Positions 1-64,000 of a stretch of DNA of 64,000 bases are shown piece by piece. Position numbers and translations under genes: made by a program. Each line of letters starts with the position of its first letter. The stretch's first letter is position 1. The notes beneath the pieces are model-generated. The model saw only the letters and a list, made by a program, of their open reading frames with translations. It made no database searches and was not told the DNA's origin. The DNA comes from Bacteroidota bacterium (GTDB taxonomy: Bacteria; Bacteroidota; Bacteroidia; Bacteroidales; SZUA-534), in the NCBI GenBank assembly GCA_003250355.1, contig QKGS01000002.1, positions 1-64,000 of the forward strand. The letters run 5' to 3'.

Positions 1-2
1 TT

Positions 3-31
3 AATGCCATGAAAAATGGCATTTTTTTTTT
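3..31 (+). terminator. Intrinsic terminator of a gene left of the window
   Basis: An 8-bp stem (AATGCCAT/ATGGCATT) with a 5-base A-rich loop is followed by an unbroken run of T. The T run lies on the + strand, so it should end a rightward transcript that starts outside the window. It may also stop leftward aroC transcripts, but the bases needed to judge that lie beyond the edge. Confidence 0.6.
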
Positions 32-228
32 AGCAATATTATATATTATCATTCATTTTAGCATTTTGCAATATTGCTATCCATAAATACTTGCTCTGTT
101 TGCTGAGAATTGAATATTTTGACATTTTTTATCGGATTACAGATATGTGTACTAAAATTTCATTTCCAAATTATCTCATTCTCATATTTCCACATTTAAC
201 TCTAGTCACTCCAGCTCATTTTAGCCAA

Positions 229-1203
229 TTATTTGTTCTCTATCAACATCAAATCTGCCATTGTAATAGCTGCCATTGCTTCAACAATAACCGGTGCCCT
301 CAATGCTACACACGCATCGTGGCGACCTTTGATAACCAGTTCTTCAACTTTACCTGTTTCAAAATTCATAGTTTGCTGAGGCTTGGCTATACTCGATGTT
401 GGTTTTATTGCCAAACGGAAAACTATATCATTACCATTTGTAATTCCACCAACTATACCACCTGCATAATTTGTTGATGTTGTCCCTTTATCATCAATAA
501 TTGGATCATTGTGTTCCATTCCTGTCATGCGTGCAGCTTGAAAGCCTGCACCGAATTCTATTCCTTTCACTGCAGGAATAGCAAACATAGCATGACTTAG
601 AAGCGATTCTGCTGAATCCCAGAATGGTTCTCCCAATCCAACAGGTATCCCTTTAATAGTACATTCAATAATTCCACCAATAGAGTTATGGTCAGCCACA
701 GCTTTATCAATAGCAGCATCAATATCGGTTGAGCCACCTGCTTCAATTAGTTTTGCTTCAAATGTAACTCCTTCAAGCACCTTTTTAGCAACTACACCTG
801 CTGCAACAATACCTGTAGTTAAACGAGCTGAAAAGTGACCTCCGCCACGGTAATCGTTAAATCCGTTGTATTTTATGCGACCTGTATAATCAGCATGACC
901 AGGACGTGGCTGTGCTACCAAATTGGCATAATCGCCTGAACGGGTATTTGAATTTTTAAAGAAAATAGTTAATGGTGCACCTGTTGAGCAATTATTAAAT
1001 ACTCCCGACATAAATTCAGGCAAATCAGCTTCAACTCGCGGTGTTGTCCCTTTTTTACCTGCCCTGCGACGTCCCATATCGGGTTCAAAGTCGGCTTCGT
1101 TCATAGGTGTTCCCGGAGGACAACCATCAATTGTAATTCCGGCACCTACACCGTGCGACTCACCAAATATGTGTACTCTGAATATTCTTCCGAATGAATT
1201 CAT
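229..1203 (-). CDS. aroC: Chorismate synthase
   Basis: Converts 5-enolpyruvylshikimate-3-phosphate to chorismate, the last shikimate-pathway step, using reduced FMN. The N-terminal FGESHG signature is at residues 13-18, RPGHAD at about 100-105 and the flavin/substrate segment RGGGHFSARLTTG at about 119-131. At 324 residues it is shorter than the usual 350-360, but all family blocks are present and the C-terminal region (AxRAPVIVEAMA) is recognisable. It is the last gene of the leftward aromatic operon, 20 bases after the HigA-like antitoxin gene, so its expression may depend on readthrough from higBA or on a local promoter. The identification is secure. Confidence 0.95.
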   Translation of the reverse strand: MNSFGRIFRVHIFGESHGVGAGITIDGCPPGTPMNEADFEPDMGRRRAGKKGTTPRVEADLPEFMSGVFNNCSTGAPLTIFFKNSNTRSGDYANLVAQPRPGHADYTGRIKYNGFNDYRGGGHFSARLTTGIVAAGVVAKKVLEGVTFEAKLIEAGGSTDIDAAIDKAVADHNSIGGIIECTIKGIPVGLGEPFWDSAESLLSHAMFAIPAVKGIEFGAGFQAARMTGMEHNDPIIDDKGTTSTNYAGGIVGGITNGNDIVFRLAIKPTSSIAKPQQTMNFETGKVEELVIKGRHDACVALRAPVIVEAMAAITMADLMLIENK

Positions 1204-1223
1204 AATTTTATTTTTATTTCTAA

Positions 1224-1580
1224 TTAAGCTAACAATATCTCTGCCGGTATTTTTAAACCTTTGTATAACGATTTTATCATATTCAGCGTTAAGCTTCTTT
1301 TTCTGTTAAGAATTTCACTAACCCTGCTCTGACTTCCCAGATATTGAACCATATCTGCTTTTGTCATTCCCATCTGTTCCATACGGAATTTAATGGCATC
1401 AACAGGATCAGGTGGTGCAATAGGATAATGATTCATCTCATAAGATTCAACTAAAGTAACCAATAAGTCAAACTCATCGCCTTCGGGAGTATCTTTATTT
1501 GCTCCCCACAACTCTTCAATTCTGCTAATTGCAAAATTATAGTCTTGCTCTGTTTTAATTGGTCGGATATCCATAATCAT
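1224..1580 (-). CDS. higA: HigA-like antitoxin, XRE helix-turn-helix
   Basis: A 118-residue protein with a C-terminal helix-turn-helix (about residues 72-110; MTKADMVQYLGSQSRVSEIL then NRKRSLTLNMIKSLYKGL). This is the form seen in HigA antitoxins of the HigBA type II toxin-antitoxin family, which bind the toxin and repress their own promoter. Its start overlaps the toxin stop by 4 bases, so the two are translationally coupled, with the toxin gene first as in classical higBA. It could start at Met1 or at Met3. The pair sits between aroA and aroC in the aromatic operon. The family call is from pattern recognition; toxin neutralisation is inferred. Confidence 0.85.
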   Translation of the reverse strand: MIMDIRPIKTEQDYNFAISRIEELWGANKDTPEGDEFDLLVTLVESYEMNHYPIAPPDPVDAIKFRMEQMGMTKADMVQYLGSQSRVSEILNRKRSLTLNMIKSLYKGLKIPAEILLA

Positions 1581-1876
1581 ATTGTTTTAACATCAATTTT
1601 ATCATATTGCTTATGAGTTCCTATAAATCGTACAAAAACTACCTGAAATTCATAATCAATAGAAACAACTAATCTGTAATCATTGCCCTTGATATTAAAA
1701 ACCACTCTCCCTTCGCCAACAATACTTGCATTTTTATATTGCTTCTTAAGTTCATTTGAGTTTTTCCATTCTGCTGATTTAACATCATGATACCAAGCTC
1801 TTAACGGTATTTCTGAATCAGAGTATTCCAATTTTTCAAAAAACTCTCTCAGCGTTCTGAATGCAATGATTCTCAT
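1577..1876 (-). CDS. higB: HigB-like mRNA interferase toxin
   Basis: A 99-residue protein of the RelE/HigB fold. The N-terminus MRIIAFRTLREFFEK, the central WKNSNELKKQYKNAS and the C-terminal VVFVRFIGTHKQYDKID (strand followed by H-x-x-YD) match the HigB family, which cleaves mRNA on the ribosome. It lies directly upstream of, and overlaps, the higA antitoxin gene. It is 57 bases downstream of aroA, so it is either co-transcribed with the aromatic genes or driven from the short gap at 1877-1933. It appears intact, with no frameshift. Toxicity is inferred from the family. Confidence 0.85.
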   Translation of the reverse strand: MRIIAFRTLREFFEKLEYSDSEIPLRAWYHDVKSAEWKNSNELKKQYKNASIVGEGRVVFNIKGNDYRLVVSIDYEFQVVFVRFIGTHKQYDKIDVKTI

Positions 1877-1933
1877 AATGCAAAATTACAAAAAACAATC
1901 AACATTTCCCAATTTGGGATATTTCCTGTATAA

Positions 1934-3187
1934 CTAAAATGTAAAGTTTCTGAAATCGTCAAAGAACTCAGGGTATGATTTAGCAACACACTCTGCTCCT
2001 TCAATTGCAATTTCTCCAGTGGCATTAACAGCTGCTAAAGCCATAGCCATTGCTATACGGTGGTCATTATGCGACGATACTGTAACACCTCCTGTTATTT
2101 TACCTCCGGTAATTAGCATTTCATCTTTTATTTCATCGAGTTCTATTGAAATACCTACTTTTTTAAATTCCTGCTGAACGGTAAGTGCCCTGTTACTCTC
2201 CTTATGAGTTAAACGGTGAATACCTTTAATTTTTGTAGTACCTTCACAATTCGATGCTAATGAAGCTAATACAGGGAAAAGGTCGGGACAGTGAGTAGCA
2301 TCCATTGTAAATGCTTTTAATGGAGTATTGGGCTTTTTAACTGTATAGCAATCACTGCTTTGGGTAACTATAGCTCCGGCTTTTTCTAAAGCTTCTAAAA
2401 CAGCCTTATCGGCCTGTGTTGAATTTGCCTGTAATTTATCTACAATTATCTCACCGCCAATGGCTCCTGCAATTAATAATCCGGCAGCACCACTCCAATC
2501 TCCTTCTATTAAATAATTAGTTGAACTAAATTGCTGTTTACCCTTGATTTTAAATACCTTATAGTTGTCATTAATTATTTCACCACCAAAGTCAGCAACT
2601 GCTTTTAGTGTCATATCAATGTAAGGAATACTCATTAGTTTGTCAACGTGCAATTCTGAATCGTATTCTGCTTTTGGAAGCGAAATAAGTAAGCCTGTAA
2701 GAAACTGGCTACTTGTAGAACCATCAACCATAGCTTTACCACCAAGAATAGGTCCGTGAACCGAAATAGGCGGTTTTCCGTTATGAGTTTCCACTCTTAC
2801 ACCTAATTGGCTTAGAGTATGTTCCATAAAGTCGACCGGGCGTGTAAGAAGCGACCCCTCGCCTTTCAAAGTTATTTTATGACTGTTGAGTGCTGCCAAT
2901 GGAGTAAACATTCGTATTCCAAGACCTGCCTCTCCGCAGTTCAATTCTGCAGGAGTTGCATTTTCAATTGGTTCTATCCTAATTGTATCTTTATCAACAT
3001 CAACTTTGAATCCGAACTTACGAGCAATATCAATTGCTGCAATACCGTCGTTACATGTTGAAGGGTTTTCTAGTGTTATTGATTTTCCGGCAAGTATTGC
3101 TAGTGCTATGGCACGTTGCATAAAACTTTTCGATGCCGGAGCTTTAACTTTTCCGTTTACTTTTACTGGTTTTACTACTTCTATCAT
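1934..3187 (-). CDS. aroA: 5-enolpyruvylshikimate-3-phosphate synthase
   Basis: Transfers the enolpyruvyl group of PEP to shikimate-3-phosphate. It has the standard length of 417 residues. The phosphate/substrate motif APASKSFMQRA is at residues 17-27; further on are GDWSGAAG, HRLTHKESNRA and the C-terminal SHNDHRIAMA (the DHRxAM signature). It has the two-domain EPSPS layout with no truncation. It is 30 bases after aroD in the operon. The N-terminal loop has no Gly at the classical LFLGNAGTA position (here NCGEAGLGIRMF), a variation common in Bacteroidota. Confidence 0.95.
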   Translation of the reverse strand: MIEVVKPVKVNGKVKAPASKSFMQRAIALAILAGKSITLENPSTCNDGIAAIDIARKFGFKVDVDKDTIRIEPIENATPAELNCGEAGLGIRMFTPLAALNSHKITLKGEGSLLTRPVDFMEHTLSQLGVRVETHNGKPPISVHGPILGGKAMVDGSTSSQFLTGLLISLPKAEYDSELHVDKLMSIPYIDMTLKAVADFGGEIINDNYKVFKIKGKQQFSSTNYLIEGDWSGAAGLLIAGAIGGEIIVDKLQANSTQADKAVLEALEKAGAIVTQSSDCYTVKKPNTPLKAFTMDATHCPDLFPVLASLASNCEGTTKIKGIHRLTHKESNRALTVQQEFKKVGISIELDEIKDEMLITGGKITGGVTVSSHNDHRIAMAMALAAVNATGEIAIEGAECVAKSYPEFFDDFRNFTF

Positions 3188-3217
3188 AAGTTCAAATAAT
3201 CAGCCATATTGTATTGG

Positions 3218-3847
3218 CTATAAATTAGATAAAATATTTTTAACTACGCTAATCTTCAATTGTCCGGGTGCTGTTTGCTCTATGTTATCGCCACTTACAA
3301 AAGTAAATGGAGCTCCGAATTTTAACGCACCTATACGGGTTATTGTTCCGAGTTGTCCCATACCTAGTGCCAACATTGGTACATTATGGTTATACATAGA
3401 AATAAGTGCTGCATTGTCTTTTTCTGTAATTACCATGGTGGCCATTTTTACAAGCTCTGCTCCCATTTCAATTGAATTATCCACTATTTTGTTTAGCTCA
3501 ATAACTGAAGGGGTTTTATTATAATCGTGATATGAAATAATTACCTTACACCCCTTAGCTTTTGCGTAAGCAGCAAGCTCATTAGTAAAGGCTCTGTCCG
3601 ATTCTATTTCAATATCAACCCATGCTGCACCATTGTCAATTGCAACCTTTAATAGTTCCATTCTTTGAGCATCGGTAACACCTTCGGGACGGCAGGTTGC
3701 TATAAGGTTTTTATGTAGTTTAAAAACCTCGGCAGTAGTTTCTTTATTCAATCGGCACGATTCTATCCTTATTTCAGCCATTTCGGCCTCTTTTAGCTGG
3801 GCTTTAATGGTTTCAATATTCTTATCTGCAATAGCTATACAAAGCAT
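3218..3847 (-). CDS. aroD: 3-dehydroquinate dehydratase, type I
   Basis: Dehydrates 3-dehydroquinate to 3-dehydroshikimate through a Schiff base. It is 209 residues, at the short end for type I enzymes (about 220-250). The catalytic His is in ISYHDY (His107) and the Schiff-base lysine is Lys134 in ELVKMATM. The C-terminal SGDNIEQTAPGQL fits the family substrate loop. The preceding aroB gene is separated by a 99-base gap filled with a heptameric repeat hairpin. No shikimate dehydrogenase or shikimate kinase gene is present in this cluster, so those steps are encoded elsewhere. Confidence 0.9.
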   Translation of the reverse strand: MLCIAIADKNIETIKAQLKEAEMAEIRIESCRLNKETTAEVFKLHKNLIATCRPEGVTDAQRMELLKVAIDNGAAWVDIEIESDRAFTNELAAYAKAKGCKVIISYHDYNKTPSVIELNKIVDNSIEMGAELVKMATMVITEKDNAALISMYNHNVPMLALGMGQLGTITRIGALKFGAPFTFVSGDNIEQTAPGQLKISVVKNILSNL

Positions 3848-3863
3848 AATTTTAATTTAGTAT

Positions 3864-3954
3864 GCAGTCTTCAGTACCCAGTCGGCAGTCGGCAGTCGGC
3901 AGTAAATTATATTACTGCGGGCTGTGGACTGAAGACTGTGTACTGTCTACTGAA
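3864..3954. repeat. Heptameric (cagtcgg) inverted repeat hairpin
   Basis: The left arm is a run of 7-bp units of the form CAGTNNN, including three CAGTCGG units. The right arm is the matching run ACTGNNN (ACTGAAG, ACTGTGT, ACTGTCT, ACTGAAT). The arms can fold into a long imperfect hairpin. It fills the aroD/aroB gap, so it would be transcribed in the operon mRNA, and its left-hand end overlaps the last codons of aroB. It belongs to the same family as the elements near 5.0, 20.0 and 33.8 kb. Confidence 0.7.
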
Positions 3955-4969
3955 TAGTTACTTTCTTTAATTCTTCAATTTTAATGGGCTCAATGCTTGC
4001 TTTACCAATGCCATTTAGTAAAACGAAATGAATAACATCACCCTCGCGCTTTTTATCCATTGTTAAAGCATTTAGTATCTCAGCATGACGCTCAGGAATT
4101 ACTGTGGGCATTTCAAGAGCTTTAAGCAGTTTTAAAATGCGGTCGTAATCATTTTGCGAAAGCAACCCTTTTGCAACCGATAACTGAGCTGCAATAACCA
4201 TTCCCAAACTTACGGCATTTCCATGAGAAATTCCCAAAACTTTTTCGGCAGCATGGCCAAATGTGTGTCCGAAATTAAGCTTACGACGTTCGCCACTCTC
4301 CTTTTCGTCGCGGTTTACTACGTTACTTTTTATTTCAACTGAGTTTACAACAAGTTTCTCAATTAGCTCATTATCAACAGATAGAAGTTTGTCGGTATTG
4401 TTTTCAATAAATGAAAACATATCGGCATCTTCAATCAATGTATGCTTAACTATTTCGGCAAAACCACAGTGAAGGTCGGCTTTATCGAGTGTTTTCAACA
4501 TTTTGGGGTCGCAAATAACAAAATTTGGTTGACTAAATACTCCAACCATATTTTTATATCCGTCGAGATTTACCCCACACTTGCCGCCAACGCTGGCATC
4601 GACCTGCGATAACAAGGTTGTTGAAATAAATCCAAACTCCATACCGCGCATATAAGTAGAGGCTGCAAATCCGGCAATATCTGTAACTATTCCGCCACCT
4701 ACTGCAAGCAGAAATGTTTTTCGGTCGGCTTCATATTCAATAAGTTTTCTAAGAATATCGCCAATTGTATCGAGTGTCTTTACTTTTTCGGTTTGACCAA
4801 TAACAATCAATGGATATTCTTTAAAATACTCTCCGTAAATGGTGTTCACTTTATCGTCGGTAAGTACTATAACTTTTCTATTGGGAAGGTAATTTTTGAA
4901 ATTTTTAAAATCCTCACCTACAAGTATTTGCGATTCCGATTGTGAACCTTTTATTCTTATATCTTTCAT
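3947..4969 (-). CDS. aroB: 3-dehydroquinate synthase
   Basis: Cyclises DAHP to 3-dehydroquinate; an NAD- and divalent-metal-dependent enzyme. It is 340 residues. The nucleotide-binding loop GGGIVTDIAGF is at 91-101, the conserved STTLLSQVDASVGGKCGVN block at 116-134, and the metal ligands lie in LNFGHTFGHAAE. It is followed by the heptameric hairpin and aroD, and preceded by a 185-base gap that also carries heptamer repeats. All catalytic blocks are present. Confidence 0.95.
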   Translation of the reverse strand: MKDIRIKGSQSESQILVGEDFKNFKNYLPNRKVIVLTDDKVNTIYGEYFKEYPLIVIGQTEKVKTLDTIGDILRKLIEYEADRKTFLLAVGGGIVTDIAGFAASTYMRGMEFGFISTTLLSQVDASVGGKCGVNLDGYKNMVGVFSQPNFVICDPKMLKTLDKADLHCGFAEIVKHTLIEDADMFSFIENNTDKLLSVDNELIEKLVVNSVEIKSNVVNRDEKESGERRKLNFGHTFGHAAEKVLGISHGNAVSLGMVIAAQLSVAKGLLSQNDYDRILKLLKALEMPTVIPERHAEILNALTMDKKREGDVIHFVLLNGIGKASIEPIKIEELKKVTIQ

Positions 4970-4977
4970 ATAATAGT

Positions 4978-5155
4978 CGCCAGTTATCAGTAGGCAGTAG
5001 GCAGTCGGCAGTTCTCAGTTAGCAATCAATTATATATCGTTTTTTATGTACTTTTTAGAATTTACCTAATCAAATACAAATCAACGTTTCTACTCTTGTT
5101 TAGCAATTACTGTGGACTGCCTACTGTAGACTGCTTGTGTCTACTGCAAGCTGAT
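4978..5155. repeat. Heptameric (cagtagg) inverted repeat
   Basis: The left arm, from about 4983 to 5022, repeats CAGTAGG/CAGTCGG-type heptamers. The right arm, from about 5110 to 5155, carries the complementary ACTGNNN heptamers (ACTGTGG, ACTGCCT, ACTGTAG, ACTGCTT). The arms are separated by roughly 85 bases of AT-rich sequence. The element occupies the whole gap between aroB and the DAHP synthase gene and could form a large intercistronic hairpin. Confidence 0.65.
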
Positions 5156-6243
5156 TATTGGTTCATTATTTGTGTTTGTTTATTGATAGATTCCTGGTGA
5201 ATAGCTTTGAAAAGAGCAACAATAAAATCGGTGCTCAAATTGCGTGTTTCACCAAGCTCTTGTGCTTTATCAAGAATAGCTGTCCAGCGGTCGGGCTGTA
5301 ATATTGTAATATTGTTCTCTTTTTTGTAAAGCCCTATTTGTTCCGAAATTCTCATTCTTTCCTCAAGAATATCTAATAATTCCTTGTCGAAATTATCAAT
5401 TTGCTGGCGTAATTCGTTAAGACTGGTATCCTGAATATCAACATCTTTTATGTCGCGATGACGGATAACTAATTTGCTGAGTATTTCATTTAGTTTCTCA
5501 GGTGTAACCTGCTGTTTTGCATCGCTAAGAGCCTTGTCGGGGTTACAGTGTGTTTCAATTATAAGACCATCGAAATTAAGGTCGTATGCTTTTTGCGATA
5601 TTTCCTGAATTAAGTCGCGACGACCGCCAATATGGCTAGGGTCACAAATCATAGGTATTTCGGGCATACGCTGACGCAACTCAATAGGAATTTGCCACAT
5701 AGGAATATTACGGAAACGTGTTTTGTTAAACGACGAAAAACCTCTGTGTATTGCTCCAACATGCTTAATACCTGCACCTTGTATTCTTTCAATAGCTCCT
5801 ATCCAAAGGTCGGTATCGGGGTTAACAGGGTTTTTAATAAATACAGGTATTTCAACACCTCGCAGAGCATCGGCAATTTCCTGCATTGCAAAGGGGTTAG
5901 CCGATGTGCGAGCACCAATCCAAATAATATCAACACCTTTGCGTAGAGCTTCGTAAACGTGTTTTACGTTAGCTACTTCGGTAGCAACTTGCATACCAAG
6001 CTCTTTTTTTACTAATTGTAACCAGTCTAAACCAACTGAACCTACACCCTCAAATGAATTAGGACGTGTACGCGGTTTCCAAATTCCTGAACGAAATACT
6101 GTAATACCCTGCTCTTTTAGTTGGCGAGCTGTATTCATTACCTGCTCTTCTGATTCGGCACTACATGGTCCTGCTATTATTAACGGACGGGTATCTTTAT
6201 CGAATCCCCAATCCTTAAACGGATGCTTTAGAATATGATTCAT
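5155..6243 (-). CDS. Bifunctional DAHP synthase / chorismate mutase
   Basis: A fusion of two aromatic-pathway enzymes. Residues 1 to about 265 form a class I-beta DAHP synthase (AGPCSAE at 24-30; then WKPRTRPNSFEG, VFIKNPVNPD, ICDPSHIGG and IIETHCNPDKALSD). Residues about 275-355 form an AroQ-type chorismate mutase (LNELRQQIDNFDKELLDILE, then ERMRISEQIGLYKKENN). It therefore holds both the first committed step and the branch step to prephenate. In known fusions the mutase domain also serves as the prephenate sensor for feedback; that is family knowledge, not visible here. It is 31 bases after tyrA in the operon. Confidence 0.93.
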   Translation of the reverse strand: MNHILKHPFKDWGFDKDTRPLIIAGPCSAESEEQVMNTARQLKEQGITVFRSGIWKPRTRPNSFEGVGSVGLDWLQLVKKELGMQVATEVANVKHVYEALRKGVDIIWIGARTSANPFAMQEIADALRGVEIPVFIKNPVNPDTDLWIGAIERIQGAGIKHVGAIHRGFSSFNKTRFRNIPMWQIPIELRQRMPEIPMICDPSHIGGRRDLIQEISQKAYDLNFDGLIIETHCNPDKALSDAKQQVTPEKLNEILSKLVIRHRDIKDVDIQDTSLNELRQQIDNFDKELLDILEERMRISEQIGLYKKENNITILQPDRWTAILDKAQELGETRNLSTDFIVALFKAIHQESINKQTQIMNQ

Positions 6244-6274
6244 AACTTTCTAATTTTCTTTTTATTATAATTTT

Positions 6275-7117
6275 CTAATTTAATACACTTTTAATTCTGT
6301 TGGCTTCAAATATCAGTTTATGTATTTGCTCAACATCTTCATTGCTGATAGCCTCTCTGAATAGTTTTAATTTTTCAATATATGTATCAAGAACAGTTAA
6401 AACATTCTTTTTGTTGTGACTAAATATTGGCGACCACATTTCGGCCGAACTCTTAGCTAAACGAACCGTAGAACTAAACCCTCCACTAGCCAAATCAAAT
6501 ATTTTTTTATCGTCTTTTTCTTTGTCTAAAACAGTTAGTGCCAATGCAAATGAGCTGATATGCGAAATATGCGATACATAGGCAGCATGTTCATCGTGGC
6601 TTTTACCATCCATGTATATAACTCTCATATGCAGTGTTTCATACATCTCTTTAAGTATTTCAACAGCACGTGTGTCGCTCTTTTCGGTATCACAAAATAT
6701 AGTAGCCTTACCGTCGAACAAACACGATTGTGCTGCCCATGGTCCTGAAAACTCGGTTCCGGCCATTGGGTGTGTTGCCACAAAATTTTTTCTCATAGGA
6801 TGGTCTTTTACTAACTCTAAAAGATCGTATTTTGTTGAACACATATCGGCTACGTACTGATTATCGTTAATAGTATTGAGTATTTTGGGCAGTATAGCCA
6901 TTGCTGCACTTACCGGAATGGAGAGTAAAATAATGTTTGCTCGTTCTATTGCCTGGTCTAAAGTGCATACTTCATCAACAAATCCAATATGTTCTGCGGT
7001 ACGTGCATTTATTATATCTTTATCAACTCCGATTATCCTTTCGGCAAATCTCCGTTTTTTAAGATCAATAGCTGCAGATCCGCCCATTAATCCTAGTCCT
7101 ATTACTGCTACTATCAT
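6275..7117 (-). CDS. tyrA: Prephenate dehydrogenase
   Basis: Oxidative decarboxylation of prephenate to 4-hydroxyphenylpyruvate, the tyrosine branch. It is 280 residues. The Rossmann motif is VIGLGLMGGSAA at residues 5-16, and the catalytic-region block is HPMAGTEFSGP near residue 115. The following helical domain matches TyrA dimerisation helices. No ACT domain is fused, so allosteric control, if any, must come from elsewhere. It is separated from the upstream aminotransferase gene by 252 bases holding a REP-like element. Confidence 0.92.
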   Translation of the reverse strand: MIVAVIGLGLMGGSAAIDLKKRRFAERIIGVDKDIINARTAEHIGFVDEVCTLDQAIERANIILLSIPVSAAMAILPKILNTINDNQYVADMCSTKYDLLELVKDHPMRKNFVATHPMAGTEFSGPWAAQSCLFDGKATIFCDTEKSDTRAVEILKEMYETLHMRVIYMDGKSHDEHAAYVSHISHISSFALALTVLDKEKDDKKIFDLASGGFSSTVRLAKSSAEMWSPIFSHNKKNVLTVLDTYIEKLKLFREAISNEDVEQIHKLIFEANRIKSVLN

Positions 7118-7245
7118 TTTTTAGTTATTCAAAAGTTCAAGGTTTAAAAACCTGTCAAATTATCTACTTTTAGTTGCGATGCATAGTTTCATTATATTTC
7201 AAATATTAATTCCTGCTTGCATCGCTTTTGTTCTTCACTATATTT

Positions 7246-7292
7246 CCGTGGGTTGAAACCCACGGCTACAAAACTATAACCCCTACGGGGTT
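7246..7292. repeat. REP-like double hairpin
   Basis: Two adjacent perfect hairpins: a 9-bp stem CCGTGGGTT/AACCCACGG with a 2-base loop (7246-7265) and a 6-bp stem AACCCC/GGGGTT with loop TAC (7278-7292), separated by 12 bases. A decayed copy with the same order is at about 38153-38197. The arrangement resembles REP/BIME elements mobilised by RAYT transposases, but no such gene is in the window. Confidence 0.6.
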
Positions 7293-7369
7293 TTATATTT
7301 CATAACTCATAATTAGAATTTTCATATTATATGTTTACTTATCAAATCGAAATTCTGAGTTCGTTATTC

Positions 7370-8536
7370 TTACTTCTGAATCTCCTTGATTCTATTTATC
7401 GATTCTTTAATGGTATCGACATTGCTGCAAAGCGAAATACGTGCATACTTCACTCCCATACTTCCAAAAATAGTTCCGGGTGTAATAAACACTTTGGCTT
7501 TATGCAAATAGTAGTCTGATAATTCAAAAGCATCGGTATATTTTTCAGGTATACGGGCCCATATAAACATACCGCACTGGTCTTTGCTATACTCACAACC
7601 TATTAGGTCGAAAAGTTGCCAAACCAGCTCTCGCCGCTTGGCATATTCGGCATTAATAGCTTTGAACCACTCTTTACCGCTTTGCAAAGCTTTGGCAGCA
7701 GCAAGCTGCAATGGTTTGTACATACCGGTATCAACATTGCTTTTTACTTTCAGTATCTCTTTAATAACTTCAGGAGCTGCAGCAATCATTCCAATACGAA
7801 AACCTGCCATATTGTGCGATTTACTTAATGAATTTAGTTCTATAGCTATATCTTTTGCCCCCGGAACAGCCATTAAGCTTATTGGATTATCGTTGAGTAT
7901 AAAGCTGTACGGATTATCATTTACAATAAGTATATTATGTTTTTTTCCAAATGCCACAAGCTTTTCGTAAAGCTCCATTGTAGCCGGCTGACCTGTAGGC
8001 ATATTCGGATAATTAACCCACATTACCTTTACACCCGATAAATCCATCTGCTCAAGTTCATCGAAATCGGGTAACCAGTTATTTTCAGGTTTTAAATCGT
8101 AAATAACCAGTTCATTGCCCAATATTTTGTTAATAGACTGATATGTAGGATATCCGGGGTTTGGAACAAGTATTTTATCGCCCGGGTTTAGGTATGTCAT
8201 CGAAACATACATAACTCCTTCTTTAGAGCCTATTAATGGCAATATTTCTGTATTAGGGTCAAGGTCTACTCCATACCAAGTTTTATAAAAACCGGAAAAT
8301 GCTTTGCGCAATTCGGGAGTACCTACATAACTCTGATAACCATGAATATTCACGGCATCGGAGTTTATATGCATTGTTAACTCATCGAGAGTTTCCTGTG
8401 AAGGAAACATATCGGGGTTACCTATACCAAGGTTTATAACCTTTGGTCCCGATTGGTTTAAAATTTCAATTTCCTTAATCTTTTGTGAAAAGAAGTACTC
8501 CTGAACCGTTTTAGTTCTTTCTGCGGGTTGTATCAT
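7370..8536 (-). CDS. Class I/II aminotransferase, probably aromatic
   Basis: A PLP-dependent fold-type I aminotransferase of 388 residues. GSKEGVMYVSMTYLNPGDKILVP marks the cofactor-phosphate region, VNYPNMPTGQ is the conserved NPTG-like block, NDNPYSFIL carries the Asp/Tyr pair, and SLSKSHNMAGFRIGM contains the PLP lysine. C-terminal Arg-containing block: KYARISLC. It lies between pheA and tyrA, which makes it the likely transaminase for phenylpyruvate and hydroxyphenylpyruvate (or prephenate). Sequence alone does not separate this from an aspartate- or LL-diaminopimelate-type specificity. It is 37 bases after pheA. Confidence 0.85.
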   Translation of the reverse strand: MIQPAERTKTVQEYFFSQKIKEIEILNQSGPKVINLGIGNPDMFPSQETLDELTMHINSDAVNIHGYQSYVGTPELRKAFSGFYKTWYGVDLDPNTEILPLIGSKEGVMYVSMTYLNPGDKILVPNPGYPTYQSINKILGNELVIYDLKPENNWLPDFDELEQMDLSGVKVMWVNYPNMPTGQPATMELYEKLVAFGKKHNILIVNDNPYSFILNDNPISLMAVPGAKDIAIELNSLSKSHNMAGFRIGMIAAAPEVIKEILKVKSNVDTGMYKPLQLAAAKALQSGKEWFKAINAEYAKRRELVWQLFDLIGCEYSKDQCGMFIWARIPEKYTDAFELSDYYLHKAKVFITPGTIFGSMGVKYARISLCSNVDTIKESINRIKEIQK

Positions 8537-8573
8537 TTTCTATTAATTAAAGTCAGTTTCAAGTTTTTATAAA

Positions 8574-9449
8574 TCACTGATTATGAATAAGTCCAAGCGA
8601 TTCTATTGCATGTTTATATTCACCATATACGTTCAAATCAATTACAAGTGGCGATATTGCAGATAATGCCTGTTGATACCTTGCATAATTTTCGAATATC
8701 ATATCGATATAAAAGAAATATCTAAACTCCTTTCCTATTATTGGCATTGACTGTATTTTAGTTAAGTCCATATCGTAAAAAGAGAGTACACTAAGTACCT
8801 GCGATAAACTACCTTTTTGCGAAGGCAGCGAAAAATACAACGACGCTTTATTGCAGTTTGCCCTTTCGCATTCGTTATCGTCATTGTCTTTATGTGTAAG
8901 TACAAGAAAGCGGGTATAGTTTCGTTTATTGGTTTCAATACTTTCTGCAAGCATCTCAAGTTCATACATTTGTGCTGCAAGCTCTGATGCTATGGCTCCT
9001 CGGCCGCTAAGGTCAGTATCTTTAATATATTTGGCACTAAGAGCCGTATCCGACGACTCTACCAATCGTATTTCAGGATAATTCTTTTTAAAGAAGTTAC
9101 GACATTGTTCTATTGCCATATAGTGCGAATGAACCTCAGTAAGGTCTTCTATTCTTTGACCCGGCAGAGCAACCAAATTATGCTTTATACGCAAATACTC
9201 TTCTCCAATTATTTTTAACGGTGATTCCCGCAATAGCTTGTAGTTCTGAATAAGACTACCGGCAACTGTATTTTCAATTGCCATCATACCTAACGATAGT
9301 TCTTTTGCTGCAAGCATATCAGTAAGGTCGTCGAAGGTATTGCATGGAACTACATCAATATCTTCACCGGCAAAATAGCTTCGTGCAGCTATTTCATGAA
9401 AAGCTCCAAAACCTCCTTGTATTGCTATTCTCTTCTTCGAGTCGCTCAT
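8574..9449 (-). CDS. pheA: Prephenate dehydratase with ACT domain
   Basis: Converts prephenate to phenylpyruvate. It is 291 residues. The N-terminus AIQGGFGAFHEIAARSYF begins the catalytic domain; AIENTVAGSLIQNY and the threonine motif in NKRNYTRFLVL (about residues 178-188) complete it. Residues about 205-285 form an ACT regulatory domain (LYFSLPSQKGSLSQVLSVLS). The usual Phe-binding ESRP is replaced by IQSMPI, so allosteric inhibition by Phe may be altered. It is the first structural gene of the operon. The start is fixed by the leader region: the attenuator terminator ends 14 bases upstream of the ATG. Confidence 0.93.
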   Translation of the reverse strand: MSDSKKRIAIQGGFGAFHEIAARSYFAGEDIDVVPCNTFDDLTDMLAAKELSLGMMAIENTVAGSLIQNYKLLRESPLKIIGEEYLRIKHNLVALPGQRIEDLTEVHSHYMAIEQCRNFFKKNYPEIRLVESSDTALSAKYIKDTDLSGRGAIASELAAQMYELEMLAESIETNKRNYTRFLVLTHKDNDDNECERANCNKASLYFSLPSQKGSLSQVLSVLSFYDMDLTKIQSMPIIGKEFRYFFYIDMIFENYARYQQALSAISPLVIDLNVYGEYKHAIESLGLIHNQ

Positions 9450-9462
9450 TCAGTATACAAAT

Positions 9463-9530
9463 AAAAAAACCCCGCATTCAGCGAGGTTCAGTATTATTAT
9501 TTTGTTTAATTCGTTGCACTAAAACCTCGT
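9463..9530 (-). promoter_or_regulatory. Attenuator: alternative antiterminator and terminator before pheA
   Basis: Reading leftward, an 8-bp stem AACCTCGC (9488-9481)/GCGGGGTT (9475-9468) with loop TGAAT is followed by five further T, forming an intrinsic terminator just before the pheA start. The same AACCTCG (9488-9482) is perfectly complementary to CGAGGTT at 9529-9523, which covers the last codons of the leader peptide. The two pairings exclude each other, as in classical amino acid attenuators. Stalling upstream frees the antiterminator; a ribosome at the leader stop codon hides it. Confidence 0.85.
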
Positions 9531-9593
9531 TTCACTTCTATTGAAATAAAAGAAAAATTGATAATAGTAAGTATTTGTAACAAGGCTCAACAT
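9519..9593 (-). CDS. pheL: Phe/Tyr-rich leader peptide of the aromatic operon
   Basis: A 24-codon ORF that starts about 15 bases after the predicted transcription start and ends in TAG inside the attenuator. Residues 9-17 are YYYQFFFYF, so eight of nine codons encode Tyr or Phe; residue 24, the last before the stop, is also Phe. The control codons (9569-9543) end 13 bases before the antiterminator strand at 9529-9523, the spacing expected for a stalled ribosome to leave that strand free. It is not homologous in sequence to enterobacterial PheL; the symbol is used by analogy. Translation in vivo is unproven. Confidence 0.85.
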   Translation of the reverse strand: MLSLVTNTYYYQFFFYFNRSETRF

Positions 9594-9614
9594 TTTTGTG
9601 TTTTTAATTGGCTA

Positions 9615-9643
9615 CAAATGTAGTATTTTTTTTGAATTTCAAA
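9615..9643 (-). promoter_or_regulatory. Promoter of the aromatic operon (Bacteroidota type)
   Basis: On the minus strand TTTG (9643-9640), a 17-base spacer and TACATTTG (9622-9615) match the Bacteroidota primary sigma consensus TTTG/TAnnTTTG exactly. Transcription should start near 9608, just upstream of the leader peptide ATG at 9593. It is the only obvious promoter upstream of pheA. Confidence 0.75.
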
Positions 9644-9693
9644 TTATTTGAAATAATTATTTCTGTAAAATTTATGTTCTGTTCCTGTGCTTA

Positions 9694-10077
9694 TTATTCG
9701 GGCTTATGCTCAAAATTGAAAGGTAAGCATACAAGTTTTTCAAAAATCATTCCATCGTTCTGTATTTCATCATCTTCGTAATACCATATAATGTAAATAT
9801 CTTTACCCGATTTGTAATGAAATTCTAATACTCGAAGTACTTTAAGCAATAACCTGTTCGATGCTGAGTTGAAATAATCGACATTTAGTTTAAGATTAAG
9901 AGTATGATCCAGTTTTGAAATATTATTATTAATCCATTCTGTTATTTCATTAAAAACCTTTGTCGGCTCTTCAAGACACGATTGCCCCGATATTTCATAT
10001 TTCTGAGCTTCGCTATCGAAACAAACGTAAGGTATTGTATGTGAAGGTTCTATTAATAATCTATCCATTTCAAACAT
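9694..10077 (-). CDS. SiaC-like regulatory phosphoprotein (DUF1987)
   Basis: A 127-residue acidic protein that matches the DUF1987/SiaC family: N-terminal LLIEPSHTIPYVCFDSEAQKYEISGQS, central LKLNVDYFNSASNRLLLKVLRVLE, then YKSGKDIYIIWYYEDD. In Pseudomonas SiaC is an anti-sigma-antagonist-like partner of SiaA/SiaB, phosphorylated on a Ser/Thr, and it acts on a diguanylate cyclase. Here the hydroxyl-rich NSASN segment is the likely phosphosite. No SiaA, SiaB or cyclase gene is adjacent, so the local partner is unknown. It probably has its own promoter in 10078-10199. Confidence 0.75.
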   Translation of the reverse strand: MFEMDRLLIEPSHTIPYVCFDSEAQKYEISGQSCLEEPTKVFNEITEWINNNISKLDHTLNLKLNVDYFNSASNRLLLKVLRVLEFHYKSGKDIYIIWYYEDDEIQNDGMIFEKLVCLPFNFEHKPE

Positions 10078-10199
10078 TTGAAAAACAGCCGCAATATAGT
10101 AACAATATAATAATCTAAAAACATAAATAATAGATAATTATTTTATGAAATACGCTCTAAAGTAATTGTATAATTGTAGCTAATATGCTATATGCATAT

Positions 10200-11705
10200 T
10201 TATTCAATTTTTGAGCACACATATAATTCCAAAATATTGCGATTATCGAACCCTTTGTATATAATATTTATTCTTTCAATCCAATTTGGGATACTTTGTT
10301 TCTCAAAAACCAGATTGTAGTTTTCAATATTTCCGGAACATTCAATATTGTTCTTATCATCTTTCCTAATTACTAATATGTTTACTGCATCTCTTATAAA
10401 TAAAGAATCATTTAGCTCATATAAATTATTAATTCGATGGTCTGTTAAGGAATTTTCAAGATAAAATTTCATAGGTAAGCTATGCCAAGGATTATACGGA
10501 TTAGCCCACGAACAGAATATTAAATTAATACTCTTATTACCATATTTATCGTGAATATATTTTGTAATCTCCATACGCCCAATACCTGCAGATTTTTGCC
10601 CCATTACTATAATACCAACTGAATTAACTAATACGAATATAACTATGAAAAAATAGTTCATAATTTTAACCACAAAACGTATTTGACATAAGTTAAGAAA
10701 TATTTTATAACCCTCAATAATAGTTAGAGGGAACAAATAGATTATTGGAAATAAGAATCGCTCCTCTTTATGAGGTACCAATGAATGAATTAGAATAAAT
10801 GGAATAATAGACCACAACAGAAAACTATTGCGCTTATAAATCATTATTAAAATAAGTGATAATAATAAAGGAATACCTATAAAGTAGCTCGGATAAGTTA
10901 ATAACTTGGCAATATAGAAATACCACGTTGATGTGCCGAATCCATTGCCACCAGAATCAATAGCCGAGAAAAAATATTTCCATGGTGTAAAAACTATCTC
11001 CCCATAAAACCAAGTATCTAATAGCAGTCCAATAAATACTATTGTACTGAATGTGGCAAATATCTTTGTTAAGTATTTGAATTTTGTTTGTCTGTTGACA
11101 ATTAGCCATATACAGAAACCTAATATTGCAAAAGCAATTTGAAATCGAAATAAAAAACTAACACCAAATAAACCCCCTATTAGAAATGGTGTTGTATTAT
11201 TTTGTGAGCGATTGAAAAAAAGAGATAATGATAATAAAAACATTAACCCTGACCATGTTTCTGACGAAAACCTTACACTAATTATTGGAATAAACCATAA
11301 AAAGAATGAAAGCAAATAGTATGCTGTTTTTATAGATTCATTTTCAATTAAGCTTTTTGTGTTTTGAATAAAAACTGTAATAACAACAATAGCCAATAAT
11401 GCCGTAATTAGTCGAAGTATAAAAGCCTGACTGTATGGGTTATTAATATTTAGAAACGTACAAGTTTTTAATAAAACAAAGCAAATAACAGGCTGAAAAG
11501 TTGGTCTGATTTGCGCTTTATATTCCCACGCCAATTCATCGGGAGTGTGTGTGCCAAGTTTCAATCCTGCAAATTCAATTATCTGATAATGCTCATCGGC
11601 ATGGTAAAAACCATGAGAATTATAAGCTGTGCCAATATATACCACTGCCGCTATTGTAATAATAACTATTAAAATAGCTCTCTTTGAAAAAATATTGAAT
11701 ATCAC
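10200..11705 (-). CDS. GT22/Alg9-like membrane glycosyltransferase
   Basis: A 501-residue polytopic membrane protein with about ten hydrophobic segments. The first luminal/periplasmic loop has HADEHYQ at residues 35-41, the acidic HPDExxQ-type motif of Alg9/PIG-B mannosyltransferases (GT22, GT-C fold), which use a polyprenyl-phosphate sugar. RLITALLAIVVI and VRFSSETWSGLMFLLSLSLFF fit the same family. The C-terminal 130 residues are soluble. It diverges from ftsE; the two promoters overlap in 11690-11745. Substrate and acceptor are unknown; a role in envelope glycan or lipoprotein glycosylation is only a guess. Confidence 0.7.
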   Translation of the reverse strand: MIFNIFSKRAILIVIITIAAVVYIGTAYNSHGFYHADEHYQIIEFAGLKLGTHTPDELAWEYKAQIRPTFQPVICFVLLKTCTFLNINNPYSQAFILRLITALLAIVVITVFIQNTKSLIENESIKTAYYLLSFFLWFIPIISVRFSSETWSGLMFLLSLSLFFNRSQNNTTPFLIGGLFGVSFLFRFQIAFAILGFCIWLIVNRQTKFKYLTKIFATFSTIVFIGLLLDTWFYGEIVFTPWKYFFSAIDSGGNGFGTSTWYFYIAKLLTYPSYFIGIPLLLSLILIMIYKRNSFLLWSIIPFILIHSLVPHKEERFLFPIIYLFPLTIIEGYKIFLNLCQIRFVVKIMNYFFIVIFVLVNSVGIIVMGQKSAGIGRMEITKYIHDKYGNKSINLIFCSWANPYNPWHSLPMKFYLENSLTDHRINNLYELNDSLFIRDAVNILVIRKDDKNNIECSGNIENYNLVFEKQSIPNWIERINIIYKGFDNRNILELYVCSKIE

Positions 11706-11722
11706 CTTTTTTTATATTTTTG
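11695..11722 (+). promoter_or_regulatory. ftsE promoter
   Basis: TTG (11695-11697), a 17-base spacer and TATTTTTG (11715-11722) match the Bacteroidota promoter consensus. The predicted start of transcription, near 11729, lies downstream of a possible in-frame TTG start at 11720. The real start of ftsE must therefore be the ATG at 11741. Confidence 0.65.
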
Positions 11723-11740
11723 TACTTAAACAACAAAAAT

Positions 11741-12448
11741 ATGGCTTTAGACACACTAATAAAAATAAAAGACGGAGTAATTTCGCAACCCGATAATATA
11801 GTATTAAATAACGTTGACCTTGAGGTATCTAAAGGCGAATTATTGTATATAATAGGAAAAACCGGAGGTGGAAAATCATCGTTACTTAAAGCTCTTTACG
11901 GCGAATTACCTTTTGCACAAGGGAGCTGTATTGTAGTTGGATACGACCTAAAAAAAATAAAGCCTAAGCAAATACCATTTCTAAGGCGAAAACTTGGAAT
12001 AGTATTTCAGGACTTTCAGCTACTCACCGACCGTAATGTGAAGGAAAACCTTATGTTTGTTCTTAAAGCAACCGGTTGGAAAAAAAGAGCTGATATGGAA
12101 AACCGTATTGGCGAAGTATTGGAAAAGGTAGGGTTACAATCGAAAGAATACAAAATGCCGCATGAGTTATCGGGTGGTGAACAACAACGGGTAGGTATAG
12201 CAAGAGCTTTACTTAACGATCCCGAGGTAATTCTTGCCGATGAGCCAACCGGTAACCTCGACCCCGAAACATCGGCAGGTATTGTTCAATTACTTGTTAA
12301 TATTAGTAAAACCGGACGTTCAGTAATTATTGCCACTCACGATTATGCTATTGTAAACCAGTTCCCTTCCAGAATTTTGGAATGCCGTAACGGTATGTTG
12401 CTTGAGTACAATAACTCAACCAATACTAATGATTCAGAAAGCAAGTAA
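11741..12448 (+). CDS. ftsE: FtsE-type ABC transporter ATPase
   Basis: ABC ATPase of 235 residues. Walker A is GKTGGGKS (residues 39-46), the Q-loop is [10 protein letters not shown], the signature is LSGGEQQR, Walker B is [12 protein letters not shown], and the H-loop lies in [11 protein letters not shown]. Similarity is closest to FtsE, which with the membrane protein FtsX links septal peptidoglycan hydrolysis to division. No ftsX is adjacent, as is common in Bacteroidota where the pair is separated, so a LolD- or MacB-like role cannot be fully excluded. The next gene overlaps its 3' end by 20 bases. Confidence 0.85.
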
Positions 12449-12902
12449 TATACATATTTCAATTATATACAATATTTCAAACCAATGCTTTGGGTATAAC
12501 TATATAACAGCTTGTGATATAGAACTATATATAAAAAACGATATTGTTATAATATCAGTTTTGAATAATATTATAACAGGTTTTTGTATAATACTAAAAT
12601 CAAATATTCCTGTAATAAAAACATTATGTATTAATACCGATTTTCAAAAACAAGGTATAGGTAAATTACTTTTAGACAAAGCAATAGCAAACTGTGCAAG
12701 TTTTACTACAATACATTACTATGCTTGGAAAGAAAGGATTCCGGAATATTTTATAAATACCCTAAATAAAAAAGGGTTTAAACTATTGGAAACACAACCG
12801 GAATACTGGAAATACGATAGTATAAAACGGGGCTACTCATGCATAAAATGTGGCTTCCCTTGTTTATGCACACTCGATATATATGAACTAAAAATTGACT
12901 AA
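12429..12902 (+). CDS. GNAT family N-acetyltransferase with Cys-rich tail
   Basis: About 157 residues. The acetyl-CoA loop is visible in IKTLCINTDFQKQGIGKLLLDKAI (the Q-x-x-G-I-G-K signature), followed by the typical GNAT beta5-alpha4 region (YYAWKERIPEYFINTLNKKGFKLLE). The C-terminus carries a compact cysteine cluster, CIKCGFPCLC, which may bind metal and is not part of the core fold. The ATG at 12429 is preferred over one at 12402 because it leaves only a 20-base overlap with ftsE. The acceptor substrate is unknown. It is co-transcribed with ftsE and converges on the next gene with a 15-base overlap. Confidence 0.7.
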   Translation: MIQKASNIHISIIYNISNQCFGYNYITACDIELYIKNDIVIISVLNNIITGFCIILKSNIPVIKTLCINTDFQKQGIGKLLLDKAIANCASFTTIHYYAWKERIPEYFINTLNKKGFKLLETQPEYWKYDSIKRGYSCIKCGFPCLCTLDIYELKID

Positions 12903-13751
12903 ATCGAAGCTGACACCACGTTGCTGAGTATCGACTGTTTTAGTTTTTGAATCGTCGGCATATTGAAAAGTTCCATATATTAAAAAAGGTATATTTTCAT
13001 CATAGTTATCATTTTTTACCAACTTATACGAAACTAAAAACTGTGCTTTATCGGGCATATTCATCCACATATATTTTACAATGTTCATATTTTTATTGAA
13101 AATAAACATAGCATTGTTACTTTTTATATTAACGGCTGCATAACCTGTAGGTATTCTCTCCTCTATTTTACCAAAATTTATTAAATCGCCTTTGCTTATT
13201 AGCAGGTTTACAATTATGTCATCGCCTTCAAGGTATGGAACCTGCCTAATACAAGCAATACCCTCTGACATAAACTGCTTATATGTAAAAACAGGTTGTT
13301 CGGCAGTGTTTGTACTATTTACATTAACCGATGGCAATACTGATACTACTACCGGTTCTATTACAACTTTTTGCATTTCAGAATCTTTAATATATGACCC
13401 TGCCGGTTTTATAACATAATGCCCCTGAGCCACTAATGGTACCGATACTTTAACCGATAGTTCAATGTCCTTATTATCAGGATAAGTTAACCATTGAAAT
13501 ACTGCCACTCCATTTTCAAATTTAAAAGTAGCATTATCAATATTTTTGCCTATTACATTAAACTCTTTCGGAAAGTCAAGGCTAAACCTGGATATACCTG
13601 AAAAACAATTCTTTGGCAGCTTTACTTTAACTATAAATTCTTCGCCTGCTTCAACTGTAGCAGGTGCATTAATAATTATATTTTGAGCTGATATTGAAAA
13701 ACTTACAAGCAATAATATACACAAAGTTATTGCTCCTTTTACTTTCCACAT
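12888..13751 (-). CDS. Secreted protein of unknown function
   Basis: A 287-residue protein with a clear signal peptide (about residues 1-22, GAITLCILLLVSFSISAQ). The first mature domain (about 24-140) looks like an all-beta Ig-like or BatD-type domain: INAPATVEAGEEFIVKVKLP, a hydrophobic core and a VSVPLVAQGHYVIKPAGSYI end. A second domain after about residue 155 ends in SFDLVNF. No catalytic motif is visible. There is no type IX sorting domain at the C-terminus. It is probably periplasmic or exported. It is not part of an evident operon. Confidence 0.65.
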   Translation of the reverse strand: MWKVKGAITLCILLLVSFSISAQNIIINAPATVEAGEEFIVKVKLPKNCFSGISRFSLDFPKEFNVIGKNIDNATFKFENGVAVFQWLTYPDNKDIELSVKVSVPLVAQGHYVIKPAGSYIKDSEMQKVVIEPVVVSVLPSVNVNSTNTAEQPVFTYKQFMSEGIACIRQVPYLEGDDIIVNLLISKGDLINFGKIEERIPTGYAAVNIKSNNAMFIFNKNMNIVKYMWMNMPDKAQFLVSYKLVKNDNYDENIPFLIYGTFQYADDSKTKTVDTQQRGVSFDLVNF

Positions 13752-13896
13752 AGTTAAATAGTATTAATAGTTGCGCTAAAAATACAAAAAGAATTGAAAA
13801 ACAGTACACTATACAATTATTCATTTTTTATTGCTGTAAAACATTTGAAACATGATGTAATTTTCATAAATTAGCTGTTACCCAAATAGCCCTAAA

Positions 13897-16167
13897 ATGA
13901 ACGAAGTAACAACTTTAAGTATAGTTGCACTATCTATACTCAGCACAATTCTAATTTTTGTTTCCTTTAATCAAAACAGGAAACTACGTAACTATTCTAA
14001 TTGTAAGCAATTACAAAACACACTCCAAGAATCGGAGTTAAAACTAATGTCTGTTATAAATAATTCGGTATCTTCTATCCTACTTATAGACAGGGCATAT
14101 AACGTTCACATAATAAATAATTTGGCAAAAGAAATATCTCTGAAAGTATATGGTAAAGCCATAACAGAAGGAATGTGCTTAATTAACTATTTTGGGAAGA
14201 ATGAATATAGATGGGAAGAAAACATTAAAAAATGTTTTAACGGCGAAACTATTAAAACAACGCATGAACATGACCACCCCGACGGGAAACATTATTATGA
14301 AATACAGTTATCGCCTGTTACCGACAATGATAGAGTAAGATGGATAGCCATATTTATGCGCGATGTAACTAAATACTTAAAAACTAAAGAAAAAGTAAGT
14401 GATAGCGAGCGTATGCTAAAACTGGTTATAAACAGTATACCTCAATCGATATTTTGGAAAAATAAAAACTCGATATACTTAGGTTGTAATAATAATTTTG
14501 CGAAAGCTGCCGGATTAAAAACACCTGAAGAAATATATTGCAAAACAGACTACGACCTATTATGGAATAAAGATGAAGCCGATTTATTCACAAAAATTGA
14601 TAAAGAGGTAATGGATAATAATATACCTATTTATCATATGGTTGAAAAACAAAAACAGGCCAATGGTAAAGATATATGGCTTGAAACCAACAAAATACCG
14701 ATAGTTGACAAGTTGGGTAAAGTTATTGGAATACTTGGAACATTTGAGGATATAACTTACCGTATAGAGCAAGAAGAGTCGGTACAAAAGTCGAGGCGTA
14801 TGCTCAACGATATATTAAATAATATACCGGTAAGAGTATTTTGGAAAGATAAAAATGGTGTGTATATGGGAGCCAACAAGCACTTTGCTTCCGATGCCGG
14901 TAAAAACTCATCGGAAGAGATAGTTGGTAAAAATGATTTTGAAATGCACTGGTCAAAAAATGCAGAGTATCATCGTGCCGACGACAAAAACGTTATAACA
15001 TCAGAAAAAGCTCGTCTCGACTACGAAGAAGAGTTTATGACTATATGTGGCAATATGAAATGGATAAACAAATCGAAAGTGCCGCTAAAAGATACAAATG
15101 GTAATATATATGGAATACTGGGTACATATGAAGACATTACAAGAAAGAAAAAATATGAGCTTGAACTTGAACGTAAAAACAGGGAACTAAAACTGGCATC
15201 GGAGTCGTTAAATTCGATAAATATTGAGCTAAAGCAAGCAATGGAAGAAGCCGGTAAAAGCAAAGAACTTGAAAAGGCTAACACAAAACTATCGAAAGTT
15301 ATAGATTTACTAAAGATAAAACAAAAACAGCTGAAACAGCTTAATAATGAGCTAATTGAAACCCATGCCGAGGAACAGCAACTCAACGAAGAGCTAATAG
15401 CTACCAATGAACAGCTATACGAACAAAAACAAGAACTTGAAGAGGTATTAGATAAGCTCAAACAAGCTCAGGTACAATTAGTTAATTCAGAGAAACTAGC
15501 TTCTATCGGTATACTGGCATCGAGTATAACTCATGAAATAAATAATCCTATAAACTTTATTCAGGGTGGAAAAACAGCAATAGAACTTTATGTTCATGAC
15601 AATATACCTGAACATAAAGATGGTTTGACCCCACTACTTCAAATGATTGAAAACGGAATAGACCGCACTTGCAAGATTATAAAAAGTATGAGCCGTTTCA
15701 ATCACTCTTCTGAAACGAATGATGAAGATTGCGACCTGCATACTATTATTGACGACTGTCTGATATTGCTTAATAATCAACTTAAATACAAAGCTGAAGT
15801 ATTTAAACAATATGAAACGTCGGCCTTTGCCCTTAAAGGCAATGAAGGCAAATTGCATCAGGTATTCCTGAATATATTATCGAATACAGAGCAAGCAATT
15901 ACTAAAGATGGACTGATTAACATTTCAACTGCGCTTGAAAATGAATATATAGTTGTAAGAATTGAAGATAATGGCTGTGGAATTAAAAAAGAGATACTCG
16001 ATAAAATTACACAGCCATTTTTTACAACTAAGCCTTCGGGTAAAGGTACAGGGCTTGGTTTAAGTATTAGCTCCGATATTATTAAAGCTCACAATGGTTA
16101 TATTAATTATGAATCGGAAGTTGGGTCGGGAACTATGGTAACAATAAAATTGCCTGTAACTTTGTAA
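13897..16167 (+). CDS. Membrane-anchored multi-PAS sensor histidine kinase
   Basis: 756 residues: one N-terminal transmembrane helix (about 5-24), three PAS domains (about 50-160, 170-290 and 300-420; the last two are near repeats ending in GILGTFEDIT and GILGTYEDIT), a long coiled coil (about 425-530, rich in Glu/Lys/Gln), then the kinase core. The phospho-acceptor His is in SITHEINNPINF, the N-box is NILSNTEQAI, and the ATP lid is DNGCGIKKE followed by GKGTGLGLS. There is no fused receiver domain, and no response regulator lies next to it, so it is an orphan kinase. The ligand or redox signal sensed is unknown. Confidence 0.92.
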   Translation: MNEVTTLSIVALSILSTILIFVSFNQNRKLRNYSNCKQLQNTLQESELKLMSVINNSVSSILLIDRAYNVHIINNLAKEISLKVYGKAITEGMCLINYFGKNEYRWEENIKKCFNGETIKTTHEHDHPDGKHYYEIQLSPVTDNDRVRWIAIFMRDVTKYLKTKEKVSDSERMLKLVINSIPQSIFWKNKNSIYLGCNNNFAKAAGLKTPEEIYCKTDYDLLWNKDEADLFTKIDKEVMDNNIPIYHMVEKQKQANGKDIWLETNKIPIVDKLGKVIGILGTFEDITYRIEQEESVQKSRRMLNDILNNIPVRVFWKDKNGVYMGANKHFASDAGKNSSEEIVGKNDFEMHWSKNAEYHRADDKNVITSEKARLDYEEEFMTICGNMKWINKSKVPLKDTNGNIYGILGTYEDITRKKKYELELERKNRELKLASESLNSINIELKQAMEEAGKSKELEKANTKLSKVIDLLKIKQKQLKQLNNELIETHAEEQQLNEELIATNEQLYEQKQELEEVLDKLKQAQVQLVNSEKLASIGILASSITHEINNPINFIQGGKTAIELYVHDNIPEHKDGLTPLLQMIENGIDRTCKIIKSMSRFNHSSETNDEDCDLHTIIDDCLILLNNQLKYKAEVFKQYETSAFALKGNEGKLHQVFLNILSNTEQAITKDGLINISTALENEYIVVRIEDNGCGIKKEILDKITQPFFTTKPSGKGTGLGLSISSDIIKAHNGYINYESEVGSGTMVTIKLPVTL

Positions 16168-16172
16168 AAAAA

Positions 16173-16376
16173 CTAAGTCAATACTTCTTCTACCTCTTCC
16201 ACCACTTCAAATACTCTGTATGGTTCTTTTAACTGATTGGTATAACAGTAATAGTTTGATTTATGTGCTCGTTTCCTTTTTCTTTTAAATAGTTGCGCAA
16301 CAGCCTTGAATATATCTACATACAAGTTCAATACACTTCGGTTAAAGCCATCGGAATTAAAAGGAAACTGTTCCAT
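16173..16376 (-). CDS. Small basic/acidic protein of unknown function
   Basis: A 67-residue ORF converging on the histidine kinase, with a 5-base gap. The middle is strongly basic (FKRKRKRAHK) and the end strongly acidic (FEVVEEVEEVL). Codon use looks like that of neighbouring genes. It lies downstream of two small-ORF/terminator modules on the same strand. No family is recognised. It could be a real small protein or a chance ORF. Confidence 0.45.
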   Translation of the reverse strand: MEQFPFNSDGFNRSVLNLYVDIFKAVAQLFKRKRKRAHKSNYYCYTNQLKEPYRVFEVVEEVEEVLT

Positions 16377-16412
16377 AATTTCAAATTTTTGATATAGTTA
16401 AACAATTGTAAA

Positions 16413-16446
16413 TTCAAGTATCAAGTAACAAGTATCAAGTATTAAG
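16413..16446. repeat. Heptameric (caagtat) tandem repeat
   Basis: Consecutive 7-bp units CAAGTAT, CAAGTAA, CAAGTAT, CAAGTAT lie between the 67-codon ORF and a terminator. A related run is at 51012-51046. Same 7-bp period as the other intergenic repeats of the window. Confidence 0.6.
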
Positions 16447-16487
16447 ACTATTCTTGTGTCATATAGTTTTAATACTCAAAAACAGGA

Positions 16488-16526
16488 TATAAAAAAACCC
16501 GGTTCGAGAATGCTCCGACCGGGTTT
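16488..16526 (-). terminator. Intrinsic terminator after small ORF module 1
   Basis: Leftward, AAACCCGGT (16526-16518) pairs with ACCGGGTTT (16503-16495) around a 14-base loop and is followed by further T. It lies about 23 bases after the stop of the 32-codon ORF at 16549-16647, like a leader-terminator unit. Confidence 0.7.
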
Positions 16527-16548
16527 ATTACATTATTATAGTAATACA

Positions 16549-16647
16549 CTACCTTAATGGTCGTTGCATTAAATATTGCATATAGAGCTTTGCCTGCGAG
16601 GCTGCTGTATTATGCATTAGTTTATTATGTTTGCGTTTATTTATCAT
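16549..16647 (-). CDS. Candidate 32-residue peptide (module 1)
   Basis: A short ORF of 32 codons starting ATG at 16647 and ending just before a strong terminator. It is basic at the start (MINKRKHNKLMHN) and has three further Met codons. There is no dominant control amino acid, so a classical attenuation role is not evident. It resembles module 2 (16861-16917) in layout and in its Asn/Lys-rich start. Unrecognised; could be a leader peptide, an sRNA-encoded peptide or chance. Confidence 0.4.
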   Translation of the reverse strand: MINKRKHNKLMHNTAASQAKLYMQYLMQRPLR

Positions 16648-16704
16648 TTTTTTAGTTTTATTTAACAGATATGAGTAGTGAGTAGTGTTTTTCAATTATT
16701 AAAT

Positions 16705-16788
16705 CTCATATCTCATCACTCATATCTCATTACTCATATCTCATTACTCATATCTCATTACTCATATCTCATTACTCATATCTCATTA
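16705..16788. repeat. Six tandem copies of a 14-bp unit
   Basis: Six contiguous copies of CTCATATCTCATTA (the first has CA at its end), each made of two related heptamers. It lies between the two small-ORF modules. The reverse complement of a nearly identical 14-mer recurs at 26010-26061. There are no spacers, so it is not a CRISPR array. Confidence 0.85.
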
Positions 16789-16801
16789 ATAATAATTTAA
16801 C

Positions 16802-16831
16802 AAAAAAGGGCTCGGAAATATCCCGAACCCT
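16802..16831 (-). terminator. Intrinsic terminator after small ORF module 2
   Basis: Leftward, AGGG/CCCT and a CGG/CCG inner stem flanking a short AT loop are followed by six T. It begins about 30 bases after the stop of the 18-codon ORF at 16861-16917. Confidence 0.65.
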
Positions 16832-16860
16832 CACGTATTTTAATTAAATACATAATTAGC

Positions 16861-16917
16861 TCAGGATAGCTTTATTGGGGCTTTTATCAGATGCTTATAT
16901 GTATTCAGATTATTCAT
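16861..16917 (-). CDS. Candidate 18-residue peptide (module 2)
   Basis: An 18-codon ORF (MNNLNTYKHLIKAPIKLS) with TAGCTTTG, a perfect TAnnTTTG box, at 16945-16938. That would start transcription about 15 bases before the ATG. The TTG element 17-20 bases further up is not obvious. The ORF is followed by a terminator, so the predicted transcript is only about 130 bases long: a leader-type RNA or small RNA. No function recognised. Confidence 0.4.
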   Translation of the reverse strand: MNNLNTYKHLIKAPIKLS

Positions 16918-17195
16918 TTTTGTTTCAATTAATGGTTCAAAGCTATGAATTTATTTTATACACATGATACAGAATGTAAAATTTTGAACTATTTATAATC
17001 AATTTAGATAGTTTGCAACTACTCAGGTTAAAATAATTATCACTACGAATACTAATATTCAAACATTATAGTATCAATTGTTGTAAGCAAAGTTAAATGA
17101 TACAATTAATATAATGGGTAAAACTTAATAATTACAGGCATACAGAGAATAAATATTTTATATATTTGGTTAATTAACAAACTATAATTTAGGTT
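16918..17195. other. AT-rich intergenic, no gene seen
   Basis: The left part holds the minus-strand promoter-like TAGCTTTG box of module 2. The right part should contain the promoter of the rubredoxin-like gene. No repeat, RNA gene or ORF with codon bias is seen. Confidence 0.4.
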
Positions 17196-17798
17196 ATGAG
17201 TGAAATAAAAGAAGACGAAAAGTTATTTATATGCAAGCCTTGCGGCTATGTATTGAAAGAGAGTGAACTTGGCGATGTATGCCCTGCGTGTGGATTGCCT
17301 CGCAAAGTATTTGAACATTATAAAGAGAGAATGTCGCCAGGGCGGAGAAAAATACTAGGTCTCGATATGCATCCTATTGCAGTACACTTTCCCCAAACTA
17401 CATTAATATTTGGGTTGCAAGCTTTACTTATTAATATATTTTTTCCTCACTTTCACCCTGAGGTATTTTTAGGTACAGCACGTTTTTGCGCATTTATATT
17501 CCCGCTTACGGTATTAGGAGCATTTGTAAGTGGTGTTATTGATGGTAAATTTCGTTTTAAATCGCTTCAAACGCCTATATTGAAAAAGAAAATGAATTAC
17601 AGTATTATAATGACGATAACTTCATTTTCTACCCCTGTAATAGCCTGGAACGGACTAACTGATATGAATACTAAAATACTTCTTATAATATCGGGTTCTA
17701 TAGCATTGTTTTGCGGTATTGTACTTGGTCATGTGGGCAAACGCCTTATGAATATTGGTATGGGTGGAGCTGTAAAGATAATGGGTCGCACTATTTAG
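17196..17798 (+). CDS. Rubredoxin-like domain fused to a four-helix membrane domain
   Basis: 200 residues. The N-terminus has a rubredoxin-type iron site: CKPCGYV at about 13-19 and CPACGLP at about 29-35, a knuckle arrangement of two CxxC pairs. From about residue 57 the protein has HPIAVHFPQTT (two His, as in DUF2231 membrane proteins) and four hydrophobic helices (about 65-85, 92-115, 130-150 and 155-180). It suggests an electron-transfer module tethered to the inner membrane. It is monocistronic and ends at a bidirectional terminator. The electron partner is unknown. Confidence 0.75.
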   Translation: MSEIKEDEKLFICKPCGYVLKESELGDVCPACGLPRKVFEHYKERMSPGRRKILGLDMHPIAVHFPQTTLIFGLQALLINIFFPHFHPEVFLGTARFCAFIFPLTVLGAFVSGVIDGKFRFKSLQTPILKKKMNYSIIMTITSFSTPVIAWNGLTDMNTKILLIISGSIALFCGIVLGHVGKRLMNIGMGGAVKIMGRTI

Positions 17799-17817
17799 TC
17801 TATTAATTATACATTAT

Positions 17818-17850
17818 AAAAAGTGAGTCAATATTTGGGCTCACTTTTTT
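17818..17850. terminator. Bidirectional terminator
   Basis: AAAAAGTGAG and CTCACTTTTTT form an inverted repeat around a 12-base loop between two convergent genes, with A and T runs on the proper sides to stop transcription from both directions. Confidence 0.75.
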
Positions 17851-17851
17851 A

Positions 17852-19792
17852 TTAAATAAACTTTAGTATTTCCAATTTCTGCTTATTCCACTCATCGCCT
17901 TTGAGTTGAGTATCAATAATATTAATAGCACGGTGCGATAAATACCAGCCTAAAGGAAGTTTGTCGTCAATATTGCGCTTAAGTGATATGGTAATAACAG
18001 TATCGCCATATGTTTTTAGTTTCTCACCAAGCATTTCAAGCGATTTTTCGGGTCTTATATCCCATGCATTAATAAATGTTTGGGGAACAGTACGTATTTC
18101 AAATGCAAATTTTAGCGGTTTAGGATTTTCAGGTATTTCAGCTCCATTCTGAATCATCAGAATTACAACCTTTACTTTAGTAGAATCGAACTTACTGCGT
18201 ATATCGTTATATAAGTCAGAAGCTGTAATAACTCCGTAATTATCGTAGTAACCACCATCGACAATAGTACCCCGGTAGTTATTGTTTTTATCTACCAGCT
18301 TTGCTCCAGGAGTTAGTACCGGAAAGCGGGCACTCAATAAAACAGCAGAACTCAAAGGAACATCGCTACCTATAGTTTGAAGTATATTGTCTGATTTCCA
18401 GTTGCTCACATCCCACGTGAGATTTGAAGCAATAACTCTTCGTCCGCTTTCGGTATGAGTACAGTTAAACAGTAAGTTGGGAATATATTTGTTGTCGGTC
18501 CATAAATCGGTCATACTATTTGTAAACGGATTATCAACCTCATTAAAATTATTATTCCATCCATTTTCCCAAGCCCATTCAAGATATCGCGACCTGTCGA
18601 AATGTTGTACCGGAAATGGTAAAAAGCGTTGAAAAGCATCGCTAAAGAAGAAAGCACCTGCAATAGGCGAAAGGAAATCGGTTTTCATATAATCTCTTAC
18701 TTTATCCGATAAATATTCGCCTTTATGGGTGTTTTTAAGCAATGAATTATAGAGTGATGCTCCCAAACTACTCCCAGACACAGTACTCATGGCAAATATA
18801 TGATTCGAAAACTCAGGTACAGAATCGGTTAATGAAGCTAATACAGATGCTGTCCAATATGCAGCTCGAATACCACCTCCGGCACCACATATTATATACA
18901 TGGTTTTAGGTTTATCAATTACAGTATCGGCTTGTATATACCAATTATTTAAACTTTCAGATACTTTGGTTAGTTTAAGTTCAGAATTTGTTTTTCGTAT
19001 AGTATGGTTATTGTTAAAATAACTAAACAATAACAATGAAGATACAACTATGAGCAATAAAGGGATACGAAACACTTCGTCGAAAACGCCCAATGCTGTA
19101 ACAATACCTGTCCATATAGCTAACCCCGATAAAATAATAATTGATGGAGTACAATATAACGGAAATGCAACCGGATATATGCTTATGAGTATTATAAAAA
19201 CAGGTAATAGAATAATAGGCAGGAAGAAAAACAGCTTTCCTGTTCGTGTTACTTCGGAAAATTTTAATGACTCATATTTTATATTGGAAATAGATATTTG
19301 AAGATTATACTTAACCGCAACAGGTAAACAATTCCATTTAGAAATTTGTTTTCGTCGCTTAACTATTATAAACCAAAATAAAATAAGCGGAATAAATAGT
19401 ACTATATAATCGAATAACCATTTTGAAGTATTGTATTTTATAAATGAGATATAAAATACTCCCATGGAAAGATAGCCAAGTATGCGCGGTACTATTATTG
19501 TATACTTAATTACATTACTATTGTAAAATATTGGCTTGTTTGACAGGTTAAGAGCCAGGCGTGCGCCATACCAGTTTTCAATACCTAAAAGCAATACAAA
19601 AAGTGTAGTAATAACTGAATGAGTTATACTACGCTCTTCGTTATAAGCTGCAATTATATCGCACCCCTGATTATTAACCATGAATATATAGTAGTTAACT
19701 ACTACTATTCCAATGCTAAACCAGCATTTTGATAAAATAAAAGAGATATTGCGGACATAATTGTGTAGAGATACTGAAATGTAGTCTTGCAT
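17852..19792 (-). CDS. Membrane-anchored patatin-like phospholipase
   Basis: About 646 residues from the ATG at 19792 (a TTG nine codons upstream is also in frame). Six to eight membrane helices fill the first 270 residues, followed by a patatin hydrolase domain. In numbering from the TTG, the oxyanion loop is GAGGGIRAA (312-320), the nucleophile elbow is GSSLG (Ser351), and the catalytic Asp is in DGGYYDN (Asp521), so the Ser-Asp dyad is complete. Predicted activity is acyl hydrolysis of lipids at the membrane. Bacteroidota have several such N-terminally membrane-embedded patatins; the substrate is unknown. Confidence 0.85.
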   Translation of the reverse strand: MQDYISVSLHNYVRNISFILSKCWFSIGIVVVNYYIFMVNNQGCDIIAAYNEERSITHSVITTLFVLLLGIENWYGARLALNLSNKPIFYNSNVIKYTIIVPRILGYLSMGVFYISFIKYNTSKWLFDYIVLFIPLILFWFIIVKRRKQISKWNCLPVAVKYNLQISISNIKYESLKFSEVTRTGKLFFFLPIILLPVFIILISIYPVAFPLYCTPSIIILSGLAIWTGIVTALGVFDEVFRIPLLLIVVSSLLLFSYFNNNHTIRKTNSELKLTKVSESLNNWYIQADTVIDKPKTMYIICGAGGGIRAAYWTASVLASLTDSVPEFSNHIFAMSTVSGSSLGASLYNSLLKNTHKGEYLSDKVRDYMKTDFLSPIAGAFFFSDAFQRFLPFPVQHFDRSRYLEWAWENGWNNNFNEVDNPFTNSMTDLWTDNKYIPNLLFNCTHTESGRRVIASNLTWDVSNWKSDNILQTIGSDVPLSSAVLLSARFPVLTPGAKLVDKNNNYRGTIVDGGYYDNYGVITASDLYNDIRSKFDSTKVKVVILMIQNGAEIPENPKPLKFAFEIRTVPQTFINAWDIRPEKSLEMLGEKLKTYGDTVITISLKRNIDDKLPLGWYLSHRAINIIDTQLKGDEWNKQKLEILKFI

Positions 19793-19930
19793 CGTTAACA
19801 CAAAATTGGTATTGAACAATCAATAAAACCAAATTTATGTCAATTTGTAATAAAAGTCAATAACACAATTAATATTAACGTAATATTACAATATAGTATA
19901 ACAGAGAAATAAAGGGAAAGTATCAAAAAT

Positions 19931-20070
19931 TGGTTCTACTACCATTTAGCTGGTAATATTTTAGTTGCTAGTATTCTTTAATCAGAATTGAGTTTACAGT
20001 CTTCAGTCAACAGTCGGCAGTAGGCATTAAAACAGAGTTCTGCGAACTGTTGACTGTGACTGTAGACTAA
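19931..20070. repeat. Composite repeat, copy A
   Basis: Begins with TGGTTCTACTACCATTTAGC (19931-19950), then an AT-rich stretch, a CAGTNNN heptamer arm from about 19995, a TTCTGCGAAC-containing loop and an ACTGNNN arm. The same order recurs at 33726-33924. It fills most of the gap between the patatin and thioredoxin reductase genes. The remainder (19820-19930) is AT-rich with no gene. Confidence 0.65.
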
Positions 20071-20102
20071 AAATAAGTGTTTATTCGTGACTAAAAAAGA
20101 AA

Positions 20103-21374
20103 TTATGAATCAAGTTCTTTTGTAATTGCAATTGCTGCAATAGTACCATCGGCTACGGCTGTTGTTATTTGGCGGTATTTTTTGCTTCTAATATCGCCAA
20201 CTGCAAATATATCGTTCATGCTGGTACGCATATCCTCATCGGTTTTTATATAACCCCAGTTATCGGTTTCGAGCTTTCCGGCAAACATTTGGGTATTGGG
20301 TACCATTCCAATAAATATAAATACTCCGTCGGTTTTTAAAGTTGCTTTTTCGCCTGTTTTAATATTTTCAATATCAACCTTAACACCGGCACCGTGGCGT
20401 TCAAATTTGCGTGCTTCGGTATCGAAAATAAATTCAATTTTTGGGTTTGCAAATGCTTTTTCCTGAGCCTCTTTATTGGCTTGTAAATGGTCGAACTGGT
20501 GAATAATTGTTACTTTCGATGCAAATTTGGTAATAAAATCGGCTTCTTCAATAGCTGAGTTACCACCGCCTATTACTATTACCTCTTTATCGTGGAAATA
20601 CTTTGCATCGCAGGTTGCACAATATGATATTCCGTTTCCTTTAAGTTCACGCTCACCTTGGGCTCCTATTAAGCGCGGCGAAGCTCCGGTTGATATTATT
20701 ATTTTTTTTGCATGAATGGTTTCAAATTCGTCAACTACTACGTTTTTTTTCTCTAAATCGACCGATGTTACATCTACAGCTACTTTGAATTGTGTTCCGC
20801 ACACTTTGGTTTGTTCACTCATGTGGTGAGCTAGCATAAACCCGGGCTGCGGGTCAATAAAGCCGGGATAGTTTGATACCTGGTGTGTAGTTGAAACCTG
20901 CCCACCGGGTAACATTGTATCAATAAGTACAGCATTGATACGTGCCTGACATAGGTACAAACCGGCAGTAAGTCCACCCGGGCCACCCCCAAGAATAATA
21001 GTATCGTACTCTGAAACTATGGGCTTTATTTTCGATTTTATTTGTTTAACCTTATCGGGAGCTATCATGTTGTCGAGATTACGGATAAGGTCAGAGCGTT
21101 TAATTCCGCCGGCAAGTTTCTCGCCTACTTGTTTGCCGTTATCGAAGAAAATAACTGTGGGTGAGCCTTTTATATCTAAGCTTTCGGCCAGCTCACGGTT
21201 CTCTTGACGGAATATTTTTATAAACTTTATTTCTTCGCCGTATAATTCGCTTAATCCTTCAAATTTTGGAGCTAAAGCTTCGCAGGGAGGGCACTCTGTT
21301 GAATAAAAATCGAGTGCTACTTTTCCCCCATTCAGTACCTCTTTTTCAAAGTCGGCTTGTTTTATTTCTAACAT
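20103..21374 (-). CDS. trxB: Thioredoxin-thioredoxin reductase fusion
   Basis: 423 residues. Residues 1-105 form a thioredoxin domain with active site CPPC (28-31, rather than CGPC) and the cis-Pro in GSPTV. Residues about 122-423 form a thioredoxin reductase: FAD motif GGGPGG at 129-134, redox CATC at 252-255, NADPH motif GGGNSAIEEA and C-terminal GDIRSKKYRQ. The usual fusion order (e.g. mycobacterial) is reductase then thioredoxin; here thioredoxin comes first. It likely passes electrons from NADPH through CATC to its own CPPC. It is monocistronic, preceded by 125 bases without a clear gene. Confidence 0.9.
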   Translation of the reverse strand: MLEIKQADFEKEVLNGGKVALDFYSTECPPCEALAPKFEGLSELYGEEIKFIKIFRQENRELAESLDIKGSPTVIFFDNGKQVGEKLAGGIKRSDLIRNLDNMIAPDKVKQIKSKIKPIVSEYDTIILGGGPGGLTAGLYLCQARINAVLIDTMLPGGQVSTTHQVSNYPGFIDPQPGFMLAHHMSEQTKVCGTQFKVAVDVTSVDLEKKNVVVDEFETIHAKKIIISTGASPRLIGAQGERELKGNGISYCATCDAKYFHDKEVIVIGGGNSAIEEADFITKFASKVTIIHQFDHLQANKEAQEKAFANPKIEFIFDTEARKFERHGAGVKVDIENIKTGEKATLKTDGVFIFIGMVPNTQMFAGKLETDNWGYIKTDEDMRTSMNDIFAVGDIRSKKYRQITTAVADGTIAAIAITKELDS

Positions 21375-21499
21375 ATTATTAAAGTTTTATGGTTTTTGTT
21401 TAATTGATAATTAGTTACTTGCAACTGTAATTTATTATTTTACTTATTTATATCATTCTAAAACGATATGTTTTTAAACTCCAAATTTAGATTTTGCAC

Positions 21500-22801
21500 T
21501 TACTTATAAAGCCCTATTCCAAGTTCCAAAAGCTCTTTTACCGGTCGGCAATCTTCGGAATGGATATTTCCTGTTCGGGCTTTGGCTATGGCAGCGCAAC
21601 CGCCTCCACAAGCTAACTGAACTGAGCAGTTACGGCATTTTTTAATAGCAAGTACATCGCGCTCTTCCCACTCTTCAATTAGTTTGCTATTGAGTTTTGT
21701 CTGTGGGTAAAATGTTCCCAGTTCATCGCCTGTGTTACCTACGGTAGCTGTGCATGAATATATTTTGCCGGCATAGTCGAAAGCCCATTCTGTTTTGGTT
21801 CCTGAGCATGAATCGAACAGTGGGTTTGGCAATTCGCCATTTTCAAATATGAATTTGGCAATTGAAAATGCCGGTTTATGAAATTCCAGTATTTCAGGGT
21901 GTTTTTTTACCAAATTATATACCTCCTGATAAAGTCCTATTCGTGAAAACAATCGTTTGTTATTAGTCTGACAATGATGGAGTTCGTAGTTTCTACCTAA
22001 AGCTGTTTTGAATAGTGTGTTTTTTGTCCAGCCTTGGTTTATTGCATATTTTGCAAGGTTAGGTAAATCGTGTATATTATCTTTATCAACAACCATTCTA
22101 AGGTTTACGGGTATGTTATTTTTCAAAAGGGCATTAATACCGTCCGATATTTTTTGAAAACTTCCCTGCCCACCTTTTAGTATTCGTCGGCTGTCGTGTA
22201 CTGTTTGTGTACCATCGAGTGTAACCTGTATTTCACGTACACTTGCTTGTTGAAGTATACTTATGTAATCGGTTATGTGATAGCCGTTTGTAACAACTGC
22301 AATGTCGAGTTTACGTATATTAGCTCCCTCTATTACTTTTGTTATAGTTTGTTTATGTTTAGGTGTGTTTAAAAATGGTTCTCCGCCAAATATGGTTATG
22401 TATTTTTTGCGTCCTGCAAACTGATTATCAATGTATTGAAAAAAAGCATCAATTACTTCATCGGTTACAGTTTGTTCTGGGTTTGTATATTCATCTTGAA
22501 AGCAATATGAGCAGTTGAAATTGCAGGTGTACCAGGGGGTAAAGAAAAGCTGAATTTCATCGGAATCGCGTTCATCGATAAAATTGAGATATTTTTCCCG
22601 AAATATTCTCTCTTCATCATCGGGGTTAACTAAATACCCTTTTTCAATGTAAATATCCGGATTATCAATACGATTTTCCTTAAATTTCAAAGCTTCGTCG
22701 GGTTCGAGTATATCGGCATTTCCCGAAAGGATGTTAACAAGGTAATACTCATTGGAATCCTTTATTTTTGAAAATATGTTATGTTTTGATTGTTGGTACA
22801 T
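21500..22801 (-). CDS. Radical SAM/SPASM enzyme, peptide-maturase type
   Basis: 433 residues. The [4Fe-4S]-SAM triad is C93, C97, C100 (CNFNCSYC), followed by IFGGEPFLN and VTLDGT, standard radical SAM strands. The C-terminus has a SPASM-type cysteine set: CSGTKTEWAF, YSCTA, KKCRNCSVQLACGGGCA and a final C. Residues 1-60 resemble the small PqqD-like peptide-recognition fold seen in RiPP maturases. Candidate activities are anaerobic sulfatase maturation or thioether/epimer formation in a peptide. No obvious precursor peptide is adjacent; the closest Cys-rich peptide is at 23874-23969. Confidence 0.8.
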   Translation of the reverse strand: MYQQSKHNIFSKIKDSNEYYLVNILSGNADILEPDEALKFKENRIDNPDIYIEKGYLVNPDDEERIFREKYLNFIDERDSDEIQLFFTPWYTCNFNCSYCFQDEYTNPEQTVTDEVIDAFFQYIDNQFAGRKKYITIFGGEPFLNTPKHKQTITKVIEGANIRKLDIAVVTNGYHITDYISILQQASVREIQVTLDGTQTVHDSRRILKGGQGSFQKISDGINALLKNNIPVNLRMVVDKDNIHDLPNLAKYAINQGWTKNTLFKTALGRNYELHHCQTNNKRLFSRIGLYQEVYNLVKKHPEILEFHKPAFSIAKFIFENGELPNPLFDSCSGTKTEWAFDYAGKIYSCTATVGNTGDELGTFYPQTKLNSKLIEEWEERDVLAIKKCRNCSVQLACGGGCAAIAKARTGNIHSEDCRPVKELLELGIGLYK

Positions 22802-22802
22802 T

Positions 22803-22830
22803 TGAGATTACGGGTTATGGGTTACGTTGA
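22803..22830. repeat. Heptameric repeat fragment
   Basis: Three to four 7-bp units (GATTACG, GGTTATG, GGTTACG) directly upstream of the radical SAM start codon. Small, but with the same period as the other heptamer runs. Confidence 0.45.
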
Positions 22831-22948
22831 ATATATGCAAAGTAGGCTATTGCGGGCTTTAAACTTATCAAACCGTTAAGAAGTTTAAGCGGGATATGGC
22901 CTTTGAAATTAAAGCTATTTTGTATATGTATTGTTACTATTTCGTTGC

Positions 22949-23791
22949 TTATTCAGCAAGTTCATTATCATCTTTTTTTTTCAACCTATTTGCATTTAAA
23001 GGACTAATCACGCTTTCACCTAATTTTTTTTCTAAATCTTTCCGGGCATTTCCTGCAACTGCTCCACCTTTTTTAGCAATAATCTTATTTTCCTTTAAGG
23101 TCTTTGGTTTATTTTTCTTTGATAATTCAGTCGTTGATGTCTCTGCTAACATATTCAACACCAATTCTAAATTTGTCATATTGTCTCTAAGATTTTCCTT
23201 TTTCAGATTCTTAAAATCCTTGTACTGCTTCGTTGTAAACCCAGCCCAAGCTTTCGTAATTTCATCAGTTAAAATGGCATATTCTTGTCCCTTTTTAACT
23301 CCCCTTACATCCCATTCATCAGTCAATTCTTTTCGAACCTCAATACTTTTTAATCGTTGATTTATCCAGTTTTTGGAATATCCTTTTTTTAAATATGTTT
23401 CCATTGCCCTGTCAAATGCTAATTCAGGGTCTTCTGTTTCTTCAATTCTCTCATAACCAACCTTTGCTAACCAAATCTTAAATGGTTCTGCTTTGGGAGA
23501 TGGTATTGATTGTATAATTCTCAGTAATCCTTCGGTATTAGAACAGTCTGTCAGATATTTTTTTCCATCTGGTGATTCCAACTTCAGTTGTACGATAATT
23601 TCGTACAACTGACTAAATCCTTCTTTTATTAATTTTCGTTTTAAATCACTCCAATATCTTCTAGGATTATTGCTCCCTGTCAATGTCTCAATAATATCAA
23701 TTACCGAGAAATACCATATTTGTTTGTCATTATCCCAGTGAACCCTAATTTTCTTTGATTCAAATAGTTTTATCGAAGTCTCTTTTGTCAT
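22949..23791 (-). CDS. BRO-N / DinD-like protein
   Basis: 280 residues. The first about 100 form a BRO-N (phage antirepressor) domain: IRVHWDNDKQIWYFSVIDII, then NPRRYWSDLKRKL and SNTEGLLRIIQSIPS, followed by FKIWLAKVGYERIEE. The rest resembles DNA-damage-inducible protein D, with a Lys-rich tail. Such genes are scattered in Bacteroidota genomes and are often phage- or transfer-derived, and may act as DNA-binding regulators. No phage genes surround it. It separates the radical SAM gene from the Cys-rich peptide gene. Confidence 0.8.
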   Translation of the reverse strand: MTKETSIKLFESKKIRVHWDNDKQIWYFSVIDIIETLTGSNNPRRYWSDLKRKLIKEGFSQLYEIIVQLKLESPDGKKYLTDCSNTEGLLRIIQSIPSPKAEPFKIWLAKVGYERIEETEDPELAFDRAMETYLKKGYSKNWINQRLKSIEVRKELTDEWDVRGVKKGQEYAILTDEITKAWAGFTTKQYKDFKNLKKENLRDNMTNLELVLNMLAETSTTELSKKNKPKTLKENKIIAKKGGAVAGNARKDLEKKLGESVISPLNANRLKKKDDNELAE

Positions 23792-23836
23792 TTATCATTA
23801 TTTTGCTTATTTCTGAGTTCAGGGTTTACTATTCAG

Positions 23837-23865
23837 AAAAAACCGGCTCCCCGTGGGGAGACCGG
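23837..23865 (-). terminator. Strong terminator of the redox operon
   Basis: Leftward, CCGG-T-CTCCCC (23865-...) pairs with GGGGAG-CCGG around a 2-base loop, followed by six T. It starts 8 bases after the stop codon of the Cys-rich peptide, the position expected for the end of the operon that begins at the NifX-like gene. Confidence 0.8.
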
Positions 23866-23873
23866 AAAGATTG

Positions 23874-23969
23874 TTAGTCGTGACACCCCATTACGTTTTT
23901 TGAGTTTTTCGCACAGCATTGTGCTACTTTAGTATCACTCTTTTTTGTTTTGTTTACCAATGATTTCAT
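23874..23969 (-). CDS. Candidate 31-residue Cys-rich peptide
   Basis: An ATG at 23969 opens a 31-codon ORF: a basic first half (MKSLVNKTKKSDTK) and a second half with three cysteines (AQCCAKNSKNVMGCHD). A longer in-frame ORF to 24119 exists, but its N-terminal extension is hydrophobic, AT-driven and overlaps the methyltransferase stop. The position, 134 bases after an ArsM-like methyltransferase and directly before a strong terminator, argues for a real last gene of the operon. Vicinal Cys-Cys plus Cys/His could bind a thiophilic metal or metalloid, or it could be a substrate of the radical SAM enzyme nearby. Function unknown. Confidence 0.5.
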   Translation of the reverse strand: MKSLVNKTKKSDTKVAQCCAKNSKNVMGCHD

Positions 23970-24103
23970 ATTGAATAGAAATTTTAGGTTGATTAGTACA
24001 CATAATTGTGTCTTTACGTTATAATATTTTTTATAATTACCTTCGATTGCAATTATTATATGAATGCATACATATTTTAGAAACACATATTCATGTGTTT
24101 CTA

Positions 24104-24742
24104 TTACGACACGCAACACCGTTTTTTGCCGGCTATGGTGAAGCTTACTACTTCAATTTCACCTTTGGGGTATGGTTTGCCCTCTTCAATTATTTCAATA
24201 TCTTTAAATCCTACTTTCTGTAAAGTGTTCAAATAATCGGTACGTGTTGTTGCTCCGGCCCAGCACTCGGCAACAGCTTGCGGGTCGGTACGGTATTTTT
24301 CGGGTACTTCTGATGTGGCATAAATGTCGCTAACAACGAACCTCCCTCCTTTTTTCAATATACGGTTTATTTCGCTCCACACCTTTATTTTGTTTGTTGC
24401 ATGGTTAATGGTACAGTTCGATATAACTAAGTTAACTGTTTCGGTATCAACATTTAAGCTTTCAAGTTCTGATTTTATAAATTTAGCATTATTTACACCA
24501 AGTTTCTGTGCATTTTTTTCTGCTTTACGCAACATTCCTTCGCTTACATCTATTCCTATTGCTAAACCATTATGGCCTACATCTTGAGCTAATCTGATAA
24601 CATCGGTACCACGGCCGCTTCCTAAGTCGACACATACCTCGCCGGGTTGTGGTTTTGAATAGTTTATGGCGCCGCCACATGAAAGGCAGCACTCCTGCTC
24701 TGCCAGCTCTGAATATCTGATTTGTATTTTTGTTGTATCCAT
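24104..24742 (-). CDS. ArsM-like SAM-dependent methyltransferase
   Basis: About 212 residues (ATG at 24742; an upstream in-frame ATG overlaps the DUF6132 gene). SAM motif I is VCVDLGSGRGTD; IGIDVSEGMLRKAE and NLVISNCTINHATNK follow, the last close to the ISNCVINL block of arsenite methyltransferases. Cysteines at AEQECCLSCGG near the start, in ISNC, in AECWAG and in a C-terminal KKRCCVS provide several thiol ligands, as in ArsM, which binds As(III) by three Cys. Substrate could be arsenic, another metalloid or a small molecule. It is in an operon with thioredoxin and DUF1847 genes. Confidence 0.75.
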   Translation of the reverse strand: MDTTKIQIRYSELAEQECCLSCGGAINYSKPQPGEVCVDLGSGRGTDVIRLAQDVGHNGLAIGIDVSEGMLRKAEKNAQKLGVNNAKFIKSELESLNVDTETVNLVISNCTINHATNKIKVWSEINRILKKGGRFVVSDIYATSEVPEKYRTDPQAVAECWAGATTRTDYLNTLQKVGFKDIEIIEEGKPYPKGEIEVVSFTIAGKKRCCVS

Positions 24743-24743
24743 T

Positions 24744-24965
24744 TTATTTTTTCTTCTCTTTTCGTGCAAATACTAAGCCCAATAAGCTAAATATAATTGT
24801 AGTTCGGTACGGACTTGCTGTAATAGGGCAACCGCCACTATTACAACCAACCAGTTTCCAGTATAAGTAACCTAAAACAGCTCCTATTACTGCACCCAAA
24901 GCCATTCGCAAAATGTTATTATCTGCTATTTTTTGAATAATTGGGTTACTTTTTAAAGCATTCAT
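24744..24965 (-). CDS. DUF6132 family small membrane protein
   Basis: 73 residues with two membrane helices (about 20-38 and 52-66) and, between them, the conserved CNSGGCPITASPYRTTI. This motif, two cysteines then ITxxPYR, defines a family common in Bacteroidota beside thioredoxin and rhodanese genes; the two Cys would sit at the membrane surface. It is 6 bases downstream of the thioredoxin lipoprotein and 1 base upstream of the methyltransferase, so it is tightly co-transcribed. A thiol or sulfur relay role is inferred only from context. Confidence 0.75.
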   Translation of the reverse strand: MNALKSNPIIQKIADNNILRMALGAVIGAVLGYLYWKLVGCNSGGCPITASPYRTTIIFSLLGLVFARKEKKK

Positions 24966-24971
24966 TAACAG

Positions 24972-25448
24972 TTATTTCTTTAGTAATACTTCATTAATAG
25001 CTTTAACAAACGACTCTTTGGGCATAGCACCTGTAGCAAGCTGTGGCTGTCCGGTTTTAGGAATAAACAGGATAGATGGTAAACTTCTGATACCAAATGC
25101 TGCTGCCAGTTCTTTTTGTTGGTCGGTATTAACTTTGTATATAACTATTTTACCGTGATATTCGTTCGATAAGTCTTCGAGTATAGGCGATATCATACGG
25201 CAAGGACCGCACCAGTCGGCATAGAAATCGACTATTGCAGGTAATTGTCCTGAGTATTTCCACTCTGTGTTTTTTTCGTAATCGAATACTTTTTGTTTAA
25301 ATGTTTCGGCTGTTAAGTATACAACCTTATGTGTTTGGTTTGCAGCAACAGTTTTTGTATTGCTCTCACCCGATGATTTATTACTGTTTGCCTGACAAGC
25401 GGTAGCCGAAATAATAACTGCTGCCACTAAAAATGCTCTTATTCTCAT
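24972..25448 (-). CDS. Thioredoxin-fold lipoprotein
   Basis: 158 residues. The N-terminus is a lipoprotein signal (AFLVAAVIISATAC, lipobox Cys at about 18). A thioredoxin domain follows, with IVDFYADWCGPCRMISPILE (classical CGPC) and the cis-Pro in SLPSILFI. It is probably anchored on the periplasmic side of a membrane, where it would reduce or isomerise disulfides of exported proteins. It is followed by DUF6132 with a 6-base gap and preceded by 90 bases after DUF1847. Confidence 0.88.
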   Translation of the reverse strand: MRIRAFLVAAVIISATACQANSNKSSGESNTKTVAANQTHKVVYLTAETFKQKVFDYEKNTEWKYSGQLPAIVDFYADWCGPCRMISPILEDLSNEYHGKIVIYKVNTDQQKELAAAFGIRSLPSILFIPKTGQPQLATGAMPKESFVKAINEVLLKK

Positions 25449-25538
25449 ATCAAAAATATTTATTGTTAGTTGTCTGATTTGTAATGTATTAATCTCTTTA
25501 TTTAAATTTAAATTTTAAAATTCTCAAACTTTCAAATT

Positions 25539-26000
25539 TTAATTTAACTTTTTATTTAGTATACTAACTGTATTATGTTTCAGTTTTCGGTCTTTTACAA
25601 CCAGTGGTGTAACCGGAGCTGCCGACTTTTGATTAAAAATCATATCGTGTCCTACGCATAACCCCATCATAATATTAAGTTCAGTATTATTATCCTTCAA
25701 ATATTGTGCCTGACCTGCCGGATTGCAAGCTGTACCTTTAGCTCCTTCAACCAGTTCGTTCATAGGCAATTTGCCATATTTGCAATGAATTTTTTCAACT
25801 TGTAGTCCGCCTTCGAGTAACATATTTTCGAGTATCTCGGCCTCTTTGTTGAATGATATGCAATTAGCAATGCCAACTTTTTTTATTCCTGCCACGCGGC
25901 AATATTCCTTTATTTCGTCGATTCTATCGAGATGTGGGTTGAGCGAATTTTCTGCTATTTTCATAATTTCTAAATCGCTATCGGTGTATAAGTTTTTCAT
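25539..26000 (-). CDS. DUF1847 putative metal-binding protein
   Basis: 153 residues from the ATG at 26000. The longer frame up to 26117 only translates heptameric repeats. Conserved Cys/His blocks match DUF1847: EYCRVAGIKKVGIANCISFNKEA, IHCKYGK, TACNPAGQAQYL and MMGLCVGHDMIF. These suggest a metal or cluster site in a cytoplasmic protein. It is cotranscribed with a NifX-like protein upstream and a thioredoxin downstream. Biochemical role unknown. Confidence 0.75.
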   Translation of the reverse strand: MKNLYTDSDLEIMKIAENSLNPHLDRIDEIKEYCRVAGIKKVGIANCISFNKEAEILENMLLEGGLQVEKIHCKYGKLPMNELVEGAKGTACNPAGQAQYLKDNNTELNIMMGLCVGHDMIFNQKSAAPVTPLVVKDRKLKHNTVSILNKKLN

Positions 26001-26009
26001 TTTTTTTAG

Positions 26010-26061
26010 TATTGAGTATTGAGATATGAGTATTGAGATATGAGTATTGAGATATGAGTAT
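26010..26061. repeat. Heptameric (gagtatt/gagatat) tandem repeat
   Basis: Alternating 7-bp units GAGTATT and GAGATAT, about seven units, directly upstream of the DUF1847 ATG. It is almost the reverse complement of the 14-bp repeat at 16705-16788. A more degenerate run (TTTCCACAT-like) continues to about 26119. Confidence 0.75.
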
Positions 26062-26120
26062 CTAATTATTTTCACATCTTCATATTCTCTCATTTCCAAA
26101 TTTTCACATTTCCACATTTC

Positions 26121-26474
26121 TTAACTAGCCATATCTGTTAAATAATTACGAGTATTTGAACGTAAAGTTCCATTCATATATGCAGCAATTAAGTCGTTGG
26201 GGTTCAATATATCAATTCCTACGTAAAGATTCACTTTTCTGCCCGAAAATAAGTTAACATATTGTTTGTCGATATAATGAACAATAATATCGGTTATTGA
26301 TTCATTTTTCACCCAATTACATATATCGTCGATATTATTAAATTTTTGTGTCAGTTTATACTGGTCAACAACATTTTTATTTTCAATTCCAAATACCTCA
26401 TAATGGGTACAATCAACAAACCTGTTGCTTAATTTATTGTTTGTAATAGGTATTGCTACTCGTGTCATATTCAA
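26121..26474 (-). CDS. NifX/NafY-like cofactor-binding protein
   Basis: 117 residues resembling the dinitrogenase iron-molybdenum cofactor biosynthesis family: MTRVAIPITNNKLSNRFVDC, YEVFGIENKNV, CNWVKNESITDIIVHYIDKQYVNLFSGRKVNLYVGI. In many bacteria unrelated to nitrogen fixation such proteins carry iron-sulfur or metal clusters. Met3 is an alternative start. It is first gene of the leftward redox operon, 261 bases from the divergent Crp/Fnr regulator. Confidence 0.75.
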   Translation of the reverse strand: MNMTRVAIPITNNKLSNRFVDCTHYEVFGIENKNVVDQYKLTQKFNNIDDICNWVKNESITDIIVHYIDKQYVNLFSGRKVNLYVGIDILNPNDLIAAYMNGTLRSNTRNYLTDMAS

Positions 26475-26735
26475 ATAGTTACAGGTTATATGTTTTAAGT
26501 TTTAAGTTCAAATTTCTTTTGGTTACCATCACTTATTCAGTTATTAAAACTTACAATACAAAGATACAAGGGCTGTAAATATTGAGCAATAAAAGAGCAA
26601 TGTAGCATTATGGTGTAAAAACTATTATTTCATAGGAAAAAAGCTGTTTTGGTATTTACGGAATTAGCATCTAGCTAAAGAAACTCGAAAGCCCAATTAA
26701 TTATTATATTTGCTTTAGCAAAATAAAATGTATTA

Positions 26736-27374
26736 ATGGTTGATTTTTCAATAATAGAGAATGAATTTTTAGAAGGGAGCAAAAAGCGTTTGCAATATTT
26801 GAAAGGTGAAAACTTGTTTAAGCAAGGAGCATTTGCCCCATATATAATGTTTGTACGTTCGGGATTGGTTAAGGTGTATTTGCAAACAGGGCATCAGAAA
26901 CAGGTGAATTTACGAATAGCCAAACATGGTGATTTTCTTGCATTTGCATCGGTATTTGGCGAAGAGGTATATACTTATTCGGCAGTTGCCTTAAAAGATT
27001 CAGAGGTGTGCATGATTGAAAAAGAGCAATTGCGCCAGCTATTGTATAAAGACAATGATTTTGCTATGCACGTAACATCGGCTAACTATAAGAACGAGAA
27101 GTATTTACTTGAGGTTATTGCCAGTATGTCGTATAAACAAATGCGCGGTAAGCTAGCAACGGCTCTGCTCTACCTTTCGGGTGACGATTTTATTAATGAA
27201 GATGTATTTTCGTATCTTACCCGTCAGGATATTGCCGATTTTGCAACCATATCAACCGAGAGTGCTATTAAGTTTATTAAAGAGTTTGAAAAGGAAGATA
27301 TACTATCGCTCGATGGCAAGAATATTGTAATAAATGACCATAAAAAGCTTGAGTTGATTGCTTTGAATGGTTAG
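26736..27374 (+). CDS. Crp/Fnr family transcriptional regulator
   Basis: 212 residues. An N-terminal cyclic-nucleotide-binding-like beta barrel (LKGENLFKQGAFAPYIMFVRSGLVKVY) and a C-terminal winged helix (YLTRQDIADFATISTESAIKFIKEFEKEDIL) are clear. It lacks the N-terminal Cys cluster of FNR, so it is unlikely to carry an iron-sulfur sensor. TATATTTG at 26705-26712 is a good -7 box. Its divergent position makes it the likely regulator of the NifX-DUF1847-thioredoxin operon. It resembles the Bacteroidota Crp proteins that respond to redox or metabolic cues. Confidence 0.88.
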   Translation: MVDFSIIENEFLEGSKKRLQYLKGENLFKQGAFAPYIMFVRSGLVKVYLQTGHQKQVNLRIAKHGDFLAFASVFGEEVYTYSAVALKDSEVCMIEKEQLRQLLYKDNDFAMHVTSANYKNEKYLLEVIASMSYKQMRGKLATALLYLSGDDFINEDVFSYLTRQDIADFATISTESAIKFIKEFEKEDILSLDGKNIVINDHKKLELIALNG

Positions 27375-27437
27375 TTGTATATTATGTATCAGTGATTCAG
27401 GTTTGCTAATTGGCTTGTAGTCAGTATATTTATTATC

Positions 27438-27478
27438 AAAAAAAAGCGGGTTATTCGTTGAACTACCCGCTTTTTTTA
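27438..27478. terminator. Bidirectional terminator
   Basis: AAAAAAAGCGGGT and ACCCGCTTTTTTT form a stem with A and T runs on each side between the convergent crp-like and argS genes. Confidence 0.85.
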
Positions 27479-27497
27479 GTATTTAACTGTTATATCA

Positions 27498-29291
27498 CTA
27501 CATTTTTTCAGGTACTTCCATTCCGAGCAATGCTGCACCCGATTTTATAATATCGGCAGTTTTTGTTGAAATAGATAATCTAAATTTTTGAATATCAATA
27601 TTATCTTCTTTAAGAATAGAATGGTCGTGATAGAATTGGTTATATTCTTTTGCCAGTTCATATATATAGTTGGCTATTATAGCAGGGCTAAAATTATTAC
27701 CTGCTTCGGCTATAATATTTGGATATTCAAATACTAATTTAATAAGGTTTTGTTCTTTTTCCGATAGTTTAATGTTCTCCTCTCCTACTATATATTGCTC
27801 AATTCCAGCCTCTTCGGCCTTTCGAATTACAGAGCGTATACGAGCATGAGTGTATTGTACGAATGGACCTGTATTACCGTTAAAATCTATTGATTCCTGC
27901 GGATTGAAGAGCATTGTTTTCTTAGGGTCAACTTTTAGAATAAAGTATTTAAGAGCTCCTAAGCCTATCATTTTAAATAACTTAGTAGCTTCATCGCCGG
28001 TAAAGTCATTAATTTTACCAAGCTCTTCTGATGTTTGGCGTGCAGTATCAATCATATCGGCAATTAGGTCATCGGCATCGACAACAGTACCCTCGCGCGA
28101 TTTCATTTTTCCTTCAGGTAATTCAACCATACCATACGATAAGTGCGAAATATGTTCGGCCCAGTTATAACCAAGTTTTATTAGTACAAGTTTTAATACC
28201 TGAAAATGGTAATTTTGCTCATTACCAACTACATACACTAGGTCGTTGAGTTTAAATTCTGAAAAACGTTGATGTGCAGTACCTATGTCTTGAGTCATAT
28301 ATACCGATGTACCATCGGAGCGTAGAAGTATTTTTTGGTCTAAGCCATCGGCTGTAAGGTCGGCCCAGATAGACCCATCTTCTTTTTGTATTAAAATCCC
28401 TTTTTCGAGCCCTTCCAACACTATTGATTTTCCAAGTTTATAAGTTTCTGATTCATAGTATATTTTGTCAAAATCGACACCTAAAACTTTATAAGTTACA
28501 TCGAATCCATCGTAAACCCAGCCATTCATGGTTTTCCATAGCTGGTTAACCTCTATATTGCCGGCTTCCCATTGGCGCAGCATCTCTCTGGCTTCTTGTA
28601 TCAATTCGGCATCTTCTTTGGCTTGCTTTTCGTCAACTCCTTTATCAGTAAGCTCTTTAATCTGCTTCTTATATTCTTGGTCGAATTTTACATAGTAGTC
28701 GCCAACAAGTTTATCGCCTTTTAATCCGGTTGACTCGGGTGTTGCACCATTGCCCCATTTTTGCCAGGCGAGCATCGATTTACATATATGTATTCCTCTG
28801 TCGTTAACCAGATTAACTTTAATAACATTATGACCGTTAGCCTTCAATATTTCGCTCACAGCGTAGCCTAACAGGTTATTTCTAATATGGCCTAAATGGA
28901 GAGGCTTATTGGTATTAGGCGATGAGTATTCGACCATAATACTTTTTCCCGATGAGTTAGCCGGTTTTAAACCAAATAATTTATCAGTTGATATAATTTT
29001 TAATTCGTTAATCCAATATGAATCAGAGAGTTTAATATTTAAAAAACCTTTTACAACATTAAATGAAACTATGTTTTTGTTATTATTCAGTAAGTATGTA
29101 CCAAGTTCCTCTGCTGTTTGTTCAGGATTCTTTTTCGACATTTTCAAAAAAGGGAATACTACTAATGTGAAATCGCCTTCAAATTCTTTGCGTGTTTTTT
29201 GAAACTGAATAGTTTTTACATCAGCTTTTGCACTGTAAAGTGTATCAATGCCCGATAGAACAAGTTCTTCCAGAGTAGTAAGAATATTCAT
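27498..29291 (-). CDS. argS: Arginyl-tRNA synthetase
   Basis: 597 residues, the normal class I length. The HIGH-type signature is in NTNKPLHLGHIRNN (about 125-138) and the KMSKS-type in LPEGKMKSREGTVV. The N-terminal Add-1 domain and the C-terminal anticodon-binding DALR domain (VQYTHARIRSVIRKA to AALLGMEVPEKM) are present. A TATATTTG box at 29333-29326 gives a short leader. No frameshift. Confidence 0.96.
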   Translation of the reverse strand: MNILTTLEELVLSGIDTLYSAKADVKTIQFQKTRKEFEGDFTLVVFPFLKMSKKNPEQTAEELGTYLLNNNKNIVSFNVVKGFLNIKLSDSYWINELKIISTDKLFGLKPANSSGKSIMVEYSSPNTNKPLHLGHIRNNLLGYAVSEILKANGHNVIKVNLVNDRGIHICKSMLAWQKWGNGATPESTGLKGDKLVGDYYVKFDQEYKKQIKELTDKGVDEKQAKEDAELIQEAREMLRQWEAGNIEVNQLWKTMNGWVYDGFDVTYKVLGVDFDKIYYESETYKLGKSIVLEGLEKGILIQKEDGSIWADLTADGLDQKILLRSDGTSVYMTQDIGTAHQRFSEFKLNDLVYVVGNEQNYHFQVLKLVLIKLGYNWAEHISHLSYGMVELPEGKMKSREGTVVDADDLIADMIDTARQTSEELGKINDFTGDEATKLFKMIGLGALKYFILKVDPKKTMLFNPQESIDFNGNTGPFVQYTHARIRSVIRKAEEAGIEQYIVGEENIKLSEKEQNLIKLVFEYPNIIAEAGNNFSPAIIANYIYELAKEYNQFYHDHSILKEDNIDIQKFRLSISTKTADIIKSGAALLGMEVPEKM

Positions 29292-29730
29292 ATTTAATGT
29301 TGTTTATTTATGATGTTTTGAGGCGCAAATATAATATTTTTTAACGTGGCTATATAAAGTAGCTTTGTATATATTGATATATGCTGATAATAATTGTAGC
29401 GATACTGTTTTTTTATATAAATGCAACATTAATTTATTGAGTATATACTTCTAATAATGAGTATTTTAGTTTATTAAAATGACCGTTTTAACTCTCTGAG
29501 AATTGAATATTTGAAAAAATGTGTGGTTATTGTGCTAACAAATCATTTTTAGAAATAGTTAAGTGTTAAAGTTTTGTAAGGATATAAATTAATAAGGGCA
29601 GAATGAATGTAGTTTACAACTGTAACAACAAATACAAGGTAAGATAAATCAATCAAGTAAGATACTATAAGCATGGTTGTATTACAAATGTAACCCACAT
29701 ATGAATGAATTACATTTGTAATGAATCAGA
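29292..29730. other. Gap between argS and pyrD with three palindromic sites
   Basis: AT-rich, no credible ORF. The left end carries the argS -7 box. The right half holds TTACANNTGTAA palindromes at 29614-29625, 29682-29693 and 29710-29721. The last two are arranged as AAATG/ATTTG mirror images, as upstream of the XRE gene at 33.1 kb. The pyrD 3' end has no strong terminator here. Confidence 0.6.
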
Positions 29731-30774
29731 TTATTTAGAGTATTTCTTTTTTACAGCTCTATTAATTCGTTTAGCTAAGGTTGGTCCTTCGTAAATAAAC
29801 CCTGTATAAACCTGGACCAATGCTGCTCCGGCTTCAAGCTTTTCGATAGCATCGGCAGGTGTTTGAATGCCTCCAACACCAATTATGGGTAGTTTCCCCT
29901 CAGTTTGTTTACTTATATAACGTATAAGTTCAGTTGAACGGTTTTTTAGCGGATTACCGCTTAATCCGCCGTTGGCAATTTCCTCGATACGCTTAGGGTT
30001 GGTAATTAAGCCTTTGCGCGATATGGTTGTATTAGTAGCTATTATACCATCAACATTACATTTGGCAATTACTGCCAGTGTTTCATCAACCTGATTAAGA
30101 TTCAAATCGGGCGAAATTTTCATAAGTATAGGTTTGTAAACCAATTGTTTAGCCCTTTCAGCGTTCAGCGTATTAAGAATTAGTTCAAGTTGCTCTTGGT
30201 CTTGTAGTTTGTGAAGGTTAGTAACATTCGGACAGCTAACATTAACGGTAATATAATCGACATAATTGTATAAACCGTTGAAACAAGTAACATAATCATT
30301 TAGAGCCTCTTCATTTGGAGTAGCTGTGTTTTTACCGATATTTCCACCTATAATAAGCTTTTTGTTTCGCTTTTTGAGTTGTTTTACGGCCTCTTCCAAG
30401 CCATTATTATTAAAACCCATACGGTTAATAATTGCGCTGTCGTCAACTAAGCGAAAAGAACGCGGTTTAGGGTTACCCGGTTGTGGCTTAGGGGTTACGG
30501 TACCTATTTCAACGTGTCCGAATCCCATAGAGCTAAACATTTCAAATACCTCGGCGTTTTTGTCTAATCCGGCAGCTAAGCCTATTTTATTAGGGAATTT
30601 TATACCGAAAACATCTGTTTCCATTTGTAAATGAGCAGGATTATACAGCAAGTTCATAATGCTATTTACATTTGTAAACTTAGCAATTTTCAGCAATTTG
30701 AATGTAACAATATGAGCCTTCTCGGGCTGCATACTAAATAAAAGTGGTCTGATAATAGATTTATACATTTCCAT
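29731..30774 (-). CDS. pyrD: Dihydroorotate dehydrogenase, class 2 (quinone)
   Basis: 347 residues. Oxidises dihydroorotate to orotate with FMN and passes electrons to quinone at the inner membrane. Visible are the N-terminal amphipathic helices, KIGLAAGLDKNAE, RMGFNNNGLEE, the YITVNVSCPNVTNLHKLQ block with the catalytic Ser, MKISPDLN, ATNTTISRKG and GGIQTPADAIEKLEAGA. A TTACATTTGTAA site lies inside the coding region at 30666-30677. Monocistronic. Confidence 0.95.
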   Translation of the reverse strand: MEMYKSIIRPLLFSMQPEKAHIVTFKLLKIAKFTNVNSIMNLLYNPAHLQMETDVFGIKFPNKIGLAAGLDKNAEVFEMFSSMGFGHVEIGTVTPKPQPGNPKPRSFRLVDDSAIINRMGFNNNGLEEAVKQLKKRNKKLIIGGNIGKNTATPNEEALNDYVTCFNGLYNYVDYITVNVSCPNVTNLHKLQDQEQLELILNTLNAERAKQLVYKPILMKISPDLNLNQVDETLAVIAKCNVDGIIATNTTISRKGLITNPKRIEEIANGGLSGNPLKNRSTELIRYISKQTEGKLPIIGVGGIQTPADAIEKLEAGAALVQVYTGFIYEGPTLAKRINRAVKKKYSK

Positions 30775-30954
30775 TTTTTTAAAATTCGATACAAAAATAG
30801 TTATTGTTTATAGTAATTGTATTCATAATATTGTTTTTTATGGCATAATATTATTATAAAATTACTGTTTAGTGTTCAATTGATACATGATACCATTGCT
30901 AATTGGTATTATATGCTGAGTTAAAAATATTTTAATAACTAAATAAATTAACAA

Positions 30955-32394
30955 ATGAGGAATTATTTATTGATTGTAGCGGCTATAGCCCTATTAACAG
31001 GGTGTAAACCCAAAAAATGTGACACTGTAACAGTTACAGGTAACGTGTTGTCGGGTGGCGATAAAGTGTACTTTATGCACATGAAAAGTTCGTCGCTTGA
31101 TAATGTTGGAGAAACATACGAGGCACCAATAGATACAAACGGTTATTTTTCAATAGAAATACCGGTAACAGCTTATACCACAGGATTGATAAATGCAGGC
31201 AACTATTACCACGATTTTGTTATTTCCCCAACCGACCACATATCATTAACAATTAACGGTGATTCCATAATTTATACAGGTGCAGGAGCTAATAAGAATA
31301 CACTTAATAACTTAGTTCAAATAAATAATTTAGGGGTTAACAGAGCATTTATGGAAATGTTTAGTGGTAAACACACTCCCGAAAGTTTTGTATTTTTTAT
31401 GGGTAAATATAAATTTCAGCGCGATAGCATAATAAACACTTTTACTGCTACAAATAGTGTTGACTCAAACTATATTAATGGCTATAATTCAGAGACTCAA
31501 ATAATGTACTGTTATGCATTATACAGATTTCCGTATGTATATATTGAGCAAACAGGTAAAACAATTGAAGAATTAGCCCTTTCTGAGGCTTACAAGTACC
31601 ATACAATATATGATTTAACCAGCGATGAATATATTCATAACGGATTTTATGTAAATATAATTATGGGTGCAATACATGATGCTGCGTATGCCAAAAGTAT
31701 GAATGATACCTTAAAAACCATTGACGATTATAAACTGGAACTTATAATGAATATACCTGGGCTGACGCGTGAATATATTATGGCTAAATTCATTAATAAT
31801 AAGATTGCATTTGACCAAATTGTTGATTCTACAGTGGTAGCAAGCTTTAAAATGCTTAATCCAACAACTGAAACAATGGACTATGTTGACAATTCAATTG
31901 CTAAATATGTAAAAAAACAGAGCTATATCGGAGCAATACTACCTGATAATGTATTGGCTCTGGAACTTGAAGATACTGTTGGTAACAAACTAACTTTTGG
32001 TCAATTACTTGATAATAATAAGGGTAATGTAATATATTTAGATATGTGGAGCTTAGGGTGTGTACCATGCCGATTTGCAATGCCATACTCAAACCAATTG
32101 AAAGATGAATTAAGAGGTAAGAGTATATCATTTGTTTACATTACAGTAGATAAAAAAAGGGAAAATTTATGGGGTGAAGTAGTTAAAGCCAGCATGACCG
32201 ATAAAAATCATTACCGCTTTGTTGATAATATGCAATCGGACTTACATAAGTTATTCGAAATATATTGGGTTCCAAATTATATGATATTCGATAAGAGCGG
32301 AAAACTGGTATCGTACTCGGCCGAACGCCCAGTGAACTTTGAGACAGAGACCCTAAATAACAAGCTTAAAGAACAATTGTTAGAGCTTTTGTAG
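30955..32394 (+). CDS. TlpA-like thiol-disulfide lipoprotein
   Basis: 479 residues. N-terminal lipoprotein signal with lipobox Cys in IALLTGC. About 340 residues with an Ig-like DUF4369-type start (TVTGNVLSGGDKVYF) and a helical middle follow. The C-terminal thioredoxin domain has CVPC in DMWSLGCVPCRFAMPY and the cis-Pro in VPNYMIF. It is the architecture of Bacteroidota TlpA/ResA-like proteins, which reduce exported proteins or cytochrome apoproteins. The client is unknown. Confidence 0.82.
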   Translation: MRNYLLIVAAIALLTGCKPKKCDTVTVTGNVLSGGDKVYFMHMKSSSLDNVGETYEAPIDTNGYFSIEIPVTAYTTGLINAGNYYHDFVISPTDHISLTINGDSIIYTGAGANKNTLNNLVQINNLGVNRAFMEMFSGKHTPESFVFFMGKYKFQRDSIINTFTATNSVDSNYINGYNSETQIMYCYALYRFPYVYIEQTGKTIEELALSEAYKYHTIYDLTSDEYIHNGFYVNIIMGAIHDAAYAKSMNDTLKTIDDYKLELIMNIPGLTREYIMAKFINNKIAFDQIVDSTVVASFKMLNPTTETMDYVDNSIAKYVKKQSYIGAILPDNVLALELEDTVGNKLTFGQLLDNNKGNVIYLDMWSLGCVPCRFAMPYSNQLKDELRGKSISFVYITVDKKRENLWGEVVKASMTDKNHYRFVDNMQSDLHKLFEIYWVPNYMIFDKSGKLVSYSAERPVNFETETLNNKLKEQLLELL

Positions 32395-32480
32395 TGAGTG
32401 ATATATAAAGGCTAGTCAAAAGTCAGAATATAGCTATATGTTAGGTATTTGATGCAAGTTATAAATTAGGTATACAAATA

Positions 32481-32517
32481 AAAAAGGGGTGTCCGATACT
32501 TTTGGGATACCCCTTTT
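32481..32517. terminator. Bidirectional terminator
   Basis: AAAAAGGGGT and ACCCCTTTT, with an inner CC/GG pair, form a stem between the TlpA-like and XRE genes, which converge here. Confidence 0.75.
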
Positions 32518-32593
32518 CATTTATTAAACCCTAATACTGAATTGTTATTGCATATAGGACTAAAGCCTAACGATATGCGGGTTAAACTCCATT

Positions 32594-33115
32594 TTAGCCC
32601 TTATTATAAGCCTTAAAAGTACCATCGGTATAGAAAACCACAATTTGCTCTATTTCTTTGCCTAATTCGGGCTTAATCATGTTAATTGTTGATTCATCTT
32701 TTATACTATCTGCCGGTTTCTTCGGTTCGGCTTCTTTATTATCGTTATAAGCTTCTTCATTTATAACTTTGCTATTTGCCGGGATTGGTGAAATAATACT
32801 TTTGTTTACATCCGTAACCTCAGTTTTTATGTCAGGTTCGTTATTAAACAGAGGTAATTGAATGTTCCCTTTTGGTGTAATCTGCTCATGTTTTATATTA
32901 GAGCGTTTAGGTTCTCCTATACCTAAAACAAGCCAGTTAGCATCGTAATCGGGATATTGGGTAAGTATTTTTTGCAAATAGTCTAAACTTGGTTTATTGC
33001 GCCCATTAAGTATATGGCTAATACTTGACCGCTGTACATCAATGCTGTCGGCAAATTGCGATGGAGTAAGCCTCTCTTTAGCAATTAACAATTGTATTCT
33101 ATCTCTTATTTCCAT
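32594..33115 (-). CDS. XRE family regulator
   Basis: 173 residues from the ATG at 33115; a TTG six codons upstream would lie inside the operator. The helix-turn-helix is near the N-terminus: LTPSQFADSIDVQRSSISHILNG, then NKPSLDYLQKIL. This is followed by a low-complexity Asn/Pro/Glu-rich linker and a short C-terminal segment (IEQIVVFYTDGTFKAY). The type is widespread in Bacteroidota with unknown targets. The upstream region has paired palindromes overlapping its promoter, consistent with self-control. Confidence 0.8.
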   Translation of the reverse strand: MEIRDRIQLLIAKERLTPSQFADSIDVQRSSISHILNGRNKPSLDYLQKILTQYPDYDANWLVLGIGEPKRSNIKHEQITPKGNIQLPLFNNEPDIKTEVTDVNKSIISPIPANSKVINEEAYNDNKEAEPKKPADSIKDESTINMIKPELGKEIEQIVVFYTDGTFKAYNKG

Positions 33116-33133
33116 ATGTGAACAATTAAACAA

Positions 33134-33179
33134 TTACAAATGTAAAAAACACAAAGATTATATACAATTACATTTGTAA
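33134..33179. promoter_or_regulatory. Promoter with two TTACANNTGTAA palindromes
   Basis: Sites TTACAAATGTAA (33134-33145) and TTACATTTGTAA (33168-33179) lie upstream of the XRE gene. On the minus strand the first contains the -7 box TACATTTG (33144-33137) and the second overlaps a TTG -33 element (33167-33165), with a 20-base spacer. A protein bound at either site would block RNA polymerase. The same motif recurs at 29614-29721 and inside pyrD. Confidence 0.65.
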
Positions 33180-33180
33180 T

Positions 33181-33725
33181 GACATGAAAATATTCTACTA
33201 CGTCAATTGTTTACATATGTATTGTTAGTGCAGTTATTATAATTGAAGTTTAAGATTAAATAAATTATATATTTTTCTGATATACATATACTTACAATTA
33301 TAATAGTTGGTGCTTTTTAGTGTTTGATTGAAATTTGATGTATTTGAGTTTATATTTAGGTTTAAGTAAAATTTATAAATTACTCATTTACCGATAGTTA
33401 TCGTGTGTATATTACACTAGTAAATCGTTGTTTTTGATTACATAAATATAAAATTGATATTATATTTTAACTTTTCACTTTGTTGGGCTTTATTGAACGC
33501 AGAGAATTATCCATCATTGATTGGTTCATATTAACACAATATCTACTAATTATATATTATACCCTACTTTAGGTGCTATGATATGAATCTATTCAGTTAT
33601 GTTAAATATAATTTCAATAATCATGTTTTCAATATATTTGGGATTTTCTGATAACCTATAAGAAATTATTAGAATGAGAAAATCTGAGCGAGTTAATTAT
33701 GTTAATGATAATCGGTAGAATAAAA
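33181..33725. other. AT-rich gap, no gene seen
   Basis: 545 bases of AT-rich sequence. A 14-codon and a 22-codon ORF occur, but neither has a promoter-terminator context that supports it. The + strand also carries TACATTTG from the operator, so a divergent transcript toward the right is possible. No tRNA, repeat or hairpin of note. Confidence 0.4.
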
Positions 33726-33924
33726 GGTTCTACTACCATTTTAGTGGGTAAACTTATATGTGTTTGTGTTCTTCACTTAAATTAAGTAGGCAGTCCACAG
33801 TAGGCAGTCCACAGTTAAAAAGAGGTCTGCGAAAAGCCTACTGTAGACTGCCTACTAAAAACCTAAGCACATTTTAGGGGAATAAATAAAAAAACTTCCA
33901 CTAAAAATGCAGTAGTACCGGAAC
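33726..33924. repeat. Composite repeat, copy B, with inverted ends
   Basis: The left end GGTTCTACTACCATTTTAGT (33726-33745) recurs in inverted, imperfect form at 33898-33924. Between them are CAGTNNN heptamers (about 33789-33815), a TCTGCGAAA loop and ACTGNNN heptamers (to about 33860). The order of parts matches the copy at 19931-20070. It abuts the stop codon of the YfbK-like gene, so it may act as that gene's transcript end. Confidence 0.65.
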
Positions 33925-33928
33925 TTTA

Positions 33929-35797
33929 TTATTTTTCAGACATATTACTCATAAGTTCAGCTTGCTTTATTAATTGCAGAAACTCTGAACGGTATCCGTT
34001 TTCATCGTCTCCCTTTGCTCCTTTAGCCATAGCCTCAGTGTTATGCCAGTTGGCAGTTCCCTTAAATTCAGAGTTACGAAGCAACATTCCAAACTGAGCC
34101 ACCGAGGCCGAAAACATAAAGTTCTCTGATGCTGTATTTAAAGCCTGAGGTTCATTTTTAACCACCTGTTCTAAAAGTTTACTATTATAGCCATTGGGTT
34201 GTTTGTAGCGTAGTTTCAATGTAATAAGGTCGTTACTATTCTTTGCTTCACTGGTAAGCTCTGTTGACTGATACTTTAACCCCGCATTTTTGCCTCCATT
34301 TTTGGCCGGCACTATTTCATACAAAGCAGTTACAGTATGTCCCGAACCTATCTCGCCTGCATCTTTTTTATCATCGTCAAAATCCTCTTCGTTAAGCAAA
34401 CGGTTCTCGTAACCGATTAAACGGTAGCTCACAACATTTGCAGGGTTAAATTCAAGCTGAAATTTCACATCTTTGGCAATAGTAAACAGTGTACCACCAA
34501 ATTCATTTACAAGTACTTTTTTTGCTTCAAGCAAATTGTCTATGTATGAGTAGTTACCATTTCCCTTATCGGCAATTATCTCCATTTTATCGTCTTTGTA
34601 GTTACCCATACCAAATCCAAGAACCGAAATAGCAATACCCTTTTCACGTTCCTTCTCAATTAACCGTTCCATTTCGGCATTGCTGCTTGCACCAACGTTA
34701 AAATCGCCATCGGTAGCCAGTATTATCCGATTATTTCCACCTTCAATAAAATTCTCTTCGGCTACTTTATAAGCAAGTATTAAGCCTTCGCCACCGGCTG
34801 TTGAACCACCGGCATTTAACCTGTCAAGAGCATTTTTAATATCGTGCTTGTTGCTCCCGTGTGTTGATGGCAATACCAAACCCGAGCTGCCTGCATACAC
34901 AACAATTGCAACTTTGTCGTGTGGTCGTAACTGGTCGGTCAATAGTTTAAATGCCGATTTTAACAACGGTAATTTATTGTGGTCGCTCATAGAACCCGAC
35001 ACATCGATTAAAAACACCAAATTTGATGACGGCAAATTCTCTGTTGGTATTTGTTTGCCCTGCAAACCAATATGAAGCAGTAAATTCTCTTTATTCCACG
35101 GACACTCAGCAAGTTCTGTATTTATACTAAATGGGTCTTCGCCTGTTGGCTGCTTGTAATTGTATGAGAAATAATTTATCATCTCTTCTATACGAACGGC
35201 ATCAACCGGAGGCATACTGCCATTATTCAGGAAACGGCGCACATTGGAATATGAAGCTGCATCAACATCGACTGAAAATGTTGACAAAGGGTTCTTACTC
35301 ACATCTTTAAAACCATTTTCATGAATAGTTGAATAACCTTCTGTATTATGCTGAGGGAAAGCCATATCGTAACTCATAGCCGGTGCACAACCCATAAGAG
35401 CTTTTTTACTCATATTCATTCTTGTTGTAGGAACAGCAGCTTCTTCCTCCTCACATTCAACTATTTGTAGTATAAGTTCATTATCGGTTTCTACCTTTGC
35501 CTGCCCGTATTCCAAATACACATTTACAATAGTACGCCCTTGGGCATTAATTGTTTTTGTATCATATCCTACTTTAGTAAAAACAATAGTTTGATTGGTA
35601 GCAGTAACATTAACCGAATATTTACCATCGGCTTTGGTAATATCACCACTTTTGGTTCCTTTTACAATAACTTTAACCCCCGACAACGGATTTTTACTCT
35701 GCGAATCGTAAACTGTTCCGGTTACTGTCTGCGCTGTTGAGTACGATAATAACAATACTACTAACGCCCCTGATAATAATAACATCTTCTTTAACAT
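33929..35797 (-). CDS. YfbK-like von Willebrand factor A protein
   Basis: 622 residues. A signal peptide (1-22) is followed by a CarboxypepD_reg-like beta domain (about 23-95; VTGTVYDSQSKNPLSGVKV). Next comes an N-terminal vWF domain (NPLSTFSVDVDAASYSNVRRFL). The vWA core has a complete MIDAS (LIDVSGSMS, then a Thr and DGDFNVG), and a DUF3520-type C-terminus ends it. It is probably an exported metal-binding adhesion or assembly factor. Monocistronic. Bacteroidota often have several copies; function unknown. Confidence 0.88.
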   Translation of the reverse strand: MLKKMLLLSGALVVLLLSYSTAQTVTGTVYDSQSKNPLSGVKVIVKGTKSGDITKADGKYSVNVTATNQTIVFTKVGYDTKTINAQGRTIVNVYLEYGQAKVETDNELILQIVECEEEEAAVPTTRMNMSKKALMGCAPAMSYDMAFPQHNTEGYSTIHENGFKDVSKNPLSTFSVDVDAASYSNVRRFLNNGSMPPVDAVRIEEMINYFSYNYKQPTGEDPFSINTELAECPWNKENLLLHIGLQGKQIPTENLPSSNLVFLIDVSGSMSDHNKLPLLKSAFKLLTDQLRPHDKVAIVVYAGSSGLVLPSTHGSNKHDIKNALDRLNAGGSTAGGEGLILAYKVAEENFIEGGNNRIILATDGDFNVGASSNAEMERLIEKEREKGIAISVLGFGMGNYKDDKMEIIADKGNGNYSYIDNLLEAKKVLVNEFGGTLFTIAKDVKFQLEFNPANVVSYRLIGYENRLLNEEDFDDDKKDAGEIGSGHTVTALYEIVPAKNGGKNAGLKYQSTELTSEAKNSNDLITLKLRYKQPNGYNSKLLEQVVKNEPQALNTASENFMFSASVAQFGMLLRNSEFKGTANWHNTEAMAKGAKGDDENGYRSEFLQLIKQAELMSNMSEK

Positions 35798-36122
35798 GAC
35801 TATAAATTTTTAAGTTAAACTTAGTGTTGTTTATTATAAGGGTGCAGATGATTGTACTATTCCACACTTTTTTTTGAAAAAAAATACTAATCCACTTCAA
35901 AGGCTTATAAACACTAAGGTTTATATACTAATAGATTATTACTAAATTCAAAAACCTAATGAATAATGCGGGTTAACCTAGTTAACCACAAGTAGATTCT
36001 TCGCTTCATTCCATTGCACTCAGAATGACAGACGATTATGTGCACTAGATGTTTGAAAATACTCTTTTCAGTAGTGATACGTTTTTAGTATATCCTGAAA
36101 TAAAATATGCTTTGTAATTATT
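35798..36122. other. Intergenic with palindrome and dispersed repeat
   Basis: Contains a 17-bp perfect palindrome GGTTAACCTAGTTAACC (35971-35987), possibly an operator or small hairpin, and at about 35994-36030 a repeat (AGATTCTTCGCTTCATTCCA...) of a type scattered in many genomes. The left part holds the promoter of the YfbK-like gene. No ORF is convincing. Confidence 0.5.
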
Positions 36123-36163
36123 TACCCTTCTGCCTGTCGGCATCTTCCCTGAGAGGGAAGAAA
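36123..36163. repeat. 41-bp direct repeat, left copy
   Basis: Identical base for base to 36753-36793. It contains a small hairpin, CTTCCCT/AGGGAAG. With its partner it brackets a 671-bp segment holding the DUF559 nuclease gene. Confidence 0.85.
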
Positions 36164-36245
36164 GCATTTATGAATAATTCAAGTCTATTGTTTTGGTCTC
36201 TCTTTTTCCTTATTTTTTATTTTATTTTCTAATAAGTATAACTCC

Positions 36246-36635
36246 ATGAAATACTACCAAATAAAAGAGATTACACAAAGACTCAGGCATAATGCTACAA
36301 AATATGAAGTAATACTATGGCGAAATTTAAGAAAGAAGCAATTATTTGGAAGAAAGTTTTTAAGACAACATGCCATAATATATGATTCTATAGGAACCGA
36401 TCATTTATTCTATGTTCCTGACTTTTATTGTGAACAGGAAAAACTTGCGGTGGAACTTGATGGCAAAATACACGAGTTTACAAAAAGCAGAGATAAACAT
36501 AGAGATAGCATACTAATCGAAAAAGGAATAACTGTACTGCGGTTCAAAAATGAAGAAGTGACAACTAACCTTCAGTCTGTTTTAAATAAAATAGCTCAAA
36601 CGTTTGATAGCAATATAATTCAAGACAATGAATAA
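36246..36635 (+). CDS. DUF559 (Vsr-like) endonuclease
   Basis: 129 residues. The PD-(D/E)XK-type core of the DUF559 family is clear: LRHNATKYEVILWRNLRKKQL, FGRKFLRQHAI, FYVPDFYCEQEKLAVELDGKIH (the D...ELDG catalytic strand) and a final VLRFKNEEV. Vsr nucleases share the fold and nick DNA at mismatches. It is a single-gene unit, flanked by 41-bp direct repeats and followed by an inverted diverged copy. This arrangement suggests a self-spreading or repeat-associated nuclease. Confidence 0.88.
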   Translation: MKYYQIKEITQRLRHNATKYEVILWRNLRKKQLFGRKFLRQHAIIYDSIGTDHLFYVPDFYCEQEKLAVELDGKIHEFTKSRDKHRDSILIEKGITVLRFKNEEVTTNLQSVLNKIAQTFDSNIIQDNE

Positions 36636-36695
36636 TATTATTACTAATAACAATCTATATTGAATTGATAAAAAAAGCACAAATGATTAATACCT

Positions 36696-36740
36696 GCATC
36701 TTTCCCTAAAAGGGAAAGTGGCGATAGCCGAAAGGGTAAT
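36696..36740. repeat. Inverted, diverged copy of the 41-bp repeat
   Basis: Read in reverse complement, this segment (ending in GATAGCCGAAAGGGTAA) follows the order of the 41-bp repeat with several changes. It lies between the nuclease stop and the right direct copy and has its own hairpin, TTTCCCT/AGGGAAA. Confidence 0.65.
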
Positions 36741-36752
36741 TTTGTAAAACAG

Positions 36753-36793
36753 TACCCTTCTGCCTGTCGGCATCTTCCCTGAGAGGGAAGAAA
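36753..36793. repeat. 41-bp direct repeat, right copy
   Basis: Identical to 36123-36163 and in the same orientation. It ends 58 bases before the stop of the aldo-keto reductase gene. Confidence 0.85.
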
Positions 36794-36850
36794 TCTGAGA
36801 AGTTACTATAGTAAATTGTATGATTAGCTAGTCAATACTTACACAGGCAC

Positions 36851-38023
36851 TTACATTCCCACTACCTGCAAATTATCTTCTAATTTGGCAATGGTTTCCA
36901 TTTCCGACACACAGCTTGTAAGGTTAGGGTTCATTAATGCCCATTTGTATGACTTGGCAAAAAGTGAAAGATTATTATCAGGAATGAAATTGTTCATTTT
37001 ATCCTTAATCCACTCCGGATGCATTCCCTCCTGAGCAAACATTCGCACTACCTTCATGGCTAACAATCCCATGCCACTTTCTCGTGCCTGAAACATGGGT
37101 ATTTCAATAGCTGAATGATTTGCAATATTGTAAGTAAACATGGCTACATCGTAATAGCCAACCTTATTGGCTTGCAGTAAATTACCACTTACATCGTTAT
37201 GAAATGAAACTCCGGAGGCTCTTAAAGCCCCTTTTTTCTTTAATGTTTCAAATATTTCAGGGATAATTCCATCCATTTCTTCGGGCATAGAAATACCATG
37301 TGGGATATGCAAAACATCGACATAATCGGTTTGCAGCCGTGATAATGCTTCGTCGAACACTTTGTAGGCATTATTTAGTATCTGCTGTCTCCACTCTTTT
37401 TTACGGCCATACTCTTCTAAAAGTAAATGCCTGAAGTAAGCGTATTCCATTTGCGAAGCCTGACCATCCCAAAAACTGATATGATATCCGGGTCGTGTAA
37501 CTGTTCGCTCATCCATCATTGCTTTAGCACGTTTTTTTATTGCCTCGTGTTTAGCAGCCGGTAAACTTTTGGCTATTTCTTCGCTATACTTGTTCAAAAT
37601 ATCGTAGTAAGAGCTTAGTTTGGTTGAGATAAAAATATCATCACGCCTGCCGTTTTGCTTTAAATATTTACCAATATTTGTTTCGGTCTCACCCTTTTGA
37701 TAAGAATAGGCCGTATCGAAATAATTAACACCTCGCTCCAGACAAGCATCGAACACAGGATAGCGGTCAACACTGTTAAAATTATTTGTACCCAAAGCAA
37801 TTTCCGATACCATCATGCCTGTACGCCCTAGCTGACGATATTGCATCCCCGACTGACGATTACGCCATATTGGTTCAACCGGTCCGGCAATACTTTTTAT
37901 TCTCTCAGGGTCATCGGCCCCTTTTACTGTTGCCTTGAGCAATGAAGGGGCTAACGCAACTCCTAACGAAGTAGCAGCCAAACCTTTAAAAAAAGATCTG
38001 CGGCTATGTTTATTACTTGTCAT
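36851..38023 (-). CDS. Tat-exported aldo/keto reductase
   Basis: 390 residues. The N-terminus is a twin-arginine signal (SRRSFFKGLAATSLGVALAPS), so the protein should fold in the cytoplasm and then be exported with its cofactor. The AKR barrel follows: YRQLGRTGMMVSEIALGTNNF, NYFDTAYSYQKGETETNIGKYL (catalytic Asp and Tyr), FISTKLSS (Lys) and VLHIPHG (His). An insertion around 145-200 is larger than in typical AKRs. Redox substrate unknown. Such exported AKRs are common in Bacteroidota. Confidence 0.85.
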   Translation of the reverse strand: MTSNKHSRRSFFKGLAATSLGVALAPSLLKATVKGADDPERIKSIAGPVEPIWRNRQSGMQYRQLGRTGMMVSEIALGTNNFNSVDRYPVFDACLERGVNYFDTAYSYQKGETETNIGKYLKQNGRRDDIFISTKLSSYYDILNKYSEEIAKSLPAAKHEAIKKRAKAMMDERTVTRPGYHISFWDGQASQMEYAYFRHLLLEEYGRKKEWRQQILNNAYKVFDEALSRLQTDYVDVLHIPHGISMPEEMDGIIPEIFETLKKKGALRASGVSFHNDVSGNLLQANKVGYYDVAMFTYNIANHSAIEIPMFQARESGMGLLAMKVVRMFAQEGMHPEWIKDKMNNFIPDNNLSLFAKSYKWALMNPNLTSCVSEMETIAKLEDNLQVVGM

Positions 38024-38367
38024 TATGCATTTTTTAAATACGCTGTTACAATGTAGCGTACTATTATGAAAATAAAAACAATAATAGGTGATTTGTGTTC
38101 AAAATATTGAGCACGTATACTTTTTATTTTCATCTCTTTCTCTTTTCTGTGAGCTAAAACACACGGCTATAATACCATAACTTCTACTGAGTTTTTTTTA
38201 AATTCATCTAAGTATTCATTAATCAACAAATGAACTAATAGAATTATGAGTACATTATCTCTCAATTAACATTTACCTCAAAATTCAACTTTCAATATTC
38301 GGTATTTGTACTTTTTCTGTCGTTATGTCACCCATCATTTTACCTTTTATATTTATTTGTCATGTTT
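38024..38367. other. Intergenic with a decayed REP-like element
   Basis: At about 38153-38197 the sequence AAACACACGGCTATAATACC and what follows parallels the REP-like element at 7246-7292 (ACCCACGGCTACAAAACTAT) with its hairpin stems broken by substitutions. The rest is AT-rich and should contain the promoter of the leftward aldo-keto reductase. No gene is seen. Confidence 0.45.
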
Positions 38368-38421
38368 CTGTGCCATTTTTACACAAAAAATTAACTCTTG
38401 CAAGCTGGCACAGTCATTGAA
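38368..38421 (+). promoter_or_regulatory. dnaK upstream region: inverted repeat and sigma-54-like promoter
   Basis: CTGTGCCA (38368-38375) and TGGCACAG (38406-38413) are perfect inverted repeats 30 bases apart. The right arm also begins TGGCAC-N5-TTGAA (38406-38421), one base from the sigma-54 consensus TGGCAC-N5-TTGCA. A start about 12 bases downstream would give a leader of roughly 40 bases before the dnaK ATG. Confidence 0.45.
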
Positions 38422-38471
38422 TAAATAATAGCGGAAACAATTTTTAGAAACTAAAATAAATTTTAAATAAA

Positions 38472-40382
38472 ATGGGTAAAATTATCGGAATCGATTTAGG
38501 AACAACCAACTCTTGTGTTTCTGTAATGGAAGGAAACGAGCCTGTTGTAATTCCTAACAGCGAAGGAAAACGTACAACCCCTTCAATTGTAGCATTTGTT
38601 GATGGTGGTGAACGTAAAGTTGGTGACCCTGCAAAGCGTCAGGCTATTACCAACCCACAAAAAACTATCTACTCTATTAAACGTTTCATGGGTGAAAAAT
38701 TCGATGGAGTAACCAAAGAAATAGAGCGTGTACCTTACAAAGTAGTAAAAGGCGACAACAACACCCCACGTGTTGAAATTGACGACCGCAAATACTCACC
38801 ACAGGAAATATCGGCAATGGTACTTCAGAAAATGAAAAAAACCGCCGAAGATTACCTTGGACAAGAGGTAACCGAAGCAGTAATTACAGTACCTGCATAC
38901 TTTAACGATGCTCAACGTCAGGCAACAAAAGAAGCCGGCGAAATAGCAGGACTACAAGTAAAACGTATTATAAACGAGCCTACTGCGGCTTCGTTGGCAT
39001 ACGGTTTAGACAAGAAAGATAAGGATATGAAAATTGCAGTATTCGACCTTGGTGGTGGTACTTTCGATATTTCTATTCTTGAACTTGGCGACGGAGTATA
39101 TGAAGTAAAATCGACCAATGGTGATACACACCTTGGTGGTGACGACTTTGACCAAATAATTATAGACTGGCTTGCCGATGAATTTAAAAAGCAAGAGGGT
39201 GTTGACTTACGTAAAGACCCTATGGCACTTCAGCGTTTAAAAGAAGCTGCAGAAAAAGCAAAAATAGAGCTTTCGAGTACTACAAGTACTGAAATAAATT
39301 TACCATATATTATGCCTGTTGACGGTATTCCAAAACACTTGGTAAAAACACTTTCACGCTCCGATTTTGAACGTTTAGCCGACCGTTTAATCCAAGCTGT
39401 TATTGCACCTTGCCAAAATGCTCTTAAAGATGCAGGTATGTCAAAATCTGACATTGACGAAGTAATTTTGGTTGGTGGTTCAACACGTATTCCTGCAATT
39501 CAGAAAGTAGTTGAAGACTTCTTCGGCAAAGCACCTTCTAAAGGTGTTAACCCTGATGAGGTTGTAGCTATTGGTGCTGCTGTTCAAGGCGGGGTATTAA
39601 CCGGTGAGGTTAAAGATGTACTTCTGCTTGATGTTACTCCGCTTTCATTAGGTATAGAAACTATGGGTGGTGTTATGACAAAACTAATAGAGGCTAACAC
39701 AACCATACCAACTAAAAAATCGGAAACATTTACCACAGCTGCCGACAATCAGCCATCGGTTGAGATTCGTGTATTGCAAGGTGAGCGTCCAATGGCTAAC
39801 GACAACAAACAAATTGGTCGTTTCCACTTAGACTCTATTCCTCCTGCGCCTCGCGGTGTACCTCAAATTGAAGTTACATTCGACATAGATGCTAACGGTA
39901 TACTTCACGTACATGCCAAGGATAAAGGAACAGGAAAAGAACAAAAAATACGTATTGAAGCTTCATCAGGTTTGAGCGATGCTGAAATTAACCGTATGCG
40001 TGAAGAGGCTAAAGCTAATGCCGATGCCGATGCTAAAGCGAAAGAGAAAATTGATAAAATTAATGCTGCCGACAGCCTTATTTTCCAAACAGAGAAAAAC
40101 TTAAAAGAGTTTGGCGATAAGATTCCTGCCGACAAAAAAGCTCCTATTGAAGCTGCTTTAGAAAAGCTAAAAGAGGCTCACAAAAACCAAGATGTTGATG
40201 CTATGGAAGCTGCAACCAAGGAAGTGAACGATGCATTCCAGGCTGCTTCGCAAGACATTTACAATGCTCAGCAACAAGCCGAAGGTGGTGCAAATGCTCA
40301 ATCAAACGGTCAGCCTCAAAGCGATGCTAAAACTCAAAAAGAAGACGAAGTAACCGACGTTGACTTTGAAGAAGTTAAATAG
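38472..40382 (+). CDS. dnaK: Chaperone DnaK (Hsp70)
   Basis: 636 residues. The ATPase domain has [17 protein letters not shown], the connector region [32 protein letters not shown] and [11 protein letters not shown]. The substrate-binding domain starts after the linker [14 protein letters not shown], and the C-terminal lid ends in the GGA-type tail with [13 protein letters not shown]. No grpE or dnaJ lies beside it, so it is a separate transcription unit. Upstream sequence suggests a special promoter. Confidence 0.97.
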
Positions 40383-40411
40383 GTTGCAAGTTGCACGATA
40401 CAAGTTGCAGG
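40383..40411. repeat. Heptameric (gttgcaa) repeat fragment
   Basis: Four 7-bp units GTTGCAA, GTTGCAC, GATACAA, GTTGCAG immediately after the dnaK stop codon. Confidence 0.55.
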
Positions 40412-40436
40412 TTTTCTTGTACTAGTTATAAAATAC

Positions 40437-40471
40437 AAAGCCGCTATGATTATTCATGGCGGCTTTTTTTA
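40437..40471 (+). terminator. dnaK terminator
   Basis: AAGCCGCTATGA and TCATGGCGGCTT pair over 12 bases with one wobble, then seven T. It lies 55 bases after the dnaK stop and before the convergent ppc gene. Confidence 0.85.
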
Positions 40472-40511
40472 TTGTAAAAGAAGTTACATACAGTAATACT
40501 ACTTTTATAAA

Positions 40512-43082
40512 TTAAACAGAATTTCTACTTGCATTGATATTACCAAAAAGTGAACGCATTACCATATTCTCATATTCAGATAAATACTTATTATTACCAC
40601 CTTCCTGTGCTTCGTGTATTTTCATAAGAGCAAACTGTTGTATTGACAATAAAGGTAAAACAACACGTTCGCGCAGCCCAATACTCATTTGACTTCTAAC
40701 ATTATCGTCGAGCAATTCGTTATATCCGGATACTTTTAATACCATTTGTTTGCTCAATATAAATTCGTCGTAAATAATTTTCCAAAATTGTCCGTAAACC
40801 GGGTCATTCTCCATATATCGCGATATATCGAAATTCGATTTACTCATACTCTGCATACTATTGGCTAACAGTGTTTTAAAAAATATCGACGAATTATAAA
40901 GTTCAATACACTCTTTTAGGTTTCCTTTATCTTCTTGTTCTTTCAGTGCTGTACCAACACCAAAGAATCCGGGTACATTTTGCTTTAACTGGCTCCAAGC
41001 ACCTACAAAAGGTATTGCCCTAAGGTCGTCGAATTCGAGTTTTTTTGAGCCACCACGCTTTGTAGGACGACTACCAATATTAGCTAAACCGTAATACTTT
41101 AATGTGCTGCGGTGTTCAAGAAAAGGCATAAACAGCTCATGCTGTTTTAATGCTTCGTATTTTTTATAACTGCATTCCGAAATGTCGTTAATTAAACTAC
41201 GCTGATAATCGGATATTTCGGCAGCCGGATTTTTAAATAAATTATTTTCAATACCTGCTGTAAGCAGATGACCGATATTATGAACAGCAGCTTCTTTAAT
41301 TCCATATTGCGAGCTAATAGTTTGCCCCTGTACGGTTAGTTGAATCTGCTTTTTATCAATATTTTTACCCATAGCGGCATAAAACAGGTGTGTATTGCCA
41401 CCTCCACGGGCAGGAGGTCCGCCGCGTCCGTCGAAAAATACTACTTCAACTTCATGCTTTCGTGAAATAAGCGAAATATCTTCCTTAGCTCTGTAAATAG
41501 ACCAGTTAGCCATAAAATAACCACCATCTTTTGTGCCATCGGAAAAACCGAGCATAACAGTTTGACGCAGCCTGCGATTATGCAAATGCACTGTATAAGT
41601 TTTATTAGCATATAAAACCGACATAGCCTGCCCGGCATATTTTAAATCGTCGATAGTTTCAAACAATGGTACTATATCGAGTGTGAGTGGTGAATTTCCC
41701 CAACTGCATAAATGCGCCATTGCATACACCTTGGCTACGTCGACCGGACCGCGACAATTACTGATAATATATCTGTGAGCCCCTTGCTCGCCGTTCAACT
41801 CCTGTATTTCCTTTATTACACTGAACGATTCCAATGTATCTTTAATCAACTCATCGTCAAATACCGAAAAGTCGACCCGCCCTCTTACATTTAATAGTAC
41901 ATCAACCTGTTCTGTTTCCGATAATTCGCTATAATTCTCAGGCAGAATAGTTGGATTAACCTTACACAACTCATCGAATGTTTTGCCTATTACCCTGCTG
42001 TCTTGTCGAACATCGATACTTGCAAAAAAGAAACCGAATATTGAAACTTTACGTTTAAATGATTGTAACTTATCGAGAAATAAGCCCTGATGCTCATTGA
42101 TTAGAATTGTCTCTATGTCATCGAGTTCTTTTTTTAAATAATCGAGACTAATATTATTATTACCGCTGGCATCAGATATCTCCTCGTACATTAGTTCATC
42201 GAGGGCATGAATTTTTTCATAAATACCTTTAAAACTTAAACGTCGTTTCAGGTATTTTATCTCCTTATGGTAATTAAATACCAGCGCTGCTCTTAAACGC
42301 TTTGCAACCTTGCGGGTTGTATTAACTGTTACAAAAGGGTTTCCGTCTCTATCACCTCCGGGCCAAAATCCCATAGTTATTAAACGGCTGTGGTTGGAAA
42401 TAGCTCCGGGAAAATTTTCACTCAACCTGTCAAGCACCTCTCCTGCCGCAGGATAAAACACATTAGCCAAATACCATATAAGCGACATGGCTTCGTCGTA
42501 AGCCGAGGGTTTTACCTTTCGGTAAAATGGTGTTTTACCCAACTGCTGGAGCAAATCGCGCGATAAACCTACATCGCCATTGGTTATTGAATGCATAAGA
42601 TCGTTGCATATTGCTAAAACCCTTCCCGGATAAAACTGAGTTGGATGAGCAGTAAGTACAACCCTGATTCCAAATTCATCGAATAGTTTATTTATTTCAC
42701 CATCAACCCCTTTACGTTCTGCTTTCTCTTTTATTTGTCGCCATTTATTGGAATCGCCAATACGGTGTATTTTATTATATGCGGCCTCTTCCAGAGCATC
42801 AATTAGTACTATCTGACGTTCAACATATTGTATTACTTTGAATAGAAAACTTATCCGTTCCTCTTCATTTAATTCTGCATTATGGTCGTTGAAAAAGCCA
42901 TCGACAATTTGAACAGGCGATAAGCCATTGGCAAATCCTTTTGAACAAGCCTCCTGAAGCAGAGGAAGCAGTAATCCGGTTTGCTCTACTGCATCGAGTG
43001 GAAGAGTAAGAAATAAACTGTTATATAACTGATACTTAAGCTCTACAAGCTCTTTGTACGATTTTCTGATTTGTTCACTCAT
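40512..43082 (-). CDS. ppc: Phosphoenolpyruvate carboxylase
   Basis: 856 residues, the family's normal size. Adds bicarbonate to PEP to form oxaloacetate. The catalytic His is in VLTAHPTQFYPGR, the second signature is MLGFSDGTKDGGYF, and the mobile glycine-rich loop is FFDGRGGPPARGGG. The C-terminus ends SLFGNINASRNSV rather than the usual xxNTG; this may change allosteric or activity details. It diverges from the carbonic anhydrase gene by 34 bases. Confidence 0.93.
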   Translation of the reverse strand: MSEQIRKSYKELVELKYQLYNSLFLTLPLDAVEQTGLLLPLLQEACSKGFANGLSPVQIVDGFFNDHNAELNEEERISFLFKVIQYVERQIVLIDALEEAAYNKIHRIGDSNKWRQIKEKAERKGVDGEINKLFDEFGIRVVLTAHPTQFYPGRVLAICNDLMHSITNGDVGLSRDLLQQLGKTPFYRKVKPSAYDEAMSLIWYLANVFYPAAGEVLDRLSENFPGAISNHSRLITMGFWPGGDRDGNPFVTVNTTRKVAKRLRAALVFNYHKEIKYLKRRLSFKGIYEKIHALDELMYEEISDASGNNNISLDYLKKELDDIETILINEHQGLFLDKLQSFKRKVSIFGFFFASIDVRQDSRVIGKTFDELCKVNPTILPENYSELSETEQVDVLLNVRGRVDFSVFDDELIKDTLESFSVIKEIQELNGEQGAHRYIISNCRGPVDVAKVYAMAHLCSWGNSPLTLDIVPLFETIDDLKYAGQAMSVLYANKTYTVHLHNRRLRQTVMLGFSDGTKDGGYFMANWSIYRAKEDISLISRKHEVEVVFFDGRGGPPARGGGNTHLFYAAMGKNIDKKQIQLTVQGQTISSQYGIKEAAVHNIGHLLTAGIENNLFKNPAAEISDYQRSLINDISECSYKKYEALKQHELFMPFLEHRSTLKYYGLANIGSRPTKRGGSKKLEFDDLRAIPFVGAWSQLKQNVPGFFGVGTALKEQEDKGNLKECIELYNSSIFFKTLLANSMQSMSKSNFDISRYMENDPVYGQFWKIIYDEFILSKQMVLKVSGYNELLDDNVRSQMSIGLRERVVLPLLSIQQFALMKIHEAQEGGNNKYLSEYENMVMRSLFGNINASRNSV

Positions 43083-43097
43083 ATTTAATTATATTTG
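43071..43097 (+). promoter_or_regulatory. Carbonic anhydrase promoter, overlapping the ppc start
   Basis: TTG (43071-43073), a 16-base spacer and TATATTTG (43090-43097) fit the Bacteroidota consensus. The -33 element lies inside the first codons of the divergent ppc gene, so transcription of the two genes is likely to interfere or be coordinated. Confidence 0.55.
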
Positions 43098-43116
43098 CAC
43101 TTAAAAATAGGAAGAT

Positions 43117-43758
43117 ATGCCGAAATACAAGCAAATATTTGAGAACAATAAGAAATGGGTTGAAGAGATGAATGCCAGCGATAATGACTTTTTTAAAAAG
43201 CTTAACGAAGGCCAAGACCCCGATTACTTATATATAGGGTGCAGCGACAGCCGTGTATCTACCGAACAGCTTATGGGTGTAAAACCGGGCGAAGTATTTG
43301 TACATCGAAATATAGCTAATGTAGTAAGCAATATTGACCTTAATACTATGTCGGTAATAAATTATAGTGTTAAGTTTTTAAAAGTAAAACACGTAATAGT
43401 ATGCGGACATTACAATTGCGGTGGTGTAAAAGCAGCAATGCAACCTCAGGATTTAGGAATACTTAACCCTTGGCTCAGAAATATACGCGATGTATACCGT
43501 TTGCATAAGGCAGAACTTAACTCTATAACCGATGAGCAAGAACGTTACAACCGTTTGGTTGAGCTTAATGTTGAAGAGCAATGTGTAAATATTATAAAAA
43601 CTGCTGTGGTTCAAAAACACTATTTACAAACCGGGTATCCGATAGTTCATGGCTGGGTATGGGATATAAGCACCGGACTGTTAAAAGACCTTAACTTTGA
43701 TTTTGAAAACAAACTAAAAGAAATACGTGAAGTATACGACCTTGGACATGGACAATAA
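43117..43758 (+). CDS. can: Beta-class carbonic anhydrase
   Basis: 213 residues. Zn ligands are in YIGCSDSRVS (Cys and the Asp-Arg dyad) and VCGHYNCGGV (His and Cys). Interconverts CO2 and bicarbonate. The N- and C-terminal helices fit the clade that includes E. coli Can. It is divergent from ppc, whose product consumes bicarbonate, so the pair forms a carbon-fixing unit. Confidence 0.95.
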   Translation: MPKYKQIFENNKKWVEEMNASDNDFFKKLNEGQDPDYLYIGCSDSRVSTEQLMGVKPGEVFVHRNIANVVSNIDLNTMSVINYSVKFLKVKHVIVCGHYNCGGVKAAMQPQDLGILNPWLRNIRDVYRLHKAELNSITDEQERYNRLVELNVEEQCVNIIKTAVVQKHYLQTGYPIVHGWVWDISTGLLKDLNFDFENKLKEIREVYDLGHGQ

Positions 43759-43773
43759 AGGCTATGTATCCAT

Positions 43774-45459
43774 TTATACTAACCAAATAGTTTGATATGG
43801 TGCTAAAACATAGTTTTCAATTCTTTTGCCCGTAAGTAAGTCAAACACAAAGCTTTCATACTCTTTGGGTAACGAAATATTCACCTCATTACCTGTAACA
43901 TTTGAAATAGAAATAACTTTAGAACTACCATTGTTGCGGCATATTGCAAATATTTCGGAGCCTAGGTTTATTACATTTTGTTTGGCCGCCGGATGAAAAG
44001 CTTTTTGATTGGTTCTGATATTAATTGCATTCAGCAATTCTGCAAATATTTTACTGCGGCGCGAATTTTTATTATTTAATTCTGCTTCCAATTGCTCATA
44101 ATGGAGTCTTTCCCTGTTTATGGTTCTGGCTCTACCTGTCTCTTCTACTCCGGCAATGTTGTTATGCGATGCCAACAAACTATGAATATAAAATGCAGGC
44201 ATTCCTTTTACTGCAAGATTTATAAGTTGTGAACATACAAATCGTTTATCCTGAAAACCATCTTCACCATTTGCCCGCGAGCGTTTCATAGAGTCGTAAT
44301 AAGTAATATTTAACTCATATGGACTGGTTGTTCCATCGCTGTTTGCTTTCATGCTTATATAACCTCCCGAGGCCTTAATATCGTTAAATAAAGGAGTTTT
44401 TTCTACTTCGGGCAATAACCCCTCAAGTGGTCGTACTCCAATACCATCGTGCGACGATGTAAAATTGAAATACGTACATTCATCAGGCAATTCAGGTAAT
44501 AAAGATGCCCATTCATTCAAATAAGTACTATTACCCGAATTAAGAGCATGTAGTAATAGTGGTGGCAAACTAAACTGATAAACCATATGAGCTTCATCGC
44601 CATTGCCAAAATAACTCAGGTTTTCTTTGTTTGGTACATTTGTTTCTGTTATTATAATTACGTTGGGGTCGACCAATTCGGCTGCATTACGCATAAGTTT
44701 TACCACTTCGTGTGTTTCAGGCAAATGCAAACAATTAGTTCCCAGCTCTTTCCACAGAAATGCAATAGCATCGAGGCGAATTATTTTTGAACCGTTTTGA
44801 ATATAAAATAGCAATATTTCAAGCATAGTTTGAAGTACTACCGGGTTTGAAAAGTTTAAATCAACTTGGTCTTCGCTAAATGTTGTCCATACATACTTCT
44901 CCCCTTTTGTTGTATTTACTTTAGTCAATAAAGGGAGATTTCTTGGACGTACTACCTTTGAATAATCTAACCTGGGGTCGGCTTCAATAAAAAAGTCGGA
45001 GCCTGTTCCTGTACCTTTTACATAATTCTGAAACCACTCACCTACACTCGATGCGTGATTTATAACAAGGTCGGCCATTAGTTTATTTTGCTCTGCTATT
45101 TTATTTATCTCGTTCCATGTACCCAATTGGGGATTTACCTGCATAAAATCAATTACTGAAAAACCGTCATCGCTGCTGTATGGGAAAAAAGGCAATATAT
45201 GTACTGCATTAATATAACCTTTGAGTTTAGTAGCCAGAAATTTTTTCAACGTGTTAAGTGGCAGTTCATTGTTTTCCAACAAGCTATCGCCATAAGTAAT
45301 TAGCAATACATCTTTTTCTGTCCAAAGGGGCTCTCTTTCTATTGGTGTTTTAGGTATTTTTGACGATATCATATTAATAATATCTTCTCGTTGCTTATCG
45401 CTAATATTGCTTTTATAAATTGATGTTAATCGTTGGTTTATTATATTTTTCCAGCTCAT
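43774..45459 (-). CDS. GH13_18 sugar phosphorylase
   Basis: 561 residues. An alpha-amylase-type barrel of the sucrose phosphorylase group: VHILPFFPYSSDDGFSVID near the start, IIRLDAIAFLWKELG (nucleophile Asp), IITETNVP (acid/base Glu) and FTSSHDGIG (third Asp). Subfamily 18 includes sucrose, glucosylglycerol and glucosylglycerate phosphorylases. The next gene upstream encodes a GpgS-like glucosylglycerate synthase, so the most likely substrate is glucosylglycerate, cleaved to glucose-1-phosphate and glycerate. A terminator separates the two genes. Confidence 0.85.
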   Translation of the reverse strand: MSWKNIINQRLTSIYKSNISDKQREDIINMISSKIPKTPIEREPLWTEKDVLLITYGDSLLENNELPLNTLKKFLATKLKGYINAVHILPFFPYSSDDGFSVIDFMQVNPQLGTWNEINKIAEQNKLMADLVINHASSVGEWFQNYVKGTGTGSDFFIEADPRLDYSKVVRPRNLPLLTKVNTTKGEKYVWTTFSEDQVDLNFSNPVVLQTMLEILLFYIQNGSKIIRLDAIAFLWKELGTNCLHLPETHEVVKLMRNAAELVDPNVIIITETNVPNKENLSYFGNGDEAHMVYQFSLPPLLLHALNSGNSTYLNEWASLLPELPDECTYFNFTSSHDGIGVRPLEGLLPEVEKTPLFNDIKASGGYISMKANSDGTTSPYELNITYYDSMKRSRANGEDGFQDKRFVCSQLINLAVKGMPAFYIHSLLASHNNIAGVEETGRARTINRERLHYEQLEAELNNKNSRRSKIFAELLNAINIRTNQKAFHPAAKQNVINLGSEIFAICRNNGSSKVISISNVTGNEVNISLPKEYESFVFDLLTGKRIENYVLAPYQTIWLV

Positions 45460-45497
45460 AAGTTACATTATTAGTTAATATATATTTTTAAAACAAA

Positions 45498-45532
45498 TAA
45501 AAAAGGCTTCTGTTGCAATTGCAAAGAAGCCT
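45498..45532 (-). terminator. Terminator after the GpgS-like gene
   Basis: Leftward, AGGCTTCTTTGCAA pairs with TTGCAACAGAAGCCT and is followed by six T. It would limit transcription from the glycosyltransferase operon into the phosphorylase gene. Confidence 0.75.
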
Positions 45533-45556
45533 CATATTTATATAGAAATAAATTCT

Positions 45557-46768
45557 TTACTTATTATCTTCTTCTACAACATTTACAAATTCATCAAGTA
45601 AGTCGGGAATAGCACTTATTACCCTTTTCCAACTTGGAATAAGAGGTGTTTGGTTAGGATTACTCAAATAGCTGATACCTGCCTGATACACGTTCCTGGC
45701 CAATTGGTCAACCAAACGTTCTTCTTTGTGTCGGTCATATTTCAAGCCATTCATAACAGCATCACTATTGTATTGTTCTACCATATCGAGAGCTATGCGA
45801 TGATAGGTAGCTTTTATAGATCGGAACATCCCTTCGCTAAATACTGCACCGTCTGAAGCCAGTTTGGCACAAATAGAACGGGCTATATCGAAGCTCATTT
45901 TGCTTAACCCTTTATCGGGGTTGTCGAACGATTCGCTTTGATGCTTATGGTCGTATCGGTCGGCTATTTCAACCTGACAAATACGGCTTATGGCATTGTT
46001 ACGGTGCACCTCGGCTAATATACCTACTTCTAACCCCCAATCGCTTGGTATACGAATAGTTTTCAATACATCGGCACGCATACTAAATTCACCTGAAAGA
46101 ATATAACGAAACCCATCGAGATAATCGAGGTATTCTAACGGACCCAGGAATTTTTTCAGTGTTCGTATAAGAGGTGTAACAAGTAAACGAACCATGCGCC
46201 CGTTTATTTTTTCCTCATCGGCACGAAAATAGTATCCTTTGCAATATTTGTAGTTGAATGTTGGCTTGGCTACCGGATACAATAAACGAGCCAGTAAATC
46301 GCGGTTATAAGTAATAATATCGGCATCGTGTAGTGCTATAGCTTCAGAGCGTCCCGAAGCTATCATATAACCAAAACAGAACCATACATTTTTACCTTTA
46401 CCCGGATTGCCCGGGTGAATATTTTGCTCATTGAGCTTGTATTCCAGTTCTTTCATACCCGGACCATCGTTCCATATAACCCGATGATGTTGGGGTAAAA
46501 CTGAAAAGAATTCTTTCGCTTTTTTAAACTGATCTTCATTAGCTGCATCCAAGCCTATTACTATCTCATTCAGGTAAGATATATCCTTTAGTGTATTTAC
46601 TATTTTTGTAAGAGCCGGACGTTCAAGTTCGGAATACAACGATGGTATAATGAGCCCCATAGGTCTCTTCTCCGAATACCTCATTAATTCTGATTCAATA
46701 TCTTCAATAGGTCTGTTTCGGAAATTATGTAATGTGGTAATGTTTGAATTTTGATAAAAATCGCCCAT
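45557..46768 (-). CDS. gpgS: Glucosyl-3-phosphoglycerate synthase-like GT
   Basis: 403 residues, GT81/GT2-like fold. LIIPSLYSELERPALTKIVN starts the nucleotide-sugar domain, PGNPGKGKNVWFCFGYMIASG and ALHDADI (the D-x-D metal site) follow, and YRFILSGEFSMRADVL and the WGLEVGILAEV acceptor region match GpgS. It makes glucosyl-3-phosphoglycerate from NDP-glucose and 3-phosphoglycerate, the first step to glucosylglycerate. It is the last gene of a leftward group with a HAD protein and two glycosyltransferases. Confidence 0.85.
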   Translation of the reverse strand: MGDFYQNSNITTLHNFRNRPIEDIESELMRYSEKRPMGLIIPSLYSELERPALTKIVNTLKDISYLNEIVIGLDAANEDQFKKAKEFFSVLPQHHRVIWNDGPGMKELEYKLNEQNIHPGNPGKGKNVWFCFGYMIASGRSEAIALHDADIITYNRDLLARLLYPVAKPTFNYKYCKGYYFRADEEKINGRMVRLLVTPLIRTLKKFLGPLEYLDYLDGFRYILSGEFSMRADVLKTIRIPSDWGLEVGILAEVHRNNAISRICQVEIADRYDHKHQSESFDNPDKGLSKMSFDIARSICAKLASDGAVFSEGMFRSIKATYHRIALDMVEQYNSDAVMNGLKYDRHKEERLVDQLARNVYQAGISYLSNPNQTPLIPSWKRVISAIPDLLDEFVNVVEEDNK

Positions 46769-46874
46769 ATATATATCATTAATTTGTTAGAACTGTGTAA
46801 ATATTCTTAAAGTTAAGAAAATAGTGTTACTAAACCATTAAGATAGCAGGCTTTTTTAAAATGGGTACGAGTAA

Positions 46875-47315
46875 TTACAAATAGTTTTTTATGTTCAATG
46901 TTAATATTGCCCATACTATATATCGCAAAGCTTTTCCAATAAACATACCTGTTGCTACATTTAATACTTTTATTCTCAATATACCAAGTATTACTGCAAT
47001 AATATCGCCTATAAAAGGGAGCCAGCAAAAAAACGACACAAAGTACTCTTTACCTTCTATTCGCTTTATAGTTACATCGAGTTTTTCGTTGGATATTCTC
47101 AAATATTTATTTATAAAATCTCTTTTTCCCAAATATCCCAAACCATACGACGACATTCCGCCAAGAAAATTACCAACAGTAGCCACTATCAATGACAAAA
47201 CCGGATCGAATCCGGTTAGTATCATGCCCGATAGCATGGCCTCAGAGCTAAATGGAATAATTGTAGCTGCAAGAAATGTTGCACCAAATAGACCTGCATA
47301 GGCAGCCAGTTCCAT
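46875..47315 (-). CDS. YqaA-type VTT/DedA membrane protein
   Basis: 146 residues with four hydrophobic segments. SNARE-associated (VTT) features: FSSEAMLSGMI, TVGNFLGGMSSYGLGYLG and FFCWLPFIGDIIAVILGILR. DedA relatives are thought to flip undecaprenyl phosphate or phospholipids; YqaA's role is unknown. It is 3 bases after the next glycosyltransferase gene and separated from gpgS by 106 bases. Confidence 0.8.
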   Translation of the reverse strand: MELAAYAGLFGATFLAATIIPFSSEAMLSGMILTGFDPVLSLIVATVGNFLGGMSSYGLGYLGKRDFINKYLRISNEKLDVTIKRIEGKEYFVSFFCWLPFIGDIIAVILGILRIKVLNVATGMFIGKALRYIVWAILTLNIKNYL

Positions 47316-47318
47316 ATA

Positions 47319-48773
47319 TTATGTTATTAATACTTTTGTAAATATATCTTTTATCAGACCTTTTAATTTTTCGGCGATAATATGATGTCCAAGGTTTTCT
47401 TCAAGTGTAACCAAATTGTGCATAACCACTTGGTTGCGGTATTCAATATCGGTTAATAAACGATACGATTCATCGACCAATTCCTGAGTTATTTCACACT
47501 TTTCTGTTGCAGGCAATTTGAACCCTATTTTTTCAATTTCTTCTTTATAAACCTCATATTTGTTTATAACCGTTGGAACGCCAAATGAAATAAGCTCAAG
47601 CAGGTTATTGCCAAAGCCTTCCACTTCGCTGAAATATGTTCCTATACCACCGGCAGCAGCAACAACTCCGGGGAGTTCGGCAAATTTATAATACTTTTTA
47701 TCTACAATAATATCGCGATGCGATAGTATTACTCCCTCTCCCATTATAAATATCACGTTTGAATGTTCACGCTTTGCATATTGCTCGCGGTAATAGTTCT
47801 TTAACCATTTTTTATACTGATTCTGTTCATCGCCCGAATGACCTGTTACAATAAGAGCCACACATTTATTGACTCCTTCTTGCTCAAATTTTTCTTCGAG
47901 GCGAAATGCTAAATCAATAGCTGTTTCTATTTTTTTACGAGGAACAATACGTGTATGCTGAAGCAATATTGCTGTCGATTCCATATCGAAACCCTTTTCT
48001 TCAAGTGCATCGGTTAAGCCAATATCGCGCCAAAATGTTTTATTGTATCGTTGAACATCGGGGGCTAGCAGTTCACCTTTCTCTACATATTTTTCGTAGT
48101 TCCACTCTATTTCACTTGTATTGGGAACAACTACAGCCCTCTCTTTAAAGAAATTTGCAGCTCGCTCGGGGTCGTATTTTTTAAATACTTTTTTACCCAG
48201 TTCTATTTGACTGTGATTTATAAATGCCAATCCGTCGACATAAGTTCCGGGAAGGAATTTCAAATATTTCTTAATTACACTATTGGGGTTTGCAAATATA
48301 TCTCGTTCAAAATACGAATCGTGCCACCAAACTAACTGCTTAGGCCAAATAATACCTTGCGAGTTCAGTTCTTCGAAGTAGTAGCCCAAACCTACTGCCG
48401 TAATAAAATTATATGGGTGCGATGTGTTATGGGCAATAATCAGGTCTATTTCGTTATTATTAACCCAATCGGCAATAAATTCTTTAGCAAATGTTGCTTC
48501 TTTATGAATTCGGTCTTCAAGGTTGGCAGGTGGTGGTTCCTGATTAAATGTTGATAGTATCTCCTTATGCATATCGCTCTTATGCCAGAATACTTCATTT
48601 ATTTCTGCATTAAAGCGTGGCGATGAGTGAGCTCCAAGAAAAAATATATTACCTAGTTTAATATCCATTTTATCTACCATGGCATGTACTGTTTGGTCTA
48701 TAACAATAGATACACCATCGTTTTTTCCTATTAGTGAATGTATTATGCCTATTCTTAATTTTGAAATATCCAT
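47319..48773 (-). CDS. GT4-like glycosyltransferase
   Basis: 484 residues. The N-terminus IGIIHSLIGKNDGVSIVIDQTVHAM is the GT4-type donor/acceptor loop; the C-terminal Rossmann half has TAILLQHTRIVPRKKIETAIDLA and SEVEGFGNNLLELISFGVPTVIN (the E-x7-E-like nucleotide-sugar motif). It is longer than most GT4 enzymes. Placed in the GpgS cluster, it may extend glucosylglycerate (for example with mannose) or serve another glycoside. Specificity cannot be read from the sequence. Confidence 0.75.
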   Translation of the reverse strand: MDISKLRIGIIHSLIGKNDGVSIVIDQTVHAMVDKMDIKLGNIFFLGAHSSPRFNAEINEVFWHKSDMHKEILSTFNQEPPPANLEDRIHKEATFAKEFIADWVNNNEIDLIIAHNTSHPYNFITAVGLGYYFEELNSQGIIWPKQLVWWHDSYFERDIFANPNSVIKKYLKFLPGTYVDGLAFINHSQIELGKKVFKKYDPERAANFFKERAVVVPNTSEIEWNYEKYVEKGELLAPDVQRYNKTFWRDIGLTDALEEKGFDMESTAILLQHTRIVPRKKIETAIDLAFRLEEKFEQEGVNKCVALIVTGHSGDEQNQYKKWLKNYYREQYAKREHSNVIFIMGEGVILSHRDIIVDKKYYKFAELPGVVAAAGGIGTYFSEVEGFGNNLLELISFGVPTVINKYEVYKEEIEKIGFKLPATEKCEITQELVDESYRLLTDIEYRNQVVMHNLVTLEENLGHHIIAEKLKGLIKDIFTKVLIT

Positions 48774-48810
48774 AGTATGCTATTTTTCAGGTTAATGGTG
48801 CAATTTCACA

Positions 48811-49728
48811 TTAAAGGTTTACAATATCAAATATTTGCGATAAATCATCGATAATATAATCGGCTTCTAAATTTATACATCGTTCGTCGGTTTTACGTAA
48901 TCGAAGGGAACGTTTATCGGCAGTGTATAAAACAGTTTTGAAACCAACCTGACTTGCTGTCCAAATATCTTTTAACATATCATTACCAACAAATATCACT
49001 TCATTTGGGTTCAAATTATATTTTGTTTTTAATGCTCTTGCTAATATTTCAAACAATGTAACATCGGGCTTTGACCTTAGTATTTTGTATGAATAAACCG
49101 ATATTTCCTCATCGAAACCATGAATATGTTCAATTTCTGTTATTTCATTATTAATAAAATAGTTCATTAACAGTGGAGTATAAAACTGAGCATTGCTAAC
49201 TATTCCAACAGGTATATTTGATTTGAATAACTTTTGTAAAGTATCGTTCATTCCAGGCATTGGAAATACCTTATTGCCAAGCATTTCAAATACTACCGTA
49301 AGCAATTTTATATTAATATCTTCGGTAGCCTTTACCCAACCGCTGTTTTCGGCGGTATTCATACATACTTCCCATACTTTTATTATATCAATTTCAGGAT
49401 ACGGATGGCTCAGTTTTTTTAATTCTTCGTGTGTTTTTAATACCGTATTATGAAATAATTCGAGTAGTTTTTCTGCATCTGTTGTATAGTTTTTATTACA
49501 CCACTCATACCCTCCCTCACGTATTGCGGTATTAAGGTGTGCAACCGATGCCGTAGCTTTATCAATATCGCCCGATGCCGAAATAATTAAAGTGCCGTAA
49601 ATATCGAATATTACTGCTTTAATACTATTATCTGTACATATTTTTATTTCAGTGTTTGTAGGGATAGGTTTTAATTCCTCTAAGCTACTGAGGTAGTGTT
49701 TTATACGCGTTAAATATTCGTTTTGCAT
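48811..49728 (-). CDS. HAD superfamily hydrolase
   Basis: 305 residues. Motif I is FDIYGTLI, motif II lies in GIVSNAQ, the lysine motif is in RSKPDVTLFE, and motif IV is VFVGNDMLKDIWTA. In motif I the usual second Asp of phosphatases is Tyr, as in haloacid dehalogenase-type members, so phosphatase activity is uncertain. Its position in the cluster would suit removal of the 3-phosphate of glucosyl-3-phosphoglycerate. It starts 44 bases inside the upstream gene and is thus translationally linked to it. Confidence 0.75.
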   Translation of the reverse strand: MQNEYLTRIKHYLSSLEELKPIPTNTEIKICTDNSIKAVIFDIYGTLIISASGDIDKATASVAHLNTAIREGGYEWCNKNYTTDAEKLLELFHNTVLKTHEELKKLSHPYPEIDIIKVWEVCMNTAENSGWVKATEDINIKLLTVVFEMLGNKVFPMPGMNDTLQKLFKSNIPVGIVSNAQFYTPLLMNYFINNEITEIEHIHGFDEEISVYSYKILRSKPDVTLFEILARALKTKYNLNPNEVIFVGNDMLKDIWTASQVGFKTVLYTADKRSLRLRKTDERCINLEADYIIDDLSQIFDIVNL

Positions 49729-50974
49729 ATTCTTCTACTGAAAAATTTTTAATAATAGTTTCACGATTTTCATTAACCGTTACTTCACTTACTTTGGGTG
49801 GAAAATTTTCAAATACTTTATTTGATTTTTCAAAATCACTTACTGTAATATTTCCTGCTAATATATTGGTAATAAAGGCTTGCTGCTCTTTCGTTTCCAT
49901 TTCTGAAAATTCACAGTTTCCATTAAAATATATTCCATTATATAAAAACGGGAATTGAACCCCTTCTGTTTTTAAATCGGTTGTAATATATTCAATATCA
50001 CGGCCTATAACCGGTGTTCCAATAATCCAAGGCTCCAAATATGCCATTCCAAAACCTTCCTGAATGCTTGTGGTAATACAATAATCGGAACCGGAAATAA
50101 TATCAATAAAATTAACACGTTCACCCGCCTCAAAAATAATTGCAATATTGTTTTTATTGCAAAATTCTTTCCACTTTTTATACAGTTCTATTTCAACCGG
50201 ATTTCGCGGAGGCAGAGTTACAAGCACTTGTATATTACTATAAAGTGCTGATAATAAAATCAATTCGCCAATATTTTTGCGTTTAATAATACGTACCGGA
50301 TATGTTATTATTGTTTTGTCGGGGGCAATATCAAATTCTGATATTATTTTATTTCTGTTTGTAGGCTTATGGGGTGCTTCATTTAATGGTACGTATACCG
50401 GATTGGGAAATAAAAAAACCCGTCTTATGTTTACTCCTATATTGATAACTCTGTCATAATCGAACCGGTTTAACACTCCAATAATATATTTATCACTTGC
50501 CGGATACATAATACTATTGAGGCTCTTACCAAATTCAGTTTCTATAATTTTTTGCAAATAAGCCATATTTACAGGGCGGTCTTCTGCAAAATCGTGGGCA
50601 TGGTTTACTACCGAATAGCCTTCGTTGAGCAATGCATTTACCGCTAAGGTTACAATTGGATTTTTACCCAAATTAATGTTATGTACATGAAGAATAGTAC
50701 TTTCCGATACTATTGCTTTTAATTTTGCATATGTGATATTGTATATCTTACTTAGCTCGCCTGCTTTAAATTCTCTGTCGAACAGATAGTTAAAAACAGG
50801 GTCTACTATAACATTAACATCCAAGGCATTATAATACTCTTCGTTTTCACAGTGCCCTGCAATAACGGTAATATTAGTATTAGGATATATTTTCTTGATT
50901 CCGGCTACCTGCGACTCTATAATTCGGGTAACACCCCCCGGATTCAAATGATAATGAAAAATAGCTATGTGCAT
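49685..50974 (-). CDS. GT4-like glycosyltransferase
   Basis: 429 residues. The N-terminal HYHLNPGGVTRIIESQV is the GT4 acceptor loop; the C-terminal part has VRIIKRKNIGELILLSALY and TTSIQEGFGMAYLEPWIIGTPVIG (E-x7-E). It is the first gene of the leftward cluster and overlaps the HAD gene. Probable donors are NDP-glucose or GDP-mannose. It may act on glucosylglycerate or on a separate glycoside; unproven. Confidence 0.75.
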   Translation of the reverse strand: MHIAIFHYHLNPGGVTRIIESQVAGIKKIYPNTNITVIAGHCENEEYYNALDVNVIVDPVFNYLFDREFKAGELSKIYNITYAKLKAIVSESTILHVHNINLGKNPIVTLAVNALLNEGYSVVNHAHDFAEDRPVNMAYLQKIIETEFGKSLNSIMYPASDKYIIGVLNRFDYDRVINIGVNIRRVFLFPNPVYVPLNEAPHKPTNRNKIISEFDIAPDKTIITYPVRIIKRKNIGELILLSALYSNIQVLVTLPPRNPVEIELYKKWKEFCNKNNIAIIFEAGERVNFIDIISGSDYCITTSIQEGFGMAYLEPWIIGTPVIGRDIEYITTDLKTEGVQFPFLYNGIYFNGNCEFSEMETKEQQAFITNILAGNITVSDFEKSNKVFENFPPKVSEVTVNENRETIIKNFSVEEYAKRIFNAYKTLPQ

Positions 50975-51011
50975 ATTAAATATTATTTTTAATACCTAAA
51001 CTGAACATAAG

Positions 51012-51046
51012 AGTATTGAGTATCAAGTATCAAGTATTGATTATCA
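51012..51046. repeat. Heptameric (gagtatc/caagtat) repeat
   Basis: Run of 7-bp units GAGTATT, GAGTATC, AAGTATC, AAGTATT upstream of the glycosyltransferase cluster. Closely similar to 16413-16446. Confidence 0.6.
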
Positions 51047-51131
51047 GGACTTTTTATGTTTTAGTAAAAATATTTTGCCAAAAAAGCGAATATTAAAATT
51101 AAGGTAGTAACAATTTATATTTTGAGCTTAT

Positions 51132-52496
51132 CTAAATATCCTTTATCAGCTTATTTCCTTTAAATTGGTTAAGGATATTATCAGTTTCATTAAAGCTTTT
51201 AATAATTTCACTTAGCACTCTATCTTCTTGATTTACAAATAATATATCGTTCCCCTTGCGATTAAGTTGTTGTACTATATCTTGAATTCTAATATTGTGA
51301 ACATCTTTATAAGGGATAAAATATGATTCCTTGTTTACATCGCCGGGGGTTTCTATTATCATGTTTATTTCAACAAGTTCGTATAAAATATGACGTACTA
51401 CCCTCACCGGCAATTTAAGCTTCTCCGATATTTTTGGCGAAGTTAACGGCGGCTCTCCTTTGAGGAAATTTTGAACTATTTCATTGAATATATATACGCT
51501 TACAATACGATGCGACCATCGGTTCATACTTTTAATATCGCTTTCAAACTCATATTTTCTATGGTTCTGAGCAGCAAACGATATTTCGGCACCAAACAAT
51601 ACTATTAGCCAACTAAAGTTTAACCATACTAGAAATAATGGAAGAGCTGCAAAACCGCCGTACACAGCATTGTAATTCGATACACCTATTTGGAAATGAA
51701 AATATCCCCATTGCAGAACCTGAAAGAGTGAACCTGCAATTACTCCGGCAAGCAGAGCCGATGCAAATTTAACCTTAGTATTGGGCATAACCATATATAC
51801 TAATGTAAATAACAGCCATACAAGCACATAAGGAATTGATTTCATTCCAATATGTATTATCGGGCGCATGAAACCTATCAGAGTTATTTCACTCATTATC
51901 TTATCTATCATTTGTATTATTAATACCTGAGTACTACTTGATAGTACAAATAGTATTATTGTTACCAACATCATAGAGAAATAATCGCTGAATTTACGAA
52001 AGAATACTCTCCCTTTATTCACCTGCCAAATACTGTTAAAGGCATTTTCAATATTGCCCAAAACTTTCATTACTGACCAAAATAAAAAAGAGAGACCAAT
52101 TCCAAATACCCAACCTCCACTTACATTATCAAGCATATTACGTGAAAAGTTAATAAGCCATGCGGCAACCTCTTCCTGCCCTTTTAATGTATCCTGAAGC
52201 ATCGACTGCATTTTATCTTCCATACCAAAACCTTTGGCAAGGCCAAATACCATAGCCAAAACTGGCACTACCGATAGTACTGAGAAAAATGTAAGTGAAG
52301 CAGCTTGCAATTGAACCTTGTCTTCCTGAAAACCGCGGTATGCCAATACAAAACTTCGCAAAAGGTTAATATACATACGTTTAAAAACGGGTAATCCTTT
52401 TGTTTCCAATTTCCATATATCGGTGAGCAAATGTGTTTTTATAAACTTCACTTTATCAATAAGCTTGTTTGCTCTTTTGTTTTTAAGTTTTGTCAT
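51132..52496 (-). CDS. YihY/BrkB family membrane protein
   Basis: 454 residues. Six membrane helices in the first about 310 residues contain the family blocks AASLTFFSVLSVVPVLAMVF, WVFGIGLSFLFWSVMKVLGNIENAFNSIW and YGGFAALPLFLVWLNFSWLIVLFGAEISFA. The C-terminal about 130 residues look like a winged helix (PPLTSPKISEKLKLPVRVVRHILYEL), a Bacteroidota extension absent from shorter homologs such as E. coli YihY. Function of the family is unsettled. Confidence 0.85.
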   Translation of the reverse strand: MTKLKNKRANKLIDKVKFIKTHLLTDIWKLETKGLPVFKRMYINLLRSFVLAYRGFQEDKVQLQAASLTFFSVLSVVPVLAMVFGLAKGFGMEDKMQSMLQDTLKGQEEVAAWLINFSRNMLDNVSGGWVFGIGLSFLFWSVMKVLGNIENAFNSIWQVNKGRVFFRKFSDYFSMMLVTIILFVLSSSTQVLIIQMIDKIMSEITLIGFMRPIIHIGMKSIPYVLVWLLFTLVYMVMPNTKVKFASALLAGVIAGSLFQVLQWGYFHFQIGVSNYNAVYGGFAALPLFLVWLNFSWLIVLFGAEISFAAQNHRKYEFESDIKSMNRWSHRIVSVYIFNEIVQNFLKGEPPLTSPKISEKLKLPVRVVRHILYELVEINMIIETPGDVNKESYFIPYKDVHNIRIQDIVQQLNRKGNDILFVNQEDRVLSEIIKSFNETDNILNQFKGNKLIKDI

Positions 52497-52593
52497 ATAA
52501 TTATTTCATTAATTAATTGCATAACACTACATACATTTAGTCTCTAATTCACAAATTATAAACCAATGTAAGTAAGTATGCAATTTAAACATA

Positions 52594-54030
52594 TTATTCA
52601 AAAAACTCTTTTTTAAAATTTACCAAATATAGCCTTTCAACCGGTCGGGTAAATGCCGTATAAAGCCATCGAAGGTATTCAATATCTACCATTTCGTCGG
52701 TGAGCCATCCTTGGTCAACAAATACAGCTTTCCACTGTCCACCTTGTGCTTTATGGCAGGTTATGGCATAACTGTATTTAATTTGCAAAGCATTGAAGTA
52801 TGGGTTCTCTTTTACTTTTTTATATTTTTCTTTTTTTGCCTTTACGTCTGCATAGTCTTCAAGTACTGTGTAAAACAATCGGTTACTGTCGTCGCGGCTA
52901 AGCGAGGCTGTTTCTGTTTTAAGTGTATCGAGCATTATTTTTGCATCAATTTCCAGGTCGGGGTAATCGGCAAGCTTTAACGACACATCGGCAAAACGGA
53001 AGCCATACAGCTCTTTGTATTTTCCTATTCGGGTTATTTCGGCTATATCGCCATTGGCAATAAAGTCGGTATTTTGCAATTCTTGATCTTTGAGCCAAAA
53101 GTAATTGTTTTTAACTATCATAAGCTGATCGCCGGTACCTAACTCTTCTTCGCGCCACAAAATAGAACTACGTATTCCTTCATTGTACCGGTTTGCACGC
53201 TTATTGGAACGACAAACAACCATAGTGTTTTCTATTCCAAATTCGTTGTAACAATTATCGATTTCCTGTATTAAATCTTCGCCCGATATTCTAATTATAT
53301 CGCCAAACTCTTCTGTCTCAAGTATAGGGTATCCACCTTTATCGGCTTCTATTTGTTCGCGTATTTTAGTAGCATTTACTAATATACCCGATTGCTTTTG
53401 CTGACGAACCACTTCGGTAAGCTCTTTACAAATAACTGTAAAACCCATACTCTTAATTACTTGAGGGTCGAGTGCAGGGCTTATATTTAAACCAACAGGT
53501 GGTAACTGGGCTACATCGCCAACCAAAATTAAGCGACAATCAACACCCGAGTATACAAATTCAATAAGGTCGTCGAGCAAACGGCCTGTACCAAATACCG
53601 AATTTTCGCCTGTTCCGTTCGATAACATTGAAGCCTCATCGACTATAAACAGCGTTCGCTTATGCAAATTTTTATCAAGCACAAATTCACCTATCCCGTC
53701 AGTAATTGCTTTTTGCCGGTATATTTTTTTATGTATAGTTGATGCCGGCTTACCCGAATATCCTGAAATAACCTTGGCCGCCCTACCCGTAGGGGCAAGC
53801 AACACTGTTCGTATTTGCAACTTGGGCATAGAATTAACTATTGTACTTATAATAGTAGTTTTACCTGTTCCGGCATATCCTTTCAAAAGAAATATTTTAT
53901 CGGGGTCGGCTTTAGGATTTGAATAATCCCAAACAAAGTCGGCTAAAGCTTCAAAAGCCTCACTTTGATTCTTTGTAGGTTTATGTTTCAGATTGGAGAT
54001 AAAAATATCCTTAATATGATTTTTTACCAT
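52594..54030 (-). CDS. RecD-like ATP-dependent DNA helicase
   Basis: 478 residues, SF1B helicase. Walker A is LLKGYAGTGKTTIIS; then GRAAKVIS and LFIVDEASML (Walker B), LILVGDVAQLPPVG (motif III), VVRQQ (motif IV), and the C-terminal UvrD_C_2 part with YSYAITCHKAQGGQWKAVFVD and YLRWLYTAFTRPVERLYLV. It lacks the N-terminal domains of RecD2, so it is a minimal form. Likely used in DNA repair or replication restart. It is monocistronic. Confidence 0.85.
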   Translation of the reverse strand: MVKNHIKDIFISNLKHKPTKNQSEAFEALADFVWDYSNPKADPDKIFLLKGYAGTGKTTIISTIVNSMPKLQIRTVLLAPTGRAAKVISGYSGKPASTIHKKIYRQKAITDGIGEFVLDKNLHKRTLFIVDEASMLSNGTGENSVFGTGRLLDDLIEFVYSGVDCRLILVGDVAQLPPVGLNISPALDPQVIKSMGFTVICKELTEVVRQQKQSGILVNATKIREQIEADKGGYPILETEEFGDIIRISGEDLIQEIDNCYNEFGIENTMVVCRSNKRANRYNEGIRSSILWREEELGTGDQLMIVKNNYFWLKDQELQNTDFIANGDIAEITRIGKYKELYGFRFADVSLKLADYPDLEIDAKIMLDTLKTETASLSRDDSNRLFYTVLEDYADVKAKKEKYKKVKENPYFNALQIKYSYAITCHKAQGGQWKAVFVDQGWLTDEMVDIEYLRWLYTAFTRPVERLYLVNFKKEFFE

Positions 54031-54195
54031 TTATTATTGAAATTAAACAGCCTTATAATTGCTGAACTAAAAATATTTTTAAATTTGCAACCAAACATAC
54101 GCAAAGTAAAATTTATTTTATGGAATTTTCTTTGCATTTACTCTAATGTGAAATAAGTATTTTAAATTTATTAAAAAAGATAAAATCAAAAACAG

Positions 54196-54810
54196 ATGAA
54201 AAAAGTAATTCAGGTAGTATTGGCAGCAGTTATGCTTTTGTTGGCATATATGTTAGTAAATAGCATTACAGCACCTATTGAATTTAAAAAGGAACAAGAG
54301 AAGCGTTATGCTGAGGTAATTCAAAATCTTAAAGATATTCGCACATTAGAGTTAGCATACAAAGAAGTATACGGAAAATTTACCGGTAGCTTTGATACGT
54401 TAATAAACTTTGCTAAATACGATTCACTACCTATTATATTCAAAAAAGGTGAAATACCTGAAGATATGCTAGGCAAAATCACTGAGCGTGAGGCTATTAA
54501 ACAAGGGCTTATTATCCGTGACACTATGAAAGTTAATGTTCTTGATTCACTTTTTGTTGATGGCTATCCAATTGACTCATTGCGTTTTATCCCATTTGCA
54601 TTAGGCAAACAATTTGCATTAGGACAAGGAACTATTAAAACAGGTTCGGGTTTAATTGTAAATGTATTTGAAGCAAAAGCTCCAAGCAAATACATACTTC
54701 ATGACCTTGACAAGCAAATGGTTATAAATTTCAACGATGGCCTTGACTATAAAGGCTTAAAAGTTGGTTCTCTTGTTGAAACTAACAACTCTGCAGGTAA
54801 CTGGGAGTAA
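54196..54810 (+). CDS. Membrane-anchored protein of unknown function
   Basis: 204 residues with one N-terminal hydrophobic helix (about 5-22) and a soluble remainder beginning with a basic, coiled segment (FKKEQEKRYAEVIQNLKDI). It repeats a KFTGSFDTLINFAKYDSLP type segment found in a family common in Bacteroidota next to DUF3822 and rsmD. It could face the periplasm. No catalytic residues are apparent. First gene of a rightward operon. Confidence 0.7.
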   Translation: MKKVIQVVLAAVMLLLAYMLVNSITAPIEFKKEQEKRYAEVIQNLKDIRTLELAYKEVYGKFTGSFDTLINFAKYDSLPIIFKKGEIPEDMLGKITEREAIKQGLIIRDTMKVNVLDSLFVDGYPIDSLRFIPFALGKQFALGQGTIKTGSGLIVNVFEAKAPSKYILHDLDKQMVINFNDGLDYKGLKVGSLVETNNSAGNWE

Positions 54811-54835
54811 TTATTTTACTTTAAAATTTGATATT

Positions 54836-55693
54836 TTGATTGAAAGTTACCGTTTTACCGACAAATCTTTCGATAATAATAATATTGCAAATTATCACTT
54901 ATCCCTTCAGGTTTACCCGAAGGGATTTTCTTTTTGCATACTCGACAGGTCAAGAAATAAATACATTGCCTTATCGCACTATTATTACAATAAAATTAAG
55001 TCGTACAATATCTTATTGAGTGAAATAGAAGATATATTCAACAACTCTACTGAGCTACAACACAACTATCAACACATAAAACTGATGTTTGCCACACCTA
55101 AAGCCACAATGGTACCTTCGTCGTACTATGAAGAGGGTGCCGGTGAAGATTTTTTTAAGTTTAATCATGAACTAAGTAAGGGTGAAATAATACAAACAAA
55201 TTTTATTTATGGCAATGAATCGGAAATTATTTATTGTATTCCCGAAGCAATTTCAGCTTTCTTTAAAAGCAAATATCATAATGTAACCATATATCATCAG
55301 GCTTGCCCATTTATTGAAGAGATAATTCTGAAAAACAAATCGCAAAATAATCTTAGGAGTGTTTTTCTTAATATATATCAGGCTTTCTTCGATGTAGCAT
55401 GGATCGATAATGCTGAACTTAAGCTATTCAATTCATTTGCATATACAAATAATAACGATTTTCAGTATTTTTTGCTCAATGTATTTGAGCAGCTAAAACT
55501 GTCGGCAGTTGATATTCCTGTTGTAATAACAGGGCTAGTGCAAAAAAACGATTCACGAATTGAAATAGTAAAGCGGTATTTTAAATATGTGAATTTTATG
55601 GAACACCCCGACCATTTTGAGTACAGTTATGGATTTAATGAGTATCCTAACCATTTTTTTACAAATATGTTAAATCTTTATCAATGCGGATAA
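54836..55693 (+). CDS. DUF3822 family protein
   Basis: About 285 residues if the TTG at 54836 is the start; an ATG at 54764 would overlap the previous gene by 47 bases and add a poor N-terminus. The family typically starts shortly before the strand here read as ANYHLSLQVYPKGFSFCILD. It has an actin/ASKHA-like look (two similar halves) but no proven function. It always travels with rsmD in Bacteroidota, whose ATG overlaps its stop codon by 10 bases. Confidence 0.75.
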   Translation: MIESYRFTDKSFDNNNIANYHLSLQVYPKGFSFCILDRSRNKYIALSHYYYNKIKSYNILLSEIEDIFNNSTELQHNYQHIKLMFATPKATMVPSSYYEEGAGEDFFKFNHELSKGEIIQTNFIYGNESEIIYCIPEAISAFFKSKYHNVTIYHQACPFIEEIILKNKSQNNLRSVFLNIYQAFFDVAWIDNAELKLFNSFAYTNNNDFQYFLLNVFEQLKLSAVDIPVVITGLVQKNDSRIEIVKRYFKYVNFMEHPDHFEYSYGFNEYPNHFFTNMLNLYQCG

Positions 55694-56217
55694 TAAGCGG
55701 AAAATTCAGACGCAAACAAATAAATCCACCTAAGAATTTTAGAGCACGGCCAACTACCGATATAGCCAAAGAGAGCTTGTTTAATGTTATTGAAAACAAT
55801 TTCAGTATTGATGAAATAAGCGTACTTGACCTTTTTAGCGGAACCGGCAGTATAAGCTTTGAATTTGCCAGTCGTGAGTGTGCAGATATTACAAGTATAG
55901 AACTTAATTATCACCATTTTTCGTTTATAAAAAAAACAATTGATGAGCTAAATATTGCCAACCAAATACAAGCGGTAAAGACCAATACATTTGTTTATTT
56001 AAAAACCTGTAAGCGCAAATTCGATATAATATTTGCCGACCCTCCGTATGATTTGGAAGGGATAGAAAAAATTCCTGAAATGGTATTTGGCAAAGAGCTT
56101 ATTAATAGTGACGGTTGGCTTATTGTAGAACATTCGGAGGGGACTAACCTTAGCAATCATCCCAACTTTTGGATGCAAAAGAAATATGGAAAAGTAAATT
56201 TTAGTTTTTTTAAGTAA
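55684..56217 (+). CDS. rsmD: 16S rRNA (guanine-966-N2) methyltransferase
   Basis: 177 residues. N-terminal RIISGKFRRKQI then RPTTDIAKESLFN, SAM motif VLDLFSGTGSISFEFASR, and the catalytic motif FADPPYDLEG (the DPPY of N6/N2 methyltransferases). It modifies G966 in the 30S subunit. Overlaps both neighbours by a few bases, so it is translationally coupled. Confidence 0.93.
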   Translation: MRIISGKFRRKQINPPKNFRARPTTDIAKESLFNVIENNFSIDEISVLDLFSGTGSISFEFASRECADITSIELNYHHFSFIKKTIDELNIANQIQAVKTNTFVYLKTCKRKFDIIFADPPYDLEGIEKIPEMVFGKELINSDGWLIVEHSEGTNLSNHPNFWMQKKYGKVNFSFFK

Positions 56218-56951
56218 TGGTGAAATATTTATCGTTTGTACTGTTCATAGTTTTATCGGCTTGCAGTGTTAACAAGCAAACAGCCATACAAGAGCCTAAG
56301 CTGAAAAAATCAGATAACTATGTTACCCATTCAAGTTATTCACTAGTATTTAACCAAAATACCAAACAAGCTGATTGGGTTGCTTATAAGCTTGCCTACT
56401 ATCAGTTAGATAAGAATTATACGCGTAAAAATAAGTTTACACCTGATACTGTTCAATCAATAGTAACAGCTACTAATAACGATTATAAAAAATCGGGGTA
56501 CGACCGCGGGCATTTGGTTCCTGCGGCCGACCGAATATGGAATGAGCAGGCATTGGAAGAGACTTTTTTATTCAGTAATATATCGCCACAACTCCCATCT
56601 TTTAATCGCGGTGTGTGGAAAAGTATTGAAGAGCAAACACGAGTTTGGGCAGAGTTGTACGACAGTATTTATATATGTACCGGGCCTTATTTTGAGAATA
56701 CCGATATTTCAATTGGTGAGAATGTAACAGTACCTACTCACTTTTATAAAACCATACTTGTGTACAACGATACTATTCAGCAAGCTGTAGCATTCTTTTT
56801 TCCACATTCAAATATTACAGATGATTTTTTAAACTACTCTGCTCCTATTGACAGTATTGAACAAATACTAAAAATTGATTTGTACCATTTACTGCCCAAT
56901 AAAGTTGAAAAGAGAATAGAAGAAACTGTAGATAGAAATTTTTGGAAGTAG
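56217..56951 (+). CDS. Secreted DNA/RNA non-specific endonuclease
   Basis: 244 residues. An N-terminal lipoprotein signal (VLFIVLSACSVN; lipobox Cys about 16) is followed by the NucA/NUC1 domain. The catalytic motif is YDRGHLVPAADR (the DRGH signature), with the Asn of the metal site in FLFSNISPQLPSFNRGVWK. Likely a surface or periplasmic nuclease for nucleotide scavenging. Its ATG overlaps the rsmD stop codon (TAATG). Confidence 0.88.
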   Translation: MVKYLSFVLFIVLSACSVNKQTAIQEPKLKKSDNYVTHSSYSLVFNQNTKQADWVAYKLAYYQLDKNYTRKNKFTPDTVQSIVTATNNDYKKSGYDRGHLVPAADRIWNEQALEETFLFSNISPQLPSFNRGVWKSIEEQTRVWAELYDSIYICTGPYFENTDISIGENVTVPTHFYKTILVYNDTIQQAVAFFFPHSNITDDFLNYSAPIDSIEQILKIDLYHLLPNKVEKRIEETVDRNFWK

Positions 56952-56993
56952 ATGAAAATAATTTGATTTTTTTTCAAAAAACAAGCATTGATA

Positions 56994-57024
56994 TTTGTAT
57001 TTAATAAAAAATAGATTACTTTTG
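56994..57024 (+). promoter_or_regulatory. tRNA-Asp promoter
   Basis: TTTG (56994-56997), a 19-base spacer and TACTTTTG (57017-57024) fit the Bacteroidota consensus, about 80 bases before the first tRNA. Confidence 0.6.
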
Positions 57025-57105
57025 CATCGCCTTTAGAAATAAAGGGTAGCGATAGAGATGAGAACATCTCACAGTTCTGAAAAGTGATGATTTAATTAAG
57101 AGTTT

Positions 57106-57179
57106 GGTCTGGTAGTTCAGTTGGTTAGAATGCCGGCCTGTCACGCCGGAGGTCGCGAGTTCGAGTCTCGTCCAGACCG
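57106..57179 (+). tRNA. tRNA-Asp (GTC), copy 1
   Basis: 74 bases. Acceptor GGTCTGG/CCAGACC, T arm GCGAGTTCGAGTCTCGT and anticodon GTC in the loop of the CCGGCCTGTCACGCCGG arm, with discriminator G, identify aspartate. CCA is not encoded. The second, identical copy begins 36 bases downstream. Confidence 0.97.
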
Positions 57180-57214
57180 CTTATTAAACTCTTATTATAA
57201 ATATAATTACCATT

Positions 57215-57288
57215 GGTCTGGTAGTTCAGTTGGTTAGAATGCCGGCCTGTCACGCCGGAGGTCGCGAGTTCGAGTCTCGTCCAGACCG
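57215..57288 (+). tRNA. tRNA-Asp (GTC), copy 2
   Basis: Identical to copy 1 over its 74 bases. The two are in tandem, 35 bases apart, presumably co-transcribed. A terminator follows directly. Confidence 0.97.
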
Positions 57289-57321
57289 CAAAAAGCTTCT
57301 CAGTATTGAGAGGCTTTTTTT
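57289..57321 (+). terminator. Terminator after the tRNA-Asp pair
   Basis: AAAAAGCTTCTC and GAGAGGCTTTTTTT form a stem around AGTATT, with one mismatch, followed by a T run immediately after the second tRNA. Confidence 0.85.
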
Positions 57322-57386
57322 ATTGACTGATAATTTGTTTATAATATTGACATTCAATATGTTGATAGAAAAAATAGAATCAGCAG

Positions 57387-58030
57387 CGAATAAATTGCTT
57401 TCAAATTGTTCTTTGATATATTTAGCACAGCCCCTTATATAATCGCTACACTTGATGATTTGTTGTGAATTGCTTTCAAATTGTTCTTTGATATATTTAG
57501 CACAGCCCAATAAATCTTAATGCAGTAATTCCACCTGTTGTGAATTGCTTTCAAATTGTTCTTTGATATATTTAGCACAGCTTTTTTATGAAACTTGTAA
57601 ATGCTCCTATTGTTGTGAATTGCTTTCAAATTGTTCTTTGATATATTTAGCACAGCTAGTCGCTGATAGTACAGGCACTTACAAGTGTTGTGAATTGCTT
57701 TCAAATTGTTCTTTGATATATTTAGCACAGCAACGATTGACGGAACTTGTATTTTAAAAGCGTTGTGAATTGCTTTCAAATTGTTCTTTGATATATTTAG
57801 CACAGCGTATGGCTTGGCTAAGTTTAGTTGCGTATGTTGTGAATTGCTTTCAAATTGTTCTTTGATATATTTAGCACAGCCAGTTTTCAGTTTTACAGCA
57901 GGGGTTCGCAGTTGTGAATTGCTTTCAAATTGTTCTTTGATATATTTAGCACAGCCAGGCGTATTCGATGACGCAGAAAGCCAGTGTTGTGAATTGCTTT
58001 CAAATTGTTCTTTGATATATTTAGCACAGC
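57387..58030 (+). CRISPR. Type II-C CRISPR array, 9 repeats, 8 spacers
   Basis: 45-bp repeats beginning GTTGTGAATTGCTTTCAAAT and ending ATATATTTAGCACAGC start at 57462, 57537, 57612, 57687, 57762, 57836, 57911 and 57986. The copy at 57387-57431 differs in its first six bases. Spacers are 30 nt (the sixth is 29 nt) and all different. By analogy with other type II-C repeats (GTTGT... directly after the spacer) pre-crRNA is read on the + strand, opposite to the cas genes. The degenerate repeat marks the oldest end; new spacers probably enter at the cas2 side. Each repeat has TTG-N19-TATATTTA, a near promoter. Confidence 0.95.
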
Positions 58031-58098
58031 ATACCCAAGGGTATATGTCCGATAATCAAAGTATTAGCTATAAATATAGAAAAGAAAAAACTATAAAT

Positions 58099-58135
58099 AA
58101 AAAGCTGCTTTCCGGTTATGGAAAGCGGCTTTTTT
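58099..58135. terminator. Bidirectional terminator between array and cas2
   Basis: AAAAAGCTGCTTTCC and GGAAAGCGGCTTTTTT form a long stem with loop GGTTAT-like. It can stop both rightward array transcripts and the leftward cas operon. Confidence 0.85.
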
Positions 58136-58154
58136 AGTTTCTAATATTTTATAA

Positions 58155-58502
58155 TTAAAAAAGTTCGAGCTGCTGTGGTGTGTCGGGGCGTTTTGTTACC
58201 GATTCGCCTTTAAAGAACTCCATCATACCAAATTGCTTGTCGGTTAGAGTAAATACAATTACTTCCCCTTTAGGTGGCAATACCGATTTTACCCGGTGTA
58301 TATGCACATCGGCATTTTGGCGGCTGTTACAGTGGCGAATATATATACTGAATTGCATCATGGCAAAACCATCTTGTTGTAAGCATTTGCGAAATTTACC
58401 GGCATGTTTGCGGTCGGTTTTGTTTTCGGTAGGCAAATCAAAAAATACAAATACCCACATAATTCTATACTGGTTTAATCGGGTTAATTCATTTTGGCGC
58501 AT
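58155..58502 (-). CDS. cas2: CRISPR-associated protein Cas2
   Basis: 115 residues. The ferredoxin-like nuclease fold is visible in MWVFVFFDLPTENKTDRK (metal Asp in FFDLP), YIRHCNSRQNADVHIHRV and FTLTDKQFGMMEFFKG. Forms the integration complex with Cas1. It is followed by the array terminator and lies 60 bases after cas1. Type II relatives have the same C-terminal extension. Confidence 0.93.
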   Translation of the reverse strand: MRQNELTRLNQYRIMWVFVFFDLPTENKTDRKHAGKFRKCLQQDGFAMMQFSIYIRHCNSRQNADVHIHRVKSVLPPKGEVIVFTLTDKQFGMMEFFKGESVTKRPDTPQQLELF

Positions 58503-58562
58503 GGCGAATAATAATTAATCGGTGTACATTCTGCGTTTTATTTTTTTTATAAATAATATGGG

Positions 58563-59501
58563 TTATAAAACAGGATATACAATTTTTCGGCTTTCTCCTT
58601 CAAAACATTTGCGAACCGATGCTGTGGTTCGTTGTACACCTACCATTAGCGGGCTAGTTTGCCCTTCAATATTAATATCGATAGTAGCTATGCCCAACAA
58701 ACGGGTTTTAACAGTTGTATCTAACTCCTGAAGCTGCAACCCCTCTTTTATTAACCCAAGTACAATAGTGTCGATATACGGACGAAAAGGCTCCATTATG
58801 TCGTCGGCTAGGCAGTAAGGGTTGTACTTATTTTTATGGTGAATACCTAAAGCGGTAAATAATCCGCTGCCCACCAGCGAACGTGCAACAATTGCGCGGA
58901 GTATAGAGTAACCATAGTTTAATACACTGTTGGGTGCTCCTCCGTATCGGTGGCGACGAAACGATTCGTATTGTTCAAAAATATTGTCCCAATAGTATGC
59001 CGCAGCGCGGGCTTCGTAATTGTCGGGGTCGCCGCTTTTTACTTGGCTTGCCCAGTATAGCATATTTTCAATATCGGTTCCAAGGCTGTGCAGTACGGCT
59101 GCCTGATTTTCAATTTTTGCAATTACTGTTTGCTGCCACATATTCTTTCTTAGTGGTTGGCTCGATTCAAGCTGGGCGTTCATTTTCTCGGTAAATGCAT
59201 GGTGCTGAGCCATTGGGAGCATTAAGCCATAAGGAAGGTGTTGTGCATTGCACGAAAGTATAGCGGCATTATTATCCATAAGTGCACTAATAAGTCCGTG
59301 GGTAATGGTTATTTGCTGATTTTCAAGCACTATCATCCCAATATCTTCAATAGGTACGGTTTTCGATTCCGGTTTAGTACTTACATTGGTTAACTCACTA
59401 TTAACCGATGAGTTATTATTTTGAGGGTACTCAATTACTAATTGTGCATCTCTCTTTTTAAGGTAGCACGGGTTTCCGAAAAATAATGTTCTTTTAATCA
59501 T
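58563..59501 (-). CDS. cas1: CRISPR-associated protein Cas1
   Basis: 312 residues of the type II-C form. N-terminal beta domain from IKRTLFFGNPCYLKKRDAQL, then GLISALMDNNAAILSCNAQHLP. The metal-binding residues lie in the C-terminal helical domain: RAAAYYWDNIFEQ (Glu), GIHHKNKYNPYCLADDIMEPFRPYID (His and the Asp/Glu pair). No truncation. It is the spacer integrase. 152 bases separate it from cas9, containing a hairpin element. Confidence 0.95.
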   Translation of the reverse strand: MIKRTLFFGNPCYLKKRDAQLVIEYPQNNNSSVNSELTNVSTKPESKTVPIEDIGMIVLENQQITITHGLISALMDNNAAILSCNAQHLPYGLMLPMAQHHAFTEKMNAQLESSQPLRKNMWQQTVIAKIENQAAVLHSLGTDIENMLYWASQVKSGDPDNYEARAAAYYWDNIFEQYESFRRHRYGGAPNSVLNYGYSILRAIVARSLVGSGLFTALGIHHKNKYNPYCLADDIMEPFRPYIDTIVLGLIKEGLQLQELDTTVKTRLLGIATIDINIEGQTSPLMVGVQRTTASVRKCFEGESRKIVYPVL

Positions 59502-59521
59502 GAGGATTGATATTTTAGTTT

Positions 59522-59638
59522 GGGGCTGTCCAAAAACTTCAGATTAGTCAAGGGGTGAATTGCTAATTATTTGCAATACAGTAATTTGTCATTTGAGAAT
59601 TCTAACAAATCTATTCACCCCGTGACTTTTTGGACACC
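59522..59638. mobile_element. MITE-like inverted repeat between cas1 and cas9
   Basis: A 117-bp segment with terminal inverted repeats GGCTGTCCAAAAAC and CTTTTTGGACACC, and a second internal inverted pair GTCAAGGGGTGAAT/ATTCACCCCGTGAC, around an AT-rich core. It codes for nothing. The ends resemble those of insertion-sequence families, so it looks like a miniature, non-autonomous element; no target duplication is clear. It may also fold as a transcribed hairpin. Confidence 0.65.
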
Positions 59639-59653
59639 ACAAAATATGTTGTG

Positions 59654-62600
59654 TTAACGAATTATATTTGTAATGTTTCCTAAGCGGTCAACTTCAAGTT
59701 TCCAACTAACATCTTTTATTGATACATTTTCAAACTTAGCTGTTTTATTATCGAAACTTGAGTCAATTTCTTTTGGTGCAATAGCAATAGATAAAGTATT
59801 AGGTGTAAAATAGCAGGTAACTCCTGAAAAATCGTTTACTTTCATAATTCTACCTACCTGTTCCTTATTTAAGTTACCAAAATCAACACTTGTAGGGTTT
59901 TCTAATTCTGATTGAGTTGGAACATAAACCAAATCGTTTGGTGATAGTACAAACAATAATTTACCTTTTTCGGCATTAACAGGTACCGGTATGCGTTCGC
60001 TTTTTGGCAAAGCGGCAACTTGTTTTTGGTGTTCAATAACTATGTTTAAAGGTATGGTTTCAAACTCACGTTTTTGTTTTTCAACGTTCCAATAAATGGC
60101 AAAAAACAGGTTTGTACCCTGTGCAGCTTCAACATATTTTGTATGTTTATTGCCAGTATATCCTACGTTAAATTTGCTACCCTCCTCATATATTCTAACT
60201 TTATATATAGGTTGGTGGAACTTTCCATTGTTTAATGCAATAATATTTTTATTAAGTTCTTCAATACCATCGGGGTTAAATGCTAATTCAAATTGTTCTT
60301 TTCCGTTTTCAAGGGTATAGTTTTTCAAATGGCGTTCAAGTATCGTTTTAATACCCGAATCGGTAATTCTATCAAATTGCTTACGGGTAAGTTTATCGGT
60401 AAGCATGGTACGCACAGCAGTTGCATTTTGAGTGTAAGTATATATTTCAACTGTTTTTACATCTTTATTATCAATAATATATGGATTATCTTTAAAGTAT
60501 TTAGCAACAGCTTTTTCATTATTTCCGGCAGCGTATAGTTGCTTAATTTTTGACTTTAGGTTTTTATCAACCAAATTTTCCCAATCTTTAATACCATTAA
60601 TAAATGAAACCTCTTTTTTAATCCTCACACTCACCGCACCACTAACGGTTTCTTTGTGCATAGGCTTACGAATAGCCCAGTTGTCGCCCTTGGTTTGCTT
60701 AACAAGTTCTTTTTTCAGATGCCCGTTTTTTTCAACCCACTTCCATGTTTTATTGTTAGTTTTATTTATTACTCGTGTATTTTGCTTAATGCTAATAACT
60801 GTTGTTTGTAAATGGGTTAAAGCCTGTGTTGAGAACGAAATCCAAGGTAATAAATAATGTGTAGGTACTTTTATAAGTTTACTTTCACCTGTTTTTTTGT
60901 CTTTAATTTGACGTTCTTCAATTTTGCGAAATTTACTAACCAGTCCATAGTTGGTTCGGCTAGTGTTAAGTGATGTAATATAGTTCACATGGTCTTTGGT
61001 AGTACAAGCAATAACCAATGCATCGAGGGCATGATGTCGGTGGTCAATCCGTTTTTTGTTGAAATTACGTTTTAAATCGTCGGGTACTTCACAGCGGAAC
61101 GCATTTATCTCTTTATCGAAATATCCGAAATTATTTGAGCTTGTAATTTCATTTAATCGCATAAATCGTGGAGCAACTATTTCGTTCCATTTGTCATTTA
61201 ACCCCCAGTCTTGTTTTAGTTTTGATGTAATAGCACCTGTAACCGGAACAATGTTTTTTGAAGTAGCTTCTTGCTCGTCATCTTCTTTTACAATATTGCT
61301 AAGTAACGACTTTACCAGCTTGCTTATATAACGGCTGTCGTTCATTTGTCGCTCAATAAATCCTTCGGGTATATCTTCGCTCAATAGTTTGGTGAGCTTA
61401 GTGCGGTTTCGCTTAAAATATTGGTTGCAGTGGGTTTCATATTCCTGTAACGAAAGCAGATTAACAATTTTGCCACCATTTAAAGTTACACTTCGCAAAG
61501 GCGGATTTTTTAAAAACTCGTAGGCTGTCATGCTGCTTTTAAGCTGGTTTACTTCGCTTTCGCAAATAATTTTGTTGCTCATTGAATCATCGAAATATCG
61601 TGCCTGAGGTATAATATGTTCAATCTGATAATCTGATGTAAACAATCGGCTCAGAGGAATCATGTCGCCGGTATATGGCGAGCGATAACCTTGTTCAAGC
61701 CATAGTTTATAACGCTTTATATCGTTTACCGACGGCGAACTGTTTTTTCGTATTTTGTCAATATCATCGTTACTTACTTTTGAAAAATCGGCGTTAGGAT
61801 TTTGGTAAACACCCTCTTCGTATATTTTAAGTATTTCCTGATGGCTGGGCGAATAAGGGCGAACATCGCCTTCGGTTAAGTCGTCGTTCATTAATTCTGT
61901 TAGTAGTTCACGAATACGCTGGTTTGTATTTTCGTTTTCGATATTTCGAGCCGATAATTGTTTTCTTTTATCGGCCGGGTTTTTCATTTCACGCCCAAGT
62001 TCTATATGTATTTCATTGAAATATTTTTCAGCGCTATTGCCATAATGTTGCCATATATCGCGTACAGTACGCAATGTTTCGGTTACAACCTGCTCCACTA
62101 TTGGGTTGCGAAGGCTGTGTTGTTTAAATTCATTTAAATATTTGTCAATATCAGACGGTTTATTCCATTTAGTATTATCGCCCGATTCGGAATGGCGGTT
62201 GTATACCACATAACAAGCCAGCCAAACAGGCAAGCCTTTAAAGTTGCTAATATCGGTTAAGTTAATAGCTTTTTCGCGTACACGATTTGCAATTTTTTCA
62301 TCGTACTCGGCAGTAAGTATTTTGTTTATTCTATTTAAAGTTGAATTGCCAATGTTTTCTTCGTTCCAGTATTTACCTATCCGCATTAATGGCAGCAACT
62401 TGTTTAATGCTTTATATGAATAAGCACCATAATCGTTGTTGAATGGTTTAAAGTTTTTAAATGCAGCAAAGAATGAAGTTTCATCAATACTATATTTTGC
62501 AGCAAATTTCTTTAAGGCTTGCTCATATTCGTTTTTATCTTTTACCGAATAAATAATGTGCCAAAGGTGCTGTTCTATCTCTTTGGTTAAGAACACTTCG

Positions 62601-64000
62601 GGGATTAGGTTTTCTACTTTTTTAAGTTTTGTTATAAATTGGCTTCGGGTTTCGTTACAAGGGTAAGGTTTTTCGACATAATTCCATCGGTAGCTTTCTA
62701 TATCCGATTTTTGTATCACCCCCTTTTTGTAAAAATATTCAAAAATATGCTTTTGTTCAACACTGTGGCGGCAATTGAGAAAATCAAATAATTCAACCCA
62801 ATCGCTTTCGGTTTCAATTAGTTCAGATGTAATATCCAATTCGCCTTGTAGAGTATGTTTGTAAATACGTAAAAAACTCAAAAACTGCCATAAACGAAAT
62901 TCCTGAAACAAAGGGTGCGACTTTGAAATGGCATTTATACCTTGGGTAACTTCAATTGTTTTAGTTATAGTATTTCCGTTTTCATCAACTTTAATTACTT
63001 TTTTATAAGTACGTGTTTCATAAGTACATTCGCTAATGGTCGATTTTTTGCTTTTCAACGGGCGTTGATAAAAAATAATATCGTCCATAAACAAGTACAC
63101 AAATCCTTTATCTTTTATATTAGCAGCGTGAGCTTCATTGTGCGGATATAATTCATTTATACAATTGAGGTATAAAGCAGTCGATTTCAATTCGTTATGA
63201 AATTGAACCTGCTTTTCCAAAATTTGTTTTAATTCATTTTTGTAGAACCTTCGTTCAATGGTTCGAACCAGCTTGCCTCTTATTTTTTGTTTAGGGTTTT
63301 GCAGCAACGATTCGTAAATAAATTCACCAACCGTTTTACTTGATTTTTCAATATCTTGTTCTGTTTTTGCTTTTATGGCAATCCAATCTTGCTCAGAATC
63401 AACAGCTTTATAGGTTCTTTTAATTTCACCGTCTTTTGTGGTTGATGTTGTTACTATAAACTCCCTCGTTTTGTTTAACCAATCACCTGGCTTTGTAGTT
63501 TGGCGGTCGTATTTCCAACCATTGGTAAAATATATATCGTAAAGTTTGTCACCGCTCGTTTTAATAGCCTCATTGGTTTGCTCAACTCTTTCAACTATAA
63601 GTGTTTCAAATGTTCTTGATTTATTTTCGTCTACTTCTTCCTCTTCGCCTCGCAACTGATAGTATCCCCGTTTTTGATTAAAGTTTAGAATTACCCAAGC
63701 CAGCTCCTCCTTACTTATTTTTTCACTCAAAGCTTTTTTGCGTAAATAGTATATTGTCCAATCATAAGGTATTTTATCGCTATACCCTGAGTTTTTAAAA
63801 TCGTTAGCCATTTCTAAAAAAGAGTCTGTAAACAAAAAATCAAACCTGCCGGTTTCATTTTTTGAGTAGTTTATTTTTGGCTCTTTATCATTTTTAAATT
63901 GTCCCAAATGTTTATCAAAGTCAATATCGGCAGCATAGTGTTGAGGTAAAAAGCCTAATATATTTAAAACTCGGTGCAGGCGCTCTCGTCTAAGGTTGTC
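59654..64000 (-). CDS. cas9: Cas9, type II-C, N-terminus beyond the window edge
   Basis: 1,448 residues are visible; the frame continues past the right edge, so the RuvC-I motif is missing. The visible N-terminal portion, RRERLHRVLNILGFLPQHY, is the arginine-rich bridge helix. Next come the recognition lobe, RuvC-II (EIHIELGREM at about 61986-62018), HNH (SDYQIEHIIPQARYFDD at about 61600-61640, His in the EHIIP), RuvC-III (HRHHALDALVIA at about 61014-61045) and the PAM-interacting domain up to the end. Total length of about 1,480-1,500 fits large Bacteroidota Cas9s. No inactivating change is seen in the motifs visible. Confidence 0.96.
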   Translation of the reverse strand, partial: DNLRRERLHRVLNILGFLPQHYAADIDFDKHLGQFKNDKEPKINYSKNETGRFDFLFTDSFLEMANDFKNSGYSDKIPYDWTIYYLRKKALSEKISKEELAWVILNFNQKRGYYQLRGEEEEVDENKSRTFETLIVERVEQTNEAIKTSGDKLYDIYFTNGWKYDRQTTKPGDWLNKTREFIVTTSTTKDGEIKRTYKAVDSEQDWIAIKAKTEQDIEKSSKTVGEFIYESLLQNPKQKIRGKLVRTIERRFYKNELKQILEKQVQFHNELKSTALYLNCINELYPHNEAHAANIKDKGFVYLFMDDIIFYQRPLKSKKSTISECTYETRTYKKVIKVDENGNTITKTIEVTQGINAISKSHPLFQEFRLWQFLSFLRIYKHTLQGELDITSELIETESDWVELFDFLNCRHSVEQKHIFEYFYKKGVIQKSDIESYRWNYVEKPYPCNETRSQFITKLKKVENLIPEVFLTKEIEQHLWHIIYSVKDKNEYEQALKKFAAKYSIDETSFFAAFKNFKPFNNDYGAYSYKALNKLLPLMRIGKYWNEENIGNSTLNRINKILTAEYDEKIANRVREKAINLTDISNFKGLPVWLACYVVYNRHSESGDNTKWNKPSDIDKYLNEFKQHSLRNPIVEQVVTETLRTVRDIWQHYGNSAEKYFNEIHIELGREMKNPADKRKQLSARNIENENTNQRIRELLTELMNDDLTEGDVRPYSPSHQEILKIYEEGVYQNPNADFSKVSNDDIDKIRKNSSPSVNDIKRYKLWLEQGYRSPYTGDMIPLSRLFTSDYQIEHIIPQARYFDDSMSNKIICESEVNQLKSSMTAYEFLKNPPLRSVTLNGGKIVNLLSLQEYETHCNQYFKRNRTKLTKLLSEDIPEGFIERQMNDSRYISKLVKSLLSNIVKEDDEQEATSKNIVPVTGAITSKLKQDWGLNDKWNEIVAPRFMRLNEITSSNNFGYFDKEINAFRCEVPDDLKRNFNKKRIDHRHHALDALVIACTTKDHVNYITSLNTSRTNYGLVSKFRKIEERQIKDKKTGESKLIKVPTHYLLPWISFSTQALTHLQTTVISIKQNTRVINKTNNKTWKWVEKNGHLKKELVKQTKGDNWAIRKPMHKETVSGAVSVRIKKEVSFINGIKDWENLVDKNLKSKIKQLYAAGNNEKAVAKYFKDNPYIIDNKDVKTVEIYTYTQNATAVRTMLTDKLTRKQFDRITDSGIKTILERHLKNYTLENGKEQFELAFNPDGIEELNKNIIALNNGKFHQPIYKVRIYEEGSKFNVGYTGNKHTKYVEAAQGTNLFFAIYWNVEKQKREFETIPLNIVIEHQKQVAALPKSERIPVPVNAEKGKLLFVLSPNDLVYVPTQSELENPTSVDFGNLNKEQVGRIMKVNDFSGVTCYFTPNTLSIAIAPKEIDSSFDNKTAKFENVSIKDVSWKLEVDRLGNITNIIR

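Follow-up and report, generated by a model that had tools for sequence, protein, structure and literature searches.

A putative phenylalanine- and tyrosine-sensing transcription attenuator upstream of pheA that is near-universal in the class Bacteroidia

Introduction

Directly before the prephenate dehydratase gene pheA of a Bacteroidales genome lies a short reading frame crowded with Tyr and Phe codons, which raises the question of whether this frame is the leader peptide of a ribosome-mediated transcription attenuator and, if so, how widely such a switch is kept among relatives. Leader-peptide attenuation is textbook biology from the gamma-proteobacteria. A survey of attenuation motifs suggested that they arose in that group and underwent few transfers (PMC3766115), and such control has hardly been studied in the class Bacteroidia, where the candidate switch described here occurs almost throughout. 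The locus lies in a window of 64,000 nucleotides (positions 1 to 64,000 of contig QKGS01000002.1, assembly GCA_003250355.1), for which an earlier sequence-only reading had proposed an attenuator of the phe/trp type. From the comparative analysis of this DNA and its relatives, we conclude that the element before pheA is very likely a ribosome-mediated transcription attenuator of that type, sensing both Phe and Tyr; the comparison across relatives is what makes the interpretation so likely.

Materials and methods

Regions upstream of pheA were taken from the whole genomes of relatives and from named GTDB genomes. A locus was counted as having an aromatic leader if a reading frame within 350 nt 5' of pheA held at least six F, Y or W in nine residues. 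Base pairs of the alternative stems were counted in 69 loci aligned by sequence alone, all drawn from loci with a 2:3 helix positioned near the aromatic run.

Results

The leader region of the window

All elements of the candidate attenuator lie on the minus strand; the sequence-only reading gave no strand and missed strand 1 (9588-9579). The Bacteroidota-type promoter that it proposed remains a good candidate (9615..9643), consisting, as read from the sequence, of TTTG (9643-9640), a somewhat short spacing of 17 nt, and TACATTTG (9622-9615), which is a perfect TAnnTTTG -7 element 29 nt 5' of the leader ATG. This element recurs within 70 nt 5' of the leader start in 102 of 141 relatives, compared with 4.5% in shuffles, and its median distance to the ATG among relatives, 29 nt, equals that of the window; because of this conservation, a transcription start downstream of 9519 is unlikely.

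The 24-codon leader ORF is present as had been described, encoding MLSLVTNTYYYQFFFYFNRSETRF followed by a stop codon (9519..9593). Its codons 9-17 (9543..9569) read Tyr Tyr Tyr Gln Phe Phe Phe Tyr Phe (YYYQFFFYF), which places eight Tyr or Phe codons within nine before a cluster that includes pheA and tyrA, a density reached in 0 of 1000 dinucleotide shuffles of the window's upstream region. Strand 1, GAGCCUUGUU (9579..9588), spans codons 2-5, and strand 2, AACGAGGTTT (9522..9531), overlaps the end of the ORF. In the predicted minimum-energy structure of the full leader, strand 1 pairs with AACGAGGUUU (9531-9522) in a 10-bp helix, the predicted protector or pause hairpin 1:2, and strand 1 is thereby predicted to complete the classical four-strand design of 1:2, 2:3 and 3:4 pairings.

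The core of strand 2, CGAGGTT (9529-9523), lies in the last leader codons and is, as had been claimed, the full complement of AACCTCG in the 5' arm of the terminator. That arm, strand 3 (GAACCTCGC, 9481..9489), serves equally as the 3' arm of the predicted antiterminator, and strand 4 (GCGGGGTTT with the T tract, 9463..9475) forms the intrinsic terminator with it. The mutually exclusive terminator of the sequence-only reading was likewise confirmed (9489-9463): a 9-bp stem of GAACCTCGC/GCGGGGTTT, a TGAAT loop and a T tract that ends just 5' of the pheA start, folding at -13.5 kcal/mol (z = -4.7), with equally good folds in 0 of 200 shuffles. Counting against an attenuator, the 2:3 helix of the window has only 7-9 bp and a linker of about 30 nt. 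The locus nevertheless has the features by which attenuators are recognized, namely a run of end-product codons, a terminator lying past the ORF and ahead of the first gene, a predicted antiterminator that uses the terminator's 5' arm, and a predicted 1:2 pairing.

The downstream gene cluster and the reach of the attenuator

From pheA to aroC, all genes are codirectional on the minus strand. The first is pheA (8574..9449), the only gene in the genome with a PDT domain, followed by a class I/II aminotransferase (7370..8536), tyrA for prephenate dehydrogenase (6275..7117; NF006307 above its cut-off), a DAHP synthase fused to chorismate mutase (5155..6243; both domains matched, below the equivalog cut-offs), aroB for 3-dehydroquinate synthase (3947..4969; TIGR01357 above cut-off), aroD for type I 3-dehydroquinate dehydratase (3218..3847; TIGR01093 just below cut-off), aroA for EPSP synthase (1934..3187; TIGR01356 above cut-off) and, last, aroC for chorismate synthase (229..1203; TIGR00033 above cut-off). 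Between aroA and aroC lie two small genes of 99 and 118 aa (1224-1876) without an NCBIfam match, which resemble a toxin-antitoxin pair of the HigB-HigA type. AroC, of 324 aa, matches the chorismate synthase model over two stretches that are not contiguous, as though part of the model had no counterpart in the protein.

How far the attenuator reaches depends on the 252-nt gap between the aminotransferase and tyrA (7118-7369), which contains two hairpins or palindromes, AACCCCGTAGGGGTT and CCGTGGGTTTCAACCCACGG, neither with a clear T run. No Tyr-specific second leader before tyrA, and no ORF with an aromatic run, was found in this gap. Because its hairpins are without a clear T run, a single transcript from pheA to aroC is plausible. 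The competing view is that the attenuator acts on pheA and the aminotransferase only and that tyrA to aroC are transcribed from a promoter of their own, for which the gap and its hairpins speak; it is weakened by the lack of a clear T run behind either hairpin, by the common direction of all genes, and by a listing in which pheA, the aminotransferase, DAHPS-CM and tyrA of B. thetaiotaomicron form a single attenuated operon (PMC1173090). We regard this shorter reach as unlikely, yet as an alternative to be taken seriously; it concerns reach rather than mechanism, and can hold together with the attenuator explanation.

Conservation of the leader across Bacteroidia and beyond

The Phe/Tyr-rich frame that the sequence-only reading had expected to be conserved upstream of pheA was found in 100 of 104 Bacteroidales loci and in 37 of 39 loci from other orders of the class, about 96% conserved, and in 3 of 19 loci from other classes of the phylum. 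The leader criterion was passed by about 2% or less of dinucleotide shuffles and by 0 of 355 random 350-nt pieces from the same loci. Among control windows 5' of hisG or trpE, some of them from near-identical species, it was passed by 4 of 37, so that AT-rich intergenic DNA somewhat exceeds shuffles in aromatic-rich frames. Leaders averaged 5.6 Phe and 4.1 Tyr in Bacteroidales and 5.0 Phe and 3.7 Tyr elsewhere in the class, and Trp occurred in about a fifth of them (31 of 137; 14 of 101 in Bacteroidales, 17 of 36 elsewhere in the class).

Four loci of the Bacteroidales set fell below the threshold. Three of them (L044, L051 and L098) have weaker leaders with terminators, and the fourth, L108, is the sole locus of the set with no leader directly 5' of pheA. 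The two exceptions from other orders (G253 and G332; loci L263-L266) belong to one family, f50, in which the cluster runs DAHP synthase-aroB-aroA-pheA and the leader (e.g., MLSTAASYFTFFYFYFRSENRIGAVYRLAKN, with a terminator) precedes the DAHP synthase gene, 3.5-4 kb 5' of pheA; the attenuator thus appears to track the head of the operon while gene order changes. Outside the class, all six examined genomes with a Bacteroidia-type PheA have the leader (G073, G125, G215, G192, G334 and G342), and none was found in the remaining other-class genomes examined, with a more distant PheA, which suggests that the element follows the operon and not the species. As judged by this aromatic reading frame, the putative Phe/Tyr leader is near-universal in the class Bacteroidia.

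Two further observations concern the PheA proteins. The L044 locus stands on a contig labelled Lentisphaerae (JAAYZO010000560.1), and encodes a PheA 53% identical to that of the window behind a weak aromatic leader and terminator; we read this occurrence of PheA and leader in a record assigned to another phylum as misbinning or transfer. Among the six genomes from outside the class (L151-L153, L237-L239), three encode PheA within a fusion frame about 700 codons long.

Covariation of the alternative pairings

The antiterminator (2:3) and terminator (3:4) pairings both covary. With the stretch past the aromatic run set against the terminator's 5' arm, mean 2:3 duplex energy was -13.75 kcal/mol for native arms, -8.97 kcal/mol for arms swapped between loci and -6.3 kcal/mol when that stretch was shuffled, and the native duplex was better than the median swap in 126 of 134 loci. 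In the 69-locus alignment, 2:3 positions paired in 78.6% of cells (shuffled 72.3 ± 0.7; 44-54% after a one-column slide) with 59 double changes against 19 in shuffles, counts slightly favoured by the choice of loci with a 2:3 helix near the run, which affects the swap test less. The terminator was detected automatically in 134 of 141 loci and was visible in the other 7; over the 69 aligned loci, its arms paired in 94.5% of cells with 110 double changes (23 shuffled), and 11 of 11 pairs covaried with both sides changing. The sequence-only reading had named compensatory changes in both alternative stems of relatives as a check, and with these found alongside the conserved frame, the phe/trp-type architecture that it proposed is supported. 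Pairing of strands 1 and 2 in relatives is moderately supported by the duplex energies (native -10.9, swapped -8.6 and shuffled -8.3 kcal/mol; native better in 104 of 133 loci).

The best hit of a covariance model built from the 69 leaders (R1) within the genome of the window was the pheA leader (2.1e-5). The model also matched many ordinary terminators, and was rejected as too unspecific for finding further attenuators.

Spacing, a pause-like motif and what reads the leader

The distance from the last aromatic codon to the start of strand 2 has a median of 10 nt in relatives (quartiles 8.75-11) and is 12-13 nt in the window and 8 nt in E. coli K-12 pheL, and the position of the leader stop codon varies widely, from well past strand 2 to just before it. 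The stretch that a ribosome covers past its A-site codon is roughly 9-10 nt. With this footprint and a spacing of about 10 nt, a ribosome stalled in the run would leave strand 2 free and an advancing one would cover it; as a matter of geometry, the spacing is that expected if a ribosome controlled strand 2.

Past the invariant G of strand 2, the 69-locus alignment has T at +9 in 45 of 69 loci and G at +10 in 44 of 69 (1.0 bit at the G), as well as T at +7; position -1 is usually G. A TATG-like motif can accordingly be seen 7-10 nt past the strand-2 G (alignment A2; about 9520-9515 in the window), irrespective of whether the leader ORF covers it, and in the window the TG dinucleotide at the pause-like position (9517..9518) lies one nt nearer strand 2 than in the consensus of the relatives. 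The bacterial pause consensus is G-11 G-10 ... Y-1 G+1. The conserved motif agrees with it, and would place a polymerase pause right after strand 2.

It could be asked whether translation is involved, since the stems might be real and a protein or small molecule (a riboswitch ligand or TRAP-like factor) might choose between them, the aromatic frame then being a side effect of RNA rich in pyrimidines. In favour of this view, the purine-rich region of strand 2 does pair with strand 1 and the aromatic codons, and structure could thus account for some of the pyrimidine richness. Against it, the frame is specific, beginning with ATG and remaining open in 135 of 141 leaders, whereas an open frame starting with ATG exists in just 11 and 3 for the other two registers; strand 2 follows the final aromatic codon at an almost fixed distance; Trp codons (TGG) are used as well in the 31 leaders counted above; and no T-box or riboswitch family of Rfam was matched, the T-box not even at E ≤ 10. 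We therefore hold control independent of translation to be very improbable. Least probable is that the ORF is the gene of a small, aromatic-rich protein with a function of its own and that the terminator does no more than reduce expression of the genes behind it: some bacteria do have leader peptides that can act in trans (peTrpL, PMC7298713), but only aromatic character is kept here, with order, length, C-terminal part and stop position all varying, and RNA pairing and spacing are kept even though a protein needs no strand 2 at 10 nt past the run.

Other amino acid leaders in the genome and its relatives

Leaders of the same kind were seen before other biosynthetic genes. In the window's genome, a Trp leader, MNISVKNIWWWHINSQ (NIWWWH), with a terminator, GCCTGTCGCATTTCACGACAGGC, and T tract precedes trpE (L195:1300-1440, G000 contig C48), and leaders resembling IWWWH occur before trp genes in relatives as well; Rfam Bacteroid-trp matched none of these leaders at its cut-off, and gave nothing above it at the trp loci of this family. 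A Thr-rich leader ending in TTTTTP precedes the gene for a bifunctional aspartokinase/homoserine dehydrogenase in the same genome (L229, G000:C30:132000-133200), with similar thr leaders in relatives (e.g., TTTITTTTIITPP in L232). Most hisG loci of relatives (L171-L188) have His leaders with runs such as HHHHHH, up to 6-7 His, and none was found within 350 nt of hisG in the window's own genome. With trp and thr leaders in this genome and his leaders in its relatives, ribosome-mediated attenuation looks like a general layer of control.

Discussion

Proposed mechanism and meaning

Under the attenuator explanation, transcription would start about 15-20 nt 5' of the leader ATG, and RNA polymerase would synthesize strands 1 and 2 and then, to judge from the motif, probably pause just past strand 2. 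When charged tRNA-Tyr or tRNA-Phe is scarce, the ribosome on the leader would stall at the Tyr and Phe codons, leaving strand 2 just past its leading edge, free to pair with strand 3; the 3:4 terminator would then be blocked, and pheA and the genes behind it would be transcribed. When both tRNAs are charged, the ribosome would run over strand 2 to the stop codon, 3:4 would form, and transcription would end at the T tract, and in the absence of translation the 1:2 hairpin would form and termination would follow by default. Relief of termination by Phe or Tyr starvation in vivo, and the dynamics of the switch, are what we would expect from this arrangement.

In its broadest form, the proposal is of a class-wide attenuator family, kept throughout Bacteroidia and shared by the six genomes from other classes whose PheA is of the same type; a single leader would respond to two (sometimes three) aromatic amino acids and control the entire aromatic pathway. 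We give this reading about an even chance. If true, and with a programmed pause past strand 2, it would imply tight coupling of transcription and translation in a phylum largely without Shine-Dalgarno initiation. Ribosome-mediated attenuation requires such coupling, which our literature search found no paper testing in Bacteroidota; since it needs a ribosome close behind RNA polymerase, these leaders would be ready reporters for coupling in the phylum. A near-universal Phe/Tyr leader beside trp, his and thr leaders would also make attenuation a fundamental level of control in a major phylum, and the leader predicts how gut and environmental Bacteroidia set their production of phenylalanine and tyrosine. 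The value of the element accordingly lies in its near-universality in Bacteroidia, its predicted double (sometimes triple) amino acid reading, and its implication for coupling.

Comparison with known systems

The closest known counterpart is enterobacterial pheL (Rfam RF01859), which likewise has a leader ORF with control codons, 1:2, 2:3 and 3:4 strands, a T tract and pheA downstream. E. coli pheL reads Phe only, whereas the leader of the window mixes Phe with Tyr, and about a fifth of its relatives add Trp; its candidate promoter is of the Bacteroidota type, and its cluster holds both branches and several steps of the shikimate pathway. Membership of the RF01859 sequence family was rejected (29.5 bits for the window and 34.4 for the best relative among the matches listed; gathering cut-off 55), so the leader would work like Phe_leader while standing outside that family. 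Single leaders with control codons for more than one pathway product are known from ilvGMEDA and thr of enterobacteria. The combination here differs from those in being Phe and Tyr (plus Trp in relatives). Vitreschak 2004 and Lopatovskaya 2010 reportedly mention cases from Bacteroidetes/Chlorobi, among which the leader of the window may be included.

Within the phylum, the Bacteroid-trp RNA (RF01692, PMC2864571) is a Bacteroidota cis-regulatory RNA, as is the present element, and its name places it before a trp operon; the window had no match to it above the cut-off, and membership was rejected. Leader-like sORFs have been reported in B. thetaiotaomicron (PMC7366714), and strong clues for leader-peptide attenuation 5' of amino acid operons, left unnamed in the passage concerned, in Flavobacterium psychrophilum (PMC9723704, 2021), which is of the same class as the window. 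In a search that reached few subscription papers, we came across no account of the Phe/Tyr leader as a family spanning the whole class. Closest to the present locus is a putative attenuator listed for the pheA operon of B. thetaiotaomicron, with the same operon head and of the same class; the entry, taken from the Merino database, stands in Table 7 of a 2005 paper (PMC1173090) and names neither a leader peptide nor the amino acid sensed, nor does it report conservation. The kind of mechanism is therefore already known, and with a case listed in B. thetaiotaomicron in 2005 and a putative leader now found to be near-universal in Bacteroidia, the leader is less restricted than had been thought.
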